This document shows positions 1 through 64,000 of a DNA stretch of 64,000 bases, piece by piece; position 1 is the stretch's first letter; each line of letters starts with the position of its first letter. The notes below the pieces were generated by a model, which was not told the DNA's origin, searched no databases, and was given only the letters and a program-made list of their open reading frames with translations. Origin of the DNA: Zygosaccharomyces rouxii (taxonomy: Eukaryota; Ascomycota; Saccharomycetes; Saccharomycetales; Saccharomycetaceae); the NCBI RefSeq assembly GCF_000026365.1, contig NC_012995.1, positions 1,180,501 through 1,244,500 of the forward strand, read 5' to 3'. The translations under genes were made by a program, and so were the position numbers.

Positions 1-189
1 GTGCCCAGAAAAGGAACTTAGACCTTTTGATCTCTTGGTGAGTAAAACTCTTAGTTCTCCACGTTGACCCACAAAGAGTACTGTCAGTACTGCAGATCGC
101 CTATATGGAGGCCATGACGAAGATAAAGGTAGTAGATTGGGGTATCGAAACTGACGCAGATTATCCAGCAATCTGCTAGCCTTGAACAT
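1..189 (-). CDS. PCD1: Peroxisomal nudix pyrophosphatase, 5' end only (cut by left edge)
   Basis: The minus strand from an ATG at 189 stays open for 63 codons to the window edge. The peptide contains RRSAVLTVLFVG followed by GELRVLLTKRSKGLSSFSG, which is the entry to a nudix fold as found in yeast Pcd1, a coenzyme A diphosphatase of peroxisomes. The nudix box itself would lie beyond the edge, so catalytic residues cannot be checked. Its place, upstream in tandem with a YLR152C-type gene and ACS2 on the same strand, repeats the S. cerevisiae order YLR151C-YLR152C-YLR153C. The N-terminal 25 residues are variable and mildly basic. Confidence 0.87.
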   Translation of the reverse strand, partial: MFKASRLLDNLRQFRYPNLLPLSSSWPPYRRSAVLTVLFVGQRGELRVLLTKRSKGLSSFSGH

Positions 190-380
190 ACTTTAGCACC
201 AAAAGGGAATCACAAATATGCTATATTGTCAAAGACTTTCGAAGCATAGAGACTTCACAGATTTTCTTTCTCAAAACCTTCTTTTTTTTTTTTTTTTCGA
301 TTTTTAACAATCCGGGGTAGGAAAAATAATTTATGTTAACAATTGAATCACTACTAGTATTAATAAAGATAAGCACCAAC

Positions 381-2000
381 TTAGTAGTTTAGGTCTTTCT
401 TCAAAGTGTATGTGATGACGAATGGTACTGTTATGAACAATACCGCATATTGCATCATAAAGAAGACGGATAGACAATCCATTTGGATATGCGAACCTTG
501 TATTGGCGTGTAGAATGCTGTGAAGTAGACCTGTGCAGTCGCACTGGGCATCGACCAGGTAAGTATCATGACAAATTTACCAATTGGCGTATCTATCCAG
601 TGTAGATCGTAGACCTTGTTTGCCCAGGCGACACCAACAATTGGTATAACCATTAATCTTAAGACTGTCATGGCAATGGCGACCCTTAAGATACCTGGTG
701 GTAATTTCTTTACTTGTAGCCTTGCAAGGGTCCCTCCCAATAATAAAAGCCCTAGGGGAACACATGCATTGCCAATGTATGATGTGAAATCCATAAGGAA
801 GTTGAGTACAGGTTCGCCATCGGGGGCATTATGAACATGGACGTTTGTATGCCCAAATAGTGCCTTAACCCACGGGATCATAGAAACGATAATCCCTAAC
901 GAAGCTCCCAAAGATGCAGGCCTAATAAAGTTGATTAGAAAATAGGCCAACCAACTTAATTTGTACTTTTTTAGGAATCTCTGAAGTTTATTACCATCAC
1001 TACCGCCAGCACTAGTCGTCGACGTAGTAGGAGAAGTGGTTGCCATTTTTTCAGATTGATGATCTGTAGATCTGCGGCCAATTGCAAAATTCTTGTTACC
1101 CAACTCTTCGGTTATCGTTAATGGTCTTGAAAGATCCAGTTCTCCATCTCTTATTTGATCTACCGCGCTGTACTCATTAATCACATCATTCATAGAAGAT
1201 CTTCTACTCTTGTGCCTATTAAGATGATTCCCACTATGCAATTCTGTATCCACTGTTCTGGTCTTATAAACTTTGAGTGAAGGAGACTCTTCTTTCACAT
1301 GAGCAGTTTGCAATGACGGTAATCGCCGCCGGGTCCATGCAGATGGACCTTGAGGGAGTGAAGTGGAATTCTGATCTTCTTCAACAGAATTTACACTGGC
1401 CATTTCATACTCTTCTTGACTTCTAACCTTCGAATCCATGACAGTTTCGTTAGAATCATCTTCCTCGAAATTCTCCTCATCCCAGCTCTGCCTAAAGTCC
1501 AATCCTACAATTCTCCACATACCAAAGTTCATCATACAAAAGCTTTGGCACATAAGATATATACAACAGTAAGCAACACCCTTGTCCACTGATGATGGTG
1601 CAAATACTTTACCGTTTGTCATACTCTGTACATATGCAATAGGTAAATCAGAAATATTGGGAAAGAACCCTGCGAAAAGCAGCCCCCAAGACCATTGTCT
1701 AGGTACTTTTAGTACATATTTAGTGGCTAGAGCACAGATTGTCCCTAATGCAAACAGTATAAGGGCAGATAATGCAATAGCACCGACTTCCTTGATATCT
1801 TCATCTGAAATATTACTGACAATCTTGTTAAAAGTTAGACATGGTAAAATCGCATTAACGACCATATTAGAAACACCTCTGGCGATCTCCATCGTTACAA
1901 TATTGTATCTTGCCAGTAGAAATCCGACACCCATGATAGTATATATCTTGAGGATCGGTTTTAAGGCGATATAAATAGCCGCACCCAAGTCAATAGACAT
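381..2000 (-). CDS. YLR152C: Auxin-efflux-carrier-family membrane transporter (YLR152C type)
   Basis: 539 residues. Two blocks of hydrophobic helices, roughly residues 5-165 and 355-535, flank a long hydrophilic acidic and Ser-rich loop at about 170-345. This is the layout of the fungal PIN-like auxin efflux carrier (AEC) proteins, whose S. cerevisiae members are Ecm3, YNL095C and YLR152C. The N-terminal half has conserved Pro/Asn residues of the family (NAILPCLTFNKIV). Position between PCD1 and ACS2 points to the YLR152C ortholog rather than Ecm3. Substrate and membrane are not known for this subgroup; ER or plasma membrane is possible. The ATG at 2000 is the only early start. Confidence 0.85.
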   Translation of the reverse strand: MSIDLGAAIYIALKPILKIYTIMGVGFLLARYNIVTMEIARGVSNMVVNAILPCLTFNKIVSNISDEDIKEVGAIALSALILFALGTICALATKYVLKVPRQWSWGLLFAGFFPNISDLPIAYVQSMTNGKVFAPSSVDKGVAYCCIYLMCQSFCMMNFGMWRIVGLDFRQSWDEENFEEDDSNETVMDSKVRSQEEYEMASVNSVEEDQNSTSLPQGPSAWTRRRLPSLQTAHVKEESPSLKVYKTRTVDTELHSGNHLNRHKSRRSSMNDVINEYSAVDQIRDGELDLSRPLTITEELGNKNFAIGRRSTDHQSEKMATTSPTTSTTSAGGSDGNKLQRFLKKYKLSWLAYFLINFIRPASLGASLGIIVSMIPWVKALFGHTNVHVHNAPDGEPVLNFLMDFTSYIGNACVPLGLLLLGGTLARLQVKKLPPGILRVAIAMTVLRLMVIPIVGVAWANKVYDLHWIDTPIGKFVMILTWSMPSATAQVYFTAFYTPIQGSHIQMDCLSVFFMMQYAVLFITVPFVITYTLKKDLNY

Positions 2001-2359
2001 TTTGAATCAACGAGGTTTTATAATAAATCAATCTAAATATTTAAACCATCTAAGCATTAGTGTTATGAGAAAGAAAGTGTGTCTTACGAATCTTTTAGTG
2101 TTGAAATCGCTTTCGGGTGTATGACTGCCAAGATCATTGTCAGCCGTACGGACCCCGCGCAACAATAAGAGGGTAGACAATATAATAATGAGCATAATAC
2201 AAGTGATGGTAACTGTAATACTGATATGTGCAGAGTGTCTATAAATGTGTACACCTACGAAATTTCACAGAAACAAAATGACTAGATTTTTCATCTTCTC
2301 GAATAAATGAAGTACAACAAAATATTACTTCAAAAAAAGTAGCAACACTACTTCATAAT
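2001..2359. other. Intergenic: promoter of the YLR152C-type gene and 3' side of ACS2
   Basis: 359 bp between two minus-strand genes. It holds the upstream region of the transporter and the ACS2 terminator. The stretch next to the ACS2 stop is AT-rich (about 2270-2355). I see no RNA gene or additional ORF. Confidence 0.6.
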
Positions 2360-4387
2360 TTATTTCTTCTTCTCAGCAAAATATTGTTCATCAACAGCTG
2401 CAATGATACCTGGAACGACTTCAGCGTTAGCCATAGTAGATAGATCACCCAGTTGATCAGCTTCATTAGATGCAACTTTTCTTAGGACTCTTCTCATGAT
2501 TTTACCGGATCTAGTCTTTGGCAGATCTTTAACCAAGATGACACATTTAGGAGCAGCAAATGGACCAATTTCACCTCTAACTTGGAGCACCAATTCACGA
2601 CGAACGTTAGCACTCGCATCACCTTGACTTGGAGTACCATCTTTCAATGCAACGAAGGCAATGACGGTTTGACCGGTCAATTCGTCAGGAATACCTACGA
2701 CAGCAGATTCAGAAACATTATCATGGTTGGTCAATGAAGCTTCAATTTCAGCAGTGGACAATCTGTGGCCAGAAACGTTAACCACATCATCAACTCTACC
2801 TCTGATCCAGTAGTAACCATCATGGTCTCTACCTGCACCATCACCTGTAAAGTAGTAACCAGGGTATGGTTGCAAGTAAGTCTCCTGGAAACGGTTGTGA
2901 TTTTGCCAAACTGATCTTGCCATAGATGGCCAAGATGATTTTACTGCCAAAACACCTTCCACGTCATTACCTTGTAATTCAACACCAGTGACTGGGTCAA
3001 TGATACAAGCATCAACACCAAAGAATGGAACTGTAGCGGAACCAGGTTTTGTTGGGACTGCACCTGCTAATGGAGCAATTAAATGAGAACCAGATTCGGT
3101 TTGCCACATGGTATCACAAACGACACAGTTGTTGTGACCAATTTTTTCGTTGTACCATTCCCAAAGATCTGGTGAAATTGGTTCACCGACTGATCCAAGA
3201 ACTCTTAGTGAAGATAGATCGTATTTTGGAATTTCAGCCTCACCTACACGCTTAATCAATCTCATGGCTGTTGGAGCCACGTAGAAATGAGTTGCCTTAT
3301 GACGCTGAATGATTCTCCAATATCTACCGTAATCAGGATAAGCTGGTGTTGATTCAAAGATGATTGATGCAGTACCTAGCGCTAATGGACCATAAAGAGC
3401 ATAAGTATGACCTGTAATCCAACCAACATCACCTGCTGTGAATAAGACATCTTCTGGATGGATGTCAAACACATATCTAGTGGTCATGGCTGCACCCAAT
3501 AGATAACCACCGGTTGAATGGACCACACCCTTTGGTGACCCGGTGGAACCTGAAGTGTACAAGAGGAATAATGGATCTTCAGCACTACAAGGAACTGGTG
3601 GAATGTAACCTCTTTGCTTAGCAGCTTCTTCGTGCCACCAGTAATCTCTGCCAGGTGTCATTGGGATCCCTTCAGCACCTGTCCTTTGGAAGACAAGAAT
3701 ATGAGAAACTTGAGAAATTCCATTTAAACCTTCATCGACAATTTTCTTTGTATGAACGGTTTTGCTACCTCTTTTACCTTGATCACAAGTAATAACAACT
3801 TTACAACCTGCGTCTACAACACGATCCTTCAAGGAACCTGCTGAAAAACCTGCAAAAACAACAGAATGAATTGCACCTAATCTGGCAACGGCCAACATTG
3901 CAACAACAGCTTCAGGAATCATTGGTAGATAAACTGCGACGGTATCACCTTTTCTAACCCCCCAGCTGTGAAGAACACCAGCAACTTGAGAAACTTGTCT
4001 CAAAAGCTCACCGAATGTAACAACCCTGTTGTCTGCTTCTTCATCCGCTTCGTAGATCAATGCTGGTTTATCAGGATTGGCAAAAGCATGTCTATCAACA
4101 CAGTTGTAAGCAGCATTCAACTCACCGTTTAAAAACCAAGTAGTATCACCATTTTCCAATGAACCAAACTTCGTCTTTGTAAATGGTTTATCCCAATGTA
4201 ACAATTCTTGAGCCTTGGTACCGAAAAAGGTTTCTGGATCTTCCACAGATTGCTTGTACATCTCTTGGTACTGCTTCATATCCTTGACATAACCCAATCC
4301 TGGTTGTGATTTGTAGAAATGCTCAGGTGCATGACGAGCTACTACATTCTGTGCCTCATGAACGGTCTTATGTTCCTTAGTTGTCAT
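2360..4387 (-). CDS. ACS2: Acetyl-CoA synthetase, nucleocytosolic
   Basis: 675 residues from the ATG at 4387; the frame continues upstream only to a TTG. The protein is an ANL-superfamily adenylate-forming enzyme that makes acetyl-CoA from acetate, ATP and CoA. The A3 motif [15 protein letters not shown] is at about residues 280-295, the A8 hinge [18 protein letters not shown] lies near residue 540, and the acetylation-site motif [13 protein letters not shown] near 625 carries the catalytic lysine. Length is close to S. cerevisiae Acs2 (683), and the N-terminus [12 protein letters not shown] resembles Acs2 rather than Acs1. Acs2 supplies acetyl-CoA for lipid synthesis and histone acetylation on glucose. 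It follows PCD1 and the YLR152C gene in conserved order; SEC7 upstream is a synteny change. Confidence 0.97.
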
Positions 4388-4942
4388 TGTTAAACTCAAT
4401 TGAAGATTTTACAATGAGATCTTCAGTCAATTGCAACAGTAATACGTTTTCTTAACTGTTGTTGTTCTTATTTAAAGTGTATGTCATTAGGCTGAGTGTG
4501 AGTCTTCTGCCCGATTTTTTCCCTTCGACCCACGGGTCAAATTTTTTTTAAGAGCTCGAAAAACGCGACGCCTTCTGAAAATACCGAGACGAAAATGAAA
4601 AAGAAAAAAAATTATAGGGGAAAATGGACCAATGGAATCCTCCATGCGGCCAAAAATAGCCGCTGATACTATAAGTAACTGTAACTGTAAGCTGTAGAGT
4701 GTAGGATGTATCGGATCTCGCTTTGGTTTACCGCTTTACCGTATTCCTTGCTGTAGGCGGCTCGTTTAGTTCTATGACAAAATTGTTGGAGTTGTTGGAT
4801 TGACGTCCGGAGTGATGCGAATCGAAAAAGGCATGCGCAGAACTCGGCGGTTAGGCACGCAATTATTAGCACACCATTTTAAAATGAAATATATATGTAT
4901 GTATATATACAGTTTACAACATTACTTAGTGAAACTCAAGAA
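4388..4942. promoter_or_regulatory. ACS2 upstream region with a GACCC-AC-GGGTC palindrome
   Basis: 555 bp between the ACS2 start and the SEC7 stop. A perfect inverted repeat of GACCC with a 2-nt spacer lies at 4527-4538, about 140 bp before the ACS2 ATG, flanked by T/A-rich runs. The factor is not identified. A short alternating TA stretch occurs near 4890-4910. No gene is visible. Confidence 0.4.
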
Positions 4943-7900
4943 TTATGAGTTTGTATTTAAATACAGTTCACCAACTCTGGACAAAAAGATCTTGACGGCT
5001 TTCCGTAAATCGGCAGGAACGCTTTTGTCCAAAATTGACATGACGAGACTGTACATTCCCGGACAGTACTCCTTGAAATCATCGTCGTCAAATTCGTAAT
5101 AACCTTGTAAAATTTCAACAATAACTGGTCTCCACGAATTGATGCTACGCTCCATAGTACGATCATCTAATAGCACGTAACCTTCCATTACGGCAGTACA
5201 GATACCGATAAGTCTTTGTGAAAGTTGTGGCTTCTTCTGTTCATCGTTCAAGTACAGCTTGAAAAGAATATTGATCAATACAGCTGCAGCACTTGTTTCT
5301 TGTTTCAAAAGGTTTGGTATCTTATCAACGACACGAGCTTCGACCAATCTAGTGCGCAATTGGTAATCTTCGTTGAAATCACGGGCAAATTCATAGGATT
5401 TTTCTAATAGTACAGTAATTCCAATAGCTTGATCATGGGGCATACTACGAGCAAACTCTTCGTTTTCAAATAATTCACTCAATAGTTCGATCATTAACAA
5501 GTGCAGAACACATTTAACCACAATTGAATTTTTAACGGTTATTCTACGACGCAAATCCTCGCTGCTCTTTGTGTGAACCAATCTTTTAGATGGTTTAGTG
5601 TTAGTAGCTGCATTTTGTATGCTACTAGGGGTAGGCGCCCTATTGAATTGAGGTGAGTTCAGATTTTTTGCAGCAGAAGCGATTTCACTACCTTCAGTTA
5701 CCATGTCGTTACCTACATCCTCACTACATTCCTCTTCGTGAGCACGTTGTACAGTTTCTCCAATATTACCATTAGTGTCGTTACCATTAGTACCTACCTG
5801 TGGGCCCTCGTTTGTGCTATTGTTATTGTTATCGTTATTACTGTTGTTCATGTCGTTACCATGCGAAGCACGGGGATGATGAGAGACTGATTTACGTCTA
5901 CCTTGGTGCATAGGATCATACTCAAATAACTCCGTAGCAGTGGTCAACTCAAATAACCTGTCAAAGACTCCCCCGATGTCTTGCCAATGGTTAGCATCGA
6001 ATTTTGTCACATTCTGTAAAATGAGCTGTTGTAGACATGATCTACCAATTCTAGCAATCGTATCGTTTTCCTGGCATATACAGGAAACTAAGAGACCTAG
6101 GAAACCATCTAACATTTTATTCAAGGATTTGAAATAATGGGTAAAGAGGGCAATTAGATTCCTTAGAGCTTGGATTAATGTGGTAGACAACCAAACAGTC
6201 AAGTCGTCATGACTGTTAAACTGGTTGACTTCCCAATGCTTGGAAAGAACTCCAAAGATTGGGAACAACAATTTGGTACAGATTTTTTCCCAAAATAGAT
6301 CGTCGAATTCGTTACCGTAGGCTACTAATGCATCAAACATGTAGTTCAGAGCACGAGATCTTATTTCTAAATCATCGGCAGTCATGATTGTATCATTAAA
6401 GGAAAATAGCATGGGGAACCAAATGTTTTGGAAAATGTCCTTACCTCTCAAAATAGTTTCATAATGTGTACGTTTCTCTTCATCTGAACCTTTGTAGAAA
6501 CACATATCTGCAATCTTTTGTGTCATTCTCCTTAATCCTTCCAAAGAATGCAATGACAATTTTTGAGATCTATGGTTCTTCGTAATTTCTCTAAAGACTG
6601 AAACCAATTCACCAAATGCATCATCTTGACAAAAGACACTTTCAAAATGGTTGGTAACAATATCGTTAGTCACTAACATATAAGTTTTGTAGATGATTGA
6701 TTCCTGTGGAGATTTTGCAGTGTATTGAAGTGACTCCAAAATTGGTTTCCAACCAGATTTAATTTTACTCGATTTGGTCAAAATAAAATTACGGAAGCAT
6801 TCAATAATCATCTCCTGTACATCAGTACTACTTGTGTTTTGAATGATATACTCAAAAGGCTTTAGGAAATCATGCTGGAACTCAAACCCAGATAGTTCTT
6901 CTAGGTTTAGGAAACGCATCGAAAGTTGGCGCAATGAGTCCACAGCGAAGAAAACAACGGCAAGGTTTGGATTGGTGGCTATCTTGTTAAACGCAGTACC
7001 CATTACAGCCCATATTGGTGTCCATTCGACCTTGATACGATCCATGTTATAGTAGCAGACGTCGACCATCTTTTGCAAAGAAAACATTCTGGGGGTAGAA
7101 GCATCTTGAGAAGATTCGATTTCCTCCAGGGAAACATCAGTCAAAGCCTTAATGAAATCGACGATCGCATTACCGGAAAGATTAGAACTGCGAGTAAAGA
7201 CGTGATCCATCAAAACAACCAATTCGCTAGAAGAGATGAATTTCGAGATCTCAGGGGATAAAGTTTGATTATAATGCTTTTCCTGTGCCAGTTCAAGGGG
7301 TGTAGCCCTTCTAGTCCATTTATCAAGAAATGACGTAGAGTTTGATCTCGTAGAGTCGAAAGATACCTTTTGAGTAGCTACTCTTGCTTGTGTCACATCT
7401 GGAACGCTTTCTCTATCAATCCCTTTGGAGATCAATTGTAACCTCTCGACTTGAGAAATCACCAAAAGAACATCTTTCCACGATTCTTTAAAGAAAGTAC
7501 CTTCAGAAAGGGCAACCTCTAAAACGACAATGATAGCATTGACATTCTTTATCTTAATTTCATTCAAATTATGCAGGTTACAGAATTGTACCAATGCTCC
7601 GATAAATGATTTCTTGGCATATTCGATACCAAATGAGGCAGAAATTTTAATGGAAATCTTTAGGCCTTCTAAACACTTGTTGGTAGTATCCAGATCATCG
7701 TACTCTTTGAATGGAGGAGTTAGAGCTGCAAGGAATGACATCCAAAGTGTCTCAAACACAGATTTCACATGTTCTACATGAGAAGCTGCGTAAAAGATAT
7801 CAGTTCCACCTTTACTTCTGGATTTGTTTAAATTCTTGAAGACAAGCTCTGTTTTGGAAGACATTTCCTTAGATACTTGCATGTAAGCTTCTCTAACCAA

Positions 7901-10735
7901 ATCCCTACTGCTGAAAAAGCTGAAGGCAGATTGTTGTTGTTGTTGCTGGTGAATTAGGTTACCATCATCAGCCAACATGGCTTGGTGTTGTTCAGAAAGC
8001 AATTTGATTTCGTTATTAGCAATTTCATTGTACAGATTTACCATGAATTCTTTTGGTAGATCATTGCCATTGTCAATACCCGTATTATTCTCCAAAAACT
8101 CTTGCAAAGTCATTTTGTTTTTGATTTGAGAAGAGTGAAGGTCTGTATTCAACATAATGATGGAATATGACAAGACATAAGCAGTGTCAGCTTTAGAGAA
8201 GACACCGGGGTTTTGGTCAACATATCTTTCTGCGAACTTCAACATGAATCTATCAATCTTTTGACCTTCACCTGGTAGTCTAAATTTTTGTAAGAAGTTT
8301 CTGATGGCGTCCACAATCGAAAGACCAGTAAAATCAAATGCATCGACAAAGGCATGCATGGTCTCAATGTTCTTATCCTCACCTTCACCTAGAAAATCAC
8401 CCACAGTGGCTAAATTCAAATCATCAGTAGATAAAAGCCATTTAGCGATAGATTCTGGAGAATCATCTTTGATGAACTTCTTGTTGATCAACTCTGGAAT
8501 GGCTCTCTTTGGCTTGTAGTTGAAGAGTCTCACACAGGCAGTTAATTCTGTCTTTTGCTGTTTTAAACTTTCGAACTGAGACGGATCGTCCACATCCTGG
8601 CTTGCCATAGATTCGCTCTCATCACCATTCATGCTACTCAAACTGGCATTTGAACTGTTTAATTCTGAGTCCTTGCGTTTACCAGGTTGTAAAGATACAC
8701 CAGATCCGGAACGGCGGGAACGAGTACTTGCAGAACCATTGTTGTTCACGCTTAAAGATGGGTTGAGAGAACGATGAGCCCAAGAACTTAAAGATCTTAA
8801 GACAGATACAATACAGCTCAAAGAAGTCATTTTTAGGGCAAACTCGACCGGGAAGGGCAACGTAGATTGGTTAGACTCGAAGCTGGACGATAAATTGGAT
8901 GTTGATAACAATGGTACTTGATTTACGTTGTAAGTGGCTAAGGGCATAAATGCTTGTTCCGCATAATAGACCTTCTGAGTTGGTGTGATTTCTACCCTTG
9001 TAAGAGCTAGTCGCGTCAAATAGTCAACCATCATTTCCATGATATTTGGCATGCCTTGATTACAATCATAGTTGAGGTAAAACTCTATCAAAGTTCTTGG
9101 ATCATTACAAAGCCTTTGGATGACACTCAAAAAGTATCTCTTTTGATGTGGAGTGGATGTCTTTAGATCGGAGATGGGGAAGTAGATCTCAGTGAGGAAG
9201 ACGGGTATCTCTCTTTTGAATTCGGCTCTTAGATTTGAAATCATCAACCACATAATTTCTAAAGTTACTTCAAATACTGGCGCTATGGATGAAGCGGCAT
9301 TTCTCGAAAGTGTTAAACACAGATATTGCCTCATAGAATCTAATAAAGTAATGCGTTCTTTGCCCGGTATATACGCTGTTCGAGACAAAAAGATATCGAT
9401 ATGGTCTTTAATGATAGAATGGATGATGTGCAATGAAAGAAGCTTGGATCTAACTGCATGAGATCTCATATCCAACTCTGTTTCTAGTGGTTTCGCAGAT
9501 ATTTTTGACATGGCCCTGAAAACTAAGAATCCGTCCTTGATCAAAAGTTCTTGAATATTTTGTCCTTCTGCCTCATCTAGGGCTCCCGGCTTAGAAGTAT
9601 CCTCCATGACCTGTTCGTCATCTTCATTGAGCACGTCCATATTTTGTAAAGTTAAAGGAGCATGTTGCACTGAAGAATCATTATCGTCCACTTCCGTTAA
9701 TTCCACCGCAGGGGTGGCCGGAAGTTGACTTAGATCAATTCTATCAAATACTGTACCAACGATTTGAGTTAGAGTTGCTTGTGCAATACCTTGATTTGAT
9801 GAATTTAATGAAAAGATAAAAATATTGTAGATGGTTCTAATCGCCTTTAACAATGATGCACCATGGCATAAAGATGAAGAAGGATCTTCCGTTAGAATAC
9901 AATTGGAGAGAGCTCTTACAATTTGTAGTTCTACTCTTTCATCGGTACCCTCACCTTGGAAACAATCTGATATGGTATCGATAGAAGCGTCGATTAGTCT
10001 TTGCTTTGGTGGAGGTGTAATTCCTGATGCAGCAGCATCTTCCGGCGTTTGGTCATTAGATGCCATAGAGTCAGGTGGATTTACCAAAATTTCTTCATCT
10101 AACGCTCTAAATGAAAAAAGTTTAGAAAGACAATCCAGCGCCCTCAATTGAATACGTATTGAGTTAGTTCTACAACAGGAACGAAGAGCTTCAAAAATCG
10201 TGATAGAATCTAAGATATAAGCTCCTTGAATGCTAATTTCCTGTAGTTTTTCCCATGATCTCTCGCAAATCTTTTGGACATTTGGGTATTTTTTAACATC
10301 TTTATCCTCTAAAATTACTTTCAAAGTTTCTTTAACAAGACCAATAGTTGATTTTGCATTAGATCCGCCGACAAAATTCCTTACTGTTCGAGCATCAACT
10401 TCCTCTGTATTTTCACCTTTCTGCTCTGAAGGTCCTAATTCTTCTGGTTTTTTCGTTTCTGGTTCCTCTGGTTCCTCTGGTTTCTGTTGCTTGCTCTGTT
10501 GTTTTTCTGGTTCTGACTCGGCAGCCTCTTTAGGTTTTTCTATTCCGTTTATTTCTGAATTATGCTCCGGTTCTAACTTTGATTCCTTAGTCTCTTCTTG
10601 TTCCACTTGTTGGCTCGAATCCTTAGGACCAGATTCATCTCTTGATTCTATTGAAAGCGAAACTGTTGACGCTGGCCCAATTGAGGTTACGGTTGCTTGA
10701 TTTGAATCACCAGCAGCCAATTCGTGATCCGACAT
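4943..10735 (-). CDS. SEC7: ARF guanine-nucleotide exchange factor of the trans-Golgi
   Basis: 1930 residues (S. cerevisiae Sec7 2009). The first 115 residues are E/P/K-rich and low complexity. DCB and HUS homology regions follow to about residue 650. The Sec7 catalytic domain is at about 730-930; its glutamic finger loop FRLPGEGQ near residue 822 carries the Glu that expels GDP from Arf1. HDS repeats fill the C-terminal half. A short poly-Q run sits near residue 945 and an N-rich segment near 1615-1640. Sec7 activates Arf1/Arf2 at the trans-Golgi for vesicle budding. It keeps the YDR170-173 neighbourhood with HSP42, SUP35 and ARG82, but URC1 and a tRNA are inserted between SEC7 and HSP42 compared with S. 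cerevisiae. Confidence 0.97.
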   Translation of the reverse strand: MSDHELAAGDSNQATVTSIGPASTVSLSIESRDESGPKDSSQQVEQEETKESKLEPEHNSEINGIEKPKEAAESEPEKQQSKQQKPEEPEEPETKKPEELGPSEQKGENTEEVDARTVRNFVGGSNAKSTIGLVKETLKVILEDKDVKKYPNVQKICERSWEKLQEISIQGAYILDSITIFEALRSCCRTNSIRIQLRALDCLSKLFSFRALDEEILVNPPDSMASNDQTPEDAAASGITPPPKQRLIDASIDTISDCFQGEGTDERVELQIVRALSNCILTEDPSSSLCHGASLLKAIRTIYNIFIFSLNSSNQGIAQATLTQIVGTVFDRIDLSQLPATPAVELTEVDDNDSSVQHAPLTLQNMDVLNEDDEQVMEDTSKPGALDEAEGQNIQELLIKDGFLVFRAMSKISAKPLETELDMRSHAVRSKLLSLHIIHSIIKDHIDIFLSRTAYIPGKERITLLDSMRQYLCLTLSRNAASSIAPVFEVTLEIMWLMISNLRAEFKREIPVFLTEIYFPISDLKTSTPHQKRYFLSVIQRLCNDPRTLIEFYLNYDCNQGMPNIMEMMVDYLTRLALTRVEITPTQKVYYAEQAFMPLATYNVNQVPLLSTSNLSSSFESNQSTLPFPVEFALKMTSLSCIVSVLRSLSSWAHRSLNPSLSVNNNGSASTRSRRSGSGVSLQPGKRKDSELNSSNASLSSMNGDESESMASQDVDDPSQFESLKQQKTELTACVRLFNYKPKRAIPELINKKFIKDDSPESIAKWLLSTDDLNLATVGDFLGEGEDKNIETMHAFVDAFDFTGLSIVDAIRNFLQKFRLPGEGQKIDRFMLKFAERYVDQNPGVFSKADTAYVLSYSIIMLNTDLHSSQIKNKMTLQEFLENNTGIDNGNDLPKEFMVNLYNEIANNEIKLLSEQHQAMLADDGNLIHQQQQQQSAFSFFSSRDLVREAYMQVSKEMSSKTELVFKNLNKSRSKGGTDIFYAASHVEHVKSVFETLWMSFLAALTPPFKEYDDLDTTNKCLEGLKISIKISASFGIEYAKKSFIGALVQFCNLHNLNEIKIKNVNAIIVVLEVALSEGTFFKESWKDVLLVISQVERLQLISKGIDRESVPDVTQARVATQKVSFDSTRSNSTSFLDKWTRRATPLELAQEKHYNQTLSPEISKFISSSELVVLMDHVFTRSSNLSGNAIVDFIKALTDVSLEEIESSQDASTPRMFSLQKMVDVCYYNMDRIKVEWTPIWAVMGTAFNKIATNPNLAVVFFAVDSLRQLSMRFLNLEELSGFEFQHDFLKPFEYIIQNTSSTDVQEMIIECFRNFILTKSSKIKSGWKPILESLQYTAKSPQESIIYKTYMLVTNDIVTNHFESVFCQDDAFGELVSVFREITKNHRSQKLSLHSLEGLRRMTQKIADMCFYKGSDEEKRTHYETILRGKDIFQNIWFPMLFSFNDTIMTADDLEIRSRALNYMFDALVAYGNEFDDLFWEKICTKLLFPIFGVLSKHWEVNQFNSHDDLTVWLSTTLIQALRNLIALFTHYFKSLNKMLDGFLGLLVSCICQENDTIARIGRSCLQQLILQNVTKFDANHWQDIGGVFDRLFELTTATELFEYDPMHQGRRKSVSHHPRASHGNDMNNSNNDNNNNSTNEGPQVGTNGNDTNGNIGETVQRAHEEECSEDVGNDMVTEGSEIASAAKNLNSPQFNRAPTPSSIQNAATNTKPSKRLVHTKSSEDLRRRITVKNSIVVKCVLHLLMIELLSELFENEEFARSMPHDQAIGITVLLEKSYEFARDFNEDYQLRTRLVEARVVDKIPNLLKQETSAAAVLINILFKLYLNDEQKKPQLSQRLIGICTAVMEGYVLLDDRTMERSINSWRPVIVEILQGYYEFDDDDFKEYCPGMYSLVMSILDKSVPADLRKAVKIFLSRVGELYLNTNS

Positions 10736-11785
10736 ATTAATTCGCCTCCAGATTTATAGCTTTAGTGGTTATAGATGGTAATGGTGGTGTTATGTATAAT
10801 TGTCACGCCAAATTGACAAAAAGATAAAAAAAACAAACGACCCTAACGTTTCTATAACACCAATTGTGGAATTTCTTTGATCCCAGCTATTTAAATATTT
10901 GCAATCTCGAAATCTGGCAGACTAGCGGTAATTGTAAGTTGACTTGGTTTGTTAAACCACGTCTATTGAGTGTGTTCTTTGGCTAGTTTTTCTTGAAAGT
11001 CAACTCATTGTTGACCCTTTTCTGCATAGGAAAGAGTTAAAGGCAGGGTAATACCGGAGGATTATAGGTAAACAAGAGACATGTGCATATCACGTGTGTT
11101 TTGCTTGCAAATAACAAGGCCAAGAGCTTGATCTATCGAGAGTCTAGTCAATCTCAAGATTACATGATGATACTACTTCAAGATATTCTCCAATTAATTA
11201 TTCAGTATGTCACGTGATTCGTCTCCGACCAATTTAACTTGGTTTTTATTATTGCAGGCTTCTTCCAAAATCTCCGACTGCGCTAAGCGGTTATTTCGTC
11301 TTCGTTAACTACTCCTACCCAATGTTCATAAATTCGTACATATGCAATAATCATACTACCAACAACATTTATTGTTGTTTTATGTTATTAAGGGTTTTGG
11401 ATTTTCTTTCGTTTCTCCACCGGCCTATTTCCAATCTGCCATCCCCTCCCCCTTGGGGCCATATTTCCGTCGGTATCCAACGGAGGTCGTACATATAGTG
11501 TTTTCTCCTGCGGGGATAAGTTTAATCAGTGACACAGGTCCGTTCGAACCCCGTCGGAAGATTATGGAGAAATTGATAATAGTAATAATAATAAACATTA
11601 CAACACGTTCGAAGTTTCCCATATAAAAGGAACCTTCATTTCATGTATTATTCCTCCAGAGTTCTGTTTCATTTTATCCAGTAAAATCATCATCGTTAAG
11701 ACATACTAACAAAGTTATTTAGTATATTTCGTTACATTTCTTCTTTTTCAATCTTTCGAACTTCCCTTAATTTTATTTAACCGCC
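10736..11785. promoter_or_regulatory. Divergent SEC7/URC1 upstream region
   Basis: 1050 bp without a credible ORF. Two CACGTG E-boxes lie at 11091-11096 and 11211-11216, the type bound by Cbf1 or Pho4. Near URC1 a GATAAG element is at 11515-11520, and two CGG triplets 7 bp apart lie around 11473-11485. CGG-type sites are bound by Zn2Cys6 regulators, and Urc2 of Lachancea kluyveri is such a factor; a link here is inference. The 11640-11785 segment is pyrimidine-rich, like a yeast core promoter. Confidence 0.4.
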
Positions 11786-13138
11786 ATGTATCCAGTTGAT
11801 ATTACTGCAGAGGCTACAACACCAGCTTGTGGCACAGCTATTACTCCAGATGTTCCTGTTGTTAAGGAAGTTCCTGTTACCAAGTCTTCCCCTGTTGAAA
11901 GTACCGTTTTAACCACCTACCCAGAGGATTCTAAGCCAATTCCATTGAATTGGGGTGAATCGTCACCAGAGGCAAGAGGACCTATTGTTGCTTCTAGATA
12001 CAAAGATGGTCTTTTGAAGCACAATGCTATCGGTGCTCACTCCGGTCCCTACTGTGTTTATCATGCTTTGGCGGTTGGTTCTCATCAATTAGATCCTCAA
12101 TATCTAGCTGATTACACCAATTCTCAACCAGCTTTCACGATACCTGAGCAAAAGAGTTGGTATAACAAAGAAGACATTGTTGCCATGGATGTCCTTGGAC
12201 ACTTGACGCCATTCTTTTATGACGAGATTTCTAAACAGGAAAATGTTGATGTTAGACCAACCATCGCTATCACTAAGGCACATATGCAATTGCTTGAAAT
12301 GAAAGACGCCGTTGAAAAAGGCCGTTTGCAAGTTGATGGTGACGTTGTTATGAATAAAAATGGTGATTTAAATGTTTCTAAGGTTGCCATTGAACCAGTT
12401 TGGTATTTACCAGGTGTCGCTGAAAGATTTGGTATCACTGAAGATGAATTGAGAAAGGCACTCTTCGAAGATACTAACGGTATGTACCCAGAATTGGTTA
12501 CGAGACCTGATATTAAGGTTTTCTTACCACCAATTGGAGGTTGTACCGCTTACATCTTTGGTGATCCAAAGGATCTTTCTGATCCAAGCAAGGAATTGAC
12601 AGTCAGAGTTCATGATGAATGTAATGGTTCCGATGTTTTCGGTTCTGATATTTGTACTTGTCGTCCATATTTGACATATGGTATTGAAGAAGCTGTTAAA
12701 GGTGCTCAGAATGGAGGCGCTGGTGTCGTCATCTATTTCAGAAAGGAAGGTAGAGCCCTTGGTGAAGTTACCAAATATTTGGTATACAATGCTCGTAAGA
12801 GAGGTGGTGATACCGCGGCTGAATATTTCAAGAGGACTGAATGCATTGCAGGTGTTAGAGACATGAGATTTCAACAATTGATGCCAGATGTTCTTAAATG
12901 GTTAGGTATTAGCAAAATCGACAGAATGATCAGTATGTCAAACATGAAATACGATGCCATTGTTGAACAAGGCATTCCAATCTTGGAAAGAGTTCCAATC
13001 CCTGATGAATTAATCCCACCTGACTCCCGTGTTGAAATTGACGCTAAGATTAACTCCGGTTATTTCACTAATGGTAAAGTGATGACAATGGAAGAATTAA
13101 AGAACGTCAAAGGTAGAGATTGGCACGATGTGGAGTAA
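11786..13138 (+). CDS. URC1: Uracil catabolism protein 1, GTP cyclohydrolase II-like
   Basis: 450 residues. The C-terminal half is a GTP cyclohydrolase II fold. Cys279, Cys290 and Cys292 form the C-x10-C-x-C zinc site (in DECNGSDVFGSDICTC), and a RKEGRALGEVTKYLVYN segment at about 321-337 replaces the usual RQEGRGIGL motif. The divergent motif and the roughly 250-residue N-terminal domain separate it from riboflavin enzyme Rib1 (about 345 residues) and match Urc1. Urc1 is needed in Lachancea kluyveri to use uracil as nitrogen source through the URC pathway; its exact reaction is not firmly established. S. cerevisiae has no ortholog. URC4 and the regulator URC2 are not in this window. The start ATG has a CCGCCATG context, and no competing ATG lies just upstream. 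Confidence 0.88.
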   Translation: MYPVDITAEATTPACGTAITPDVPVVKEVPVTKSSPVESTVLTTYPEDSKPIPLNWGESSPEARGPIVASRYKDGLLKHNAIGAHSGPYCVYHALAVGSHQLDPQYLADYTNSQPAFTIPEQKSWYNKEDIVAMDVLGHLTPFFYDEISKQENVDVRPTIAITKAHMQLLEMKDAVEKGRLQVDGDVVMNKNGDLNVSKVAIEPVWYLPGVAERFGITEDELRKALFEDTNGMYPELVTRPDIKVFLPPIGGCTAYIFGDPKDLSDPSKELTVRVHDECNGSDVFGSDICTCRPYLTYGIEEAVKGAQNGGAGVVIYFRKEGRALGEVTKYLVYNARKRGGDTAAEYFKRTECIAGVRDMRFQQLMPDVLKWLGISKIDRMISMSNMKYDAIVEQGIPILERVPIPDELIPPDSRVEIDAKINSGYFTNGKVMTMEELKNVKGRDWHDVE

Positions 13139-13295
13139 TTGGCAATACAAACTTTTAATGCAAAAAACCATAAAAATTAATAAAAAAATTGAAGTTGGGC
13201 TTGTCATGTAATCTAGATCGAGTTTATTATACATGTGTACTGTGTACAGCAAAAATTTAAACGTTACTGTTGTTTTGTAACTTTTGTTGGCCTTC

Positions 13296-13367
13296 AGGTC
13301 CTACCCGGATTCGAACCGGGGTCGTTCGGATCAAAACCGAAAGTGATAACCACTACACTATAGAACC
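13296..13367 (-). tRNA. tRNA-Gln (anticodon TTG)
   Basis: The 72-nt minus-strand sequence folds as a full cloverleaf without intron. It starts GGTTCTATAGTG and has an anticodon loop TTTTGAT with TTG at 13332-13334. The T-arm GGTTCGAATCC contains an intact B box, and the discriminator end is GGACCT. It is nearly identical to S. cerevisiae tRNA-Gln(UUG), which decodes CAA. A T5 tract on the same strand about 40 nt downstream (13251-13255) may terminate Pol III. Confidence 0.96.
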
Positions 13368-13616
13368 AACAAACTTGAAAACCGTAACCTTCTGATGATA
13401 GTGTAGTCGATGGAATATTCCATAATCTTAAGTGTAGGTCTAGAGTAGTTATGAATTCTTCTGCCAGTACAACAGATGTTTTTTCATGTCTGCTGAATTA
13501 GATCCAAATACCATACTTCTATGTTTTATTCCCAGTGTCAGACTTGACTGTTCATGTTTTTCAGTCACCCAGGACCAAAACATTAAATTGTGTTTTTCAG
13601 AAGACTTTCAGAAGGC

Positions 13617-13624
13617 TTCCAGAA
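13617..13624. promoter_or_regulatory. HSE-like GAA/TTC cluster (distal HSP42 promoter)
   Basis: TTCCAGAA, a TTC-nn-GAA pair, sits inside a run of alternating GAA and TTC units from about 13598 to 13634, some with off-register spacing. It lies about 350 bp before HSP42. Function in heat-shock response is inferred. Confidence 0.45.
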
Positions 13625-13762
13625 GACTTCTTTCTTATCCAGAACTATCCACAACTGGGTCTTCTAATGTATTCAATGGCACCCCAGTGGCTAAATGACA
13701 CTGATGAAACCATTTATTAGCCGCTGAGGATCTTATTGTTTTTGCTCTGTTGTTACCCTGCC

Positions 13763-13780
13763 TTCTAGAGATTTCTGGAA
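13763..13780. promoter_or_regulatory. Four-unit heat shock element of HSP42
   Basis: The units TTC-ta-GAG-at-TTC-tg-GAA alternate with exact 5-bp phasing; only the second differs from consensus. This is a canonical Hsf1 site 190 bp before the HSP42 ATG. Two AGGGG stress elements (13792-13796 and 13811-13815), of the type bound by Msn2/4, and a TATATATAAA box at 13851-13860 follow. Together they make a classic heat and stress promoter. Confidence 0.75.
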
Positions 13781-13969
13781 TTATACCGAAAAGGGGGATC
13801 GAATACGTCAAGGGGTCAAACCATCAAAGGAGAGAATGATACGAATACTGTATATATAAAGAGAAGCACACGGAGTTTTCCTTGCCTTGTTATGATTCCA
13901 TTTGTATTCCAAAGAACGGCATAGCGACATCAACAGCTCAGATATCCTAAACATTCAAGTTTGCCGCAC

Positions 13970-15208
13970 ATGAGTTTCTACCAACCTTCTTTGTCACTTT
14001 ACGACGTTTTAAATGCCTTGAGCAATCAGGCACCAGCTGCTAGAGATCCAAGAGAACAATTGTTCAGAAGTCGAGGATACGCTCCTCAACAGCCTGCTTA
14101 TGGATCATATGGTGGCGGAATTCCTTCCAGATTACCCGCTGGTATGATTTACAGATTGCCAGGTGACACTTGTTACTACAGACCTGATTACTACTATACT
14201 GGCGAGGATGATGATGAAGAGGAACAAGAAGAAGAATTGGAAGAAGCTGAGAGAGCACAGCGCTTTCAACAACATCAACAACAGCAACAACAACAACAAC
14301 GTGGTTACGAACAATTTCCTTCGTATTATCATAGCAGAGCCCCTAAAGGTGGTGTTCAAGAGACCATCGAAGATTCTGACCCATTGAGTGAGCTTTTGGG
14401 CGCCCTTTTGGGTAATGCTGCTGCTGCTCCAGCTTATGAGCGCGTTCCACCTCAATTTCCATCTCGTAGAGATACTGTAAACGAAGATAATTTGTTTAAG
14501 CATGCATTGCTGGAAAAATTGGGTCAACAGGCACAACAAGAGGATGCTGCTGTCGCCGCCGCCGAAAGAGAAGGTAAACAAGAGCAAGAACAGCAAGAGC
14601 AACAGCAAGAGCAACAACAACAGCAGGAACAACAATCTCAAGTGGTTGGAAAGGAAAATGAGTCGGAGGAACAGGCCCCTCCTAAACCAAAGGAGAAATT
14701 ACCATTCCCATTGAACAGAAAACCTTCTCTATTGGGATCTCAAACGGGTTCATCTGCTCCTGGTGGTCCATTGCAAGTTTCTAAACCCGAAGCTCGCCTA
14801 GATCTGCCATTCTCCCCTGAAGTTAATGTTTATGACTGTCCTGACCATTACGTCGTGGCCATTGCATTGCCGGGTGCTACTTCTAAGGCTTTCAAAGTCG
14901 ACTACCATCCATCAACTCATGAACTAATTCTTAAAGGTGACATCGAAGACAAATTGGGTATTAGTGAAGAATATTTGAAAGTGACCGAGCTGAAATATGG
15001 TGCATTCCAAAGGACCATCAAGTTTCCTGTGACACCACGTATTAGGGATGAGGAAATCAAGGCTTCCTACAAGAACGGTATCCTGCAGGTCAAAGTACCC
15101 AAGATTTTGGAAAGTAACGAGAAACCTGCTCCCAAGAAAAGAATCATAATTGAAGATGTTCCTGACGAAGAACTAGAGTACGAGGAACATCATAGCATGC
15201 CACTATAA
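13970..15208 (+). CDS. HSP42: Small heat shock protein Hsp42
   Basis: 412 residues from the ATG at 13970; the open frame upstream starts only at TTG. The first residues MSFYQPSLSLYDVLNALSNQ match the Hsp42 N-terminus. An intrinsically disordered region follows, with Tyr/Gly-rich, acidic and two Gln-rich tracts (about residues 101-115 and 205-225). The alpha-crystallin domain is at about 280-390, with the GILQVKVPK strand, and an acidic tail follows. S. cerevisiae Hsp42 is 375 residues; the extra length is mostly in the Q-rich part. Hsp42 holds misfolded proteins and sorts them into peripheral cytosolic aggregates. The upstream HSE, STREs and TATA box predict strong stress induction. Neighbour SUP35 keeps the YDR171-172 order. 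Confidence 0.96.
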   Translation: MSFYQPSLSLYDVLNALSNQAPAARDPREQLFRSRGYAPQQPAYGSYGGGIPSRLPAGMIYRLPGDTCYYRPDYYYTGEDDDEEEQEEELEEAERAQRFQQHQQQQQQQQRGYEQFPSYYHSRAPKGGVQETIEDSDPLSELLGALLGNAAAAPAYERVPPQFPSRRDTVNEDNLFKHALLEKLGQQAQQEDAAVAAAEREGKQEQEQQEQQQEQQQQQEQQSQVVGKENESEEQAPPKPKEKLPFPLNRKPSLLGSQTGSSAPGGPLQVSKPEARLDLPFSPEVNVYDCPDHYVVAIALPGATSKAFKVDYHPSTHELILKGDIEDKLGISEEYLKVTELKYGAFQRTIKFPVTPRIRDEEIKASYKNGILQVKVPKILESNEKPAPKKRIIIEDVPDEELEYEEHHSMPL

Positions 15209-15434
15209 TCATGACATTTGATCCTGTATAATCTGTATACTACTAGTATAATAGAACCGCATAGTCACGTGGGCGGCAAAATGCTTATCACGTGCTCGTA
15301 ATTCATGATAATTTGAAAAATTTTTCTAACTTTTGACATGAGAGAGAAAATCAATAGAGATTAAAAGATCTCTTGATGTCTTCATGTAGTAGTAGTTATC
15401 ATCTTCCTTAGAAAACTGCAAATATCCATTACAG
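15209..15434. promoter_or_regulatory. SUP35 promoter with paired CACGTG sites
   Basis: Two E-boxes, CACGTG at 15266-15271 and 15289-15294, lie 23 bp apart, about 140-170 bp before the SUP35 ATG. Cbf1-type bHLH factors bind this core; which factor acts here is unknown. An A/T-rich segment follows (about 15303-15335). Confidence 0.45.
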
Positions 15435-17396
15435 ATGTCTGACCCAAACCAAAATGGTCAACAAGGTGGCCAGCAGAATGCAGGTGGTAACTACTACCAA
15501 CAATACTTCCAAAAATTGAATCAACAAGCCCAACAAGGTGGTGGATACCAACCATATGGTGGATACGCTGGATACCAACCATACGGTGGATACCAAGGTT
15601 ATCAACAATTCTACCAGGGCGGTCAACAACCTCAACAAGGTGGTTACAACGGATATCCATACCAAGCACAAGGTGGTTTGAACAACTTAGGCAACCCATC
15701 TCAACCACAACAGCAAGCTCAAGGGATGACCTTAGATGATTTCCATGGTCAAAAGCAGGCATCTCAGCCAGCACCACCAAAACAAAAGAAATCATTGAAA
15801 TTGGTGTCTAGTTCTGGTATTAAGTTAGCAAATGCTACCAAGAAACCAAAGGAAGATGAAAAGAAGGAAGAAAAGAAGGAAGAGAAGAAGGAAGAGAAGA
15901 AAGCTGAACCAAAGAAGGAAGAGCCAAAGAAAGAGGGAACACCAAAACCAGCAGCCACAAAGGAGGAAAAGAAGGAAGATTTACCAAAGATAGATAAATT
16001 GAAGATCAAAGAGGAGCAAGCGGCAGCCAATTCTTCTGGTGCTGACTCTTTGATCAAAGAACAAGAAGACGAAGTTGATGAAGAAGTTGTTAGCGATATG
16101 TTCGGTGGTAAGGACCACATGTCAATCATCTTCATGGGTCACGTCGATGCCGGTAAATCGACTATGGGTGGTAACATTCTTTATATGACCGGATCTGTGG
16201 ATAAAAGAACAGTTGAGAAATATGAAAGAGAGGCAAAGGATGCCGGTAAGCAAGGTTGGTATCTATCATGGGTCATGGATACCAATAGAGAAGAAAGAGA
16301 TGACGGTAAGACCATCGAAGTTGGTAGAGCTTATTTCGAAACTGAAAAGAGACGTTATACCATTCTAGATGCCCCTGGTCACAAAATGTACGTTTCTGAA
16401 ATGATTGGTGGTGCATCTCAAGCAGATGTTGGTATATTGGTTATTTCCGCCAGAAAAGGTGAATATGAAACCGGTTTTGAAAAGGGTGGTCAAACTCGTG
16501 AACATGCCTTGCTGGCCAAGACTCAAGGTGTTAACAAATTGATCGTTACTATCAACAAGATGGATGATCCTACCGTTGCTTGGTCTCAGGAGAGATACGA
16601 TCAATGTGTTAAGAACTTGAGTAATTTCTTAAAGGCAATCGGTTACAACGTTAAAGAAGAAGTGATATTTATGCCAGTTTCTGGTTACAGTGGTGCAGGT
16701 TTAGCGAACAGGGTTGATCCTAAGGAGTGCCCATGGTACACTGGCCCAGCCTTGCTGGAATACATGGATAACATGAGTCATGTTGATCGTAAGATGAATG
16801 CACCATTCATGTTGCCTATTGCAGCTAAAATGAGAGATATGGGTACTATCGTGGAAGGTAAGATTGAATCTGGTCACATTAAGAAAGGTCATTCTACACT
16901 GTTGATGCCAAACAAGGTTCCAGTTGAAATTCAAAACATTTACAACGAAACTGAAAGTGAAGTCGAAATGGCTATCTGTGGTGAACAAGTTAAACTAAAG
17001 ATTAAGGGTGTAGAAGAAGAAGATATTGCTCCTGGTTTCGTTTTAACTTCTCCAAAGAATCCTGTAAAGAACGTGACGAAATTCGTTGCACAAGTTGCCA
17101 TTGTTGAATTAAAGTCCATTTTATCATCAGGATTTTCATGTGTCATGCACGTCCACACTGCCATTGAGGAAGTTCGCATCACAAGACTATTACACAAATT
17201 GGAGAAAGGTACTAACCGTAAGTCCAAGAAACCACCCGCATTTGCCAAGAAGGGTATGAAGATTATCGCTCTTTTGGAAACTGAGAGACCAGTTTGTGTG
17301 GAAACATACCAAGATTACCCACAACTAGGTAGATTCACTTTGAGAGACCAAGGTACAACCATCGCCATTGGTAAGATCGTTAAAATCATCGAGTGA
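15435..17396 (+). CDS. SUP35: Translation termination factor eRF3 with prion-like N domain
   Basis: 653 residues (S. cerevisiae 685). The N domain (about 1-105) is Q/G/Y/N-rich and carries imperfect oligopeptide repeats built on [13 protein letters not shown] and [11 protein letters not shown]. The M domain (about 106-215) is Lys/Glu-rich with runs of EEKK. The C domain is an EF-Tu-like GTPase: P-loop GHVDAGKST at about 235-243, DAPGHKMY switch II, and NKMD. eRF3 works with eRF1 (Sup45) in stop-codon recognition and peptide release. Composition and repeats are those that allow Sup35 of S. cerevisiae to form the PSI prion; whether this protein does so cannot be told from sequence. The start ATG and full domain set are intact. 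Confidence 0.97.
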
Positions 17397-17574
17397 ATGG
17401 GTTATGTGTAAAAGAAAATTGTAAATTATCATCATCGTTATTATCTTTAAATATTAATTAAATAAATCTAGCCATCCACATAATTTCTCTTTTTTTTTTC
17501 GTTTCTCTTTCACCTTGCTTCATGGTTCCTGTACAGTGCAGTCATCATTGATCTCTCTATTCTATATTACACAA

Positions 17575-18570
17575 TTAATTGCAAAGTTCTTGAAACATCC
17601 CCATCAAACTTTCAACAGCATCAACAACATTTTCATCGTAACCTTTACCATCAACGACCTTAGAGTGTGCAAAATCGATTAGCGATAAAGAACTTAATGG
17701 TGTCTTTTGTAAATCTTGTTCCATTTCATCATCACTTTCTTCATCAGAATCCAAAAAAGTATCTCGTATCAGTGCGTCTTGATCGCCTAATGCATCCCAA
17801 CGGCTTGCATCACCCTCATAGATAAATAAAAGACTACTAGAAATCATCCTAACTTCCTCTTCTAGTAACGTATTGTAAAGCAATTGTAACCTTTGTAAAA
17901 ATGTTTGCTTTAATTGAAGAATCCTTTTAGGCGAAAGATCATCATGATTAAAGAACATATTAAATGCATCCTTAATATTATGCTCTGTCAAACTGTAACC
18001 AAAATCTTTATTCACTAAAACATAATCATCACCTGCAGGTTCAAAATGATTAGGTTCCAGCTTCCTTGTTTGTGAATTACTTTGAATCTTCATACCGCAA
18101 ATCCTAAAACCTAACGATCCGGACGTTGTAGTCCTGCTCACTTGTCCCAATCGACTGATCTTTTCATTTGATGCATTCTCATCATGCAAAATTCTACCCA
18201 GTTTGACATCAATTATATTGGGTTTTTGAAATCCATGCAATAAATTTTCCAGTACAATGTATCTAGATTTTGATGGCCCTTTTGGAACCATCATACCATT
18301 GAGATTGACATCCGAACTCCCCAATGCACATGCAGACTCTGGCACCTCTCTTAATCCTTCATCTAACACCCCCAGAAATGTCGGCATCCATGAGTAAAGT
18401 GGTACATCTCCATCAGCGGCCCTAGCAACAGTAAACGTCCTTTCTTGAACGGCTCTGTAAAATTCTAATTCTTGCGACGTGGCAGGTTTGAAAACTAGTA
18501 GCTCATCGACATCAGTCAATGTACCTTCGTGTCCCGCAGCTTTATGCCTCAATAACTTGTGCTGAACCAT
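17575..18570 (-). CDS. ARG82: Inositol polyphosphate multikinase
   Basis: 331 residues (S. cerevisiae Arg82 355). The inositol-kinase signature P-x-x-x-D-x-K-x-G appears as PNIIDVKLGR near residues 117-126. The C-terminal SLIDFAHSKVV matches the conserved SLLxxIDFA motif, and an acidic stretch DSDEESDDEMEQD precedes it. Arg82 phosphorylates IP3 to IP4 and IP5 and stabilises the Arg80-Mcm1 complex in arginine-responsive transcription. It is convergent with SUP35, 178 bp apart, as in YDR172W-YDR173C. The next S. cerevisiae gene, HMO1, is missing here, so synteny breaks just upstream. Confidence 0.94.
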   Translation of the reverse strand: MVQHKLLRHKAAGHEGTLTDVDELLVFKPATSQELEFYRAVQERTFTVARAADGDVPLYSWMPTFLGVLDEGLREVPESACALGSSDVNLNGMMVPKGPSKSRYIVLENLLHGFQKPNIIDVKLGRILHDENASNEKISRLGQVSRTTTSGSLGFRICGMKIQSNSQTRKLEPNHFEPAGDDYVLVNKDFGYSLTEHNIKDAFNMFFNHDDLSPKRILQLKQTFLQRLQLLYNTLLEEEVRMISSSLLFIYEGDASRWDALGDQDALIRDTFLDSDEESDDEMEQDLQKTPLSSLSLIDFAHSKVVDGKGYDENVVDAVESLMGMFQELCN

Positions 18571-19676
18571 GAGTCTACCTCTGCTCCATCGAGTATTTCT
18601 ACCGTACTATAGCGTATAGCTTACTGCCTACAGTATAGTATAGAATGTAGTATAGAGTATAGTATAGCCTAGAGTATGAGTATATGTGTCAACTTACTCT
18701 ACTTTAGTTTTCCTTCTTGAAATCTCTTTTTTTCACTCAGTGCAAGAGGAAGATCCTGAAGAATTCAAAGAACTGCACTACTGATTCTATGACCGATTTC
18801 ACGAATTTTACTTTTACTTTTATGCTGAGTTGTAAGTTGTGAAAAAGGTTTGATTGTACCCTCAACCCTCGTACTACACCCAAAGGTTAAGTACTGAGTT
18901 GTTGTTTACTGTCGCGACTATGACGACGAAATTGATTTCTCATCATCAAAAACATCTAGAACTATGTTCGTGTCGTCTAGGCTTGTCTAGCCAAAGTTTA
19001 TGGCTGGGCGGGAGTAGATCCAGCTGGCTATCATGGGATAATAAACCTATATAGGTATAGATAGATATAGTTATGTAGATATTATTGCTTGCGCTCTTGT
19101 TCTTCCCTCAGGTCTCGTATATCATACATCATAGCTTAAACTGAGGTTGGTACAGCTTGGCACAGCTTAGCACAGCTGGGCTTATTACTGAGCGCATTTC
19201 TTTTGAAAAACTGCGTAAGTACACGTGGCGGTCGAGCCACACCATTAGCTACTCATATCCTTTGTTTATTACGATCAGATCAAGGAGATCTAGATAGCTA
19301 TTGCGTTGCATATTATGCTATGATCTGAAGGAAGCCATTAAATGAAGGGAAGATATATAGCAAAAGAGTTAGACTGATCCGGAGAGGATGCCATAACAAC
19401 AGGCGCAACTCCAGTATAGACCCTTTGAGTAAAGGAGATTGAAGATAAGTTAAAAAATTCTCTCAACATGAAGAATGTATATATCGATTTCGTCAATCGT
19501 GGGTAGCTGGAACTTAAAAGACTCTATGATGCATAATATGTATGTGATCTACGATTGATCTACGCTTTGTCGCAGCGCAGGGAGATAAAGAAAATGATGA
19601 ATATCGTTGCTATTAGTACAGGTATTAAAAAGTAAGGTAAAAAGAAAAAAGTTCTATTCCTTCTATTTTCTTATAA
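18571..19676. other. 1.1-kb gene-poor stretch between ARG82 and FEX1, with short repeats
   Basis: No ATG-initiated ORF of note and no RNA gene were recognised. From about 18600 to 18680 the sequence is dominated by TATAG/GTATA units. Three 10-bp tandem units of the type GCACAGCTTA lie at about 19150-19180. It contains the ARG82 promoter on its left and the FEX1 terminator on its right. I looked for a point centromere (CDEI, AT-rich CDEII, CDEIII with TTCCGAA) and did not find one. Confidence 0.5.
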
Positions 19677-20762
19677 TCAACACATAGGTATGGTCAGGCC
19701 CCTTGTCCAAGAGTAAGATCCCATTATTACCACTAGTAAAGAATAGGAGACAAAGACAGAGACAAAATAGTAGATTAGCATGTAGTTAAATTCTAGTTTG
19801 TAAGCCTCGTTGATGAAAGTACTAATTGTACTTAGAGAACCGCAAAATCCGCTAACCAGTGCTGTAGTTACCCGACAGGAGTTCATAGTATGAGCAACAG
19901 GCCTCTGTTCATGATAGTTTTTCCTGCCTCTGATAATAATTTGGAAACATGCGATTAAAATAACAGCCAATTCATTGGCGATGAATGTACCCATTGGGAA
20001 ATTTTTGATCCATCCATTGCACCAATTCGAAAGTTGGTATCTTAGATAACTACCGAATATCCCGAATAGCGCAAACAGTGTCCATTTACCACGAGAATAG
20101 TTACCATATACTATAGTCAATACGAGGATCGTTGCAATAAGGGGGATTGCGAGTAATGCAAGTAACCATTGACAAAGGCGTACCATCTTATGAACCCACG
20201 GTTTAGGTACTAGTTCAACAGTCTCAATTGTTTCCGGCTTATTTTCCTCATCATCTTGGTTGCGTTTGACGGCGGTCTTATTGCTTGTTAACGGTACAAT
20301 AATTGATTTGGATAAACCTCTGCCGAAAAGGTAGGCACCCATTGAGGTGAACAATTGGGTTAATAAAACAGCTAAAAACTCTTTCATACCAAATGCTCTA
20401 TTAGGTAGTTTGATATGCTCTTTAATATTTGATGGCGATAAACTCGTTGATTGTTGGAACGTTTCCAACATCAGTGTGGAATATGACGAATATGCACCGC
20501 AGAATCCTGTAGTTAATACTGTAAATAAGGATTTCAAGTCATCAGGTGCAAACCATTTTGCAGCATTTAATTCTTGTAACATCCCCATTACGATACATGA
20601 TGTTAAATTGCTCCAAATGACACTACCAGGTTCCACATATGATGGTTTATACGTAGCTAATACAGTCGTACCCTCTCTTGCATAGTTACCTAAAATTGTG
20701 GCAGACACATAGGAAAGATGGAAGATAACTTGAGGCCAGATACTGCCTATATTAAATGCCAT
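19677..20762 (-). CDS. FEX1: Fluoride export channel
   Basis: 361 residues from the ATG at 20762; the frame continues upstream only to a GTG. The protein is a tandem fusion of two CrcB/Fluc-type domains. The first half has GFCGAYSSYSTLMLET (about 95-110) and the second GFCGSLSTISTF (about 310-321), the paired family motifs lining the fluoride pathway. Conserved Asn residues occur in SNLTSC and ANELAV. About nine hydrophobic helices are visible, with a hydrophilic linker at about 165-190. Length agrees with S. cerevisiae Fex1/Fex2 (375). Fex proteins export fluoride across the plasma membrane. In S. cerevisiae the genes are subtelomeric; here the gene is internal, between ARG82 and RPS6. Confidence 0.93.
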   Translation of the reverse strand: MAFNIGSIWPQVIFHLSYVSATILGNYAREGTTVLATYKPSYVEPGSVIWSNLTSCIVMGMLQELNAAKWFAPDDLKSLFTVLTTGFCGAYSSYSTLMLETFQQSTSLSPSNIKEHIKLPNRAFGMKEFLAVLLTQLFTSMGAYLFGRGLSKSIIVPLTSNKTAVKRNQDDEENKPETIETVELVPKPWVHKMVRLCQWLLALLAIPLIATILVLTIVYGNYSRGKWTLFALFGIFGSYLRYQLSNWCNGWIKNFPMGTFIANELAVILIACFQIIIRGRKNYHEQRPVAHTMNSCRVTTALVSGFCGSLSTISTFINEAYKLEFNYMLIYYFVSVFVSYSLLVVIMGSYSWTRGLTIPMC

Positions 20763-21541
20763 CGGCACACAAAACCTCGAGGAAATGGGAACTTGAGTTC
20801 CTGATCATTTGATCGTGATGAGATGAGATGCTCATATTAATATCTTCTGGGCAAATAGACTTCAATGTACACCGACGTAATAAATGATACAACTGACTAT
20901 GAGTAATAGTCAGTAGCTCCTTTGGAGAATTAGAAGACTGATCAGTGCCATTCAACTGGTATGCTGTATGCTGTTGACTGTTGAATCCGCTGTACTCAAT
21001 TTTGTATTTCAATAAAAGACTGTCTCCTCTACAGAAACTGCATTACAGACAGGTAAACAAGTCTTGGGAACTCTATGTAGACGGTATGCCGTGAAAGAAA
21101 GATTGCACATCTCCATAGCCTACTATATACGATTCGCTCAAAATCTCTTGTAGTCTTTTCATTTAGGTCCCGCCAGTTTGATTTCAACGAAAGACAACTT
21201 TCGGGAACAAAACGATATTTTTAATAAAGAGATCCAAGGATGACTATTTCATATAGCTTACTTTAAGAGCCAACGGGCTAGTAGCAACAACTCTTGAATC
21301 TTAAGAATGCTTTATACCGCTCTTCAAGTCGAGCACTACTTCTCACAAGACACAGAGGTCAAAATTTCCTCCTGACACTCTCATATTCCACTAAAGAAGT
21401 ATTCACCACACCTCCAAAGTTTCTTGAAGTCTATATATTCTCGATACAATACAAGACAATGCAATACAAACTGCTACACCTTCTCTGTTTGCTTCTTGTC
21501 TAGTAGTGGGGATTGCAGATTTCTTGGCATTGTTCTGAAAA

Positions 21542-21648
21542 GAGCACCATTAATTTTCTTGTGACTGTCGTGTAATAGAAAACCCATTCACCAATTTTGA
21601 AATTTCCAAACCTTTTTTTTTACTTTCTGCGTTGGTAACGGAACGCGA
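21542..21648 (+). repeat. 107-bp perfect inverted repeat, copy A (RPS6 promoter)
   Basis: Base by base, this segment is the exact reverse complement of 26068-26174, with no mismatch over 107 bp including a 9-T tract; the next base on each side differs. It starts 401 bp before the RPS6 ATG. It contains an exact match to the Rap1 consensus RMACCCANNCAYY at 21580-21592 and TGTGACTG at 21560-21567, the reverse complement of the Homol-D core known from yeast ribosomal-protein promoters. Its right end falls inside a perfect hairpin stem (21642-21649 with 21655-21662). Confidence 0.97.
21580..21592 (+). promoter_or_regulatory. Predicted Rap1 site, RPS6 promoter
   Basis: AAACCCATTCACC matches the general Rap1 consensus RMACCCANNCAYY at every position, and is followed within 20 bp by a T9 tract. 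Rap1 plus a T-rich segment at 200-450 bp before the ATG is the normal design of ribosomal-protein promoters in Saccharomyces relatives. Binding is not shown. Confidence 0.6.
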
Positions 21649-21845
21649 GCATTCCTCGCGTTGTGGTCGCCTCCCACGCGGACTCCCCGACCAACCATGC
21701 GGAGGGCTTTCGCCCGCAAGTTTCCGTCCATGCCTCTACCGCTCTCCCTAACTCCTAGGCGGACCTCCGCCTAACTTCGTCTCCAAACCATGCTGCTCCT
21801 TCCAGACCCGACGCACACCGAGGAAACCTGACTCGCACCAACAAT
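21642..21845. other. GC-rich, hairpin-bearing tract upstream of RPS6
   Basis: About 200 bp clearly richer in G+C and in pyrimidines than the surroundings. It has an 8-bp-stem hairpin AACGCGAG/CTCGCGTT at 21642-21662 and GGGC-TTTC-GCCC at 21704-21715. It also has an 18-bp near-palindrome TAGGCGGA-CC-TCCGCCTA at 21756-21773. No ORF, tRNA or known RNA was recognised. It lies between the predicted Rap1 site and the gene and is absent from the SSU1 copy of the repeat. Confidence 0.6.
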
Positions 21846-21942
21846 TGGCAAACCGAGCTCATCAAGCTCAAGTGACAAAAAAACCATAATATTAGCCAGA
21901 GTGACAGGTAAAGAGATCAAAGGAGTAGACCAGTGAGCCATC

Positions 21943-22731
21943 ATGAAGGTATGTTGAAATTGCAGAAATGAACTTATAAACTAATATGAATTAGAAGAAT
22001 GAGAATACTAACGTTAAGTTTTATAGTTGAACATTTCCTACCCAACGAACGGTACTCAAAAGACCATCGAAATCGATGATGAACACCGTATCCGTGTCTT
22101 CTACGACAAGAGAATCGGCCAAGAAGTCGAAGGTGATGCCGTTGGTGATGAATTCAAGGGTTACGTTTTCAAGATCTCCGGTGGTAACGACAAACAAGGT
22201 TTCCCAATGAAGCAAGGTGTTTTGTTGCCAACCAGAGTTAAATTGTTGTTGTCTCAAGGTCACTCCTGTTACAGACCAAGAAGAACTGGTGAAAGAAAGA
22301 GAAAGTCTGTCAGAGGTGCCATCGTTGGTCCAGATTTGGCTGTTTTGGCTCTTGTCATCGTCAAGAAGGGTGACGCTGAACTAGAAGGTCTAACTGACAA
22401 CACTGTTCCAAAGAGATTGGGTCCAAAGAGAGCTAACCACATCAGAAAGTTCTTCGGTTTGTCTCAGGATGACGATGTCCGTGACTTTGTCATCAAGAGA
22501 GAAGTTACCAAGGGTGAAAAGACCTTCACCAAGTCTCCAAAGATCCAAAGATTGGTCACTCCTCAAAGATTGCAAAGAAAGAGACACCAAAGAGCTTTGA
22601 AGGTTAAGAACGCTCAAGCTCAAAGAGAAGCTGCTGCTGAATACGCTCAGTTGTTGGCTAAGAGACTAGGTGAAAGAAAAGCTGAAAAGGCCGAGATCAG
22701 AAAGAGAAGAGCCTCTTCTTTGAAGGCTTAA
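21943..22731 (+). CDS. RPS6: 40S ribosomal protein S6 (eS6), spliced
   Basis: The coding sequence joins 21943-21948 (ATGAAG) to 22027-22731, giving 236 residues, the same length as S. cerevisiae Rps6. The intron 21949-22026 is 78 nt: 5' site GTATGT, branch TACTAAC at 22006-22012, 3' site TAG at 22024-22026. An earlier AAG at 22016-22018 is too close to the branch and would give an immediate stop. The position after two codons is the same as in RPS6A/RPS6B, but the intron is much shorter. The C-terminus RRASSLKA holds the serines phosphorylated downstream of TORC1. One copy here stands for the YBR181C/YPL090C pair. It is convergent with GLR1. Confidence 0.98.
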
Positions 22732-22904
22732 GTCCGGCATAATTTTGGGTCCGCATAAAAACTTTATATATCTCAACTTAGTCTAATAACTACCTGTTTC
22801 TGTATGCTGTATTGTAAAACAACACGAGTGAAAAAAAATCTCAAAACAAAAGATACTAATGAAATGAATCTTGAATATAACGCTACGTTTACCTATATGT
22901 CAAC

Positions 22905-24362
22905 TTATCTTAAAGTTACTAATTCTTCGGCACTTGTTGGATGGATGGCGACACAGTTGTCAAAATCTGCTTTTGTAGCACCCATCTTAATGGCAACACC
23001 GAAACCTTGTAAAATTTCTGCAGACGAATCACCAACAATGTGTAGTCCAACGACTTTTTCTTCAGGACCCGCACAAACTAATTTGTAACTAGTTGGTGAT
23101 TTTTCTTGTAGCATGGCGTAATACATGGCGGTAAAACTACTCTTGTAAACTTTAACGTTCTTTTCACCAAATTTATCAATCGCTTGCTTTTCAGTTAGAC
23201 CAATGGCACCAGCTTCAGGATGTGAAAATATGACACTAGGGACATTATTATAATCCAATTTATCATTGTGAAATTGTGATGGGCCAAATAGTCTGTTTGA
23301 CAATTTTCTACCGGCGGCAATAGCCACTGGAGTCAATTCCACTTTGCCCACGACATCACCTAGAGAATAAATCCCTTTCACGTTAGTGTTTTCATATTCA
23401 TCGACGACAATTTGTTCTCTTTCATTGAGCTTTAGACCAACATTTTCAGGTCCAATACCCAACATAGATCTACGACCCATAGTCCAAAGCAACTCATCTA
23501 CATCTTCTAGAACATTGCCATTATCCAAATGGACAGTCAGTTTACCAGTCTGTTCATCCTTTTCTATCTTAGATACTTGTGATTCCTTGTGCACATTGAC
23601 ACCGATGTTAACATAGTGGTTAGTAACAGTGTCTTGGATCAAGTTGTCGAATTTTCTCAACACAGTATCACCTCTAATAACCAAATGCGTATCTGAACCC
23701 AATCCATGGAGAACACCTGCTAGTTCAACACCAATGTAACCAGCACCCACAACAACAACCTTAGCAGGTTGCATTTCCCACTTGAAGAATCCATCAGAAT
23801 CAGTACCATAGTCAAAACCAGGAATCTTCTCAGGGTAAATGGGCTGTCCACCAGTGGCAATTAAGATGTGATCAGCTGTATAAACTTGAGTGTTTCCATC
23901 ATGTGCCTTGACTTCAACTTTACCCTCTTTGTTGAATTTAGCCCAACCATAGATGTATTCAACACCTTCCTTGTTTAAATTTCTTTCATAGATACCATTC
24001 AACCTGTGAACGTAAGCGTCTCTTTTCTGCTTAAATTCTGGCCAATCGAAGGTTAATTGCTCTTTAGTCAAGGGTAAATTCTTGCAGAAGCCATATTCAT
24101 GAGCATGGGTTAATTTATTAGCCAAGTCTGATGCATACCATGACACTTTCTTGGGAACACAACCAACGTTAACACAGGTACCACCCATTGCCTTACCCTC
24201 AATTAACAGGGTCTTAGCACCATAAGATGCGGCTCTTCTTGCGGAAGCAACACCACCGGAACCACCACCAATCACCAAGTAGTTATAATGATTCACACCA
24301 CTAGTCATCGTTCTTCTAAATATCAATCTGTAAAAACCAGCAGATTTTGGAATTAATGCCAT
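22905..24362 (-). CDS. GLR1: Glutathione reductase
   Basis: 485 residues (S. cerevisiae 483). The FAD-binding site is [13 protein letters not shown] (about 33-45) and the redox disulfide is in [13 protein letters not shown] (about 60-72). The NADPH-binding site is [11 protein letters not shown], and the C-terminal [10 protein letters not shown] supplies the catalytic His-Glu to the other subunit. It reduces GSSG to GSH with NADPH. The first 18 residues are basic and amphipathic ([12 protein letters not shown]) and a second Met follows at residue 19. The yeast gene uses two starts to make mitochondrial and cytosolic forms, and the same design is visible here. Order RPS6-GLR1-SSU1 equals YPL090-092. 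Confidence 0.97.
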
Positions 24363-24518
24363 AAATAAAGTTAAATGGACTTTTTACTTATGCTCTTGTC
24401 CTTATATACATGTCTCGTCAGATTTAGCAATCCCGAATGATTTTTTGGATGTTTGCTTAGTTACTACCATCTGACAAATTATTGAGAGAAAAGGTCATTT
24501 GACCTAATTTTGAATATT

Positions 24519-25916
24519 CTAAACTAGTCTTGATGAATTATCTTCATGGAAATTTGAATTTGTGGTATCGAATTTAGACTCCTCTTGTAATTGATCCTCA
24601 GTCAATGTAGAACTACGATGATCACGACGAATTCTTATTTTCTTTAATCTGGGGATTACAGAGTGATAAAATGTACCGGAGAGGCACACTAGGGTCCAGA
24701 TTATGCAGATCGATGCGTAGATGGTTCCCAAAACTCTAAAAGTCTTCATGGGCACGTAATCATTGTAAAGGACCCAAATTCTATAGGTACCCAACGACAT
24801 GGCTCCCATGGGGAAAGTCATTGCAAACCAACCTCTGTGGAAATGCCATATTCTCCTACGCTTAATTCCGGAGCCAACATTAATTTCTACCGCTGATTTC
24901 CAATGTGATGACAACGATGTAAAGCCAATTACGGTAAAGAAATAACCAAAAGACAGTAGTAAGAATGCTAACATTAGCGCAATGATTTTAAATGACCATG
25001 GTACTGCGAGTAATAAAATTTGCCTTTGTAGATCAGAATTATTATTGTTAACATTTCCATTATTACCGTTATAGTATTTTTCCACATAAAGCCTAATGTC
25101 TTCAGTGAGCAAGTTAATACCATATGCCCCTTGACCCATGGGGCCCAAAAACAAGAAGGTCGTAAAGGCTTGCATCATGGCAGGTAACTTATTGACATAG
25201 AAATTCCAAAAATTGATGACAAATAAGATGGCGACAAATCCTTGGGCTTGCAACCAAACCAATACCGTAATTACAAGTGTCAATAATTGAATATTTCTGT
25301 TAAAAGTTTCTGAAAAAAGATCTGTCATGGTAAATAATCCACTGGATGAACTATTCACTACCAATGGTATAATATTCAGCAAAAGTGTACTGTTTAGATG
25401 TTCAGACATTACTTTCTCCTGATGTGATCTGTGTTTACCCAATGGACCCATAAAGTGTCTCTGCCAAATGAGAAAGGAAATCCCCCATGCACATAATAAT
25501 GCTAACGCTAAGTCGTACCACCATAATACGTAAACCAATCTCATTACACGTTTAGCTTTTATTTTACTTTCAATTCTGTGTTCCGCCAATAGATATAAAT
25601 AATTTATAATGGTCGAAAGACCCATTGGATATGTCCCCCACCCAGTACTTATCGTAACGTTTCTAATAAATTGATCCACATACTCTTTAAACGATTTATC
25701 CTTCACATAGAATATAAAATGAACAATACCCATTAATTGGAGATATAGGAATAGCAATACAGCAGTTGCAAACATGGGATAAGAGCATATCTTTAACCAT
25801 CTTGCTTCATAAGGGAATTCAAAAAGTAAATCTGCAGAAATACCAGTCCCCATTACCATTACAAAGAGGAATGGATGGAACCAACTTCCAAAATTTCTTA
25901 ATCGTCTTGCTATCAT
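24519..25916 (-). CDS. SSU1: Plasma-membrane sulfite efflux pump
   Basis: 465 residues from the ATG at 25916; the frame extends 20 codons upstream only to a TTG. About ten hydrophobic helices of the tellurite-resistance/dicarboxylate transporter (TDT) family are seen. Strongly Ssu1-like segments are WGTYPMGLSTIINYL, VYVLWWYDLALALLCAWG, FNRNIQLLTLVI, FLFLGPMGQGAYGINLL and FPMGAMSLG. The last 50 residues are hydrophilic. Ssu1 exports sulfite and sets SO2 tolerance. An N-rich insert near residue 300 is lineage-specific. The promoter carries a 107-bp block identical to part of the RPS6 promoter, with a predicted Rap1 site about 210 bp before the ATG, so high growth-linked expression is a reasonable inference. 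Confidence 0.95.
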   Translation of the reverse strand: MIARRLRNFGSWFHPFLFVMVMGTGISADLLFEFPYEARWLKICSYPMFATAVLLFLYLQLMGIVHFIFYVKDKSFKEYVDQFIRNVTISTGWGTYPMGLSTIINYLYLLAEHRIESKIKAKRVMRLVYVLWWYDLALALLCAWGISFLIWQRHFMGPLGKHRSHQEKVMSEHLNSTLLLNIIPLVVNSSSSGLFTMTDLFSETFNRNIQLLTLVITVLVWLQAQGFVAILFVINFWNFYVNKLPAMMQAFTTFLFLGPMGQGAYGINLLTEDIRLYVEKYYNGNNGNVNNNNSDLQRQILLLAVPWSFKIIALMLAFLLLSFGYFFTVIGFTSLSSHWKSAVEINVGSGIKRRRIWHFHRGWFAMTFPMGAMSLGTYRIWVLYNDYVPMKTFRVLGTIYASICIIWTLVCLSGTFYHSVIPRLKKIRIRRDHRSSTLTEDQLQEESKFDTTNSNFHEDNSSRLV

Positions 25917-26605
25917 CTGTGTAAGGCTGAGCAAATACGATATAATACCATACGTCGGTTCTAGTACTAACAGCAATGCAGAAGAAATGGGAATCTAGTG
26001 AACAGAACCTTCATATTCGTTCATTAAGTAACCTCTCAGTGAATATTGTTGTAACTCATCAAGCTCATCGCGTTCCGTTACCAACGCAGAAAGTAAAAAA
26101 AAAGGTTTGGAAATTTCAAAATTGGTGAATGGGTTTTCTATTACACGACAGTCACAAGAAAATTAATGGTGCTCATCGCTTGTTTCTTGAAAGGGACTTC
26201 CGCCCTCCGCGATCAACGTGCAACATAGTGACAAAAATAACACTGACTTCTTCGAATACAAATAGACCCTCGAAGACTCATATCAATTCTGTCCTCCAAA
26301 ATATCTATAACGCTATCTTGGATCGTGGGGTTCCATGATGGACTACCTTCAAAAGGCCAAGTGAGAAGAGTCAAGTTTCAGGTGAAAAAAAGTCATCTTA
26401 AGAAGTGTTGCAAAAGACGTATTTACCAGTGAACCTGTAGTACAATGTAGCTGACTAAACCAAAATTCAATGAATAGTTCCGTGCCTCTAAGTCTCTGTA
26501 TCTCCGAATACTTTAGAATTGACAACGATGGCGACAGCGACACACTGACGCCAGAAGTGGAATAAACATTTGAAAAATTAAAAAGAATAAAAATTTTAGA
26601 AAATC
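25917..26605. promoter_or_regulatory. SSU1 upstream region carrying the RPS6-type promoter block
   Basis: 689 bp between the SSU1 ATG and the DTR1 stop, both genes on the minus strand. Besides repeat copy B (26068-26174) I see no gene. The sequence beyond the repeat (26175-26605) does not resemble the flank of copy A. Confidence 0.6.
26068..26174 (-). repeat. 107-bp perfect inverted repeat, copy B (SSU1 promoter)
   Basis: Exact reverse complement of 21542-21648. Because SSU1 is on the minus strand, the block has the same orientation toward SSU1 as copy A has toward RPS6. The predicted Rap1 site is at 26124-26136, 208-220 bp before the SSU1 ATG; CAGTCACA, the Homol-D core, is at 26149-26156; the A9 (T9 on the gene strand) run is at 26095-26103. 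Confidence 0.97.
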
Positions 26606-28306
26606 CTACATGCTATTATTTATTTTCCCCTGCCAATGACCACTATTTTTGAGCAAGTACAATACCCCTGCCAGTGAAATTAAATTGCAAAGTCCCAATC
26701 CAGTGAAGCACCAACCAATCCCCATGGCACGACAAAGCTTTATAATTATTGCAGAACTTATGGTAGCTCCTACATTACGAAAAAGACTACTCACGGCAAT
26801 GGCACCAGCAGTTCTTCTGGTTAAAAGCTCCGACAAATATGTCATGGTTGTATTGCTACACCATGTTAGCCCAAATGCGCTTAATGCTGAAAATACCAAG
26901 ATTACTGCCAAATGGTAATGCCTGTCAATCGACCAACCGTAACCAATACAACCTAGCATATTGATTAAAATACCGAAAATTTGTAAAATAAGACGAAACT
27001 CTAATGGGAATTTTTGATTCTCATGGTTTTTCATCCAACGTTGACGCATATAATCTGAAAGGTGTCCGCCAGATTGCGATCCTATCAGCATGGCTATACC
27101 TGGACACACATAAGACGCACCTACCTGCAAGTTAGACATGTTATAATCAGTTTGCAAAAAATGAGACAGGGTGACACTAAAGGCATAGTAATTGGCAAAT
27201 AAAAGTGCAGTGCTAATGGATGAAATTGTCACTGGCATCATTTTCATCATATTCCAATATATGCGAAGTGATGGTTTGGAAGGTCTGGGGTAGAGAAATT
27301 GAAACCGTGGTCCCGTATTGACTGGTTTCTGAATGCCAACATCAGGGAATAGCCGCCAGGCCGGTGGTTCCACATGGCCTAAATTTTCGACATCTTCATC
27401 CACCATAGTGCCAAAATTACTAGATTTTTTCCAGCGCTGATCTCCATTACCTACGATACATCTCAAAGTTTCTGGTAAAATCAAGACAACCGCAATAAAG
27501 GCAATACCGCTCATAATACTCGTAAATCCAAATAGCCATCGCCAAGCGTCACTTTCCATTAAGATTAAACCGGAGATTATAGGCGCTAAGATGGGCCCCA
27601 TATTGGGCCCCATCATAAAATATCCGATGGCTTTGCCTCTATGCTTTGGTGGTGTAATATCAGTCACGGTTCCTGTCCCCAAAGAAATTGCAGAACTTGA
27701 ACCAAATGCCTGGAACACTCTCAGGACATAAAGGGCACCAATATTGGCAGGAACCGATGCCAATAGGATATTTACAATTATTAGTAATAATATGGAAGTG
27801 ATGTAAAGGAATTTCCTACCTGTTGAGTCGGCAAACATTCCCCAAAACAGTGGCCCCACGGAAAAAACGGCCATAAATGCAGACACAGTGGAATTGATGG
27901 TTGTAGAACCCACATTGAATTTTTGTTGTAGCAGTGGCAATGCTGGAATATAAATATTACCAGCCATGGGTCCCAAAAATCCAATGAAGATTACAATGGC
28001 AAAAATAACCATTCTTTGAAGCCGTGTAAAACAAGTATAAGGTTCATCGTCTAGTGCGAAATCTTTTAACCCATTTTGTGGTGTGGGACTCAACGATGAT
28101 ACTTTTTTAACACTTTCAGGTGCAAGTGCAATAGCACTAGTATCATCCTTCCCATCATGGTGACTCAATTCGGTCACACGAGGACTCTTCTTAGTACTAT
28201 TCTCATTTATATTGGTTGCTGAAGTCCTAAATGTCATTGAACTCTCATTAGAGAGCTCTGGGGCATTTCCCACATTAACAACGTTAGAGTCCGATTTTTC
28301 CAACAT
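26606..28306 (-). CDS. DTR1: MFS drug:H+ antiporter, spore-wall dityrosine transporter type
   Basis: 566 residues (S. cerevisiae Dtr1 572). About 95 hydrophilic Ser/Thr-rich residues come first, followed by 12 predicted membrane helices of the DHA1 group. Motif A appears as GMFADSTGRKFLY between helices 2 and 3, and motif C is represented by GYFMMGPNMGPILAPIISG. Dtr1 secretes bisformyl dityrosine for the outer spore wall and also affects weak-acid tolerance. Position beside SSU1 and NOG1 corresponds to YBR180W in the merged ancestral order and is the main reason for choosing Dtr1 over the related Qdr proteins. A CACAAA core resembling a middle-sporulation element lies near 28407-28415, about 100 bp before the ATG. 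Confidence 0.85.
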   Translation of the reverse strand: MLEKSDSNVVNVGNAPELSNESSMTFRTSATNINENSTKKSPRVTELSHHDGKDDTSAIALAPESVKKVSSLSPTPQNGLKDFALDDEPYTCFTRLQRMVIFAIVIFIGFLGPMAGNIYIPALPLLQQKFNVGSTTINSTVSAFMAVFSVGPLFWGMFADSTGRKFLYITSILLLIIVNILLASVPANIGALYVLRVFQAFGSSSAISLGTGTVTDITPPKHRGKAIGYFMMGPNMGPILAPIISGLILMESDAWRWLFGFTSIMSGIAFIAVVLILPETLRCIVGNGDQRWKKSSNFGTMVDEDVENLGHVEPPAWRLFPDVGIQKPVNTGPRFQFLYPRPSKPSLRIYWNMMKMMPVTISSISTALLFANYYAFSVTLSHFLQTDYNMSNLQVGASYVCPGIAMLIGSQSGGHLSDYMRQRWMKNHENQKFPLEFRLILQIFGILINMLGCIGYGWSIDRHYHLAVILVFSALSAFGLTWCSNTTMTYLSELLTRRTAGAIAVSSLFRNVGATISSAIIIKLCRAMGIGWCFTGLGLCNLISLAGVLYLLKNSGHWQGKINNSM

Positions 28307-28570
28307 ACTACTCTTGTAAATTTATATTTTTAACGTCTCGAATATGCAAAGGTATTATTATGGCTTACAGTTATTATTACCATTTTTTCCTGCATTTTCT
28401 GACGCTGACACAAACTAGAGCCGCGTACAGACCAAAAATTTTCGATATTCAAAAGACTAGTATATAATGTACATAAGGTTGGAATCCCCAAAAAAAGATA
28501 TCTATATATATATATTCATATATACACAATAGTGATAATAATAATAGTAAGAAATTGAAGTATGACTTCC

Positions 28571-30514
28571 TTAACGGTAGTCTGTTTTACCCATACCACG
28601 CTTACCGCTAAACAAGTGCTTAGGTAAGGCGGCCGTAGTATGTCTATCAGCTTCACCTGCTCTTGCTTGTCTGTTTCTCTCTCTTCTGTGCAACTTGGTC
28701 ATTCTGTCAGCTCTTGATCTTGCATTACCATCAGAGACACCGTCAAGAAGTCTGTCGGATTGTCTCAACTTAACACCGTTATCGACTTCACCAGACATAG
28801 CTTCGGTATTTCCAAAGACGACATCTGCACCTGTATCTTCGTACTTGTTCTTTTCAGCAGCCAATCTTTGCTTTTCTTGCAATGGAGTCAAATCATGACC
28901 CAACATAGTCATATGTTTCTCCATCTCACCGAATGATTTAACCTTCTTAGAACGGGGCATAACAGCTCTGTTATTTAGAGATTTCTTGTTTCTTGCCTCT
29001 GCAATCATTCTTCTCTGTCTATCTCTAATCCAAGCAGCCTTTTCCTTGATGTCGCTAACTTCTTCACCATCATGGCCGTGGAATGCCAATTCGTCTTCAT
29101 CTGATTCGTAGAAACCTTCGTTTTCCAATTTTTCTTCTTCTTCTTCCAAGGCTTGCAATTTGGCAGAAATATCAGGATCTAAGAAATCGTAGACGTTTCT
29201 ACCGTTCAAAATTTCTGGCATAACATCGTTCTTCCACTCCTCATCTTCCAGTAAGTATTTATCTTTCAAGTTGACGTTGAAGACACCAGCACCACCATTT
29301 TCTTCTTCAATGTCTCTTGCCAATCTCCTTCTGTCAGGATCTTCATGATCGTATTTCTTCTGGTTCTTGAAGGCTTCTGGAATGAATGGGGTTCTTTCAA
29401 CATCATCTCTTGCTTGTGGTTGAGCAACATGGATCTTATTAAGAGCGTTGTTGACTCTAACTTGTGATTTAAGTTTGTTTTCAATTCTAGAAGCTAATAA
29501 TTTCTCACATGCCTTATTTCTAACGGCCATAATGTTTTCCTCCAATTGACATGAAGTTGCCATAATTTCAACACCAGGGATTTCTTTCATAGAATTCAAC
29601 ATTTGAGCATGTTCATCATCCAAATCCTCAGGTGCAATGATATCTGTCTTGTTAACAACAACCATAACAGACTTATTAGCAAACAGTGGCTTAATAGAGT
29701 GAAACAATTTAACTTGAGCCTCTAATGTAAATCCACACTGTTCAGAGATATCCATAAAATACAAAACACATGAACGCAAGTGAGCCACAGCATAGATAGA
29801 CTGCATTTCAATGTTATTCATCTCTTCCGTTGGTCTATCCAAGATACCTGGGGTATCGATAGCTTGGAATCTCAAATATTTGTAGTCAAAATGACCCACA
29901 TATAGAGACTTCGTGGTAAATGCATATGGTTGCACTTCCACATCAGCCTTAGTGATACATCTAAGGAATGAAGATTTACCAACATTTGGATACCCACAGA
30001 TCAAAAGGGTTCTAGTGTTAGGGTCGATGGAGGGCAATCTACCCAAGTGTTGACGAACTTGCTCCAAGTAGACTAATGGATCTTTCAATTTCTTAACAAT
30101 AGTAGCCATTCTACCCAAAGCAGCTTTTTTCAACTGCTTACATTGGAACAAAGATTGACCAAATTTTAGCAGACGGATATAATCTCTGGAGACCTGTTCC
30201 ACTAAGGATTTAGCCCTGGAGATAGCAGCCAAAGAGATCTTGTAGTGGTTCTTCTCATAAAGAGTGTCCATAAGATCTCTATGGAATGGATGCACATCAT
30301 TAATGTTTGGGAAACCTTTTATGACTTCTTCAAATTTTTCCACAAATCCATCACCTGTGAATTTAACCTTACGCATGTAAAATGCTCTGATTCTGGTGAT
30401 CTTGAAACCAGGTCTGATAATAGTAGGAGTCTTTCTCTGAGTCCTATTCAAGACAATGTCCAGTAGATCATCGCTTGTAGCGATAGGAGGAATATTTTTC
30501 CAGGTCAACTGCAT
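28571..30514 (-). CDS. NOG1: Nucleolar GTPase Nog1, 60S subunit biogenesis
   Basis: 647 residues, the same as S. cerevisiae Nog1. An N-terminal helical bundle (1-165) is followed by an Obg-type GTPase domain: G1 GYPNVGKSSF at about 173-182, G3 DTPGIL near 220, and G4 NKTD near 290. A long basic C-terminal extension ends in a K/R-rich tail. Nog1 binds pre-60S particles and inserts its tail into the peptide exit tunnel. The upstream region has a tandem PAC array and an RRPE-like A/T tract, the usual signature of ribosome-biogenesis genes. Confidence 0.98.
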   Translation of the reverse strand: MQLTWKNIPPIATSDDLLDIVLNRTQRKTPTIIRPGFKITRIRAFYMRKVKFTGDGFVEKFEEVIKGFPNINDVHPFHRDLMDTLYEKNHYKISLAAISRAKSLVEQVSRDYIRLLKFGQSLFQCKQLKKAALGRMATIVKKLKDPLVYLEQVRQHLGRLPSIDPNTRTLLICGYPNVGKSSFLRCITKADVEVQPYAFTTKSLYVGHFDYKYLRFQAIDTPGILDRPTEEMNNIEMQSIYAVAHLRSCVLYFMDISEQCGFTLEAQVKLFHSIKPLFANKSVMVVVNKTDIIAPEDLDDEHAQMLNSMKEIPGVEIMATSCQLEENIMAVRNKACEKLLASRIENKLKSQVRVNNALNKIHVAQPQARDDVERTPFIPEAFKNQKKYDHEDPDRRRLARDIEEENGGAGVFNVNLKDKYLLEDEEWKNDVMPEILNGRNVYDFLDPDISAKLQALEEEEEKLENEGFYESDEDELAFHGHDGEEVSDIKEKAAWIRDRQRRMIAEARNKKSLNNRAVMPRSKKVKSFGEMEKHMTMLGHDLTPLQEKQRLAAEKNKYEDTGADVVFGNTEAMSGEVDNGVKLRQSDRLLDGVSDGNARSRADRMTKLHRRERNRQARAGEADRHTTAALPKHLFSGKRGMGKTDYR

Positions 30515-30824
30515 TTTTTGGCAGATTAGTGTATATATATGCTTTGTCGAGTCGTAGAAACCGTTAAAACAGCTTAGAAGACCTATAGATTATTCCTTGA
30601 CCCAGCAGAGACCAAAAAGTTTCAACTCTACAGAATTTTTTCACTTCGAGATGAGATGAGATGAGATGAGATGAGCTTAAAAAAAAAAAAAAATTTTTGC
30701 AAAAATATAAAGCATCACAAACAACGGAACTAAAGGAATTGAACAACTAATTCTAAATAAATAGTAACAATCGAGTTGAATAAGATAGTAAGAAAGGTTT
30801 GATACCAAGTTAAATCCGATCAAT
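30515..30824. promoter_or_regulatory. Divergent NOG1/SEC62 promoter with tandem PAC motifs
   Basis: Five consecutive 5-bp units make overlapping GATGAG cores at 30648-30675. They match the PAC core (GATGAG) bound by Pbf1/Pbf2. An A-tract running into TTTTT at 30678-30698 follows and resembles RRPE (AAAAATTTTT). Confidence 0.7.
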
Positions 30825-31646
30825 ATGTCCACTGTAAAAGTGGTAATTAATCCTGAGAGTGCATTGGCTATTGCCACGCTTCTACGCCACCATAAGGAGC
30901 TAAAACAGAGGAAAGGGCTATTCCAATCTAGGCAAGTTGATTTCTTTAGATACAAGAGGTTTGTCAGAGCATTAAAATCACCAGAATATGCTAAAAAATC
31001 AGTTGCACAACCTGAACTGTACCCGCCTGTTGTTGAAGAGGAGAAGAGTGATGAAGATGCAGATATGAAGGCACGCGTTTTATTTATTGCCATGATCAAA
31101 GCTCAATTGGTGTTACCATGTAGCAAATTGGATAGTACACAGTCAAAGCAGCAAGGTTTAAAACCCAATAAGGATTTCCCCAACTTGGTTCTATCCACCA
31201 AGGCAGGATTACAGCCTGACGAATACTACGTGTGGAACTACAATCCAAAGACTTTGACAGATTATCTAGCCGTAATCGGTGTCATTTCCGCCATTTTAAC
31301 CTTGGTATGCTATCCCCTGTGGCCATATTTCATGAGACGTGGATCATACTACGTGTCATTGGGTGCATTAGGTCTGCTGGCGGTTTTCTTTGTGATTGCC
31401 ATTATCAGAGTCATAGTCTATCTACTATCGCTACCACTCGCCAATAAAAATGGTGGATTCTGGCTATTCCCCAACCTATTCGAAGATTGTGGTGTAATAG
31501 AAAGTTTTAGGCCTCTTTACGGATTTGGAGAGAATGAATGCTACGGTTACATAAAGAAAATGAAGAGAAGAAAGAGACGTCAAGCCAAGAAACTGGCACA
31601 ATCCAATTCCAACCCTGCAAAATTAGATGTGAAAAAGGAAAACTGA
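30825..31646 (+). CDS. SEC62: Sec62, ER post-translational translocation subunit
   Basis: 273 residues (S. cerevisiae 283). A basic cytosolic N-domain (about 1-150) precedes two membrane helices, roughly 145-170 ([19 protein letters not shown]) and 178-205. The tail is basic, with [13 protein letters not shown]. Sec62 joins Sec63, Sec66 and Sec72 with the Sec61 channel to import proteins after synthesis. Another subunit of the same complex, SEC66, is 21 kb to the right. Order NOG1-SEC62 equals YPL093-094. Confidence 0.96.
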
Positions 31647-31846
31647 TCATTAAAAATTCATGTACCTCTACGTAACCGCCTTTATACTATATAATACTAC
31701 TACTGTGTAAGTACGTAACGTAGGAAACGACCACATGATTCACAAAAGATCCTTTGGGAGTGATGATGAACCAGAACAAGAATTAAACATAGACAACTTT
31801 AGATCGCACAGAATCCTCAGACAGGGATTTCTACCTACTGGCTAGG

Positions 31847-34387
31847 ATGTCGCAAAAACATTTGCAAAACAAGGATTCGAACGATGGTAGTATTGACGAT
31901 GATTCCTCCACTGTAGCACCTTCGCAAGTGACTTATTCCAGATCGCAGGGTTCTTTCATAATACACGGTGAAGATGATGACGATGAGGTTTTGGACGATT
32001 CTTCTACGGCGGTTTCAGGAAATGTGCATACGCTGAAACCTCACACGAGCTCTCATACGAGATCTTTATCCAGTGAAAGGATGTTATCGGCACAATTGAG
32101 TCAGATGAATTACAACAATAATCGTGTAAGTCTTAATAGGGCCATTTTACAAGTACAAGATCTTTTACAACAGCTTGATGTGGAGAACCAGGAAAGACCT
32201 ATTCACTTGCCCATTAAAGTGGACGGATTACATGTTTTAAAAGTCCAAGTGAAGATTGATGGTAATTATTCCAAATCGGATGAAATCAACTTGGATAAAA
32301 AGGCATTAGCCAAATTGTTGAGAGCTCAAATCAAAGATGCTTTCAACCATCTAAACTCTTTGCAAAAACGTGTTGATGATGTGTCTTCTAAAGTTTTCAT
32401 CACAGGTGATGTTAATACGGGGAAATCAAGCTTTTGTAATTCATTGCTGAGGCGCAGACTGCTACCAGAGGATCAATTGCCCTGCACTAATGTATTTTGT
32501 GAAATTTTAGAGGCAAGAGAAAATGATAATTTGGAAGAAGTCCATGCTTTCCCCATTGAAAGGTCAAAATCAGCTAAAGAGGCAAACGCTGTCTATAACA
32601 TCAGAGATAAATCTACTTATGAGACCTTTCCCTTGACCGAATTGGATGAATTGGTTTTGAAAAATGATGAATACGTTTTGCTCAAAGTTTACATCAAGGA
32701 TGATAAGAGACCTCCTGAAAATAGTCTTTTGAGAAATGGTACCGTTGATATATCTTTAATCGATTCACCAGGGCTAAATATGGACTCGGTACAGACTGCA
32801 GAAGTAATGACTCGTCAGGAAGAAATCGATCTTGTAATATTTGTCGTAAACGCTGAAAACCAATTGACATTGTCGGCCAAAGAATTTATCTCTCTAGCAT
32901 CAAGAGAAAAGAAGCTTATGTTCTTTGTGGTAAAGAAATTCGACAGGATTAGAGATAAACAAAGGTGCAAAGATTTGATTTTGAAACAGATTAAGGATCT
33001 ATCACCAGAGACTTACAAAAGTTCCTCACAATTTATTCATTTTCTGGCAAGTGAAGGTGGTGGCCCAGGTGGTGAACCAGATGACAATGATGGTGATGAC
33101 GACGAGCCTCACGGGGATGAAGATCCTGATCCAGATTTTGACCATTTGGAGAATTCTCTACGAAATTTTGTTCTGAAGAAAAGGTCACTGTCCAAACTAC
33201 TGCCAGCCAAGACGTATTTGTGCAAAATTCTAAGTGATTTACAAAGCATCGTAGAATTTAACGTTATGAAATACCGTGAAGAAGATGAATCATTAAGAAG
33301 ACAGATGGAGGAATTGAAACCTGAATTGACTAAAGTGAAAGAAGGCTGCGACGGATTGTCCAATAGCGTCGACAAATTAGCCGAACAAATCGTAACAGAT
33401 ACTTACGAATTTACAAGGCAGAAAATAATATCTTCTTTGGAAATTCCACTTAATGAATTTCCCAAATATCAAGGTCTGTCGCAACTTCACGATTTCATAT
33501 TCCAAACGGAACAGTACATCAAAGATCGCATTAAGGAGTGCGTTTTATCCAGTGAAATTTACGCCAGAGGTCAAACCCAACAATCAGTGGAGGAAATTAG
33601 TAATTTGGGTAAAGAAGAATTGGGTGATGAATTTATGTCCAATCGTGTTTTCAAAAGTGATTTGATGTTTACCAAGAGACGCCATTTCTTTGGTAAAAAA
33701 TTATCTGTACCCTTATCAATGGTTGATCTCTTTGCGCCCTCATGGGAAGGGTTCTTTGGATATATGACATGGGGTATTGGGTTCCCCACGGCGACTACTA
33801 CAGCTGAGAGCGAAGCTACTGCACCTGATGAAAAGAAAACCGATAACGGGTTCACTACAGCCTTGGGTCTCACGAGTTACTCTTTGAACCAGTACTGGTG
33901 TAAACCTTCCCTAATATTTACTTCCAAAATTCCTACACTGGCAGTGTATTCTGTTGGTGGTGCCAGACTAATGAGAAACGTGGTGATCCACGGCGTACAG
34001 TTCTTTTCATGGAATGCGATAAAGAAAATATCAGGGTCTTTGTTTATAGTGGGTACTGTATTGGGTGCGGCCTATTTGGTACACGATTTGCCTAGAGCAC
34101 TGCCACAAAATTTGTCGCTCAAGTACAGGAAAGCCTTACAGGAAAGTGACTATGTGCATGCTAATTCCGAGAGGATCTCTAAGGAGGTGCGTGAAGTGTT
34201 ACGAACCCCCACTCGTGAGATATTAAAATCCTGTGAGTTAGTACTCGAGAAGAAAAATGGTGCTCAAAGAGAGCTCGAGAAAAGACGTCATGACAATACC
34301 CTGTCGATCAAATACCTGCAACAAATCCACGAAAGAGCAGCCTCTCAGCGCAAGATAGTGGAACGTATTAATTTAGAGGTGGACTAA
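31847..34387 (+). CDS. FZO1: Mitofusin, outer-membrane fusion GTPase
   Basis: 846 residues (S. cerevisiae 855). The disordered N-terminus (1-85) precedes a heptad region and a dynamin-type GTPase: P-loop GDVNTGKSSF at 187-196, DSPGLN switch II, and a KKFD segment in the G4 position. An acidic low-complexity insert (GGEPDDNDGDDDEPHGDED) lies at about 408-430. Coiled coil HR1, membrane segments at about 690-770 and a C-terminal coiled coil follow. Fzo1 tethers and fuses mitochondrial outer membranes with Ugo1 and Mgm1. It corresponds to YBR179C, interleaved between two YPL genes. Confidence 0.96.
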   Translation: MSQKHLQNKDSNDGSIDDDSSTVAPSQVTYSRSQGSFIIHGEDDDDEVLDDSSTAVSGNVHTLKPHTSSHTRSLSSERMLSAQLSQMNYNNNRVSLNRAILQVQDLLQQLDVENQERPIHLPIKVDGLHVLKVQVKIDGNYSKSDEINLDKKALAKLLRAQIKDAFNHLNSLQKRVDDVSSKVFITGDVNTGKSSFCNSLLRRRLLPEDQLPCTNVFCEILEARENDNLEEVHAFPIERSKSAKEANAVYNIRDKSTYETFPLTELDELVLKNDEYVLLKVYIKDDKRPPENSLLRNGTVDISLIDSPGLNMDSVQTAEVMTRQEEIDLVIFVVNAENQLTLSAKEFISLASREKKLMFFVVKKFDRIRDKQRCKDLILKQIKDLSPETYKSSSQFIHFLASEGGGPGGEPDDNDGDDDEPHGDEDPDPDFDHLENSLRNFVLKKRSLSKLLPAKTYLCKILSDLQSIVEFNVMKYREEDESLRRQMEELKPELTKVKEGCDGLSNSVDKLAEQIVTDTYEFTRQKIISSLEIPLNEFPKYQGLSQLHDFIFQTEQYIKDRIKECVLSSEIYARGQTQQSVEEISNLGKEELGDEFMSNRVFKSDLMFTKRRHFFGKKLSVPLSMVDLFAPSWEGFFGYMTWGIGFPTATTTAESEATAPDEKKTDNGFTTALGLTSYSLNQYWCKPSLIFTSKIPTLAVYSVGGARLMRNVVIHGVQFFSWNAIKKISGSLFIVGTVLGAAYLVHDLPRALPQNLSLKYRKALQESDYVHANSERISKEVREVLRTPTREILKSCELVLEKKNGAQRELEKRRHDNTLSIKYLQQIHERAASQRKIVERINLEVD

Positions 34388-34645
34388 ATTAGAAAAGAGA
34401 TCTTGTAAATATCACACCACCTGAAATAAGTTATACTCTAAATTTTATCTTAGAATTTTAACTTTATAATATATATGTTCGGAGGACGTATGATTTTCAT
34501 ATGCCTCAGGGAGGCTCGAGGATATTTACGTAAACTTTAAATTAGTACTCATAAAAAGTAAAATAACAGTAGATCTTCCAACAAAAACCCTTCGATCGCT
34601 GTTATTGGGTCTCTTTTGCTACTGAGTTTAAGTCTGAGCGTCACA

Positions 34646-36001
34646 ATGTCGAACCTTCCCATCATTAACCCATTTCATTGGGGATCTCGTGGAACTCTTA
34701 AACATACGAGTGCTCCCTCTGGAACCACCAAATTGACTTTAAACCATGACAAGACCAAGATAGATTTCCAACATTTTGTCTCCCAGTATGTTCCTGCACT
34801 AAAGGATGGTTCTAAGTTCAAATTGAACAACTTCCTTTTCACAGGTATTTTACAAACGATGTATTTGAGCGGTGCCGACTATACGAAATGGTTTCCAGTA
34901 TTTTACGGTAGAGAAATCTTGGAGTTATCTGATGGTGGTGTTTGTACTGTTGACAATGTGATGGTTTCTTGGGAGGAGAAGTACCAACTGCGTCAAAATT
35001 CTGGCTCTTTCAACAAATTGGAATTCGAGAAGGATGAGAAGGATACCCATCCACAGAATTGGCCTCGTTTACAAGCACGTACTAGGTATCTGACCGCAAA
35101 GGAGCTAGCTGAGGTCCATGGTGACCAAAGACCTTTGGTTGTTGTGCTCCACGGTTTGGCAGGTGGATCTCACGAAACAATCATTAGATCTTTAACCTCG
35201 AAACTGTCCAAGATTGATGGTGGGAAATTCCAAGTAGCAGTGTTAAACTGTCGTGGATGTGCTCGTTCTAAGATTACGAATAAGAAGTTATTTTCTGCAT
35301 TCCAAACAGGAGATCTGAAGGAATATCTTGCAAGAGAAAAATCTAGAAACCCAAATAGAAAGATTTATGCGGTCGGATTTTCATTTGGTGCTTCTCTCTT
35401 GGCTAACTACTTAGGTGAAACTGGTTCTGAATCTAACCTTACCGCCGCTGTAACCTTATGTTGCCCATGGGATTTCTTATTATGCGCTGAAAAGATGAAG
35501 AAAGACTACTGGTCAAAAAATTTATTCTCTAAGGCAATTACCCAATTTTTGGTCAGACTTGTGAAAGTGAATATGGGTGAATTAGAATCGCCTGAAGGTT
35601 CTAAGCCCGAATTCCAGCCAGATATCGAAAACCCTTGTCTGTACATGTGCACTAAGTCCAACTTAGAAAGAGCCAAATCTTTTACTCAGATGTTAGAATT
35701 CGATGGTACTTTCACTGCACCTTCTATGGGATTCTCCAGTGCAGAGGAATACTACAGAGCAGGCTCTGCCATCAACAATTTACACAAGGTACAAGTTCCC
35801 ACCTTAATCATTAACTCTACAGATGACCCTATCATCGATGCCAGCTCAATTCCCTACTCTCAAGTCAAGATGAACCCCAATTTGTTACTCTTGGCAACTG
35901 ATCTAGGTGGTCACCTGGCATATTTGGATGAAACTTGGGATTCTTGGATGAATACCCATATTGCCTCTTTCTTCAGCACCTTTGATGAATTCCTCGTTTA
36001 A
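34646..36001 (+). CDS. EHT1: Medium-chain acyl-CoA:ethanol O-acyltransferase/esterase
   Basis: 451 residues from the ATG at 34646; the frame upstream begins only at TTG. Alpha/beta-hydrolase of the AB-hydrolase 4 (YheT-like) group. The nucleophile elbow GFSFGASLL places Ser at about residue 246, the acid is in STDDPIID, and the His is in LGGHLAYLDE. Length equals S. cerevisiae Eht1 (451). Eht1 and its duplicate Eeb1 make medium-chain fatty acid ethyl esters such as ethyl hexanoate, and this single gene represents both (YBR177C/YPL095C). Lipid-droplet or mitochondrial membrane location is reported for the family. Confidence 0.95.
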   Translation: MSNLPIINPFHWGSRGTLKHTSAPSGTTKLTLNHDKTKIDFQHFVSQYVPALKDGSKFKLNNFLFTGILQTMYLSGADYTKWFPVFYGREILELSDGGVCTVDNVMVSWEEKYQLRQNSGSFNKLEFEKDEKDTHPQNWPRLQARTRYLTAKELAEVHGDQRPLVVVLHGLAGGSHETIIRSLTSKLSKIDGGKFQVAVLNCRGCARSKITNKKLFSAFQTGDLKEYLAREKSRNPNRKIYAVGFSFGASLLANYLGETGSESNLTAAVTLCCPWDFLLCAEKMKKDYWSKNLFSKAITQFLVRLVKVNMGELESPEGSKPEFQPDIENPCLYMCTKSNLERAKSFTQMLEFDGTFTAPSMGFSSAEEYYRAGSAINNLHKVQVPTLIINSTDDPIIDASSIPYSQVKMNPNLLLLATDLGGHLAYLDETWDSWMNTHIASFFSTFDEFLV

Positions 36002-36109
36002 ATAATTTCGAAGATTATAAAACGCACCTAAAGCAAAAGAACAAGAATCACTTGCTTCATTATCATATAGACATCCTTCCTAATTTCATATCAGTCCTGT
36101 TTTTAAATT

Positions 36110-37171
36110 TCATTTACCATCTTCACCTCTTTGTTGTTTCCATTCCGCTGATCCACTTTCTCTACCTGCACCGGGATTACTGGCATTAGTGGCGGCATCC
36201 TTCCCATCACTACTAGAAGGCTTGGGAACCCACTCCAATTTTTCCAAATTATCTCTACAATCCAAATTGTAAATTTCATCATCCTTTAGACTACTTCTCA
36301 ATTGTTTGGTCACATAATAACAGAAAAATTGTAAGTCGTCCTCCTTAATTTGGTCTCTCGGCAATTGATTCTTAATAATATAACGTTTACTAACGTCTGT
36401 CACAGTATCACTACTGTAGGCAACACAGTATGACATGGATTTATTCCAATTTATAGCATAGATGTAAGGCTGATCAAAGGACTGCTCACAGGAATCTAAA
36501 TGAACCCATCTTTTCAAAAAAGGTGAGTAGTATTCATTCCAAACATGGTCTTCACGATTCCAAACGTAACGTGCCTCTAAGCCAAAGGATTTGAGAATTA
36601 ATGTGAATAAGTTGGCCCATTCACCACATCTGCCCTTACGTGTCTCTAATAGTTTAACTGGATCATTATAACGTGCAAATCTAGTCTCAGTCCCACAAGC
36701 GTTACATTTGTACAATTCCACTGCATGACAATCATATTTGGCCTCCTCCCCGTTAGGACCCACAACACCAATAGCCTTTTGAAATTTAGAGGATCCAGGC
36801 CCACACTTATCACAATCAGGTTGGTTGCACCAACGGAAAAAATCTTGCTTGAAGTAACGTAATAGCTCTTTCACTAAATTATCAGTATACTCTTCTTCTG
36901 TCTTCTTGGGCATCTTGTCCACATTACTGTAGATCAATTCCAGATCTAAGGTCTCCAAAACTTTAGAATGCCAATCGGCATTGTCATAGATGGTACAGAG
37001 TCTTTGAGATGAACCGTATAATTCTCTAGCAAGCCCATTTGAACGTAGCAACTCATGAAACCTGTGCGCATCGCTAGCATCTCTATACTTCCCTATCACA
37101 TAATCCTTGTATTTCTTGAGGAACATCGTTGACACTCGTTCGTAAATAGATGTAGTCCCAGCCTCAGACAT
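36110..37171 (-). CDS. PNG1: Peptide:N-glycanase
   Basis: 353 residues from the ATG at 37171; the frame upstream reaches only TTG. Transglutaminase-like fold with the triad Cys in KGRCGEWA (about residue 182), His in REDHVWNEY and Asp in VHLDSCEQ. Two Cys pairs, CDKC in the first cluster and CNAC in the second, form the structural zinc site. Png1 removes N-glycans from misfolded glycoproteins exported from the ER for degradation, with Rad23. The C-terminal 30 residues are Ser/Gly-rich and variable. It is divergent from ERI1, as YPL096W and YPL096C-A. Confidence 0.96.
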   Translation of the reverse strand: MSEAGTTSIYERVSTMFLKKYKDYVIGKYRDASDAHRFHELLRSNGLARELYGSSQRLCTIYDNADWHSKVLETLDLELIYSNVDKMPKKTEEEYTDNLVKELLRYFKQDFFRWCNQPDCDKCGPGSSKFQKAIGVVGPNGEEAKYDCHAVELYKCNACGTETRFARYNDPVKLLETRKGRCGEWANLFTLILKSFGLEARYVWNREDHVWNEYYSPFLKRWVHLDSCEQSFDQPYIYAINWNKSMSYCVAYSSDTVTDVSKRYIIKNQLPRDQIKEDDLQFFCYYVTKQLRSSLKDDEIYNLDCRDNLEKLEWVPKPSSSDGKDAATNASNPGAGRESGSAEWKQQRGEDGK

Positions 37172-37308
37172 TGGTTTCAATCCTTTCTCTATATCTTTCT
37201 CTATATCTTACCTTTCGACAGGAGTGAAATTGATCATCCTTAAGGCGATTTTATTTACTTTAACCTTTAAAATCTTCGAAGGATTAGAGGTGACTCGATA
37301 ATTCCTGG

Positions 37309-37512
37309 ATGCAGCAAAAGGCACTAGGCTACTGCATTTTAGGATTCACTTATGGTACAGTTGCAATCAGCATCCTAAGTTTCCTTTATGTGAAAGATTA
37401 TGAGGATAGGGTTTACTACTGGTGTTGGTTCCTGCTGTGCCCAGTTATGATCTGGATTTGGGTTGTAAGAGCCTGGTCTGCATTTGAAATGTTTAGGAAT
37501 GTCAAAAGGTGA
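37309..37512 (+). CDS. ERI1: GPI-GlcNAc transferase small subunit (PIG-Y type)
   Basis: 67 residues with two hydrophobic helices, about 5-27 and 35-57. The second carries CWFLLCPVMIWIWVVRAW, and the protein ends EMFRNVKR. Size (68 in S. cerevisiae), topology and position beside PNG1 fit Eri1, which is part of the complex making GlcNAc-PI, the first GPI-anchor step, in the ER and which restrains it when bound by Ras2-GTP. Its stop is 42 bp from the MSY1 stop. Confidence 0.88.
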   Translation: MQQKALGYCILGFTYGTVAISILSFLYVKDYEDRVYYWCWFLLCPVMIWIWVVRAWSAFEMFRNVKR

Positions 37513-37553
37513 TGTGATTTGTATTTATTTATATGTACATATATTTACTTTAT

Positions 37554-38930
37554 TTACAGGATTTCAATAACATGGCACTTTTGTTTGCCAATTCTTAATA
37601 TTAGTACTTTATCGTCGATTAAGAACTGACCTAGTTGATCTATGTTTTCAGTTACTTTGAGTTTTGAGGAATGGAGCAGAACAGAACCTTGACTCAATTT
37701 CCTTCTCGCCTCTGATTTGGAGCATGGTGCCACTTGTGTGATGATATCCACCAAACTTTGACCTCTAGGAACCTTTTGCAAAATCTTGGCTTCACTAAAC
37801 AGCTTTATTAATTCATCAGCGCTCATGTTGGCCTCCGACACATGCCCAAACAAGACTTCAGATACTTTACTTGACCTTTCACCCGAACCCACGCCAAAGA
37901 GTAAGTCTGTAACTTCTTTTGCTAAAAATCTTTGGCCCTTGCGTAAGTGTGGTTGTTCCATATGGTCTTGCACTACTGTACTAATGGTCTCCAAAGGTAA
38001 CAGCGTAAAGATCTTGAGAAATCTGCAGACATCAGCATCTTTGGTATTGTAAAAGAATTGGAAAATATCGTATGCAGTATTAATTTGAGGATCAAGGAAA
38101 ATTGCATTACCAGCACTTTTACCAAATTTCTCACCTGTAGAAGTTGACAATAATGGTGCTGTGATACCACCAGGCGATAACTTATCGGAGCTACTTGATA
38201 CCACTCTATCAATAAAATCAATTCCTGCAGTAATATTCCCCCATTGGTCGTTACCACCAACTTGCAACGATACACCATGAGTTTTGTAAAGATGGTAAAA
38301 ATCATAAGCCTGTAGCACTTGATAAGTAAATTCATTAAAACCCAATCCGTCCTTACCTTCAATCCTACTGGCAATGGAACTTCTAGAGAACATAGATTGG
38401 ACTCTAATATGTCTACCGTACTGTGCTAGAAAATCTAAAAGCTTAATATCTTTCCACCAGTGGTAATTATCAACTTTAACCAATCGTCCTGGTCCTCGAG
38501 CAGAAATCTGCGGAAACCTTGATTCGTAATATTTCCAACCATTTTCGAAAAATCTAGTAAATTGCTGTTGAATTCTATCCACATTATCTAACCTCGAATC
38601 ATCACTCATCCCCTGTCTCTCAGTAGTTCTCCCACTAGGATCACCAACTCTGCCCGTAGCACCACCGACAAGGGCAAAAACATCATGTCCCTTCACGTAA
38701 AAGTTTAGCAATATCATCAATGGAACAACATTACCCAGATGAAGCGACTTGGCTGTTGGATCTGCCCCACAGTAGAGCTTTATCTTATGGCCTTGTGAGA
38801 GTTTTTCGTGTAACCATTGTTCAGGTTGTGCAACCTGTGCAATCAACCCTCTAAGCTTCAAATCTTCTAACAAGCCAGGTGGGCTCTTAGCAGTACTACT
38901 CAACAGCCTTCTTGAAGCATATTTAAACAT
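37554..38930 (-). CDS. MSY1: Mitochondrial tyrosyl-tRNA synthetase
   Basis: 458 residues from the ATG at 38930; the frame above starts with GTG. A basic Ser-rich presequence (KYASRRLLSSTAK) is followed by a class I TyrRS. The HIGH-type motif is GADPTAKSLHLGN (about 57-69) and the KMSKS equivalent KFGKSAGNA lies near 273. Specificity helix residues YQVLQAYDFYHL and GGNDQWGN are conserved. An S4-like RNA-binding domain closes the protein. It charges mitochondrial tRNA-Tyr. Order follows YPL097W. Confidence 0.96.
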   Translation of the reverse strand: MFKYASRRLLSSTAKSPPGLLEDLKLRGLIAQVAQPEQWLHEKLSQGHKIKLYCGADPTAKSLHLGNVVPLMILLNFYVKGHDVFALVGGATGRVGDPSGRTTERQGMSDDSRLDNVDRIQQQFTRFFENGWKYYESRFPQISARGPGRLVKVDNYHWWKDIKLLDFLAQYGRHIRVQSMFSRSSIASRIEGKDGLGFNEFTYQVLQAYDFYHLYKTHGVSLQVGGNDQWGNITAGIDFIDRVVSSSSDKLSPGGITAPLLSTSTGEKFGKSAGNAIFLDPQINTAYDIFQFFYNTKDADVCRFLKIFTLLPLETISTVVQDHMEQPHLRKGQRFLAKEVTDLLFGVGSGERSSKVSEVLFGHVSEANMSADELIKLFSEAKILQKVPRGQSLVDIITQVAPCSKSEARRKLSQGSVLLHSSKLKVTENIDQLGQFLIDDKVLILRIGKQKCHVIEIL

Positions 38931-39098
38931 CTTCACTGACCTTTCTTCCCAAGTGGTCCCTTAAAGCATCGATGTTAATGCATTTAAAGATGTCTTGAAC
39001 AATTTTTTTCAACATCATCACTACTTCAACAACTGAAGGTTGTTGAAAAGGATCGAATCCCATCATATCTCATCGTTAAGTACCAGCGTTCAGTCACA

Positions 39099-39458
39099 AT
39101 GCCACCAGTTCAACAGGTTTATGCTGCTCAGCAGCCATCTAATTGGGATAAGTTCAAGATGGGACTTATGATGGGTACAGCAGTTGGTGTTTGTACAGGT
39201 GTACTATTTGGTGGATTTGCCATCGTTACACAGGGACCCGGTCCTGATGGATTTGTTAGAACGCTGAGTAAGTACATCGCAGGTTCAGCAGCTACCTTTG
39301 GGATGTTTATGTCCATTGGATCAGTCATTAGAAGTGATGGTGAATCTGCGCAACATTCACTAACAGCCGGTAAACAGTTTGAACTACAACAAAGAGCAAA
39401 ATTTGAAATTTGGAAAGTGCGTAACAATTATGGTTTCATGAGCCATCGTGATGATTAG
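39099..39458 (+). CDS. MGR2: TIM23 translocase subunit Mgr2
   Basis: 119 residues (S. cerevisiae 113). Two Gly-rich membrane helices, about 22-44 and 61-82, belong to the Romo1/Mgr2 family. Mgr2 gates lateral release of preproteins from the TIM23 complex in the inner mitochondrial membrane. The short N-terminus is typical, and the gene stands in the YPL098C position. Confidence 0.92.
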
Positions 39459-39602
39459 AAAGCCAGATGAGTTAATCGTTAGCTAAATTCTTTATAGCTC
39501 TTATAATATGTACCTTGTCAATAGTAAAGTTCATCTCGGAGTGATTGAAATTTCAACTTGGCTGTAGTATCTATTAGTGGTGAAAACGATAAATATCCCG
39601 CC

Positions 39603-40133
39603 ATGTTGAGGGTATTGCCGACTAGTTTCAAGTCGATATCGACCAGGTCAGCTTTCAGAGCATGTCAACTTTCCCCCCTAACTGTTTACTGTCCGCTTAA
39701 GTCTTCACAAGGTACAGATATAAAGAGTCTAGAAGATTTGACTAAATTGAAATCATTAGAGGGTGTGGACCCTGAACTCATTAGAAAGTTGATTAATGAA
39801 CGTACCATCGAGCTGAATGTTCAGAATGAATTAGAAATGCTCAAAAATCTAAACAAACAAGAAAAGATGTCCCAAGAAGTTTCATTAAAAAGGTTCGTAA
39901 GGCCGTTGTGGGTATTCTTTCTAATGAGTTCAACTGTTTATCTGATATTACACTATGTATGGTGGAAACTAGAGGTTGTAGAAAAGGAAAAGGAGTTGCA
40001 ATCTCATGTCGAGAGTTTAGAAATGGAATTGGATCAAACTTTAAAATCTCAAAATCAAAACGTATCGTCTTCACAGAATAACGGTAATAATAAAACTAAT
40101 GATAAGCCCTGGTACAGAAAATGGTTTTTTTAA
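39603..40133 (+). CDS. INA17: F1Fo-ATP synthase peripheral stalk assembly factor Ina17
   Basis: 176 residues from the ATG at 39603; the open frame upstream starts at TTG. A basic Ser/Arg-rich presequence (about 1-25) is followed by a coiled coil. One membrane helix RPLWVFFLMSSTVYLILHY is near 100-120, then a charged heptad segment and an N/K-rich end. The layout agrees with Ina17 (Aim43), which with Ina22 forms the INAC complex in the inner membrane. Assignment leans on position (YPL099C) as well as architecture. Confidence 0.87.
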   Translation: MLRVLPTSFKSISTRSAFRACQLSPLTVYCPLKSSQGTDIKSLEDLTKLKSLEGVDPELIRKLINERTIELNVQNELEMLKNLNKQEKMSQEVSLKRFVRPLWVFFLMSSTVYLILHYVWWKLEVVEKEKELQSHVESLEMELDQTLKSQNQNVSSSQNNGNNKTNDKPWYRKWFF

Positions 40134-40177
40134 CACTTGTATAAAGATATAACCTATTATTTTTTTGCTTCCTTTGT

Positions 40178-41440
40178 CTAGGCAAATGTACTTGCCTTTG
40201 TGAGTACACATTCACCTGTAGTTGACGGTAGTGTGTAGACCCTAAATTTACCATCATCACTGGCGATATAAATCTGATTGGGGAATTCTTCTGGAAAGCC
40301 TAGACAGTGACCCCAACCATCATGGATGGTAATATGTGCAAAATTACGACGTAAATTTTGTGATGCTATTGATGAACCCAACCGTTTGGAAATAAAATGA
40401 GCAATTTGTTTAGAAGGCTCCGAATTTTGCATAGATAATCTGTGGTTTTCCTCGTTAGCCTGTAATAACTCATCTTCATTTAATTCACCGTTAGTTGATT
40501 CACTTTGACGATGTTTTAGATCAAATATGTGTATTGTATCAGTATCACCAACACATCCCAACATCGTTGCATGTCTATCGAAGGTCAATTGGTATAAATG
40601 ACATGGTCTTGAGCCTCTTCTAAATTCATACATCAATAGGTTACCAGCTTCATAGTCTGTATCAGCTCCAGTATTAAAAACTCTTATAATTGTACCCTTT
40701 TCAGATGCCGTAGAGACCAATTTACCATCATGGCTTATGGCTATACAGACGATATCACCTTTATGCACGGAATTTAAATAATTTATTGGGGAAATGTTTA
40801 AAGTGTCGTAAACTACCACATCGTGTAATAGGAAAGAATCAGGATTGTTCCTCGGTGAACTATACGATGTAAAGCATAATATGCTTCTATCATCACCACT
40901 TAATGCCAGTTTAGGTTTTTTTCTCCTATCTCCCACAGCATTACTTCTACGAACTCTTGATCTTAACGATGCTGATTCAGCATTCGCCGTATTCTTCTTA
41001 AAATGATCCTCCCAAAGGTCAATAGTCTCTAGTAGTTTCATACACGATATGTCGTAGATGAAAATTTGATCACTTTCCAATAAAATGCACATTCTTTTAC
41101 GATTCATCACAACGTCTGCAATCTGATGTGGGAATGAAATCTCACAAATTGTTGACTTCCTCTTCGTATTAACAATCTTTAATCTCTTGGCACTTGCTGA
41201 CCCTTGACTCTTATCTGCAATAGCCACAAGACTGGTGGAAAAAAGCATCTCTATGACAAAGTTATTATCCATATTGGCATCATTCCCAGGTGGCGTTAAA
41301 CTATCTTGACTATCGTCCCTACTACCACTATCCATTTCGAAGCATTTACCAAAGGGGTCACAATTGTAGATACTCACCAGACGAGGTGAAGGGCTTACTA
41401 CACAACAGGTTGCATCCTGATTAAACCTTAGAGCCTTCAT
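40178..41440 (-). CDS. ATG21: PROPPIN phosphoinositide-binding beta-propeller Atg21
   Basis: 420 residues. WD40-like seven-bladed propeller with the phosphoinositide-binding FRRG motif in YEFRRGSRPCHLYQLTFD at about residues 270-285, preceded by HDGKLVSTASEKGTIIRVF. Inserts are acidic and Ser-rich (about 35-55 and 160-180). Of the three yeast PROPPINs (Atg18, Atg21, Hsv2), synteny with YPL100W favours Atg21, which recruits the Atg8 lipidation machinery by binding PI3P. It is shorter than S. cerevisiae Atg21 (496), the differences being in loops. Confidence 0.88.
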   Translation of the reverse strand: MKALRFNQDATCCVVSPSPRLVSIYNCDPFGKCFEMDSGSRDDSQDSLTPPGNDANMDNNFVIEMLFSTSLVAIADKSQGSASAKRLKIVNTKRKSTICEISFPHQIADVVMNRKRMCILLESDQIFIYDISCMKLLETIDLWEDHFKKNTANAESASLRSRVRRSNAVGDRRKKPKLALSGDDRSILCFTSYSSPRNNPDSFLLHDVVVYDTLNISPINYLNSVHKGDIVCIAISHDGKLVSTASEKGTIIRVFNTGADTDYEAGNLLMYEFRRGSRPCHLYQLTFDRHATMLGCVGDTDTIHIFDLKHRQSESTNGELNEDELLQANEENHRLSMQNSEPSKQIAHFISKRLGSSIASQNLRRNFAHITIHDGWGHCLGFPEEFPNQIYIASDDGKFRVYTLPSTTGECVLTKASTFA

Positions 41441-41628
41441 AATAGTCTACTCAAAGCTTTTTATTCACTTTGGTCCTTATCTCCCTTCTAAAAAGAGGGT
41501 TATTAGCGAAGGTTGTTAAAAGGACCTTATTTCGGACTGTACTTCATACTTCTTATATAACAAGACTATGCTTATACAGTGACTAATGGCAGAAAAATAC
41601 CGATAAAAATCCTAAGTAGACGTTATTC

Positions 41629-42975
41629 TCAGAAATCCAGATTAACTGTTGTATTACTGCCTGGAGCATCTGCTGATTGAGGGTTTGTACTGTCATTTCG
41701 CAGAGCTGATTGGGTTGACGATGAAGACGATGATGGATTCCCGCCTGCATCTTCGTTATCTTCGACTGGAATTCCCCATTCTTCGATCTCAAATCTTTTC
41801 CTACCATTTTTGAATGCAAACTCTGATTTAGCTACATGCATTTCACCCCTCTCACTAAATACCGGTAGTTTCAATACATGCAATAGTCCATGTTGTACTT
41901 TATTAGGTTGCGATTTGTAGGCTCTTTCTAAGAATTTTAGCATCTCTTGATCAAATGGCTCCAAGGTGAGCACTGAATCAAAAATATTTTCCACCTGTGA
42001 TATCATAAAATCACTTAACATGTCAGCAGATACCGTGGCTAATAAAGCACACCGGGATTGATGCTTCTTGATGATGCCCCTGAGTCCATGCACTAGTGAT
42101 ACGACTCCCGAAAGCTTGAACATATGTGGTGGATACATGGCAGGATGTAATAATGACGGCACTAGAATTCGTATTAGTTTACCCTTGTTCTGTGTAATGA
42201 TTCGGTCTATCTGACCCAATACAGTTTGTAAAGGTTGTACAGGTGATACAAAAGAGATCTCCTGTGGTGTTGGTGCTGGCATCAATCGTGTAGTGATGTC
42301 AAATTGGTTGCTGTAATTCTTATATTCCTCTGCATTGTAGACAGGATTTTCATCTTTGGAAGCACCATCGGTCAATTTGTACCTCCATGCAATTCTCAAA
42401 TCGTTGTAACGAGAAGGTTGCGCTTGTTCTGCCAAATTCTGGACTGTCAACTTTGATTCCTCCTCTGCGATCTTTGATCTCTTAATATCCTTCTTACTAC
42501 CCTTATAAGTGCCAGGCAACTGTTTGGAAAATGATTGATCTAACGACACCACAATCAAATGTGTGTTCCCCGTCTTGTTGGAATCAATCCTATTATGTAC
42601 AATACCCTGTGCAGCAAAAACTTTGCAAAGCACTGTGTTAAACTCTGTGGTAGTTTTTTCTTCTACCAGCAATGAATTTCCCAGCGGTAACCCCATGTGT
42701 CCCAATAGTCTATCCAAATCCTGACAACCAGTGGATGTAGTCTGTTGAGACGTAGCAGGAGAAGGTCTTATACCTGGATGATTACTAACAACGTCATTAT
42801 CGATATTGAGTTTGGCAAACTGACTCGTTGGTGGTACAGTTCTACCGGCTCCAACTGGAGGAGATTCCCTCTGTGGTATCTCTCTACCGGCCAGGGGACG
42901 CCCTGGTAATCCACGGGGATCGGCTCTCCTAGCTCCAGTTCCGTTAAGAACTTCCCCACGTCTTCTGAATGACAT
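41629..42975 (-). CDS. ELP4: Elongator subunit Elp4
   Basis: 448 residues (S. cerevisiae 456). The basic, Pro-rich N-terminus precedes a RecA-like PAXNEB domain starting near residue 75 with TSTGCQDLDRLLGHMGLPLGNS. The Walker A Lys is missing, as usual in this family. Elp4, Elp5 and Elp6 form the hexameric ring of Elongator that acts in tRNA wobble-uridine modification. The last 40 residues are Ser-rich and acidic. Position equals YPL101W. Confidence 0.94.
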   Translation of the reverse strand: MSFRRRGEVLNGTGARRADPRGLPGRPLAGREIPQRESPPVGAGRTVPPTSQFAKLNIDNDVVSNHPGIRPSPATSQQTTSTGCQDLDRLLGHMGLPLGNSLLVEEKTTTEFNTVLCKVFAAQGIVHNRIDSNKTGNTHLIVVSLDQSFSKQLPGTYKGSKKDIKRSKIAEEESKLTVQNLAEQAQPSRYNDLRIAWRYKLTDGASKDENPVYNAEEYKNYSNQFDITTRLMPAPTPQEISFVSPVQPLQTVLGQIDRIITQNKGKLIRILVPSLLHPAMYPPHMFKLSGVVSLVHGLRGIIKKHQSRCALLATVSADMLSDFMISQVENIFDSVLTLEPFDQEMLKFLERAYKSQPNKVQHGLLHVLKLPVFSERGEMHVAKSEFAFKNGRKRFEIEEWGIPVEDNEDAGGNPSSSSSSTQSALRNDSTNPQSADAPGSNTTVNLDF

Positions 42976-43288
42976 TTTAGACCTCTAAATCCTTATTTTA
43001 CCTCTTTATTGAGTATAGCTCATCTCATCTTGAAGTTAGTTTTCTTTTTTTTTTTTCAACATTTCAGATTTTTTTCATTGTACTCTTCGAGAATATATAG
43101 CCATCAAAATAATAGGAATATTTAAGGAATTTGTACGAGATTGGGAGCTCATATGGTCTTCTAGAGTGTGGGTAATAAGAATAGACATACCTCAATTACT
43201 AATTCACCCTTTTCCTGACAAAGGATTCCAAATTTCGGATTGATACTGGCAATTTTTGGTGATTTTAAATGATTAAGCTTGGTTGATC
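42976..43288. promoter_or_regulatory. Divergent ELP4/FMP30 promoter
   Basis: 313 bp. A CTCATCTCATC run (reverse GATGAG, PAC-like) lies at about 43019-43030, just upstream of ELP4, next to a T11 tract at about 43045-43055. No gene is visible. Confidence 0.4.
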
Positions 43289-44644
43289 ATGATAACTTCT
43301 GGATATCAACTTCTGGGATCATCTTCAATCAGATTTTTATCTTCAAGGTGCAATCAAGTAATATTGCGGCGAACTTTTGCCACCAAAAATTCTCATAACA
43401 AACCAGAACCTTCCAAGCATTATGTGCTTAGCGCTGTACTTACTTTATTAATACCTTATACCGGTTATGCCATATATGTCTCCACATCGGCAGCTAAAGA
43501 AGTCGAAATTCGTCAAAGACTTTCAGAATTGGTGGAAGGTGAAGGGGAAAATTTTGAAGGAACTTTGATCAAATATTCTCCTTTGCAAGTGTTAGGACGT
43601 TATGAAAATCCATTCTACGAGTATAGGATACAAACCGTTTATGAATTCTTTTGTAACAGAATATTTGAACTATTTCAGGTTAGTAGAGGCGGGATTCCAA
43701 AAGATAAAGTGCAAATGGGTAAATTGATGCCAGTCCATAAACCTGAATGGGGTCCAGATTGTCAACTTAAAGATTATTCGAATCCTATATCTCACAAAAT
43801 ACTAAAAGAAACGTCCTCAGAAGTGGTTAAGAAGAAGGAGGGCAAGGATTTTCCAGTTTACAATACCTGGTTGGGACAATCGTGTAATTATGTGGTCTAC
43901 AACGGCCTCAAGGTATTGACTGATCCAATTTTTAGTGATTTCTTAGTGCACGAAACACTGGGACCAAAAAGAATTACTGAAATGCCCTGTCAAATACATG
44001 ATGTACCTACACCTGATGTAATTTTGGTTTCGCATAACCATCCAGATCATTTAGATATGAAGAGTTTGGAACATTGGCAAAAGGGACATCCACTTTGGGT
44101 AGTACCGGCAGGTATGAAAACATTTATGGAGGAACATCACGTCAGCAATGTGGTCGAACTGTCATGGTGGGAGACTTTGGAGCTCAAGAAAGATGGTCAT
44201 AGTTATCACGTCTCAAGTACACCCGCGATGCACTGGTCTGGAAGATCTCTTTTAGATGCTAACGAATCGCTTTGGTGCTCGTTCTTGTTTAGTCATAATG
44301 GTAAACCTATAATGTTCCATGGTGGTGACACTGGGTATGTCAAAGATCTATTCGTGAGGATCAAGCAGCGCTTCGGTGGTGATTGTAAGCTGGCGATTCT
44401 ACCATGTGGGCAGTATTGTCCTGAATGGCACCAAAAACCTCGGCACATCTGTCCTGAAGAGTTAGTGCAAATAATGCAAGATTTAAATGCTAAACACGCT
44501 TTGGGTGTTCATTGGGGAACGTTCACACTGAGCGGAGAGTATTTTAGAGAACCGAAGGAGAGGCTTGAATCTTTGGCGGCAAGACAAAGTATTAAGGATA
44601 GATGTTACTGTCCTGAACTTGGTAAAACGGAAAAGTTCGAATAA
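43289..44644 (+). CDS. FMP30: Mitochondrial NAPE-PLD-like metallo-hydrolase
   Basis: 451 residues from the ATG at 43289. A basic mitochondrial presequence (about 1-35) and one membrane helix near 45-65 come first. A metallo-beta-lactamase domain follows, with the zinc motif SHNHPDHLD (about 250-258), a later His in HWSGRS and GGDTGY, and an ending with GVHWGTF. Fmp30 is an inner-membrane protein with homology to N-acylphosphatidylethanolamine phospholipase D, involved in cardiolipin balance. It corresponds to YPL103C. Confidence 0.93.
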   Translation: MITSGYQLLGSSSIRFLSSRCNQVILRRTFATKNSHNKPEPSKHYVLSAVLTLLIPYTGYAIYVSTSAAKEVEIRQRLSELVEGEGENFEGTLIKYSPLQVLGRYENPFYEYRIQTVYEFFCNRIFELFQVSRGGIPKDKVQMGKLMPVHKPEWGPDCQLKDYSNPISHKILKETSSEVVKKKEGKDFPVYNTWLGQSCNYVVYNGLKVLTDPIFSDFLVHETLGPKRITEMPCQIHDVPTPDVILVSHNHPDHLDMKSLEHWQKGHPLWVVPAGMKTFMEEHHVSNVVELSWWETLELKKDGHSYHVSSTPAMHWSGRSLLDANESLWCSFLFSHNGKPIMFHGGDTGYVKDLFVRIKQRFGGDCKLAILPCGQYCPEWHQKPRHICPEELVQIMQDLNAKHALGVHWGTFTLSGEYFREPKERLESLAARQSIKDRCYCPELGKTEKFE

Positions 44645-44670
44645 TTTTGAAATATAAACGATTATGTCCA

Positions 44671-45648
44671 TTAGTTGGTGTTATTGATGTTGCTGTTCTT
44701 ATTTGTATCGTCCAAAAAGGACTTCCACAGATCTTCTTTGATTTTGAATGTATGCAGTTCTTGGTTGGGGAAAGTCGATTCTTCAACTTCTTTCACGTAT
44801 TGGCTCAATGCATCTTGGGCATGGGAGTGCAGTTGACCATATTGTTTCACGAATCGAGGTAAAGAATTCTGTTTCATGCCAATCATATCGGCAATCACGA
44901 GAACTTGCCCACTACAGCCAGGACCTGCACCAATGCCAATCACAGGTACAGATAATTTAGAGGTAATGTAGCTAGCAACCTTATGAGGAACACATTCCAT
45001 TAAAATGGCCCAACACCCAGCTTCTTCCAATTTCTTGGCGGTCTCACATAAAATACTTATATCTTCAATTCTCTTGTTGCCCTGTACTTTGAATCCACCT
45101 AACGAATGTGCTCTTTGTGGTGTAAGTCCGCAGTGACCAACCACCGGTATACCTCTTGAACACAGCTCTTTGATAAATCCTATCGTGTAGGAGTCCTTTG
45201 TATGGGGCCCCGTTTCCACCTTAACAGATGCAATTTTGCTGCTCAATTTCATAATATCAATTGCATTCGTGATCCCTGTCTGTATACTACTTTCAAAAGT
45301 CCCGAATGGCATATCTGCCATGATCATTGATGGACCTTGGGCCCTGCAAACAGATCGAACGTGATATTTAAATTCATCGAATGAAATGTCAGTGGTAGAT
45401 TCGTAACCTAAAGCTGTCATTGCCAATGAATCTCCCACAAGAATTGCATCACAATTGGCATCATGTACCCATTGAGAAGTAATATAATCATGAGCAGTGC
45501 TGACCGTTATGGGTATCCCCTTCAAGTATTTTTCATGTAGACTTTGAATTGTATTACTCTTGAGTGGACTAGCAGGTTGCGCTGAGTAGCACCTTCTTAG
45601 GGCTAATGTGGAAAATCTTGAAGTAGCCAATCTGAAGGGCACAAACAT
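44671..45648 (-). CDS. ECM31: Ketopantoate hydroxymethyltransferase
   Basis: 325 residues (S. cerevisiae 312). A short basic N-terminus (FRLATSRFSTLALRRC) suggests a mitochondrial presequence. The PanB TIM barrel follows: VGDSLAMTALGYEST near 70-85 (Mg-binding Asp), ADMPFGTFE, KVETG, GHCGLTPQ and VIGIGAGPGCSGQVLV. It transfers a hydroxymethyl group from methylene-THF to ketoisovalerate, the first pantothenate step. It is YBR176W, interleaved between YPL103C and YPL104W. A candidate small ORF ends with its stop codon directly before this ATG. Confidence 0.96.
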   Translation of the reverse strand: MFVPFRLATSRFSTLALRRCYSAQPASPLKSNTIQSLHEKYLKGIPITVSTAHDYITSQWVHDANCDAILVGDSLAMTALGYESTTDISFDEFKYHVRSVCRAQGPSMIMADMPFGTFESSIQTGITNAIDIMKLSSKIASVKVETGPHTKDSYTIGFIKELCSRGIPVVGHCGLTPQRAHSLGGFKVQGNKRIEDISILCETAKKLEEAGCWAILMECVPHKVASYITSKLSVPVIGIGAGPGCSGQVLVIADMIGMKQNSLPRFVKQYGQLHSHAQDALSQYVKEVEESTFPNQELHTFKIKEDLWKSFLDDTNKNSNINNTN

Positions 45649-45906
45649 CTAGAAAATCATGAAAACAATCGGTTGTCTGATCTTTATTCTTGTGTTTAAG
45701 TGTAAGCTCATCGCTCGTTGAAATTTCATTATTCTTTTTTCAAGAAAACGTAAATCATCTAAATAACCATGGGGATCACAATGAATATTTAAAGCTGTTA
45801 ACCTCTCTGAAATGATACTTAGTGAATCCAATAAAACAAGGAATTTTTGTGCTTCAAATGTACATATCTGCTGTTTCTTTTTATCGTCATAATTATCTAT
45901 CTGCAA
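45649..45906 (-). other. Unassigned 85-codon open frame between MSD1 and ECM31 (no ATG start)
   Basis: The frame fills the gap between MSD1 and ECM31 and ends in TAG immediately before the ECM31 ATG. It has no ATG in its first 60 codons; the first possible codon is TTG. The predicted peptide has heptad-like hydrophobic spacing in two helices (FLVLLDSLSIISERLTAL and YLDDLRFLEKRIMKF), more regular than chance frames usually show. Just upstream on the same strand lie a branch-like TTCTAAC (about 45935-45941) and a CAG with no earlier AG between them, so it could be a 3' exon. No matching 5' splice site was found. It may be a real small gene, a relic or chance. Confidence 0.3.
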
Positions 45907-45948
45907 GCATATTTGGAATATTTACAAGAAAATCGAAGTTAGAAAATC

Positions 45949-47916
45949 TTACTTCTTCTTGAAGACATTATATTGCTCAAGAGCTTCATTCTTGACTGTG
46001 GAGGGACTTCCTACGACCAGATCAGAGCCTGTAACACTCTTAGGGAAAGCCATGACGTCCCTAATACTTTCAGTACCACAGAGCATGGCACACATTCTGT
46101 CAAACCCAATTGCAAATCCTGCGTGTGGAGGTGTACCCATCTTGAATGCCTCTAACAAGTGGCCGAAAACTTTGTGAGGTTCTTTAATCTTTAGAATTTC
46201 TTCAAAGATGTATTCTTGCAACTGTGGATCGTGCACTCTAGTGGATCCACCGCCCAGCTCAACACCGTTGACAACGAGATCGTAATGTTGTCCCAATGCC
46301 TGGGTTGGATTGGTTCCCAATTTGGCATAATCACGGATTTGCACCATAGTAAAAGGATGATGAGATGACTCTACACGATCTTCTTCATATTCTGGGTATT
46401 CGAAATTATTACTAGACTCCTTTTCCACCGGAGAGAACAGAGGGAAGTCTTTAATCCAGACTGCAACGTCCTGATCTATCAATTTGTCCTTGTATGCATT
46501 ACTCTTCATGACCAGTTGACGTAATTTACCCAAAGGTGTAGGATTCTCAAATAACTTCAAAATATCTTGTCTAGTAGATCCACATATGATATCACCAGGT
46601 TGTAGGTCTAAGGCCTTGGCCACTAGTTTAGGGTTTTCAAAGAAGGCAATGTCCAAGAACTGGTCAACCCATTGACTCTTATCTTGCTCGTTTAGAATGG
46701 GAACCACTTTAGGAGTCCTATAGTTGTAATGTTCAGGATTCTTCAAAAATGACCATTTCTTGTTAAAGTCTTTCTTGTCGTCGAATGCATTTCTTAAGAT
46801 CAGAACTTCAAAAATAGGGAAGCTCTTGTCCGAATTTCCTAGTGCTCTGAATTCTGAAAGATCAAGAATCTTGAGATCTGGCGCACATAAATCTGGTTTG
46901 TCAATACCATACTGTGACATGGCTTGCCTGTAACTCATATGTCTTACGGGTTGAGATTCGCTAACAGGGACCACGTTGCCCTGGATATCCAAGGTGTAGA
47001 GACCTCTGGACAGTTTTTTCCAAACGAAAGTTACTGCTTCTTCCACCGATTGCATCACATCTTCCCCATTGGCAAATGCCATTTCTAAATCTAACTGTGT
47101 AAATTCAGGCTGTCTATCTGCTCTTAAATCTTCATCTCTGAAACATTTGGCTACTTGAAAATAGCGGTTTATACCACTTGCCATAAGCAATTGCTTATAC
47201 TGTTGAGGACTCTGTGGTAATGCATAAAAAGTAGGTTCTTCATCAGTAGTAGTTCTTCTAGTGGGAACTAAAAATTCACGAGCACCTTCTGGAGTTGATT
47301 TGAACAAAATGGGGGTCTCAATTTCAGTAAACCCTAGTTCATCAAATTTTTGCCTCAAAGCTTTGGATAATTGGTACCTAGTCTGTAAAAACTGTTGGAA
47401 TTTTGGTAATCTCAGTTGTAAATATCTGTATTCCGGAGGGTACGCACCTTTGGTTTTAAAATCTTGTAAATCTGCAGCTCTTTTATCAGCACCGTTAAGA
47501 GTAGCAACAGATTCTAACTTCAATTCCAAGCTGGTCTTGGGCTCATCGCTCTTTTTGCCCTTTTTCAATGCCAGTGAACCTTGCACTTGAACAACGTCTT
47601 CTACAGCAGCATTCTTCAGAAATGATTGAGAATCAACCACTTGAATCACATCTCCCTGAGAATCACGAATCTCGCCGAATATCAATTCTTTACCAATTTT
47701 TCTTGGCTTCTTATCAATCCATCCATTTATAACGACTTTATCACCAGGATTACATGCTAGCGATTGCTTAACATTTTGAGCTTGTCTTTGAAATTCAAAT
47801 CTTGGTTTAACAATATCTAGTGCAGGAAGCTCTCTTAGCACTTTACTAAACGTGTGCAACCTGCTTCTGGCAAGAATCATTGTTATCTTTCTCGATTCCA
47901 CCTGTGGAATTTTCAT
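45949..47916 (-). CDS. MSD1: Mitochondrial aspartyl-tRNA synthetase
   Basis: 655 residues (S. cerevisiae 658). The N-terminal OB-fold anticodon domain is at about 40-150. The bacterial-type class II core follows: motif 2 FRDEDLRADRQPEFTQLDLEM, a GAD-like insert, and motif 3 GFAIGFDRM near 615. Met13 starts MILARSRLHTFSKVL, a better mitochondrial presequence than the first 12 residues, so translation from 47880 is quite possible. The enzyme charges mitochondrial tRNA-Asp. Position equals YPL104W. Confidence 0.95.
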   Translation of the reverse strand: MKIPQVESRKITMILARSRLHTFSKVLRELPALDIVKPRFEFQRQAQNVKQSLACNPGDKVVINGWIDKKPRKIGKELIFGEIRDSQGDVIQVVDSQSFLKNAAVEDVVQVQGSLALKKGKKSDEPKTSLELKLESVATLNGADKRAADLQDFKTKGAYPPEYRYLQLRLPKFQQFLQTRYQLSKALRQKFDELGFTEIETPILFKSTPEGAREFLVPTRRTTTDEEPTFYALPQSPQQYKQLLMASGINRYFQVAKCFRDEDLRADRQPEFTQLDLEMAFANGEDVMQSVEEAVTFVWKKLSRGLYTLDIQGNVVPVSESQPVRHMSYRQAMSQYGIDKPDLCAPDLKILDLSEFRALGNSDKSFPIFEVLILRNAFDDKKDFNKKWSFLKNPEHYNYRTPKVVPILNEQDKSQWVDQFLDIAFFENPKLVAKALDLQPGDIICGSTRQDILKLFENPTPLGKLRQLVMKSNAYKDKLIDQDVAVWIKDFPLFSPVEKESSNNFEYPEYEEDRVESSHHPFTMVQIRDYAKLGTNPTQALGQHYDLVVNGVELGGGSTRVHDPQLQEYIFEEILKIKEPHKVFGHLLEAFKMGTPPHAGFAIGFDRMCAMLCGTESIRDVMAFPKSVTGSDLVVGSPSTVKNEALEQYNVFKKK

Positions 47917-47978
47917 TGAAGTTCGTTCAATCTTTTCAAAGTGATGGGCATCATTATTACAGATAAAATACAGAAGTT

Positions 47979-48938
47979 CTATTTACATGTCCATTTCCAT
48001 GCATAGCAATCCCCATTGAGCGATAGGGAGCACATGGTTTCTCCATAACAGTGAATGCTCATTACAGGATTACCGCTATGCGTTTCACCATCAATCAATT
48101 GTAAAAGTTTCTTAGTGGCAGAATTCCAACAGTAAATCTTACCATCCTCATATCCACTAACGACTATTGGAGCAGATCCGTCTGATGGATATAAGAAATC
48201 CATACCGCAGGATCTTTGTAACTGTCTCTCCTGGGAAGGTTCAATCTTGAAAGTACGAACAACATCACCTCTAATGCAGTCCCAAATCTTGACGATCCCA
48301 TCTAGTGATTTAACCAAAAGATATCTAGCATTTTGTGAGAATTTAACTTGAGAAATTGGTACCACACCAGTTTCACTCTGCCAATCTTTATCGTAAGTCA
48401 GGGTTTTCAAACAATGACCTGATGCCATATCGAATACACGAATCAATCCGTCATAAGATCCTGAACTTAATATGGTAGAGTCTAACTGCGGAATATCTAC
48501 AGAGACCACAGATTCAGAATGAGCTGCTATAGTCCTCATTAGAGACCCATTCAAAACATCCCAAATCTTTATACTTTCATCCATAGAGGATGAACATAGT
48601 AGATTACCCTTAGGATTAAAAGCTAATGATACCACAGGAGCTGTATGACTTACCAATCGATGCAAGGGTCCGTATGAAAGATGAGTGATGCCAACAGTAA
48701 AGTCGTCACTTGCGGTTGCAATGCATTGGCCATCTGGAGACCAACAGATTTCAGATATGGGTTTAGAGTGTTGAGTAAGTACAATTCTTGGTGGTAATGG
48801 TGGGGTTTCTAAATCGTATACTAATACGTGATCACCTATACCAATAGCTATACTTTTACCATTAGGTGCAAACTTTGAACAACACAATTGATTGCCATCT
48901 TGAACGGGTATGGGTATTCTAAACTTGATTTCGAACAT
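47979..48938 (-). CDS. SWD3: COMPASS subunit Swd3 (WD40)
   Basis: 319 residues from the ATG at 48938 (S. cerevisiae 315); the upstream frame has only TTG. Seven WD40 repeats fill the protein, with clear blades ending SIKIWD, LIRVFD and IVKIWD. Swd3 is the WDR5 ortholog in COMPASS (Set1C), which methylates histone H3 Lys4. Position beside MSD1 reflects YBR175W in the merged order. It is divergent from UMP1. Confidence 0.94.
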   Translation of the reverse strand: MFEIKFRIPIPVQDGNQLCCSKFAPNGKSIAIGIGDHVLVYDLETPPLPPRIVLTQHSKPISEICWSPDGQCIATASDDFTVGITHLSYGPLHRLVSHTAPVVSLAFNPKGNLLCSSSMDESIKIWDVLNGSLMRTIAAHSESVVSVDIPQLDSTILSSGSYDGLIRVFDMASGHCLKTLTYDKDWQSETGVVPISQVKFSQNARYLLVKSLDGIVKIWDCIRGDVVRTFKIEPSQERQLQRSCGMDFLYPSDGSAPIVVSGYEDGKIYCWNSATKKLLQLIDGETHSGNPVMSIHCYGETMCSLSLNGDCYAWKWTCK

Positions 48939-49107
48939 GGAATAGGCCAAATGAACTCAATATCATTGATTAAGGAGCTTATTGTCTCGCTTTTGTATCT
49001 ATTTCATCTGTAGTGTATGTGTATCTAGTTTGTATACCATTCTCACAGGGAACGGACTTAGCAGTGGCAACTTGAACCTTTAATCACTACAACAACTAAG
49101 CAAGAAT

Positions 49108-49116
49108 AGTGGCAAA
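49108..49116 (+). promoter_or_regulatory. PACE-like Rpn4 site, UMP1 promoter
   Basis: AGTGGCAAA differs at one base from the proteasome-associated control element GGTGGCAAA. It lies 41 bp before the UMP1 ATG and is followed by AAAGACTA, as at NPL4. Confidence 0.6.
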
Positions 49117-49156
49117 AAAGACTAAGTTTACCGTATAAAAGACACTCTAGTTTATC

Positions 49157-49597
49157 ATGAACGTCGTACCACCATCGAATTTCCAATCTCAAGTTTCTAC
49201 AGATAAAGGATTATCATCAAATGCCATCAAATCGTTGCCAGACACTCTACGTCAACAAAATGGTGGTTCAGTACCACAATCTAGTCAGCTAAGTAATAGA
49301 CATCCATTAGAAGCACGTCTGCAGAACTGGGAAGAGACTCAACGTAAGAGACAGTTGGAGCAGTACAGACAAATATTTGGTATTGCAGAACCTATGAAAA
49401 GAGTTATGGATTTAAAGCTTGTAGAACAAACTGATTTCAACCCTTTGAACCAATCAAATCTACATAGAGATATTCTTTTGAATAAGGACTCTAGCATTGA
49501 TTGGGAGGATGTTTACGGTGAGCCACTTGTAAGCCAAAGTGGGAACTTACTGGGTGACGATGTGCATGCTAAGATCGAATCTCACACAGGTATCTAA
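49157..49597 (+). CDS. UMP1: 20S proteasome maturation factor Ump1
   Basis: 146 residues (S. cerevisiae 148). POMP/Ump1 family: a disordered Ser/Gln-rich N-terminus, then the conserved HPLEARLQNWEETQRKRQLEQYRQ helix region split around residue 65, and RQIFGIAEPMKR at about 72-83. The acidic C-terminal part ends with WEDVYGEP. Ump1 guides half-proteasome joining and is the first substrate of the finished particle. The PACE-like element upstream fits Rpn4 control. It corresponds to YBR173C. Confidence 0.95.
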   Translation: MNVVPPSNFQSQVSTDKGLSSNAIKSLPDTLRQQNGGSVPQSSQLSNRHPLEARLQNWEETQRKRQLEQYRQIFGIAEPMKRVMDLKLVEQTDFNPLNQSNLHRDILLNKDSSIDWEDVYGEPLVSQSGNLLGDDVHAKIESHTGI

Positions 49598-50252
49598 TGC
49601 TATATAATTACAATATAAGATAAAGATATTGCTATGCGTAACTGTTTTGCTATTATGATAACTATGATTACCATTGTTATCGCTATTACTACTACTACTA
49701 CTACTACCACTACTACTACTACTCTCCCCCATTCGAACCCTATAAGATTTATTTCTACAGTTCGAATCCCGTAAGGAGCATCTTAGTAATTTCTCGGGTT
49801 CGAATCTTATAAGAGTCAAACTTGGCCACGTTCGGGGTGATTGAAAATTTTTTATTTCGATTTTCCGCATAGTCTGGCAACATTACGCATGGACGACTCG
49901 AATTCAAACTTTTCAACCCTGAAAGAACAAGGCCGTTAAAAACTAAGCAATTAGAATAACCAATCTGTCTATAAAATTGTTATTATTACGAGTTATTCCG
50001 TGTTCGTCGTCATACTTATCCAGTTAAGAGTATAATTGGATTGTGAAGCATTGATCTTTCTCCAATAATAATAATAAAAAAACAAAAAATATAGAATATT
50101 CTAACAATAATAAAAAAAATTAAAAAAAAAAAAAAAAAAATTAAAAAGTCAACTGCAAAATAGACTGTATCTGTTCCTATCCTAATTGATTGCTTGCATC
50201 GATACTTTTTCAATTGTTAACTCTCACCAATCCCTAATTATTTTATTTTAGT
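49598..50252. other. UMP1/SMY2 intergenic region: ACT trinucleotide run, B-box-like motifs, poly-A tracts
   Basis: 655 bp. A run of ACT/ACC triplets occupies about 49686-49722. Three TTCGAA-centred motifs resembling the Pol III B box (GGTTCGANTCC) follow at about 49730-49742 (minus), 49758-49770 (plus) and 49797-49808 (plus). No cloverleaf can be folded around them. A long A-rich tract (about 50075-50150) precedes SMY2. Confidence 0.5.
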
Positions 50253-52559
50253 ATGGATTTCCAATCGCATTATCAAGACCCTTTGAATTCGATGAATTAT
50301 CAATTCCAGAATATTTCACTTCAAAATGGTCCTACTTTTGACCCTGCAATTGCTCGAATGGGTACTCCAGTACGTGTATCATCAGGAGCTGCACAACCTC
50401 TGAGCCGTCAAACCTCTATTATGGATTCTATCGGTATCCAAAGATCATCGTCCCCGTTTGTTGATCCCTCATCAGGTTTAAATTCAGCTTCTACTCCCTC
50501 TGCTGCTGCTGCTGTTGCTGCTGCTTCCGCAACGCCAACGACCTCTTCTGCAACTACGGTGCCTACTACCACCATGAACCCAGCATTAACCCCAGGTCAC
50601 ATGTTTAACTCTTTATCGCATCAGAATTCGGTTGCTCAAGATTCTGCTACTTCTTCGCCGTATCCATCTCAGATGGCTACTCCAAACGTTTTGCATGGTG
50701 GATTATTTGGATCAGTTCCACCTGGTGTCAGTAGTTCGGCAACTGGTAGAGCACCACCCTTGCTTGTTGATTCTCAATGGAGATATATTGATACTCAGGG
50801 TCAAATTCAGGGTCCATTTGGATCGGGACCCATGTCCCAATGGTATGCAAGTGGTTATTTTCAACCATCTTTACAAATTTCAAGGGTTCCAACTACCTTA
50901 GAACCATTTGGTATTAATGATAATTTTATTACTTTAGGCGATTTGATTTCTAAAGTTAATAATTTCCAAGATCCATTTCATGCATTTGATTTAGTCGCTG
51001 CTAATATTCTACCGAATATCGGATCTGCCTTGAATGTTCCAGTACCACCTGCTCCAGCAGCGGCCGATGCTGTTGCCGCTGCCCCAACTTCCACTACAAT
51101 TGCCCCTGTTACCGCCTCTGCTAATGTTCCATTTCAACAGCAACAACATCCTGCTTCTACAACGGCCCTGCCAAGCGAAGACTATACACATGATGAAATT
51201 TTGAAACTAAAAGACTTAGACGGTGGATATTACCATGATACTGTGGTACCAATCCCTACCGGATCTAGGAAGCAAGAGAAGGTTACTGAGCAAGAAAGAT
51301 TAGAGAAGGTTGCAGAGAAGAAAAGTGAAGAAGGGACCAAGAAAGATGAGAAGAAGAAGAAGAAAGAAGAAGAAGAAAGTAAAAAACAAAAGGCTGAAGA
51401 AGCAGCCAGACAATTATTGGAACAAGAATATGAGACTAAAAGGAAAGAAGAATCGAAGAAGTCAAAGAAGTCTCAGAAGCAGAAAGAGGTTATACGGGAA
51501 TCTCCACCTGTGGAACCTTCAACTAAAGAAATTTCACCAAAGGAACAGACAGCAAAACCTGCTACTGTGCAACCAGCTACTGAAGTGAAGACCACAGTTG
51601 CTCCATGGGCTGACAAAGTTAAAAACACAGCATTACCTAAGCTTCCCTCCATCTCTGAACTTCAAAAGAGAGAAGAAATGGAAAGAGTTGAAAAGCAGCG
51701 CCAAGAAAAGATCGCAGCAGACAAATTGAAAGAACAAATCATTAAAGAGGATAAGGAACGACAAGAACTAAAATCTGTCTTAACTTGGGCTGATAAACCA
51801 AAAGCAGCACCTGTAAGTGTTGATATTAAGCCACAGTTGAAGAAAGAAGAAAAGAAGAAACCATCCCGCAAACAAGAAACTGTCACTTTAGATGAATTTA
51901 ATGATCCAAAGTTTTTGAAGGAACAGACTAAATTATGGGAGGAAGCTCAAAAATCAAAAACTAAACGTCCAACCGTGGCAAACACTGCTAGTATTGTTAG
52001 CAGTGCTGGTGGTCAAAGTGCATGGACAACGGTAACATCCAAGTCTGTTAAACAAACCAGTGTAGGTGCTCAACAAAAGCCTACCGTACAGCCCAAGTCT
52101 TATATCAACCCCGATAAGCTCAGAGCCGTTGGATCCAATAATACCACTAACAGACAAATTGGTTCATCTACCAGTATTCCAGGTTTGAAGGTGAAACAAA
52201 CCCAAAGTACGCCAGCATATCCAGGCAATGCATCCATATCGGCACGTCAAGAATTCTTAAGATGGTGTCGTTCTCGTATGCAATTAAATGCATCAGTGAG
52301 AAAAGATGCTGTCCTTGAAGTGTTATTAAGTTTGCCTGCAGGCGGTGAATCCGTCAGTATTATCGCGGACACAATTAATTCAAACTCTAATGCTATGGAT
52401 GGTAAAAGGTTTGCAGAGGAATTCATCAAGAGACGTCAAGAAGTCGAGAAACAAATCAAGGATCCTCTGACTTGGGCCGAAGTTTTATCTATGCCCGAAG
52501 GCGATGATGACGATTGGGAATTCCAAGTTGTCAGCAAGAAAAAGGGAAGAAAGCATTAA
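50253..52559 (+). CDS. SMY2: GYF-domain protein, pre-duplication ortholog of Smy2/Syh1
   Basis: 768 residues. A low-complexity Ala/Ser/Thr/Pro N-terminus includes an Ala run near 84-95. The GYF domain at about 173-220 (QWRYIDTQGQIQGPFGS, then WYASGYF) binds PPG-phi proline motifs. A Lys/Glu-rich probable coiled coil covers about 345-560, interrupted by two WADK motifs, and an EFLRWCRSRMQLN block near 665 starts the C-terminal domain. S. cerevisiae Smy2 (740) and Syh1 (849) act in COPII traffic, translational repression and no-go decay. One gene stands for both, YBR172C and YPL105C. Confidence 0.93.
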   Translation: MDFQSHYQDPLNSMNYQFQNISLQNGPTFDPAIARMGTPVRVSSGAAQPLSRQTSIMDSIGIQRSSSPFVDPSSGLNSASTPSAAAAVAAASATPTTSSATTVPTTTMNPALTPGHMFNSLSHQNSVAQDSATSSPYPSQMATPNVLHGGLFGSVPPGVSSSATGRAPPLLVDSQWRYIDTQGQIQGPFGSGPMSQWYASGYFQPSLQISRVPTTLEPFGINDNFITLGDLISKVNNFQDPFHAFDLVAANILPNIGSALNVPVPPAPAAADAVAAAPTSTTIAPVTASANVPFQQQQHPASTTALPSEDYTHDEILKLKDLDGGYYHDTVVPIPTGSRKQEKVTEQERLEKVAEKKSEEGTKKDEKKKKKEEEESKKQKAEEAARQLLEQEYETKRKEESKKSKKSQKQKEVIRESPPVEPSTKEISPKEQTAKPATVQPATEVKTTVAPWADKVKNTALPKLPSISELQKREEMERVEKQRQEKIAADKLKEQIIKEDKERQELKSVLTWADKPKAAPVSVDIKPQLKKEEKKKPSRKQETVTLDEFNDPKFLKEQTKLWEEAQKSKTKRPTVANTASIVSSAGGQSAWTTVTSKSVKQTSVGAQQKPTVQPKSYINPDKLRAVGSNNTTNRQIGSSTSIPGLKVKQTQSTPAYPGNASISARQEFLRWCRSRMQLNASVRKDAVLEVLLSLPAGGESVSIIADTINSNSNAMDGKRFAEEFIKRRQEVEKQIKDPLTWAEVLSMPEGDDDDWEFQVVSKKKGRKH

Positions 52560-52613
52560 ACTTTGTAATCTGTCTCTATGTTACACAAGCATATATATAT
52601 ATATATAATATAA

Positions 52614-53228
52614 TCACTCGATTAGTCTGCCATTGTTATCTAGCTTCAGCTCCCATTCTTCGGCGCACACTGTCTTACGCTTTAAAATAGAATTATAACG
52701 TCTTGCCAACGCCTGGTTAAAGCAGATTTCTTTGGCCACTACCACAAACATTTGTAACCAGCCAGGTTGTATCTCTTGAGCCTCTTGTAAAGTTTGTTTA
52801 AATTCGAGTTCTATCAATTTGACCTCATTTTGATAACGTTGCCAGTAGTCCTCACCAATGGATCCATTCTTGTAAAGGATGTTAATCTGAGGTTCTAATT
52901 CTTTCATCTTAAATGAACGTCTGATTGCTTCAGCACCCCTGTTTAACAATGCTGCTTTTAACACCTTTTCATGTACAGGTTGTTCATCGTTCAACTCTTT
53001 CAACGCTACATGAATATCCCTAGCATCGTTATCATCAAAGATGGAAGGCAATTCAGCCATCTTTGCAATTCTTCTTTTTCTGTACTGAGATCCAAAAATA
53101 ACCAATGAAAGGATCAAAATGGCACTGTATATCAGTGGTGTATAAACTGAAACGATCTTGGTCTCTACATGTTCTTCTGTTTCGAAAAAGGTACTGTTAC
53201 CATGGGCATCCCCTTGATAAGATGACAT
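52614..53228 (-). CDS. SEC66: Sec63-complex subunit Sec66 (Sec71)
   Basis: 204 residues (S. cerevisiae 206). A short lumenal N-terminus contains a potential N-glycosylation site (NST), then one membrane helix near 32-46 and a cytosolic helical domain with basic patch RKRRIAK. Sec66 with Sec72 helps Sec62/Sec63 in post-translational translocation into the ER. The position is YBR171W, convergent with SMY2, with a TA-dinucleotide run between the stops (about 52592-52610). Confidence 0.95.
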   Translation of the reverse strand: MSSYQGDAHGNSTFFETEEHVETKIVSVYTPLIYSAILILSLVIFGSQYRKRRIAKMAELPSIFDDNDARDIHVALKELNDEQPVHEKVLKAALLNRGAEAIRRSFKMKELEPQINILYKNGSIGEDYWQRYQNEVKLIELEFKQTLQEAQEIQPGWLQMFVVVAKEICFNQALARRYNSILKRKTVCAEEWELKLDNNGRLIE

Positions 53229-53369
53229 TTTGGATCTTCAGTTGGCCTCGACGAGCGTGTTACGCTTAAATTCCAACGCTTTCTTTAGATGTATAGTTGT
53301 TAATTACTACTAAGAATTTTTCATGTTGAAAGATATCTTTAAAGGTGAACAAACTACATGTTACAAATA

Positions 53370-53378
53370 AGTGGCAAA
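53370..53378 (+). promoter_or_regulatory. PACE-like Rpn4 site, NPL4 promoter
   Basis: AGTGGCAAA, the same one-mismatch PACE variant as before UMP1, 42 bp before the NPL4 ATG. Confidence 0.55.
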
Positions 53379-53419
53379 AAGACTAGTTGAAATCATCATT
53401 TTATTAAGTTTGGATCGCG

Positions 53420-55138
53420 ATGATTTTGAGAATTAGGTCTAAGGAAGGTATGCAAAGAGTTTCCTGCGATTCAGGAGACCTTTTTGGTACAGTTGTAGAG
53501 AAAATACTGTCACATTTAAGTCCATCTGTAAATCCTGCTACTATAACTGTGGGAAGCCAAGAATCTACCGCAAATGAGCCTATAGCTGGTCTGGTTTATC
53601 GTAGTGTAGCAGATTTGGGATTAAACCACGGTGACATTGTATTTGTCAAATATCAAGAGAAAGAAGGTGAGCAACCTAAGGAAGCTGCGTCTGTTAATAT
53701 AAATACAACTGAAAACGTTAAGGCCTCTATTGCACCTCCTGCAAAAGAATTGCAATTAGATCAGGAATTAGAAAAGGAAGAAGGTTTGATACCAAGAAAG
53801 AAATCCTCACTTTGTAGACATGGTGACAACGGTATGTGTGAATACTGTTCCCCTTTACCACCTTGGGATAAGCAGTATCACGAGGATCGTAATATCAAAC
53901 ACATTTCATTCCATTCGCATTTGAAACAGTTAAACGAAAGTACTAATAAGGCTACCGGTGGATCATATATCGCCCCCTTATCACAACCAGATTTTAGGAT
54001 TAACAAACGCTGCATCAATGGACATGAACCATGGCCTCGTGGTATATGTTCTAAGTGCCAGCCTTCTGCAATTACTTTGCAACAACAGAATTTCAGAATG
54101 GTAGACCATGTCGAGTTCCAAAAAAGTGCATTGATCAATGAATTTATTGAATGTTGGAGATATACGGGAACTCAAAGGTTTGGTTACATGTATGGTACCT
54201 ATCAAAGGTACGATGCCACACCTTTAGGTGTCAAAGCTGTTGTCGAGGCTATTTATGAACCCCCTCAACATGATGAACAAGATGGGTTAACCATGGATAT
54301 GGAACAAGTGAAAGAGGAGATGTCTAAAGTGGATCAATTAGCCGAAACTTTCGGCCTATTTCCTGTAGGATTGATTTTTACGGATTTGAACGATTGTGGT
54401 GCTGGTGATGGTTCCGTTTTTTGTAAAAGACATAAAGATTCGTTTTTCCTTTCGTCTTTGGAAGTTTCAATGGCGGCTAGGCATCAATTATCACATCCAA
54501 ACGTTTCCAAATTTAGCGAACAGGGTCATTATTCATCAAAATTTGTCACTTGTGTGATTTCAGGTAATTTACAAAACGAAATCGATATTGCATCTTACCA
54601 AGTGTCCACAAGTGCTGAGGCACTTGTAGATGCCGATATGATTACTGGATCAACGCATCCATCAATGGCTTTTATTAATGAAACAACGTCCGAAAGATAT
54701 GTGCCAGAGATTTTCTACATGAAAAGGAACGAATACGGGCTAACTATCAAGGAAAATGCTAAACCGGCATTTCCAGTTGATTATTTGCTTCTTTCATTGA
54801 CTCATGGGTTCCCCCTAGAATCATCTGAAAGAAAACCATTGTTTGCCACAACTGCTGATTTCCCATGGGCTAACAGGCAAGCGATGGGGTTGTCACAGGA
54901 CCACCACGAATTGAAAAGATATCTTTATGGTGCCGCAACAAGTGGAGATTTCAAAGAATTACAGAGCAAACTTTCTAACTTCCACTTATTGCTCTATTTG
55001 CATTCCTTAGAGGTTTTATCACCATCCGAATGGCTTCTGTTGGTAGATGCTGTTAAAACTGATGAAGATGAGAAATTATTCGAATTAATCTCTACACCTG
55101 GTTGGCAAACTTTGGTGATGATTCTTCAAGAGAGTTAA
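53420..55138 (+). CDS. NPL4: Cdc48 cofactor Npl4
   Basis: 572 residues (S. cerevisiae 580). An N-terminal UBX-like ubiquitin fold (1-80) precedes the two zinc motifs CRHGDNGMCEYC (about 131-142) and CINGHEPWPRGICSKC (about 199-214). An inactive MPN domain follows (about 230-400, lacking the JAMM metal residues) with the C-terminal domain. Npl4 pairs with Ufd1 on Cdc48 to unfold ubiquitylated proteins, including ER-associated degradation substrates. It corresponds to YBR170C and ends the YBR/YPL interleaved block. Confidence 0.96.
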   Translation: MILRIRSKEGMQRVSCDSGDLFGTVVEKILSHLSPSVNPATITVGSQESTANEPIAGLVYRSVADLGLNHGDIVFVKYQEKEGEQPKEAASVNINTTENVKASIAPPAKELQLDQELEKEEGLIPRKKSSLCRHGDNGMCEYCSPLPPWDKQYHEDRNIKHISFHSHLKQLNESTNKATGGSYIAPLSQPDFRINKRCINGHEPWPRGICSKCQPSAITLQQQNFRMVDHVEFQKSALINEFIECWRYTGTQRFGYMYGTYQRYDATPLGVKAVVEAIYEPPQHDEQDGLTMDMEQVKEEMSKVDQLAETFGLFPVGLIFTDLNDCGAGDGSVFCKRHKDSFFLSSLEVSMAARHQLSHPNVSKFSEQGHYSSKFVTCVISGNLQNEIDIASYQVSTSAEALVDADMITGSTHPSMAFINETTSERYVPEIFYMKRNEYGLTIKENAKPAFPVDYLLLSLTHGFPLESSERKPLFATTADFPWANRQAMGLSQDHHELKRYLYGAATSGDFKELQSKLSNFHLLLYLHSLEVLSPSEWLLLVDAVKTDEDEKLFELISTPGWQTLVMILQES

Positions 55139-55682
55139 TAGCTTATATAATGGTAATTGATAAAGAATCTATTTGGGAACGTTATATATACATGTTGGAT
55201 TCGCAGCTGTGTAGCATGGCTAAGCGCTCAATTTAACATCTAGTGCTTGCGAAACTGTTTCGGAGAGCAGCTCTTCGGCAACAAATTCTTGGAAATTGCA
55301 GTAAGATTTAATAGCCCAATAATTCATAATGAGACTCAGGTTCATCGCATCTTGATAACTATAGAACCTATTACCTATTTTATGGCGCTACGAAATGCCT
55401 TGTACCAGCATGCCATGCACCCAAGGTAAGCTGTCACATGTACTAAGTATCGCATCTCTACCTTATAAAACTACTAGCTATGAAGGAGAACTAGCATAAA
55501 ATGTAAAGAAGTATTTTTCACATATATTAAAGTCCTTAGATACTAGTGAAACAAGAAACATAAAGATTTATGGGCAAAGAAAGGTTGATAGTACCATTTT
55601 GTGTCCCGGTTAAAATTGAAATCATCTGAAGGAACATATTCAATATTAAGGAGTAAAAGCATCAATATCATACAACTCGAAC
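55139..55682. other. NPL4 3' region up to tRNA-Gly
   Basis: 544 bp with no ATG ORF of note. A TGTTGG at about 55194 recalls a Ty LTR start, but no matching CCAACA end or target duplication is present. Nothing else identified. Confidence 0.4.
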
Positions 55683-55754
55683 GGGCGGTTAGTGTAGTGG
55701 TTATCATTCCACCCTTCCAAGGTGGAGACACGGGTTCGATTCTCGTACCGCTCA
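55683..55754 (+). tRNA. tRNA-Gly (anticodon TCC)
   Basis: 72 nt, no intron. Acceptor GGGCGGT pairs with ACCGCTC, the anticodon loop CTTCCAA has TCC at 55716-55718, and the T-arm has GGTTCGATTC. It is almost the same as S. cerevisiae tRNA-Gly(UCC) and decodes GGA/GGG. A T6 Pol III terminator is at 55757-55762. It sits exactly where the YBR/YPL block gives way to the YNL/YDL block. Confidence 0.96.
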
Positions 55755-55987
55755 TATTTTTTGGTTCAGCATCGAAAACGTCGTTCAATTTCAAGCTCAT
55801 GGGACAGTCAACAGCATGCCTCTTTTATCGTTCCCGTCTTCTTAGAGCATTAAATCAATTAAATTCATTACGTACATGCCCAATTGCTTGTATATACCTG
55901 TGCGATTAAAATTAGGGACTATGAAATCACAATTGGGCCTTCCTTATATCGATTAACAAATCGAAAATTTTCAGATGAATCCTTTGA

Positions 55988-57427
55988 TCATTGCGGTTTG
56001 AGTATACGAGGAGCGAACCGATGTTCCTGGGACTTTCCTAGCTCTTCCCCCGGCGGGTCTTTTGAAGCAACTTGTTCTTGTTCATTTAGTTTGGGAACCC
56101 CATGTTTCTGGTCTTTGGGATCTTCCCCAGGTGCCTGATGAGGTTGTTCCTGTGCCCCATTATGACTTTCGTCCGGTGATTCAGATTTGTGTTCTCCTGG
56201 AGGTCCCGCTGGTTTCGATCCTCCTGGATGTTCTTCTGGTCCTCCTTCTTTTGATTCTTCTGAACCCCCCTTCGGCCTTCCTGGAAGACCCTCTGATTTC
56301 GAATCTTTCGATTCTTCAGAATGCCCCTCCGGCTTTGGATCTTCCTTAGAGTGCGTTGGTCTTTGTGGTGCTCCTAGAGATTCATCATGAGATGGAGGTT
56401 CAGATTTCCCACCGTCGCCAAGCATTTTCCATTCATCAAGTTCTTCAACATTTTTTCCTTCACTCTGAGCTTTTTGCTCCATTGCCAAAAGAGCTGTTCT
56501 TCTCACACCATTACATCTTACTTGATGCAACTTTGTCGTTACTTTACCCGATATCCTTGTGAATTCCATTCCTGTTAACTCACCGCCTTTAACACAACCT
56601 GTATCTAATCCCATCGTATGTCCTCTAAGGTTTAAACCTTTACTTGCATCATGTCCGTAGAGAACATAAGTTGACAATAATTCATCCGGTAACTTCGAAC
56701 CTTTCCAAAGTTTGAACCATCTAATAAAATGCTTATTTTCCTTTTCCTTTGAGAACTGAGCCAAATTACTTTTATCCACATATTTCATTTCAGTTAGAGC
56801 TTTAATACCAGGTACCCTATTGTTAAAATCACCCGGTAACATGCCCGCATGAACTGCATACAATTGTTTCTCGCCTAAATCAATATGCAACGCAGCCGAA
56901 CAATGCTGAGCCAATGAAACCATCTTTTCGGGTCCCAATTGACGTGAAATTTCCCAATGTGCACGCTTAATCTTTGTGATATCACCAGGAATGAAAAGTT
57001 CTTCACTTAACGTAAATTGCAATGGTTTCAGATTACGTTTTTTATGCCAAGGAAACTTAGCCACACCTGGATTTAAAAATGCAAACATAACCGCTAAATC
57101 ATGATTCCCCAGAACACATTTAACTTTATCCTTATTATCGAGAATAAAATTCGCTACTTGGACAGAATCTGGTCCCTTGGCCAAAAAGTCTCCTAATAGT
57201 ACTACTGTGGTGTCCTCCAATCCGGTTTTTTCAAATAATTGTTGCATTTCATGATACTGACCATGTACATCGCCCACAAAGAGTAATCTTAAGTCATGGT
57301 CCTTGTCCGCAGGTAGTGGTACCTCATCAAGAAGGCTAATCCTGGGCAAGCTGAAGATAGGCTCATTATCGAGTAGATTTTTAACATAGGCACAGTAAAC
57401 TGCGAACAACGAAAGGAAAAGAAGCAC
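55988..57427 (-). CDS. PPN2: Endopolyphosphatase Ppn2-like calcineurin-fold phosphatase with long C-terminal tail
   Basis: 479 codons in frame. An N-terminal membrane anchor (LLFLSLFAVYCAYV) is followed by metallophosphatase motifs GDVHGQ (52-57), GDFLAKGPDS, GNHD, HAGM and YGHDASKG. Ppn2 of S. cerevisiae (326 residues) is a vacuolar endopolyphosphatase. From about residue 335 a roughly 145-residue tail rich in Glu, Ser, Gly, Pro and Lys is added. No ATG lies in frame before the catalytic motifs; the frame opens at GTG 57427. An out-of-frame ATG at 57455 would join this frame if the run of five A at 57435-57439 had one base fewer, giving a normal signal anchor. A sequence error, true frameshift or non-AUG start are all possible. 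It corresponds to YNL217W. Confidence 0.85.
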   Translation of the reverse strand: MLLFLSLFAVYCAYVKNLLDNEPIFSLPRISLLDEVPLPADKDHDLRLLFVGDVHGQYHEMQQLFEKTGLEDTTVVLLGDFLAKGPDSVQVANFILDNKDKVKCVLGNHDLAVMFAFLNPGVAKFPWHKKRNLKPLQFTLSEELFIPGDITKIKRAHWEISRQLGPEKMVSLAQHCSAALHIDLGEKQLYAVHAGMLPGDFNNRVPGIKALTEMKYVDKSNLAQFSKEKENKHFIRWFKLWKGSKLPDELLSTYVLYGHDASKGLNLRGHTMGLDTGCVKGGELTGMEFTRISGKVTTKLHQVRCNGVRRTALLAMEQKAQSEGKNVEELDEWKMLGDGGKSEPPSHDESLGAPQRPTHSKEDPKPEGHSEESKDSKSEGLPGRPKGGSEESKEGGPEEHPGGSKPAGPPGEHKSESPDESHNGAQEQPHQAPGEDPKDQKHGVPKLNEQEQVASKDPPGEELGKSQEHRFAPRILKPQ

Positions 57428-57832
57428 GCTGATGAAAAAGTGCTGTTCTCCGCATCAGTAACTGCCGTCCTAATACTCTTCCAGTTGTGCTTAAACCCAA
57501 GTTACTGTTCCCTCTCTTTCTTGAGACACACACTATTGTTCAACTTTAAAATTTCTTGGCATTCTCGGCCTCTATTTATACTCTTTGGAAAATCGGGGCA
57601 GCACGTGCACCTGAAAATTTTTGTAAGTGTACCTTTAAACGTTATCAAACTTAATCATAGTACTAACACAACAACGATTGTTCGATGAAATAGTGGGAAT
57701 TAATACTTTTGACGAGTCTATTAGGTCCTAAGTGGTAATTGGGAGGGTTTTAAAAAAATCCGCAGGTATCAATTCGACACTAAAAGGGTGAAGATCTGAA
57801 GCTTTATTATTTTATTTTTTTGTTTATACTCG
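57428..57832. promoter_or_regulatory. Divergent PPN2/YPD1 promoter
   Basis: 405 bp. It contains the likely true PPN2 ATG at 57455 and a CACGTG at 57602-57607. Pho4 binds that core, which would suit a polyphosphate gene, but one site is weak evidence. A T-rich run precedes YPD1. Confidence 0.4.
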
Positions 57833-58324
57833 ATGATGTCAGCTATCCCCAAGGAGATTATTAACTGGAGTATCCTCAACGAAATTGTTTCAATGGATGA
57901 AGACGATCCTGAATTTAGTAAAGGGTTAATTATCCAGTTTATGGAACAGGCGCAAACAACTTTTGATAAGATGCAGACTATTTTGCACACGACAAAGGAC
58001 CTTGGTGAACTAGATTCCCTAGGGCATTTCTTGAAGGGATCATCAGCTGCGTTAGGTTTGCAGAGGATCGCATGGGTTTGTGAAAGAATTCAAAATTTAG
58101 GTAGAAAACATGAAAATTCTTTCCCCAGTAGTGAAGTAGTTAGAGCTTCATTGTTTGGTAATAATATGGAGCCAAGTAGTGCGGCAAGCGTTGAAAGTGA
58201 AAACATGCCACAATTGGATGATTCCGTCTATTTGGGATTAATAGGTGAAGCCCTACAAGAGGCTAGAAATGAATTTCAACTGGCGAAGTTGGAATTATCC
58301 AAGTACTACGGTTCCCCATTGTAA
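57833..58324 (+). CDS. YPD1: Histidine phosphotransfer protein of the Sln1 osmosensing relay
   Basis: 163 residues from the first ATG, or 162 from the second at 57836. The HPt four-helix bundle carries the phospho-His in LGHFLKGSSAALGL; counted from the second Met it is His64, as in S. cerevisiae Ypd1 (167 residues). Ypd1 moves phosphate from Sln1 to Ssk1 and Skn7, controlling the Hog1 pathway. It corresponds to YDL235C. Confidence 0.96.
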   Translation: MMSAIPKEIINWSILNEIVSMDEDDPEFSKGLIIQFMEQAQTTFDKMQTILHTTKDLGELDSLGHFLKGSSAALGLQRIAWVCERIQNLGRKHENSFPSSEVVRASLFGNNMEPSSAASVESENMPQLDDSVYLGLIGEALQEARNEFQLAKLELSKYYGSPL

Positions 58325-58397
58325 TAGTATAACGAAAAAAAACAAACAACGACAACAACGACGATCCAATTGCTGTATAAAATGCGTAAAAAGAAAT

Positions 58398-60098
58398 TCA
58401 ATATTTCAAATCTGAATCCGTTTTAGTCCCCAAGGGTTGACCATCCAAAAATTTTAAGTCATCTAAATTGGAACATTGTTCAAGAACTTCTTGGGGGAAA
58501 TATTCTTGCCTCACTTTACCATCGACGTAATCGGGATTGTATTTGTAACCTTCACTATATCCCAATTCTTCCATCAACCTTGTTGGTGCATTACGAATGT
58601 GTAGGGGTATCCCACTACTTGCCATTGAATACTTATTTTCACCAAGCATCGACTTTAGCCTTTTCCAACCACGGTATAGTTCAACTGACTTAGGAGCCCT
58701 ACACAATGAAACACAACACTGGGCTAATGCTAAATCTGCCTCTGGCAGCCCTATTTTCATTACTGTTTCATAAGCCGCCACCGCCAACGGTAATTGTGAA
58801 TTATCAGCTAGTCCAACATCTTCACTTGCAATTCTAATCATTCTTCTAGCAATGAAGCGCGGATCTTCACCTCCTTGAATCATCCGTGCCAAATAAAATA
58901 AAGAAGCATTTTCGTTAGATCCTCTGACGGATTTATGGAATGCTGAAATTGTATCGTAATGGTTATCACCGCTCGTATCGTAGTACGTATTGATATCATT
59001 TTGACCCACCATTTTTTTCACATCATGTTTACTCAATTCTCTGTCTATACTCCTGCTGGAAATTTCCACCATCTCTAAAAGGTTCAGGGCTCTGCGCGTA
59101 TCGCCCACAGAAAGATCCACAATATACTCTAAAATTGATCTTGGAAGCTTTAATGGTATATCCACCCCCCATACGTTTCTTCTACATTTGTTAAGAAGAG
59201 CTATACCTCTGGAGAGGACAATACATGCCTCATTGGTGGATAACTGTTCTAAAACGAAAACATGACACCTACTGATCAGTGCATTATTGAGTTGGAAACT
59301 AGGATTTTCAGTCGTAGCACCTATGAGAACAATATCACCATTCTCGACGTGTGGCAGCAATAAATCTTGTTGTCCCTTGTTAAAACGATGAATTTCATCA
59401 ATGAAAAGTACTGTACGTCTCTTAGTCAAATGGAAATCATTTTTACTCTTATCAAAAATAGATCTCAACTCCTGAGTGTTAGCCTTAGTGGCACTAGTTT
59501 CTATCATAGTGTATTGGAATTTACCATGCACGCTGGCGGTTTTAGTCAGTAGTCTCGCCAATGTAGTCTTACCCACACCTGGTGGGCCCCAGAGGACCAT
59601 TGATGGTATGATACCTTGTCTGATATACTTGGAAAGTGTACCACCTTCTTGTGACAATATATGCTGTTGGCCTACATATTCTGTCATTTCCCTTGGTCGA
59701 ACTTTCTCACTTAACGGCAGATGGCTAATCTTTTGTAACCACTGATACTCTGAATCAAATTGTGGTTTCTTAGCAGGCCGACCTGCAGACTCACTAGAGA
59801 AAGCAGTGGTATTCATAGCAGTGTTAGAAGTATTAGCTTCATTGGACGGTGCAGATTGGGTTTCTCTCCCCCTCTTTCTACCCAATACGCTAGTCATGGT
59901 ACGTGGTTTACCATTAGATGTGCATGTATCCAAATGTTGATTGATCATAGAATAACCAACCTTCTTGTTGCAAACCGGACAAGATATGATTTGCTCAACA
60001 TTGTTACCAGTCCCCATCCTGGAGTTACGATCCTGCGTCAACTGTCTATTGGTTTTTACAGTGTTACATGTATGTATATCAATCTCATCTGATCTCAT
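58398..60098 (-). CDS. MGS1: AAA+ ATPase Mgs1 (WRNIP1/RarA family)
   Basis: 566 residues (S. cerevisiae 587). UBZ-type zinc finger CPVCNKKVGYSMINQHLDTC (about 40-59), then the AAA+ module: Walker A GPPGVGKTTL near 171-180, Walker B LFIDEIHRFN, sensor GATTENPSF, and a C-terminal tetramerisation domain. Mgs1 binds ubiquitylated PCNA and limits replication-fork damage. A second Met at residue 28 (60017) precedes the zinc finger and could be the used start, since only 66 bp separate the first ATG from the PHO13 stop. It corresponds to YNL218W. Confidence 0.95.
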   Translation of the reverse strand: MRSDEIDIHTCNTVKTNRQLTQDRNSRMGTGNNVEQIISCPVCNKKVGYSMINQHLDTCTSNGKPRTMTSVLGRKRGRETQSAPSNEANTSNTAMNTTAFSSESAGRPAKKPQFDSEYQWLQKISHLPLSEKVRPREMTEYVGQQHILSQEGGTLSKYIRQGIIPSMVLWGPPGVGKTTLARLLTKTASVHGKFQYTMIETSATKANTQELRSIFDKSKNDFHLTKRRTVLFIDEIHRFNKGQQDLLLPHVENGDIVLIGATTENPSFQLNNALISRCHVFVLEQLSTNEACIVLSRGIALLNKCRRNVWGVDIPLKLPRSILEYIVDLSVGDTRRALNLLEMVEISSRSIDRELSKHDVKKMVGQNDINTYYDTSGDNHYDTISAFHKSVRGSNENASLFYLARMIQGGEDPRFIARRMIRIASEDVGLADNSQLPLAVAAYETVMKIGLPEADLALAQCCVSLCRAPKSVELYRGWKRLKSMLGENKYSMASSGIPLHIRNAPTRLMEELGYSEGYKYNPDYVDGKVRQEYFPQEVLEQCSNLDDLKFLDGQPLGTKTDSDLKY

Positions 60099-60164
60099 CG
60101 CGTCACGTAATCTATCACTACACTAATATTTGTAAAGTAAGATGGAAGAGACTATATAAATAAA

Positions 60165-61088
60165 TCATTGTAAGTACTCGTAGACATCCCCCAATTTCTC
60201 AGCATAGTACTTTGGCCTTGGGTGATCTGAATTCTCCTCAAGTGCTCTATCTTCAGTTTCAATACCTGTTAAGACCAGTAGAGTACCACCAAGGCCACCT
60301 TCAACGCCGAAACGTATGTCTGTATTGAGCCTATCACCAACCATACAACTTTTTGAGAGTTGTAAATTCTTGGAGGATACAATAGTGTTTAACATGTTTT
60401 GATTTGGCTTACCACAATAGATGGGTTGTCTGCCAGATGCGTATGCCAAACTATTAATCACTGAACCAGCACCGGGGAAAATGTAGCCCTTTTGTGGATA
60501 TGTGGAATCGACATTAGTGCCGATGAAATGAACTTCGGGCTTCTGTAGGTACTGAAGACTGATAGCCAACCTATGGTAATTGATCTTAGAGTCTAAACCT
60601 GCGACCACGCAACGGACTGCTGGATCTAAACCGTTGACAAGGAATGGTGACTTTTCAGCATCAAATTGCTCATCCAGACGGGGATCTGTACCACCAATAG
60701 ATTCATAGCCCATCAAGGCTAGCTCTTCAGCAATACCAGCTTCACCACAAATCCATACTTTATCCACACCAGGCTTCAATTTGAGGAAGTCTCTCACGTA
60801 GACCGCACTTGAATAAGAAGAGCTAAAGATTTGGTCTTGAGTCACTTCAATACCGAACGAGGCAAATTTCTTACAGTAAGCAGCTCTTGATTTGGTAGAA
60901 TTATTGGTGACAAAGATGGCCTGCTTACCTGATTTCTCTAGCAGAGACAATGTCTCTTTAACATGGGGCAACAAGTGCTTTCCTAACCATAAGACACCGT
61001 CACAATCGAACAAAAAAGTATCGAAACCGTCTAAAAACTCTTGAGCTGTTGATTTATTGCTTATCTTGGTAGGATAACCTTCTGTCAT
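60165..61088 (-). CDS. PHO13: HAD-family p-nitrophenyl/2-phosphoglycolate phosphatase
   Basis: 307 residues (S. cerevisiae 312). HAD hydrolase of the NagD/C2B-cap type: catalytic [11 protein letters not shown] with Asp28 and Asp30, motif II FVTNNST, motif III Lys in GKPNQNML, and motif [13 protein letters not shown]. Pho13 clears side products such as 2-phospholactate and 4-phosphoerythronate and was first known as alkaline p-nitrophenyl phosphatase. It corresponds to YDL236W. Confidence 0.96.
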
Positions 61089-61418
61089 TGTTTATTAGTC
61101 TCGAGCAGCTATGTTTGAAACAACAGTCAGTTGATAAGTTCCTGGAAATTAAATCCTGTCTTATTCTTTATAGCAACCAGATCCTGAGGAAACCACCACC
61201 TGACTCACTTGATGAACTGATTAATCAACAATAACAAGGTCAAGAGGAAAATTCATACGTTATTGAAATGCTAAATTAATATTGGAAACGTTATATTCGA
61301 ATACGCACCTGGTTTCTGTAGGTGCCATTTCGCCCTATACAAGCAGAAACTTCGACCAAGTGTCTCTTCTTCCTACCACTAAAAAATACCGTATGGTAAG
61401 GAAAACTAACGTTCAAGT
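61089..61418. promoter_or_regulatory. Divergent PHO13/ALG9 promoter
   Basis: 330 bp, no ORF. No motif that I can name with confidence. Confidence 0.4.
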
Positions 61419-63116
61419 ATGAGTGGTAAGACCGTAACGTTAACATTAGTACTGCTGTTGTCGTTGTCCAGATTATGCTTGCAACCAGTTTTCAGTATCA
61501 TTTCTGATTGTGATGAGACTTATAACTACTGGGAGCCATTGAATCTTTTGGTCAGAGGGTTTGGTAAACAGACGTGGGAATACTCACCAGAGTACTCTAT
61601 TAGATCGTGGTCATTTTTATTACCCTTCTATGGTGTTTTACACGCATTCCAGGGTATACTTCCTGGGCTAGATGCTTACTGGAACTTTTATATCACTAGA
61701 TTCCTTCTAGGTCTATTGAGTCTTGTACTAGAAATTGGACTACACTGGGAAATTAGCAAGTTGATGTCAATGCGTGTCGCTAACCTCTGGTTGTTTTTCC
61801 AATTGTTCAATCCTGGTTGGTTCCATGCCTCTGTTGAATTATTACCTTCTTCCATAGCTATGTTACTATCAATTGGATCCATCAAGTATGCACTCAGATA
61901 CCTATCCGGGGGCCAAGAGAAACCATTCATTCTCAGCATGGCTTTCACTTTTATCGCCGGTGTATTGGGTTGGCCCTTTGTATTCCTATTAGGATTACCT
62001 CTATGTTTCCACTATTTGATTACACACAAGTTGATCAATACCATTAGAGCCGCCTTTGATGCAGGTACAGTATTGACTTTAGTAGTCATCATGGTAGTTG
62101 GATTGGATTCCCTCATCTACGGCAAGTTTACACCTGTATCCTGGAATGCATTTTGGTACAACGTCGTAGATGCTAGTGAAGTGTCAGGTCCTAACATCTT
62201 TGGTACCGAACCCTGGTTCTACTATATTTTAAACCTAGTGTTGAACTTCCCCTTACCAGTGCTCGTTCTAGCACCATTGGGTTTGTTCCATAGACGTATC
62301 TGGCCATTATCATTATCACTATTAGCATGGTTAGCCATCTTCATGGTTCAACCTCATAAGGAGGAGAGATTTCTATACCCAATTTATGGGTTCGTCACAC
62401 TATCAGCGGCAGTTGGTTACGAGAAATTGGTGAGTTTGTTTAAAGGTTCTTGCTGCTTGCACAAGACTTTTCAATTGGGTACTATAGCTACGGTAATTCT
62501 TTTAGCAACTTCTCGTATAGCCGCTCTAGTGATTCATTACGGTGCACCTTTACAAGTGTATGGTGAATTATACAACTACACCCTCAATACAGACAAATCA
62601 AGAAACGTTTGCACGGGGCGTGAATGGTACCATTTCCCCAATTCCTTCTTACTTCCTGATCATCACAGATTAAAATTCGTTGCATCAGGATTTGATGGAC
62701 TGTTACCAGGCGACTTTCCTGAAGAAGGTGGTTTATTGAACCAAATTAGACAAATTCCTCCAGGCATGAATAAAGAAAACCAATTTGATGAAGGTAAACT
62801 ATGGCCAAGTGATGACTGTGACTTTTATGTGGACATTTTCAAACCAATTGATTTCTTTAAGGACGATTTCAACCCATTGTGGATGCCATCTGACTGGGAT
62901 AAAATTTCTTGTCACAAATTCATCGATGTGGAAGATTCAAAGATTTTGGGTAGATCCTTCTACGTACCTGAGTGCGTCTCAAACCATTTACAAGAGTTAT
63001 TCCCACAGCACTGGCCCAAGATTTACAAAGCTGGCCAAACCGATTACTGTCTGTACGGTAACGTTACAAGATTTAAAGAGTTATCCCAAAAGAAAGATTC
63101 TGCAGTCGTCTATTGA
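61419..63116 (+). CDS. ALG9: ER alpha-1,2-mannosyltransferase
   Basis: 565 residues (S. cerevisiae 555). GT22 family: the N-terminal lumenal loop has DCDETYNYWEPLN (about 32-44) with the catalytic Asp/Glu, about ten to twelve helices follow, and the QPHKEERFLYP motif is near 310-320. Alg9 adds the seventh and ninth mannoses to the dolichol-linked oligosaccharide in the ER lumen. The large C-terminal lumenal part contains NYT and NVT sequons. It corresponds to YNL219C. Confidence 0.97.
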   Translation: MSGKTVTLTLVLLLSLSRLCLQPVFSIISDCDETYNYWEPLNLLVRGFGKQTWEYSPEYSIRSWSFLLPFYGVLHAFQGILPGLDAYWNFYITRFLLGLLSLVLEIGLHWEISKLMSMRVANLWLFFQLFNPGWFHASVELLPSSIAMLLSIGSIKYALRYLSGGQEKPFILSMAFTFIAGVLGWPFVFLLGLPLCFHYLITHKLINTIRAAFDAGTVLTLVVIMVVGLDSLIYGKFTPVSWNAFWYNVVDASEVSGPNIFGTEPWFYYILNLVLNFPLPVLVLAPLGLFHRRIWPLSLSLLAWLAIFMVQPHKEERFLYPIYGFVTLSAAVGYEKLVSLFKGSCCLHKTFQLGTIATVILLATSRIAALVIHYGAPLQVYGELYNYTLNTDKSRNVCTGREWYHFPNSFLLPDHHRLKFVASGFDGLLPGDFPEEGGLLNQIRQIPPGMNKENQFDEGKLWPSDDCDFYVDIFKPIDFFKDDFNPLWMPSDWDKISCHKFIDVEDSKILGRSFYVPECVSNHLQELFPQHWPKIYKAGQTDYCLYGNVTRFKELSQKKDSAVVY

Positions 63117-63192
63117 GCCGAAAGAGAAAAGAGAAAAGAGAAAACTAAGTATGCTGTATAAATATACTCTTTATATAAGTTGATTATAAACC

Positions 63193-64000
63193 TTAAATTC
63201 TTTGAATTTCCTTGTGAACCATATTATCTCTGCTAGGACCAGTACCTACCCATTCAACTGGAACACCAACAAAGTCCTCAATAAATTTAATATATTTCTT
63301 TGCGTTTTCAGGCAAATCGTCATACTTGGTCACCTTGGTGATATCCTGTTGCCAGCCTGGCAAAACCTTGTACTCCACTTCGACTTTACCCAATTTAATC
63401 AAATCTTCAGGGAAAAGATCTAGTTTTTGGCCCTTGTAGTAATATCCAATACCAATTGGAATTTCTTTGAAAGTATCCAAAACGTCCAATTTGGTAATGT
63501 TTAAACTGGTGTAACCATTGATCAAAGTGGAATACTTCATAATAACTAAATCTAACCAACCGCAACGACGCTTTCTACCGGTGGTAACACCATATTCAGC
63601 ACCGATTTCCTGTAGTTTTTCACCATCTTCATTTAGCTGTTCAGTAGGGAAAGGACCTTCACCGACTCTAGTGGTGTAAGCCTTTACCACACCGTAACAC
63701 TCATCGATAACCTTTGGTGGGATACCCAAACCGCTAATAACACCAGCAATACCAGTGTTAGAAGAAGTCACAAAAGGATAGGTACCAAAATCGATATCCA
63801 ACATAAGAGCGTTAGCACCTTCCACCAAGATTTTCTTCTTGGCTTCAATAGCCTTGTGCATGAAAACGACAGAATCAACAACAAATGGTTTTAGGTCTTC
63901 CTTGTACTTCTTGAAGCGTGCTAATTCACCTTCAGCATCGTACTCGAAATCACCATATCTCTTCTTTCTGGTCTCAAGCAGTCTTCTGTACATGTTTTCG
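63193..64000 (-). CDS. ADE12: Adenylosuccinate synthetase, C-terminal part (cut by right edge)
   Basis: 269 codons are present and the frame runs off the window; the Met at 63993 is internal. Recognisable segments are [24 protein letters not shown], where the PurA IMP/Mg site lies (about 75 codons in), [24 protein letters not shown] and the end [14 protein letters not shown]. The missing N-terminal portion, about 165 residues against the 433 of S. cerevisiae Ade12, holds the GTP loop. The enzyme joins IMP and aspartate on the way to AMP. It is convergent with ALG9, as YNL219C-YNL220W. Confidence 0.96.

Follow-up and report, generated by a model that had tools for sequence, protein, structure and literature searches.

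The 64-kb stretch of the Zygosaccharomyces rouxii genome analysed here (the window) carries RPS6 at 21943..22731 on the (+) strand (PF01092), with ATGAAG as exon 1 and, placing the intron by eye, an exon 2 that starts at about 22027. On the (−) strand lie a glutathione reductase gene at 22905..24362, which matches pyridine nucleotide-disulphide oxidoreductases and which we take to be GLR1-like, the SSU1 sulfite exporter gene at 24519..25916 (PF03595, SLAC1) and, upstream of SSU1, a DTR1-like MFS transporter gene at 26606..28306, assigned by domain match. The gene order at the locus is presumably that of S. cerevisiae chromosome XVI, uninverted. The published locus tags are ZYRO0F14630g for SSU1 and ZYRO0F14652g for DTR1.

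A 107-bp module occurs on either side of the GLR1-like gene, at 21542..21648 (+) in the RPS6 promoter and at 26068..26174 (−) in the SSU1 promoter. An earlier note had described these as exact reverse complements, each pointing toward its own gene, and both observations were confirmed. Direct comparison found the inverted copies identical at 107/107 bases, with similarity ending sharply at either edge and flanks that differ; the RPS6 copy spans −401 to −295 relative to the RPS6 ATG (21943) and faces RPS6, and the SSU1 copy spans −258 to −152 relative to the SSU1 ATG (25916, minus strand) and faces SSU1. The copies are 4.4 kb apart, form the longest inverted repeat between 14 and 34 kb of the window, and account for all repeated 25-mers of the 64 kb. 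The search for further genomic copies that the earlier note proposed was carried out on the whole 9.76-Mb genome at the DNA level (E up to 0.001) and returned these two places and no third, so we ruled out a dispersed repeat. A structured RNA was also rejected, as no Rfam family matched the module; two weak Rfam matches (E up to 1, searched over 17–32 kb) sit outside it, and the window’s two tRNAs are far from it.

Perfect identity at a suitable 4.4-kb spacing could reflect an inverted repeat of long standing whose arms gene conversion has kept the same, perhaps while the RPS6-GLR1-SSU1 segment flipped repeatedly, but the gene order, presumably that of S. cerevisiae chromosome XVI, speaks against this and we consider it rather unlikely. 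Such flipping would leave each gene with its proximal promoter and a module. Gene conversion concerns the age and upkeep of the repeat rather than its origin, and is compatible with the copying event favoured below. An inverted duplication around a block of genes is also the scar expected where staggered breaks have flipped a segment and left the duplication at both of its ends. Against such an inversion breakpoint, the order appears uninverted relative to S. cerevisiae, and a 9-bp repeat at the SSU1 copy (described below) suits insertion, making this origin very improbable. More broadly, neighbouring gene order, presumably as in S. cerevisiae, gave no sign of a gross translocation or inversion at SSU1.

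Motif scans of the module located a Homol-D core, TGTGACTG, at 21560..21567 (+) in the RPS6 copy and 26149..26156 (−) in the SSU1 copy, and a Rap1-type site, ACCCATTCACC, at 21582..21592 (+) and 26124..26134 (−), respectively; a T9 tract is read from the sequence at 21613..21621 (+) and 26095..26103 (−). The label Homol-D and the factor that goes with it follow the earlier note and common usage. While the Homol-D core and the T9 tract are exact, that note’s “exact Rap1 consensus” was an overstatement: on a matrix built from 21 other ribosomal-protein (RP) promoters the site reaches 9.5 bits, short of both the 95% background level (10.1 bits) and the median best score of those promoters (16.4). 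This Rap1 variant is also present upstream of RPS3 and RPS30. Genome-wide, ACCCATTCACC occurs nine times, four times within open frames of 305–1003 codons and five times in intergenic sequence, the latter at RPS3, RPS30, RPS6, SSU1 and a PDC-like gene. Homol-D (GTGACTGTY) followed by ACCCATTCACC within 30 bp is found at three genomic places: RPS30 (identified by eye), RPS6 and SSU1. Homol-D alone is uninformative (3 matches in the window versus 2.55 expected), and only the pair is informative.

The pair was then compared with other RP promoters, 21 of which remained from 26 rows after removal of four weak entries (L013, L026, L027 and L028) and of L024, which covers another part of the gene already represented by L025. 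Upstream distances were measured from where the protein match begins, with introns ignored. A Homol-D/Rap1 pair within 60 bp was present upstream of both RPS6 and SSU1 and in 13/21 of the other RP promoters, an in-sample count given that the matrices were built from the same 21 promoters with RPS6 held out, and that the thresholds (Rap1 9.4 bits, Homol-D 13 bits) were picked so that RPS6 passes. By comparison, no pair was seen in 600 background windows, which overlap, mix coding and non-coding DNA and were drawn from the 64 kb. Eleven of the 13 paired promoters share the orientation of the module, nine of them at a spacing of 9–23 bp (21 in the module), and 8/21 are without a pair at the chosen thresholds. 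The RP promoters of budding yeasts (Rap1, Fhl1/Ifh1, Homol-D) offer a close likeness, as the module has Homol-D, a Rap1-type site and, by eye, a T tract in the usual order. These comparisons support the identification of the 107-bp block as an RP-promoter module. The 14 other RP modules that were searched genome-wide (of the 21 collected) each matched their own place only.

The edges of the two copies bear on the direction of copying. At SSU1 a 9-bp direct repeat, GCGATGAGC, crosses both edges of the insert, at 26063..26071 (−) on the SSU1-proximal side and at 26171..26179 (−) on the distal side, with a simulated chance of 0.0013. RPS6 appears to be the donor and SSU1 the recipient because the module holds an RP-type Homol-D/Rap1 pair and the 9-bp repeat marks the SSU1 edges, and to this extent the earlier note’s assignment of donor and recipient is supported. 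The converse, a block that originated at SSU1 and reached the RPS6 promoter from there, could draw on a 5-bp repeat, GAGCA, across the edges of the RPS6 copy (simulated chance about 0.04). It would, however, make a coincidence of the 9-bp footprint, and it would leave RPS6 minus the block with neither Homol-D nor Rap1, a state matched by only 1 of the 21 other RP promoters (RPL4); we regard it as highly unlikely. Adjoining the insert, at 26055..26067 (+), is a 13-mer, CTCATCAAGCTCA, that is shared with the RPS6 leader just upstream of the gene (21858..21870, +). The chance of sharing it is 2% over the whole flanks (8/400) and about 0.0015 per edge; either a second patch or coincidence could account for it. 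One simple model does not need both the 9-bp repeat and the 13-mer.

The donor sequence is kept, the copy is short and unique, and microhomology or duplication is found at the recipient edges, features that make templated insertion during break repair the likely origin of the SSU1 copy. The 9-bp duplication can also resemble a target-site duplication, but a small transposon or an assembly artefact is hard to reconcile with two copies only, differing flanks and RP promoter motifs as content. A MITE, moreover, is opposed by the lack of a terminal inverted repeat, the module’s ends being unpaired on inspection, and this explanation is the least probable that we considered. In PMC11724301, complex templated insertions of S. 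cerevisiae show 0–4 bp of microhomology at the break ends, and often consist of two inverted-sense pieces of one locus joined by 2–11 bp of microhomology. The Z. rouxii copy resembles these events in being a copy-paste of about 0.1 kb with the donor kept and 4-bp edge microhomologies, and the module and 13-mer could parallel two inverted pieces of one locus, although by eye no microhomology joins the module end to the 13-mer. The insertions described there arose in the laboratory and are over-represented in repair mutants, whereas the Z. rouxii copy stands in a genome assembly and, unlike them, carried a regulatory element from one promoter to its neighbour.

Part of the RPS6 promoter lies outside the copied block. 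An IFHL-type element, CCGACGCA (motif YKYGCGTC, PMC4579351), was found by motif scan at 21808..21815 (+) with a score of 11.7 bits, and CCTAGGCGGA, a motif of a kind common to other RP promoters, at 21754..21763 (+). Whereas RP promoters of this genome carry a downstream IFHL-type element, no such element (GACGCA) lies downstream of the Rap1 site in the SSU1 promoter, where the sole match is on the minus strand, at 11.1 bits, inside the module. Nor was a good CTAGGCGGA-type match found at SSU1; the matrix used had shifted toward a purine-rich pattern and was given no weight. Only half of an RP promoter was thus copied, and the IFHL-type motif remained behind at RPS6. The earlier note had predicted strong, growth-linked sulfite export; since the IFHL-type part was not copied, full RP control is not the natural expectation, and a raised basal level of SSU1 is expected in its place.

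A word search found an Fzf1-type word, TATCGTAT (motif as given in PMC3375221), downstream of the insert at 25935..25942 (−); it occurs in 52/3000 Markov sequences and is possibly there by chance. CAACAA words are likewise still present downstream of the insert, and CTATCA was not found in the SSU1 promoter. An Fzf1 query gave 12 genomic matches, all within residues 7–101 (the zinc fingers) of 299, the best of which comparison with solved structures identifies as a TFIIIA. The genome yielded no full-length FZF1, a result that does not prove its absence. In a published transcriptome from another Z. rouxii strain, 60% sugar raised SSU1 and lowered RPS13 and RPL4B, which, provided the module is present in that strain, speaks against simple co-regulation of SSU1 with RP genes.

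Taken together, we put at roughly 60% the reading that an upstream piece of RPS6 of about 100 bp was copied into the SSU1 promoter by templated insertion and added constitutive activation. A break in the SSU1 promoter would have been repaired by microhomology-primed insertion, templated by about 100 bp of upstream activating sequence from RPS6 (Homol-D, the Rap1-type site and T9) 4.4 kb away, with the piece oriented toward SSU1. The SSU1 copy may then be bound by Rap1 and the Homol-D factor, which would hold the region open, placing a constitutive activating sequence upstream of SSU1’s own proximal promoter and raising its basal level rather than imposing full growth-coupled RP control, possibly with some benefit in sulfited must. 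Alternatively, the same copying event may have been functionally neutral, a templated-insertion scar that leaves SSU1 expression unchanged and has so far escaped decay or loss. The weak copied Rap1 site, the lack of an IFHL-type element downstream and the non-RP-like SSU1 response of the other strain are consistent with a neutral scar. Yet of all the short pieces that could have been copied, this one has both upstream RP motifs, in a pairing seen in 0/600 background windows, and it faces SSU1 correctly at a plausible activating distance. A neutral scar is accordingly possible but the less likely outcome.

Among examples of yeasts adapting to human-made conditions by structural change, rearrangement of the SSU1 promoter is a standard one, known from S. 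cerevisiae and S. uvarum. The wine Saccharomyces rearrangements are VIII-t-XVI, XV-t-XVI and inv-XVI in S. cerevisiae and VII/XVI and XI/XVI in S. uvarum; the Fzf1 site is lost in the translocations, and both higher expression and greater tolerance have been demonstrated (PMC7336578, PMC8631656). The earlier note’s parallel with such promoter capture holds insofar as foreign promoter DNA, here from an RP gene, lies upstream of SSU1 in both, and the genome analysed here fits a strain from concentrated grape must (PMC3699521). The parallel does not extend to the kind of change: the wine Saccharomyces cases are gross rearrangements, whereas in Z. rouxii, of a different genus, a local copy of about 0.1 kb was added with the proximal SSU1 promoter kept rather than removed. 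No description of the module was found in the Zygosaccharomyces SSU1 literature at the level of titles and abstract openings (PMC7026193, in part), and no literature on Homol-D with Rap1 in Zygosaccharomyces was found. We tentatively suggest, as a possibility well short of even odds, that a grape-must yeast seemingly without the SSU1 activator Fzf1 rewired SSU1 for constitutive sulfite export by acquiring an RP activating sequence through a break-repair patch, with no chromosome rearrangement, a convergent adaptation outside Saccharomyces. The RP piece before SSU1 might then represent a new way of reaching an adaptation at which wine yeasts arrived via chromosome breaks. If this is true, the same SSU1 locus was reached in another genus through a different mutational route, and break-repair patches can carry a working regulatory module from promoter to promoter.

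The segment at 26068-26174 on the (−) strand, in the SSU1 promoter, is the exact reverse complement of 21542-21648 on the (+) strand, in the RPS6 promoter, as the earlier note had claimed. Relative to RPS6 this 107-bp block occupies -401 to -295, and relative to SSU1 it occupies -258 to -152, with identical sense toward each gene, which upholds the claim that each copy faces its own gene in the same way. Located between the copies are RPS6 (PF01092), a pyridine nucleotide-disulphide oxidoreductase gene that we take to be glutathione reductase, and SSU1 (PF03595). The note had also suggested looking for further copies; a whole-genome search (9,764,635 bp, 7 contigs) found the block in these two places and no third, and within the 64-kb window there were no further exact repeats of at least 25 bp. 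Upstream of RPS6, at 19677-20768, is a CrcB/fluoride-exporter family gene (PF02537). Its neighbors, identified by eye, are ARG82, SUP35 and HSP42, and compared with the S. cerevisiae gene order they suggest a rearrangement break near RPS6.

We compared the block with the upstream regions of 21 other ribosomal-protein (RP) genes, or 22 promoters when RPS6 is added. The Homol-D word ACAGTCA was found in 18/22 against 4.3 expected, 13/22 had the IFHL-type CCGACGCA against 0.4 expected, and the Rap1 matrix derived from RP promoters had the consensus ACATCCGTACATC. A Homol-D/Rap1 pair at most 60 bp apart was present in 13 of the 21 other RP promoters and in none of 600 background windows (random 700-bp windows from the remainder of the 64 kb), bearing out the proposal that the block is an RP-promoter module. 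The pair is oriented as in the module in 11 of those 13, nine of them with a spacing of 9–23 bp; the module’s own spacing is 21 bp. AGGCGGA, a CTAGGCGGA-type word for which we know of no factor, was enriched in RP promoters (loci L003-L025; 8/22, 0.3 expected; RPS6 example at 21754-21763). RP promoters here do not all fit the pattern, as RPL4 (L012) has neither a clear Homol-D nor a clear Rap1 site and RPS22b (L025) and RPL15 (L010) are without Homol-D; introns may mask true starts.

The description of the block’s Rap1 site as an exact consensus was wrong, since ACCCATTCACC is a weak matrix match of only 9.5 bits. It occurs nine times genome-wide: four inside open frames of 305–1003 codons, and five intergenic, upstream of RPS3, RPS30, RPS6, SSU1 and a PDC-like gene (RPS30 and the last-named were identified by eye from reading frames). 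A reversed control pattern occurs five times, so the numerical excess is small; the informative point is location, not number. Homol-D followed by ACCCATTCACC within 30 bp is found genome-wide only at RPS30, RPS6 and SSU1. The occurrence upstream of the PDC-like gene (1501-1511 of locus L042), which has an ADE2-like gene adjacent (again named by eye), fits with Rap1 acting at glycolytic genes.

Without the block, the RPS6 upstream region has neither site (best Homol-D 5.3 bits, best Rap1 7.1 bits), a state resembled by RPL4 only among the 21 others, and retains an IFHL-type motif at 21808 and a CTAGGCGGA-type motif at 21754. The SSU1 upstream region without the block likewise has neither motif (7.1 and 5.8 bits). 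Judged by these motifs, the block completes an RP promoter at RPS6 and is foreign at SSU1. Independently of motif content, the edges speak to direction: GCGATGAGC spans each edge of the SSU1 copy, with 5 bases outside and 4 inside, and joining the two flanks and searching with them showed this 9-bp overlap directly. A repeat of at least 9 bp arose in ~0.13% of simulated random insertions for the SSU1 copy, versus ~4% for the 5-bp repeat at the RPS6-copy edges. Motif content and edge repeats thus agree with RPS6 as donor and SSU1 as recipient, as first proposed.

A break at the SSU1 promoter with 9-nt complementary ends, each priming on the RPS6 promoter via its last four bases, would yield exactly the observed product. 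Templated insertions in yeast are reported to be copy-paste events, the median length being 88 bp in rad27 and 187 bp in dna2; complex two-fragment insertions show 0–4 bp microhomology at break ends (median 2), and many draw two pieces from one locus in opposite orientations (PMC11724301). A 13-mer adjoining the insert matches 21858-21870, just upstream of RPS6 (chance per edge ~0.0015), and may represent a second templated patch; because it overlaps the 9-bp repeat, one or both of them may be chance. Copying of RP promoter pieces is not routine, as 14/14 other modules searched match themselves alone (21 were collected; the search skips very common words). The block at SSU1 is a real, directional copy of half an RP promoter, very probably of templated origin.

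Translocations upstream of SSU1 in S. cerevisiae and S. uvarum, and an inversion in S. cerevisiae, are reported to raise SSU1 expression, with the Fzf1 site lost in the translocations (PMC8631656; PMC7336578). The Z. rouxii case shares the target gene and a grape-must source, the apparently matching strain CBS 732 being from concentrated must of black grapes (PMC3699521), but its size, mechanism, donor and genus are different. A genome-wide search with S. cerevisiae Fzf1, the SSU1 activator of Saccharomyces, detected no full-length FZF1, the best match being TFIIIA. The reported Fzf1 motifs TATCGTAT and CAACAA (PMC3375221) are still present downstream of the insert, and the region upstream of SSU1 yielded no match to CTATCA, a named Fzf1 site (PMC8631656).

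In strain BW-WHX-12-54 at 60% sugar, SSU1 is reported among 25 upregulated transport genes while RPS13 and RPL4B go down (PMC7026193), which, if that strain has the block at SSU1, would argue against simple RP-like behavior of SSU1. DTR1, which adjoins SSU1, was also up (PMC7026193), so the SSU1 rise is not necessarily due to its promoter. The window is on contig 6, and the published tags of SSU1 (ZYRO0F14630g) and DTR1 (ZYRO0F14652g) are close in number on chromosome F; RPS13 and RPL4B were located on contigs 7 and 1, in agreement with ZYRO0G09196g and ZYRO0A03828g (PMC7026193). In S. cerevisiae, Rap1 is reported to recruit Fhl1, Ifh1 and Sfp1, whose cross-links fall mostly ~100 bp downstream, and it has been proposed that the region stays nucleosome-free because Rap1 and Fhl1 are bound constitutively (PMC4579351). 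At SSU1 the copied part comprises the Rap1 and Homol-D sites, with no IFHL-type element downstream, so the more natural prediction would be a raised constitutive level of SSU1 rather than full growth coupling.
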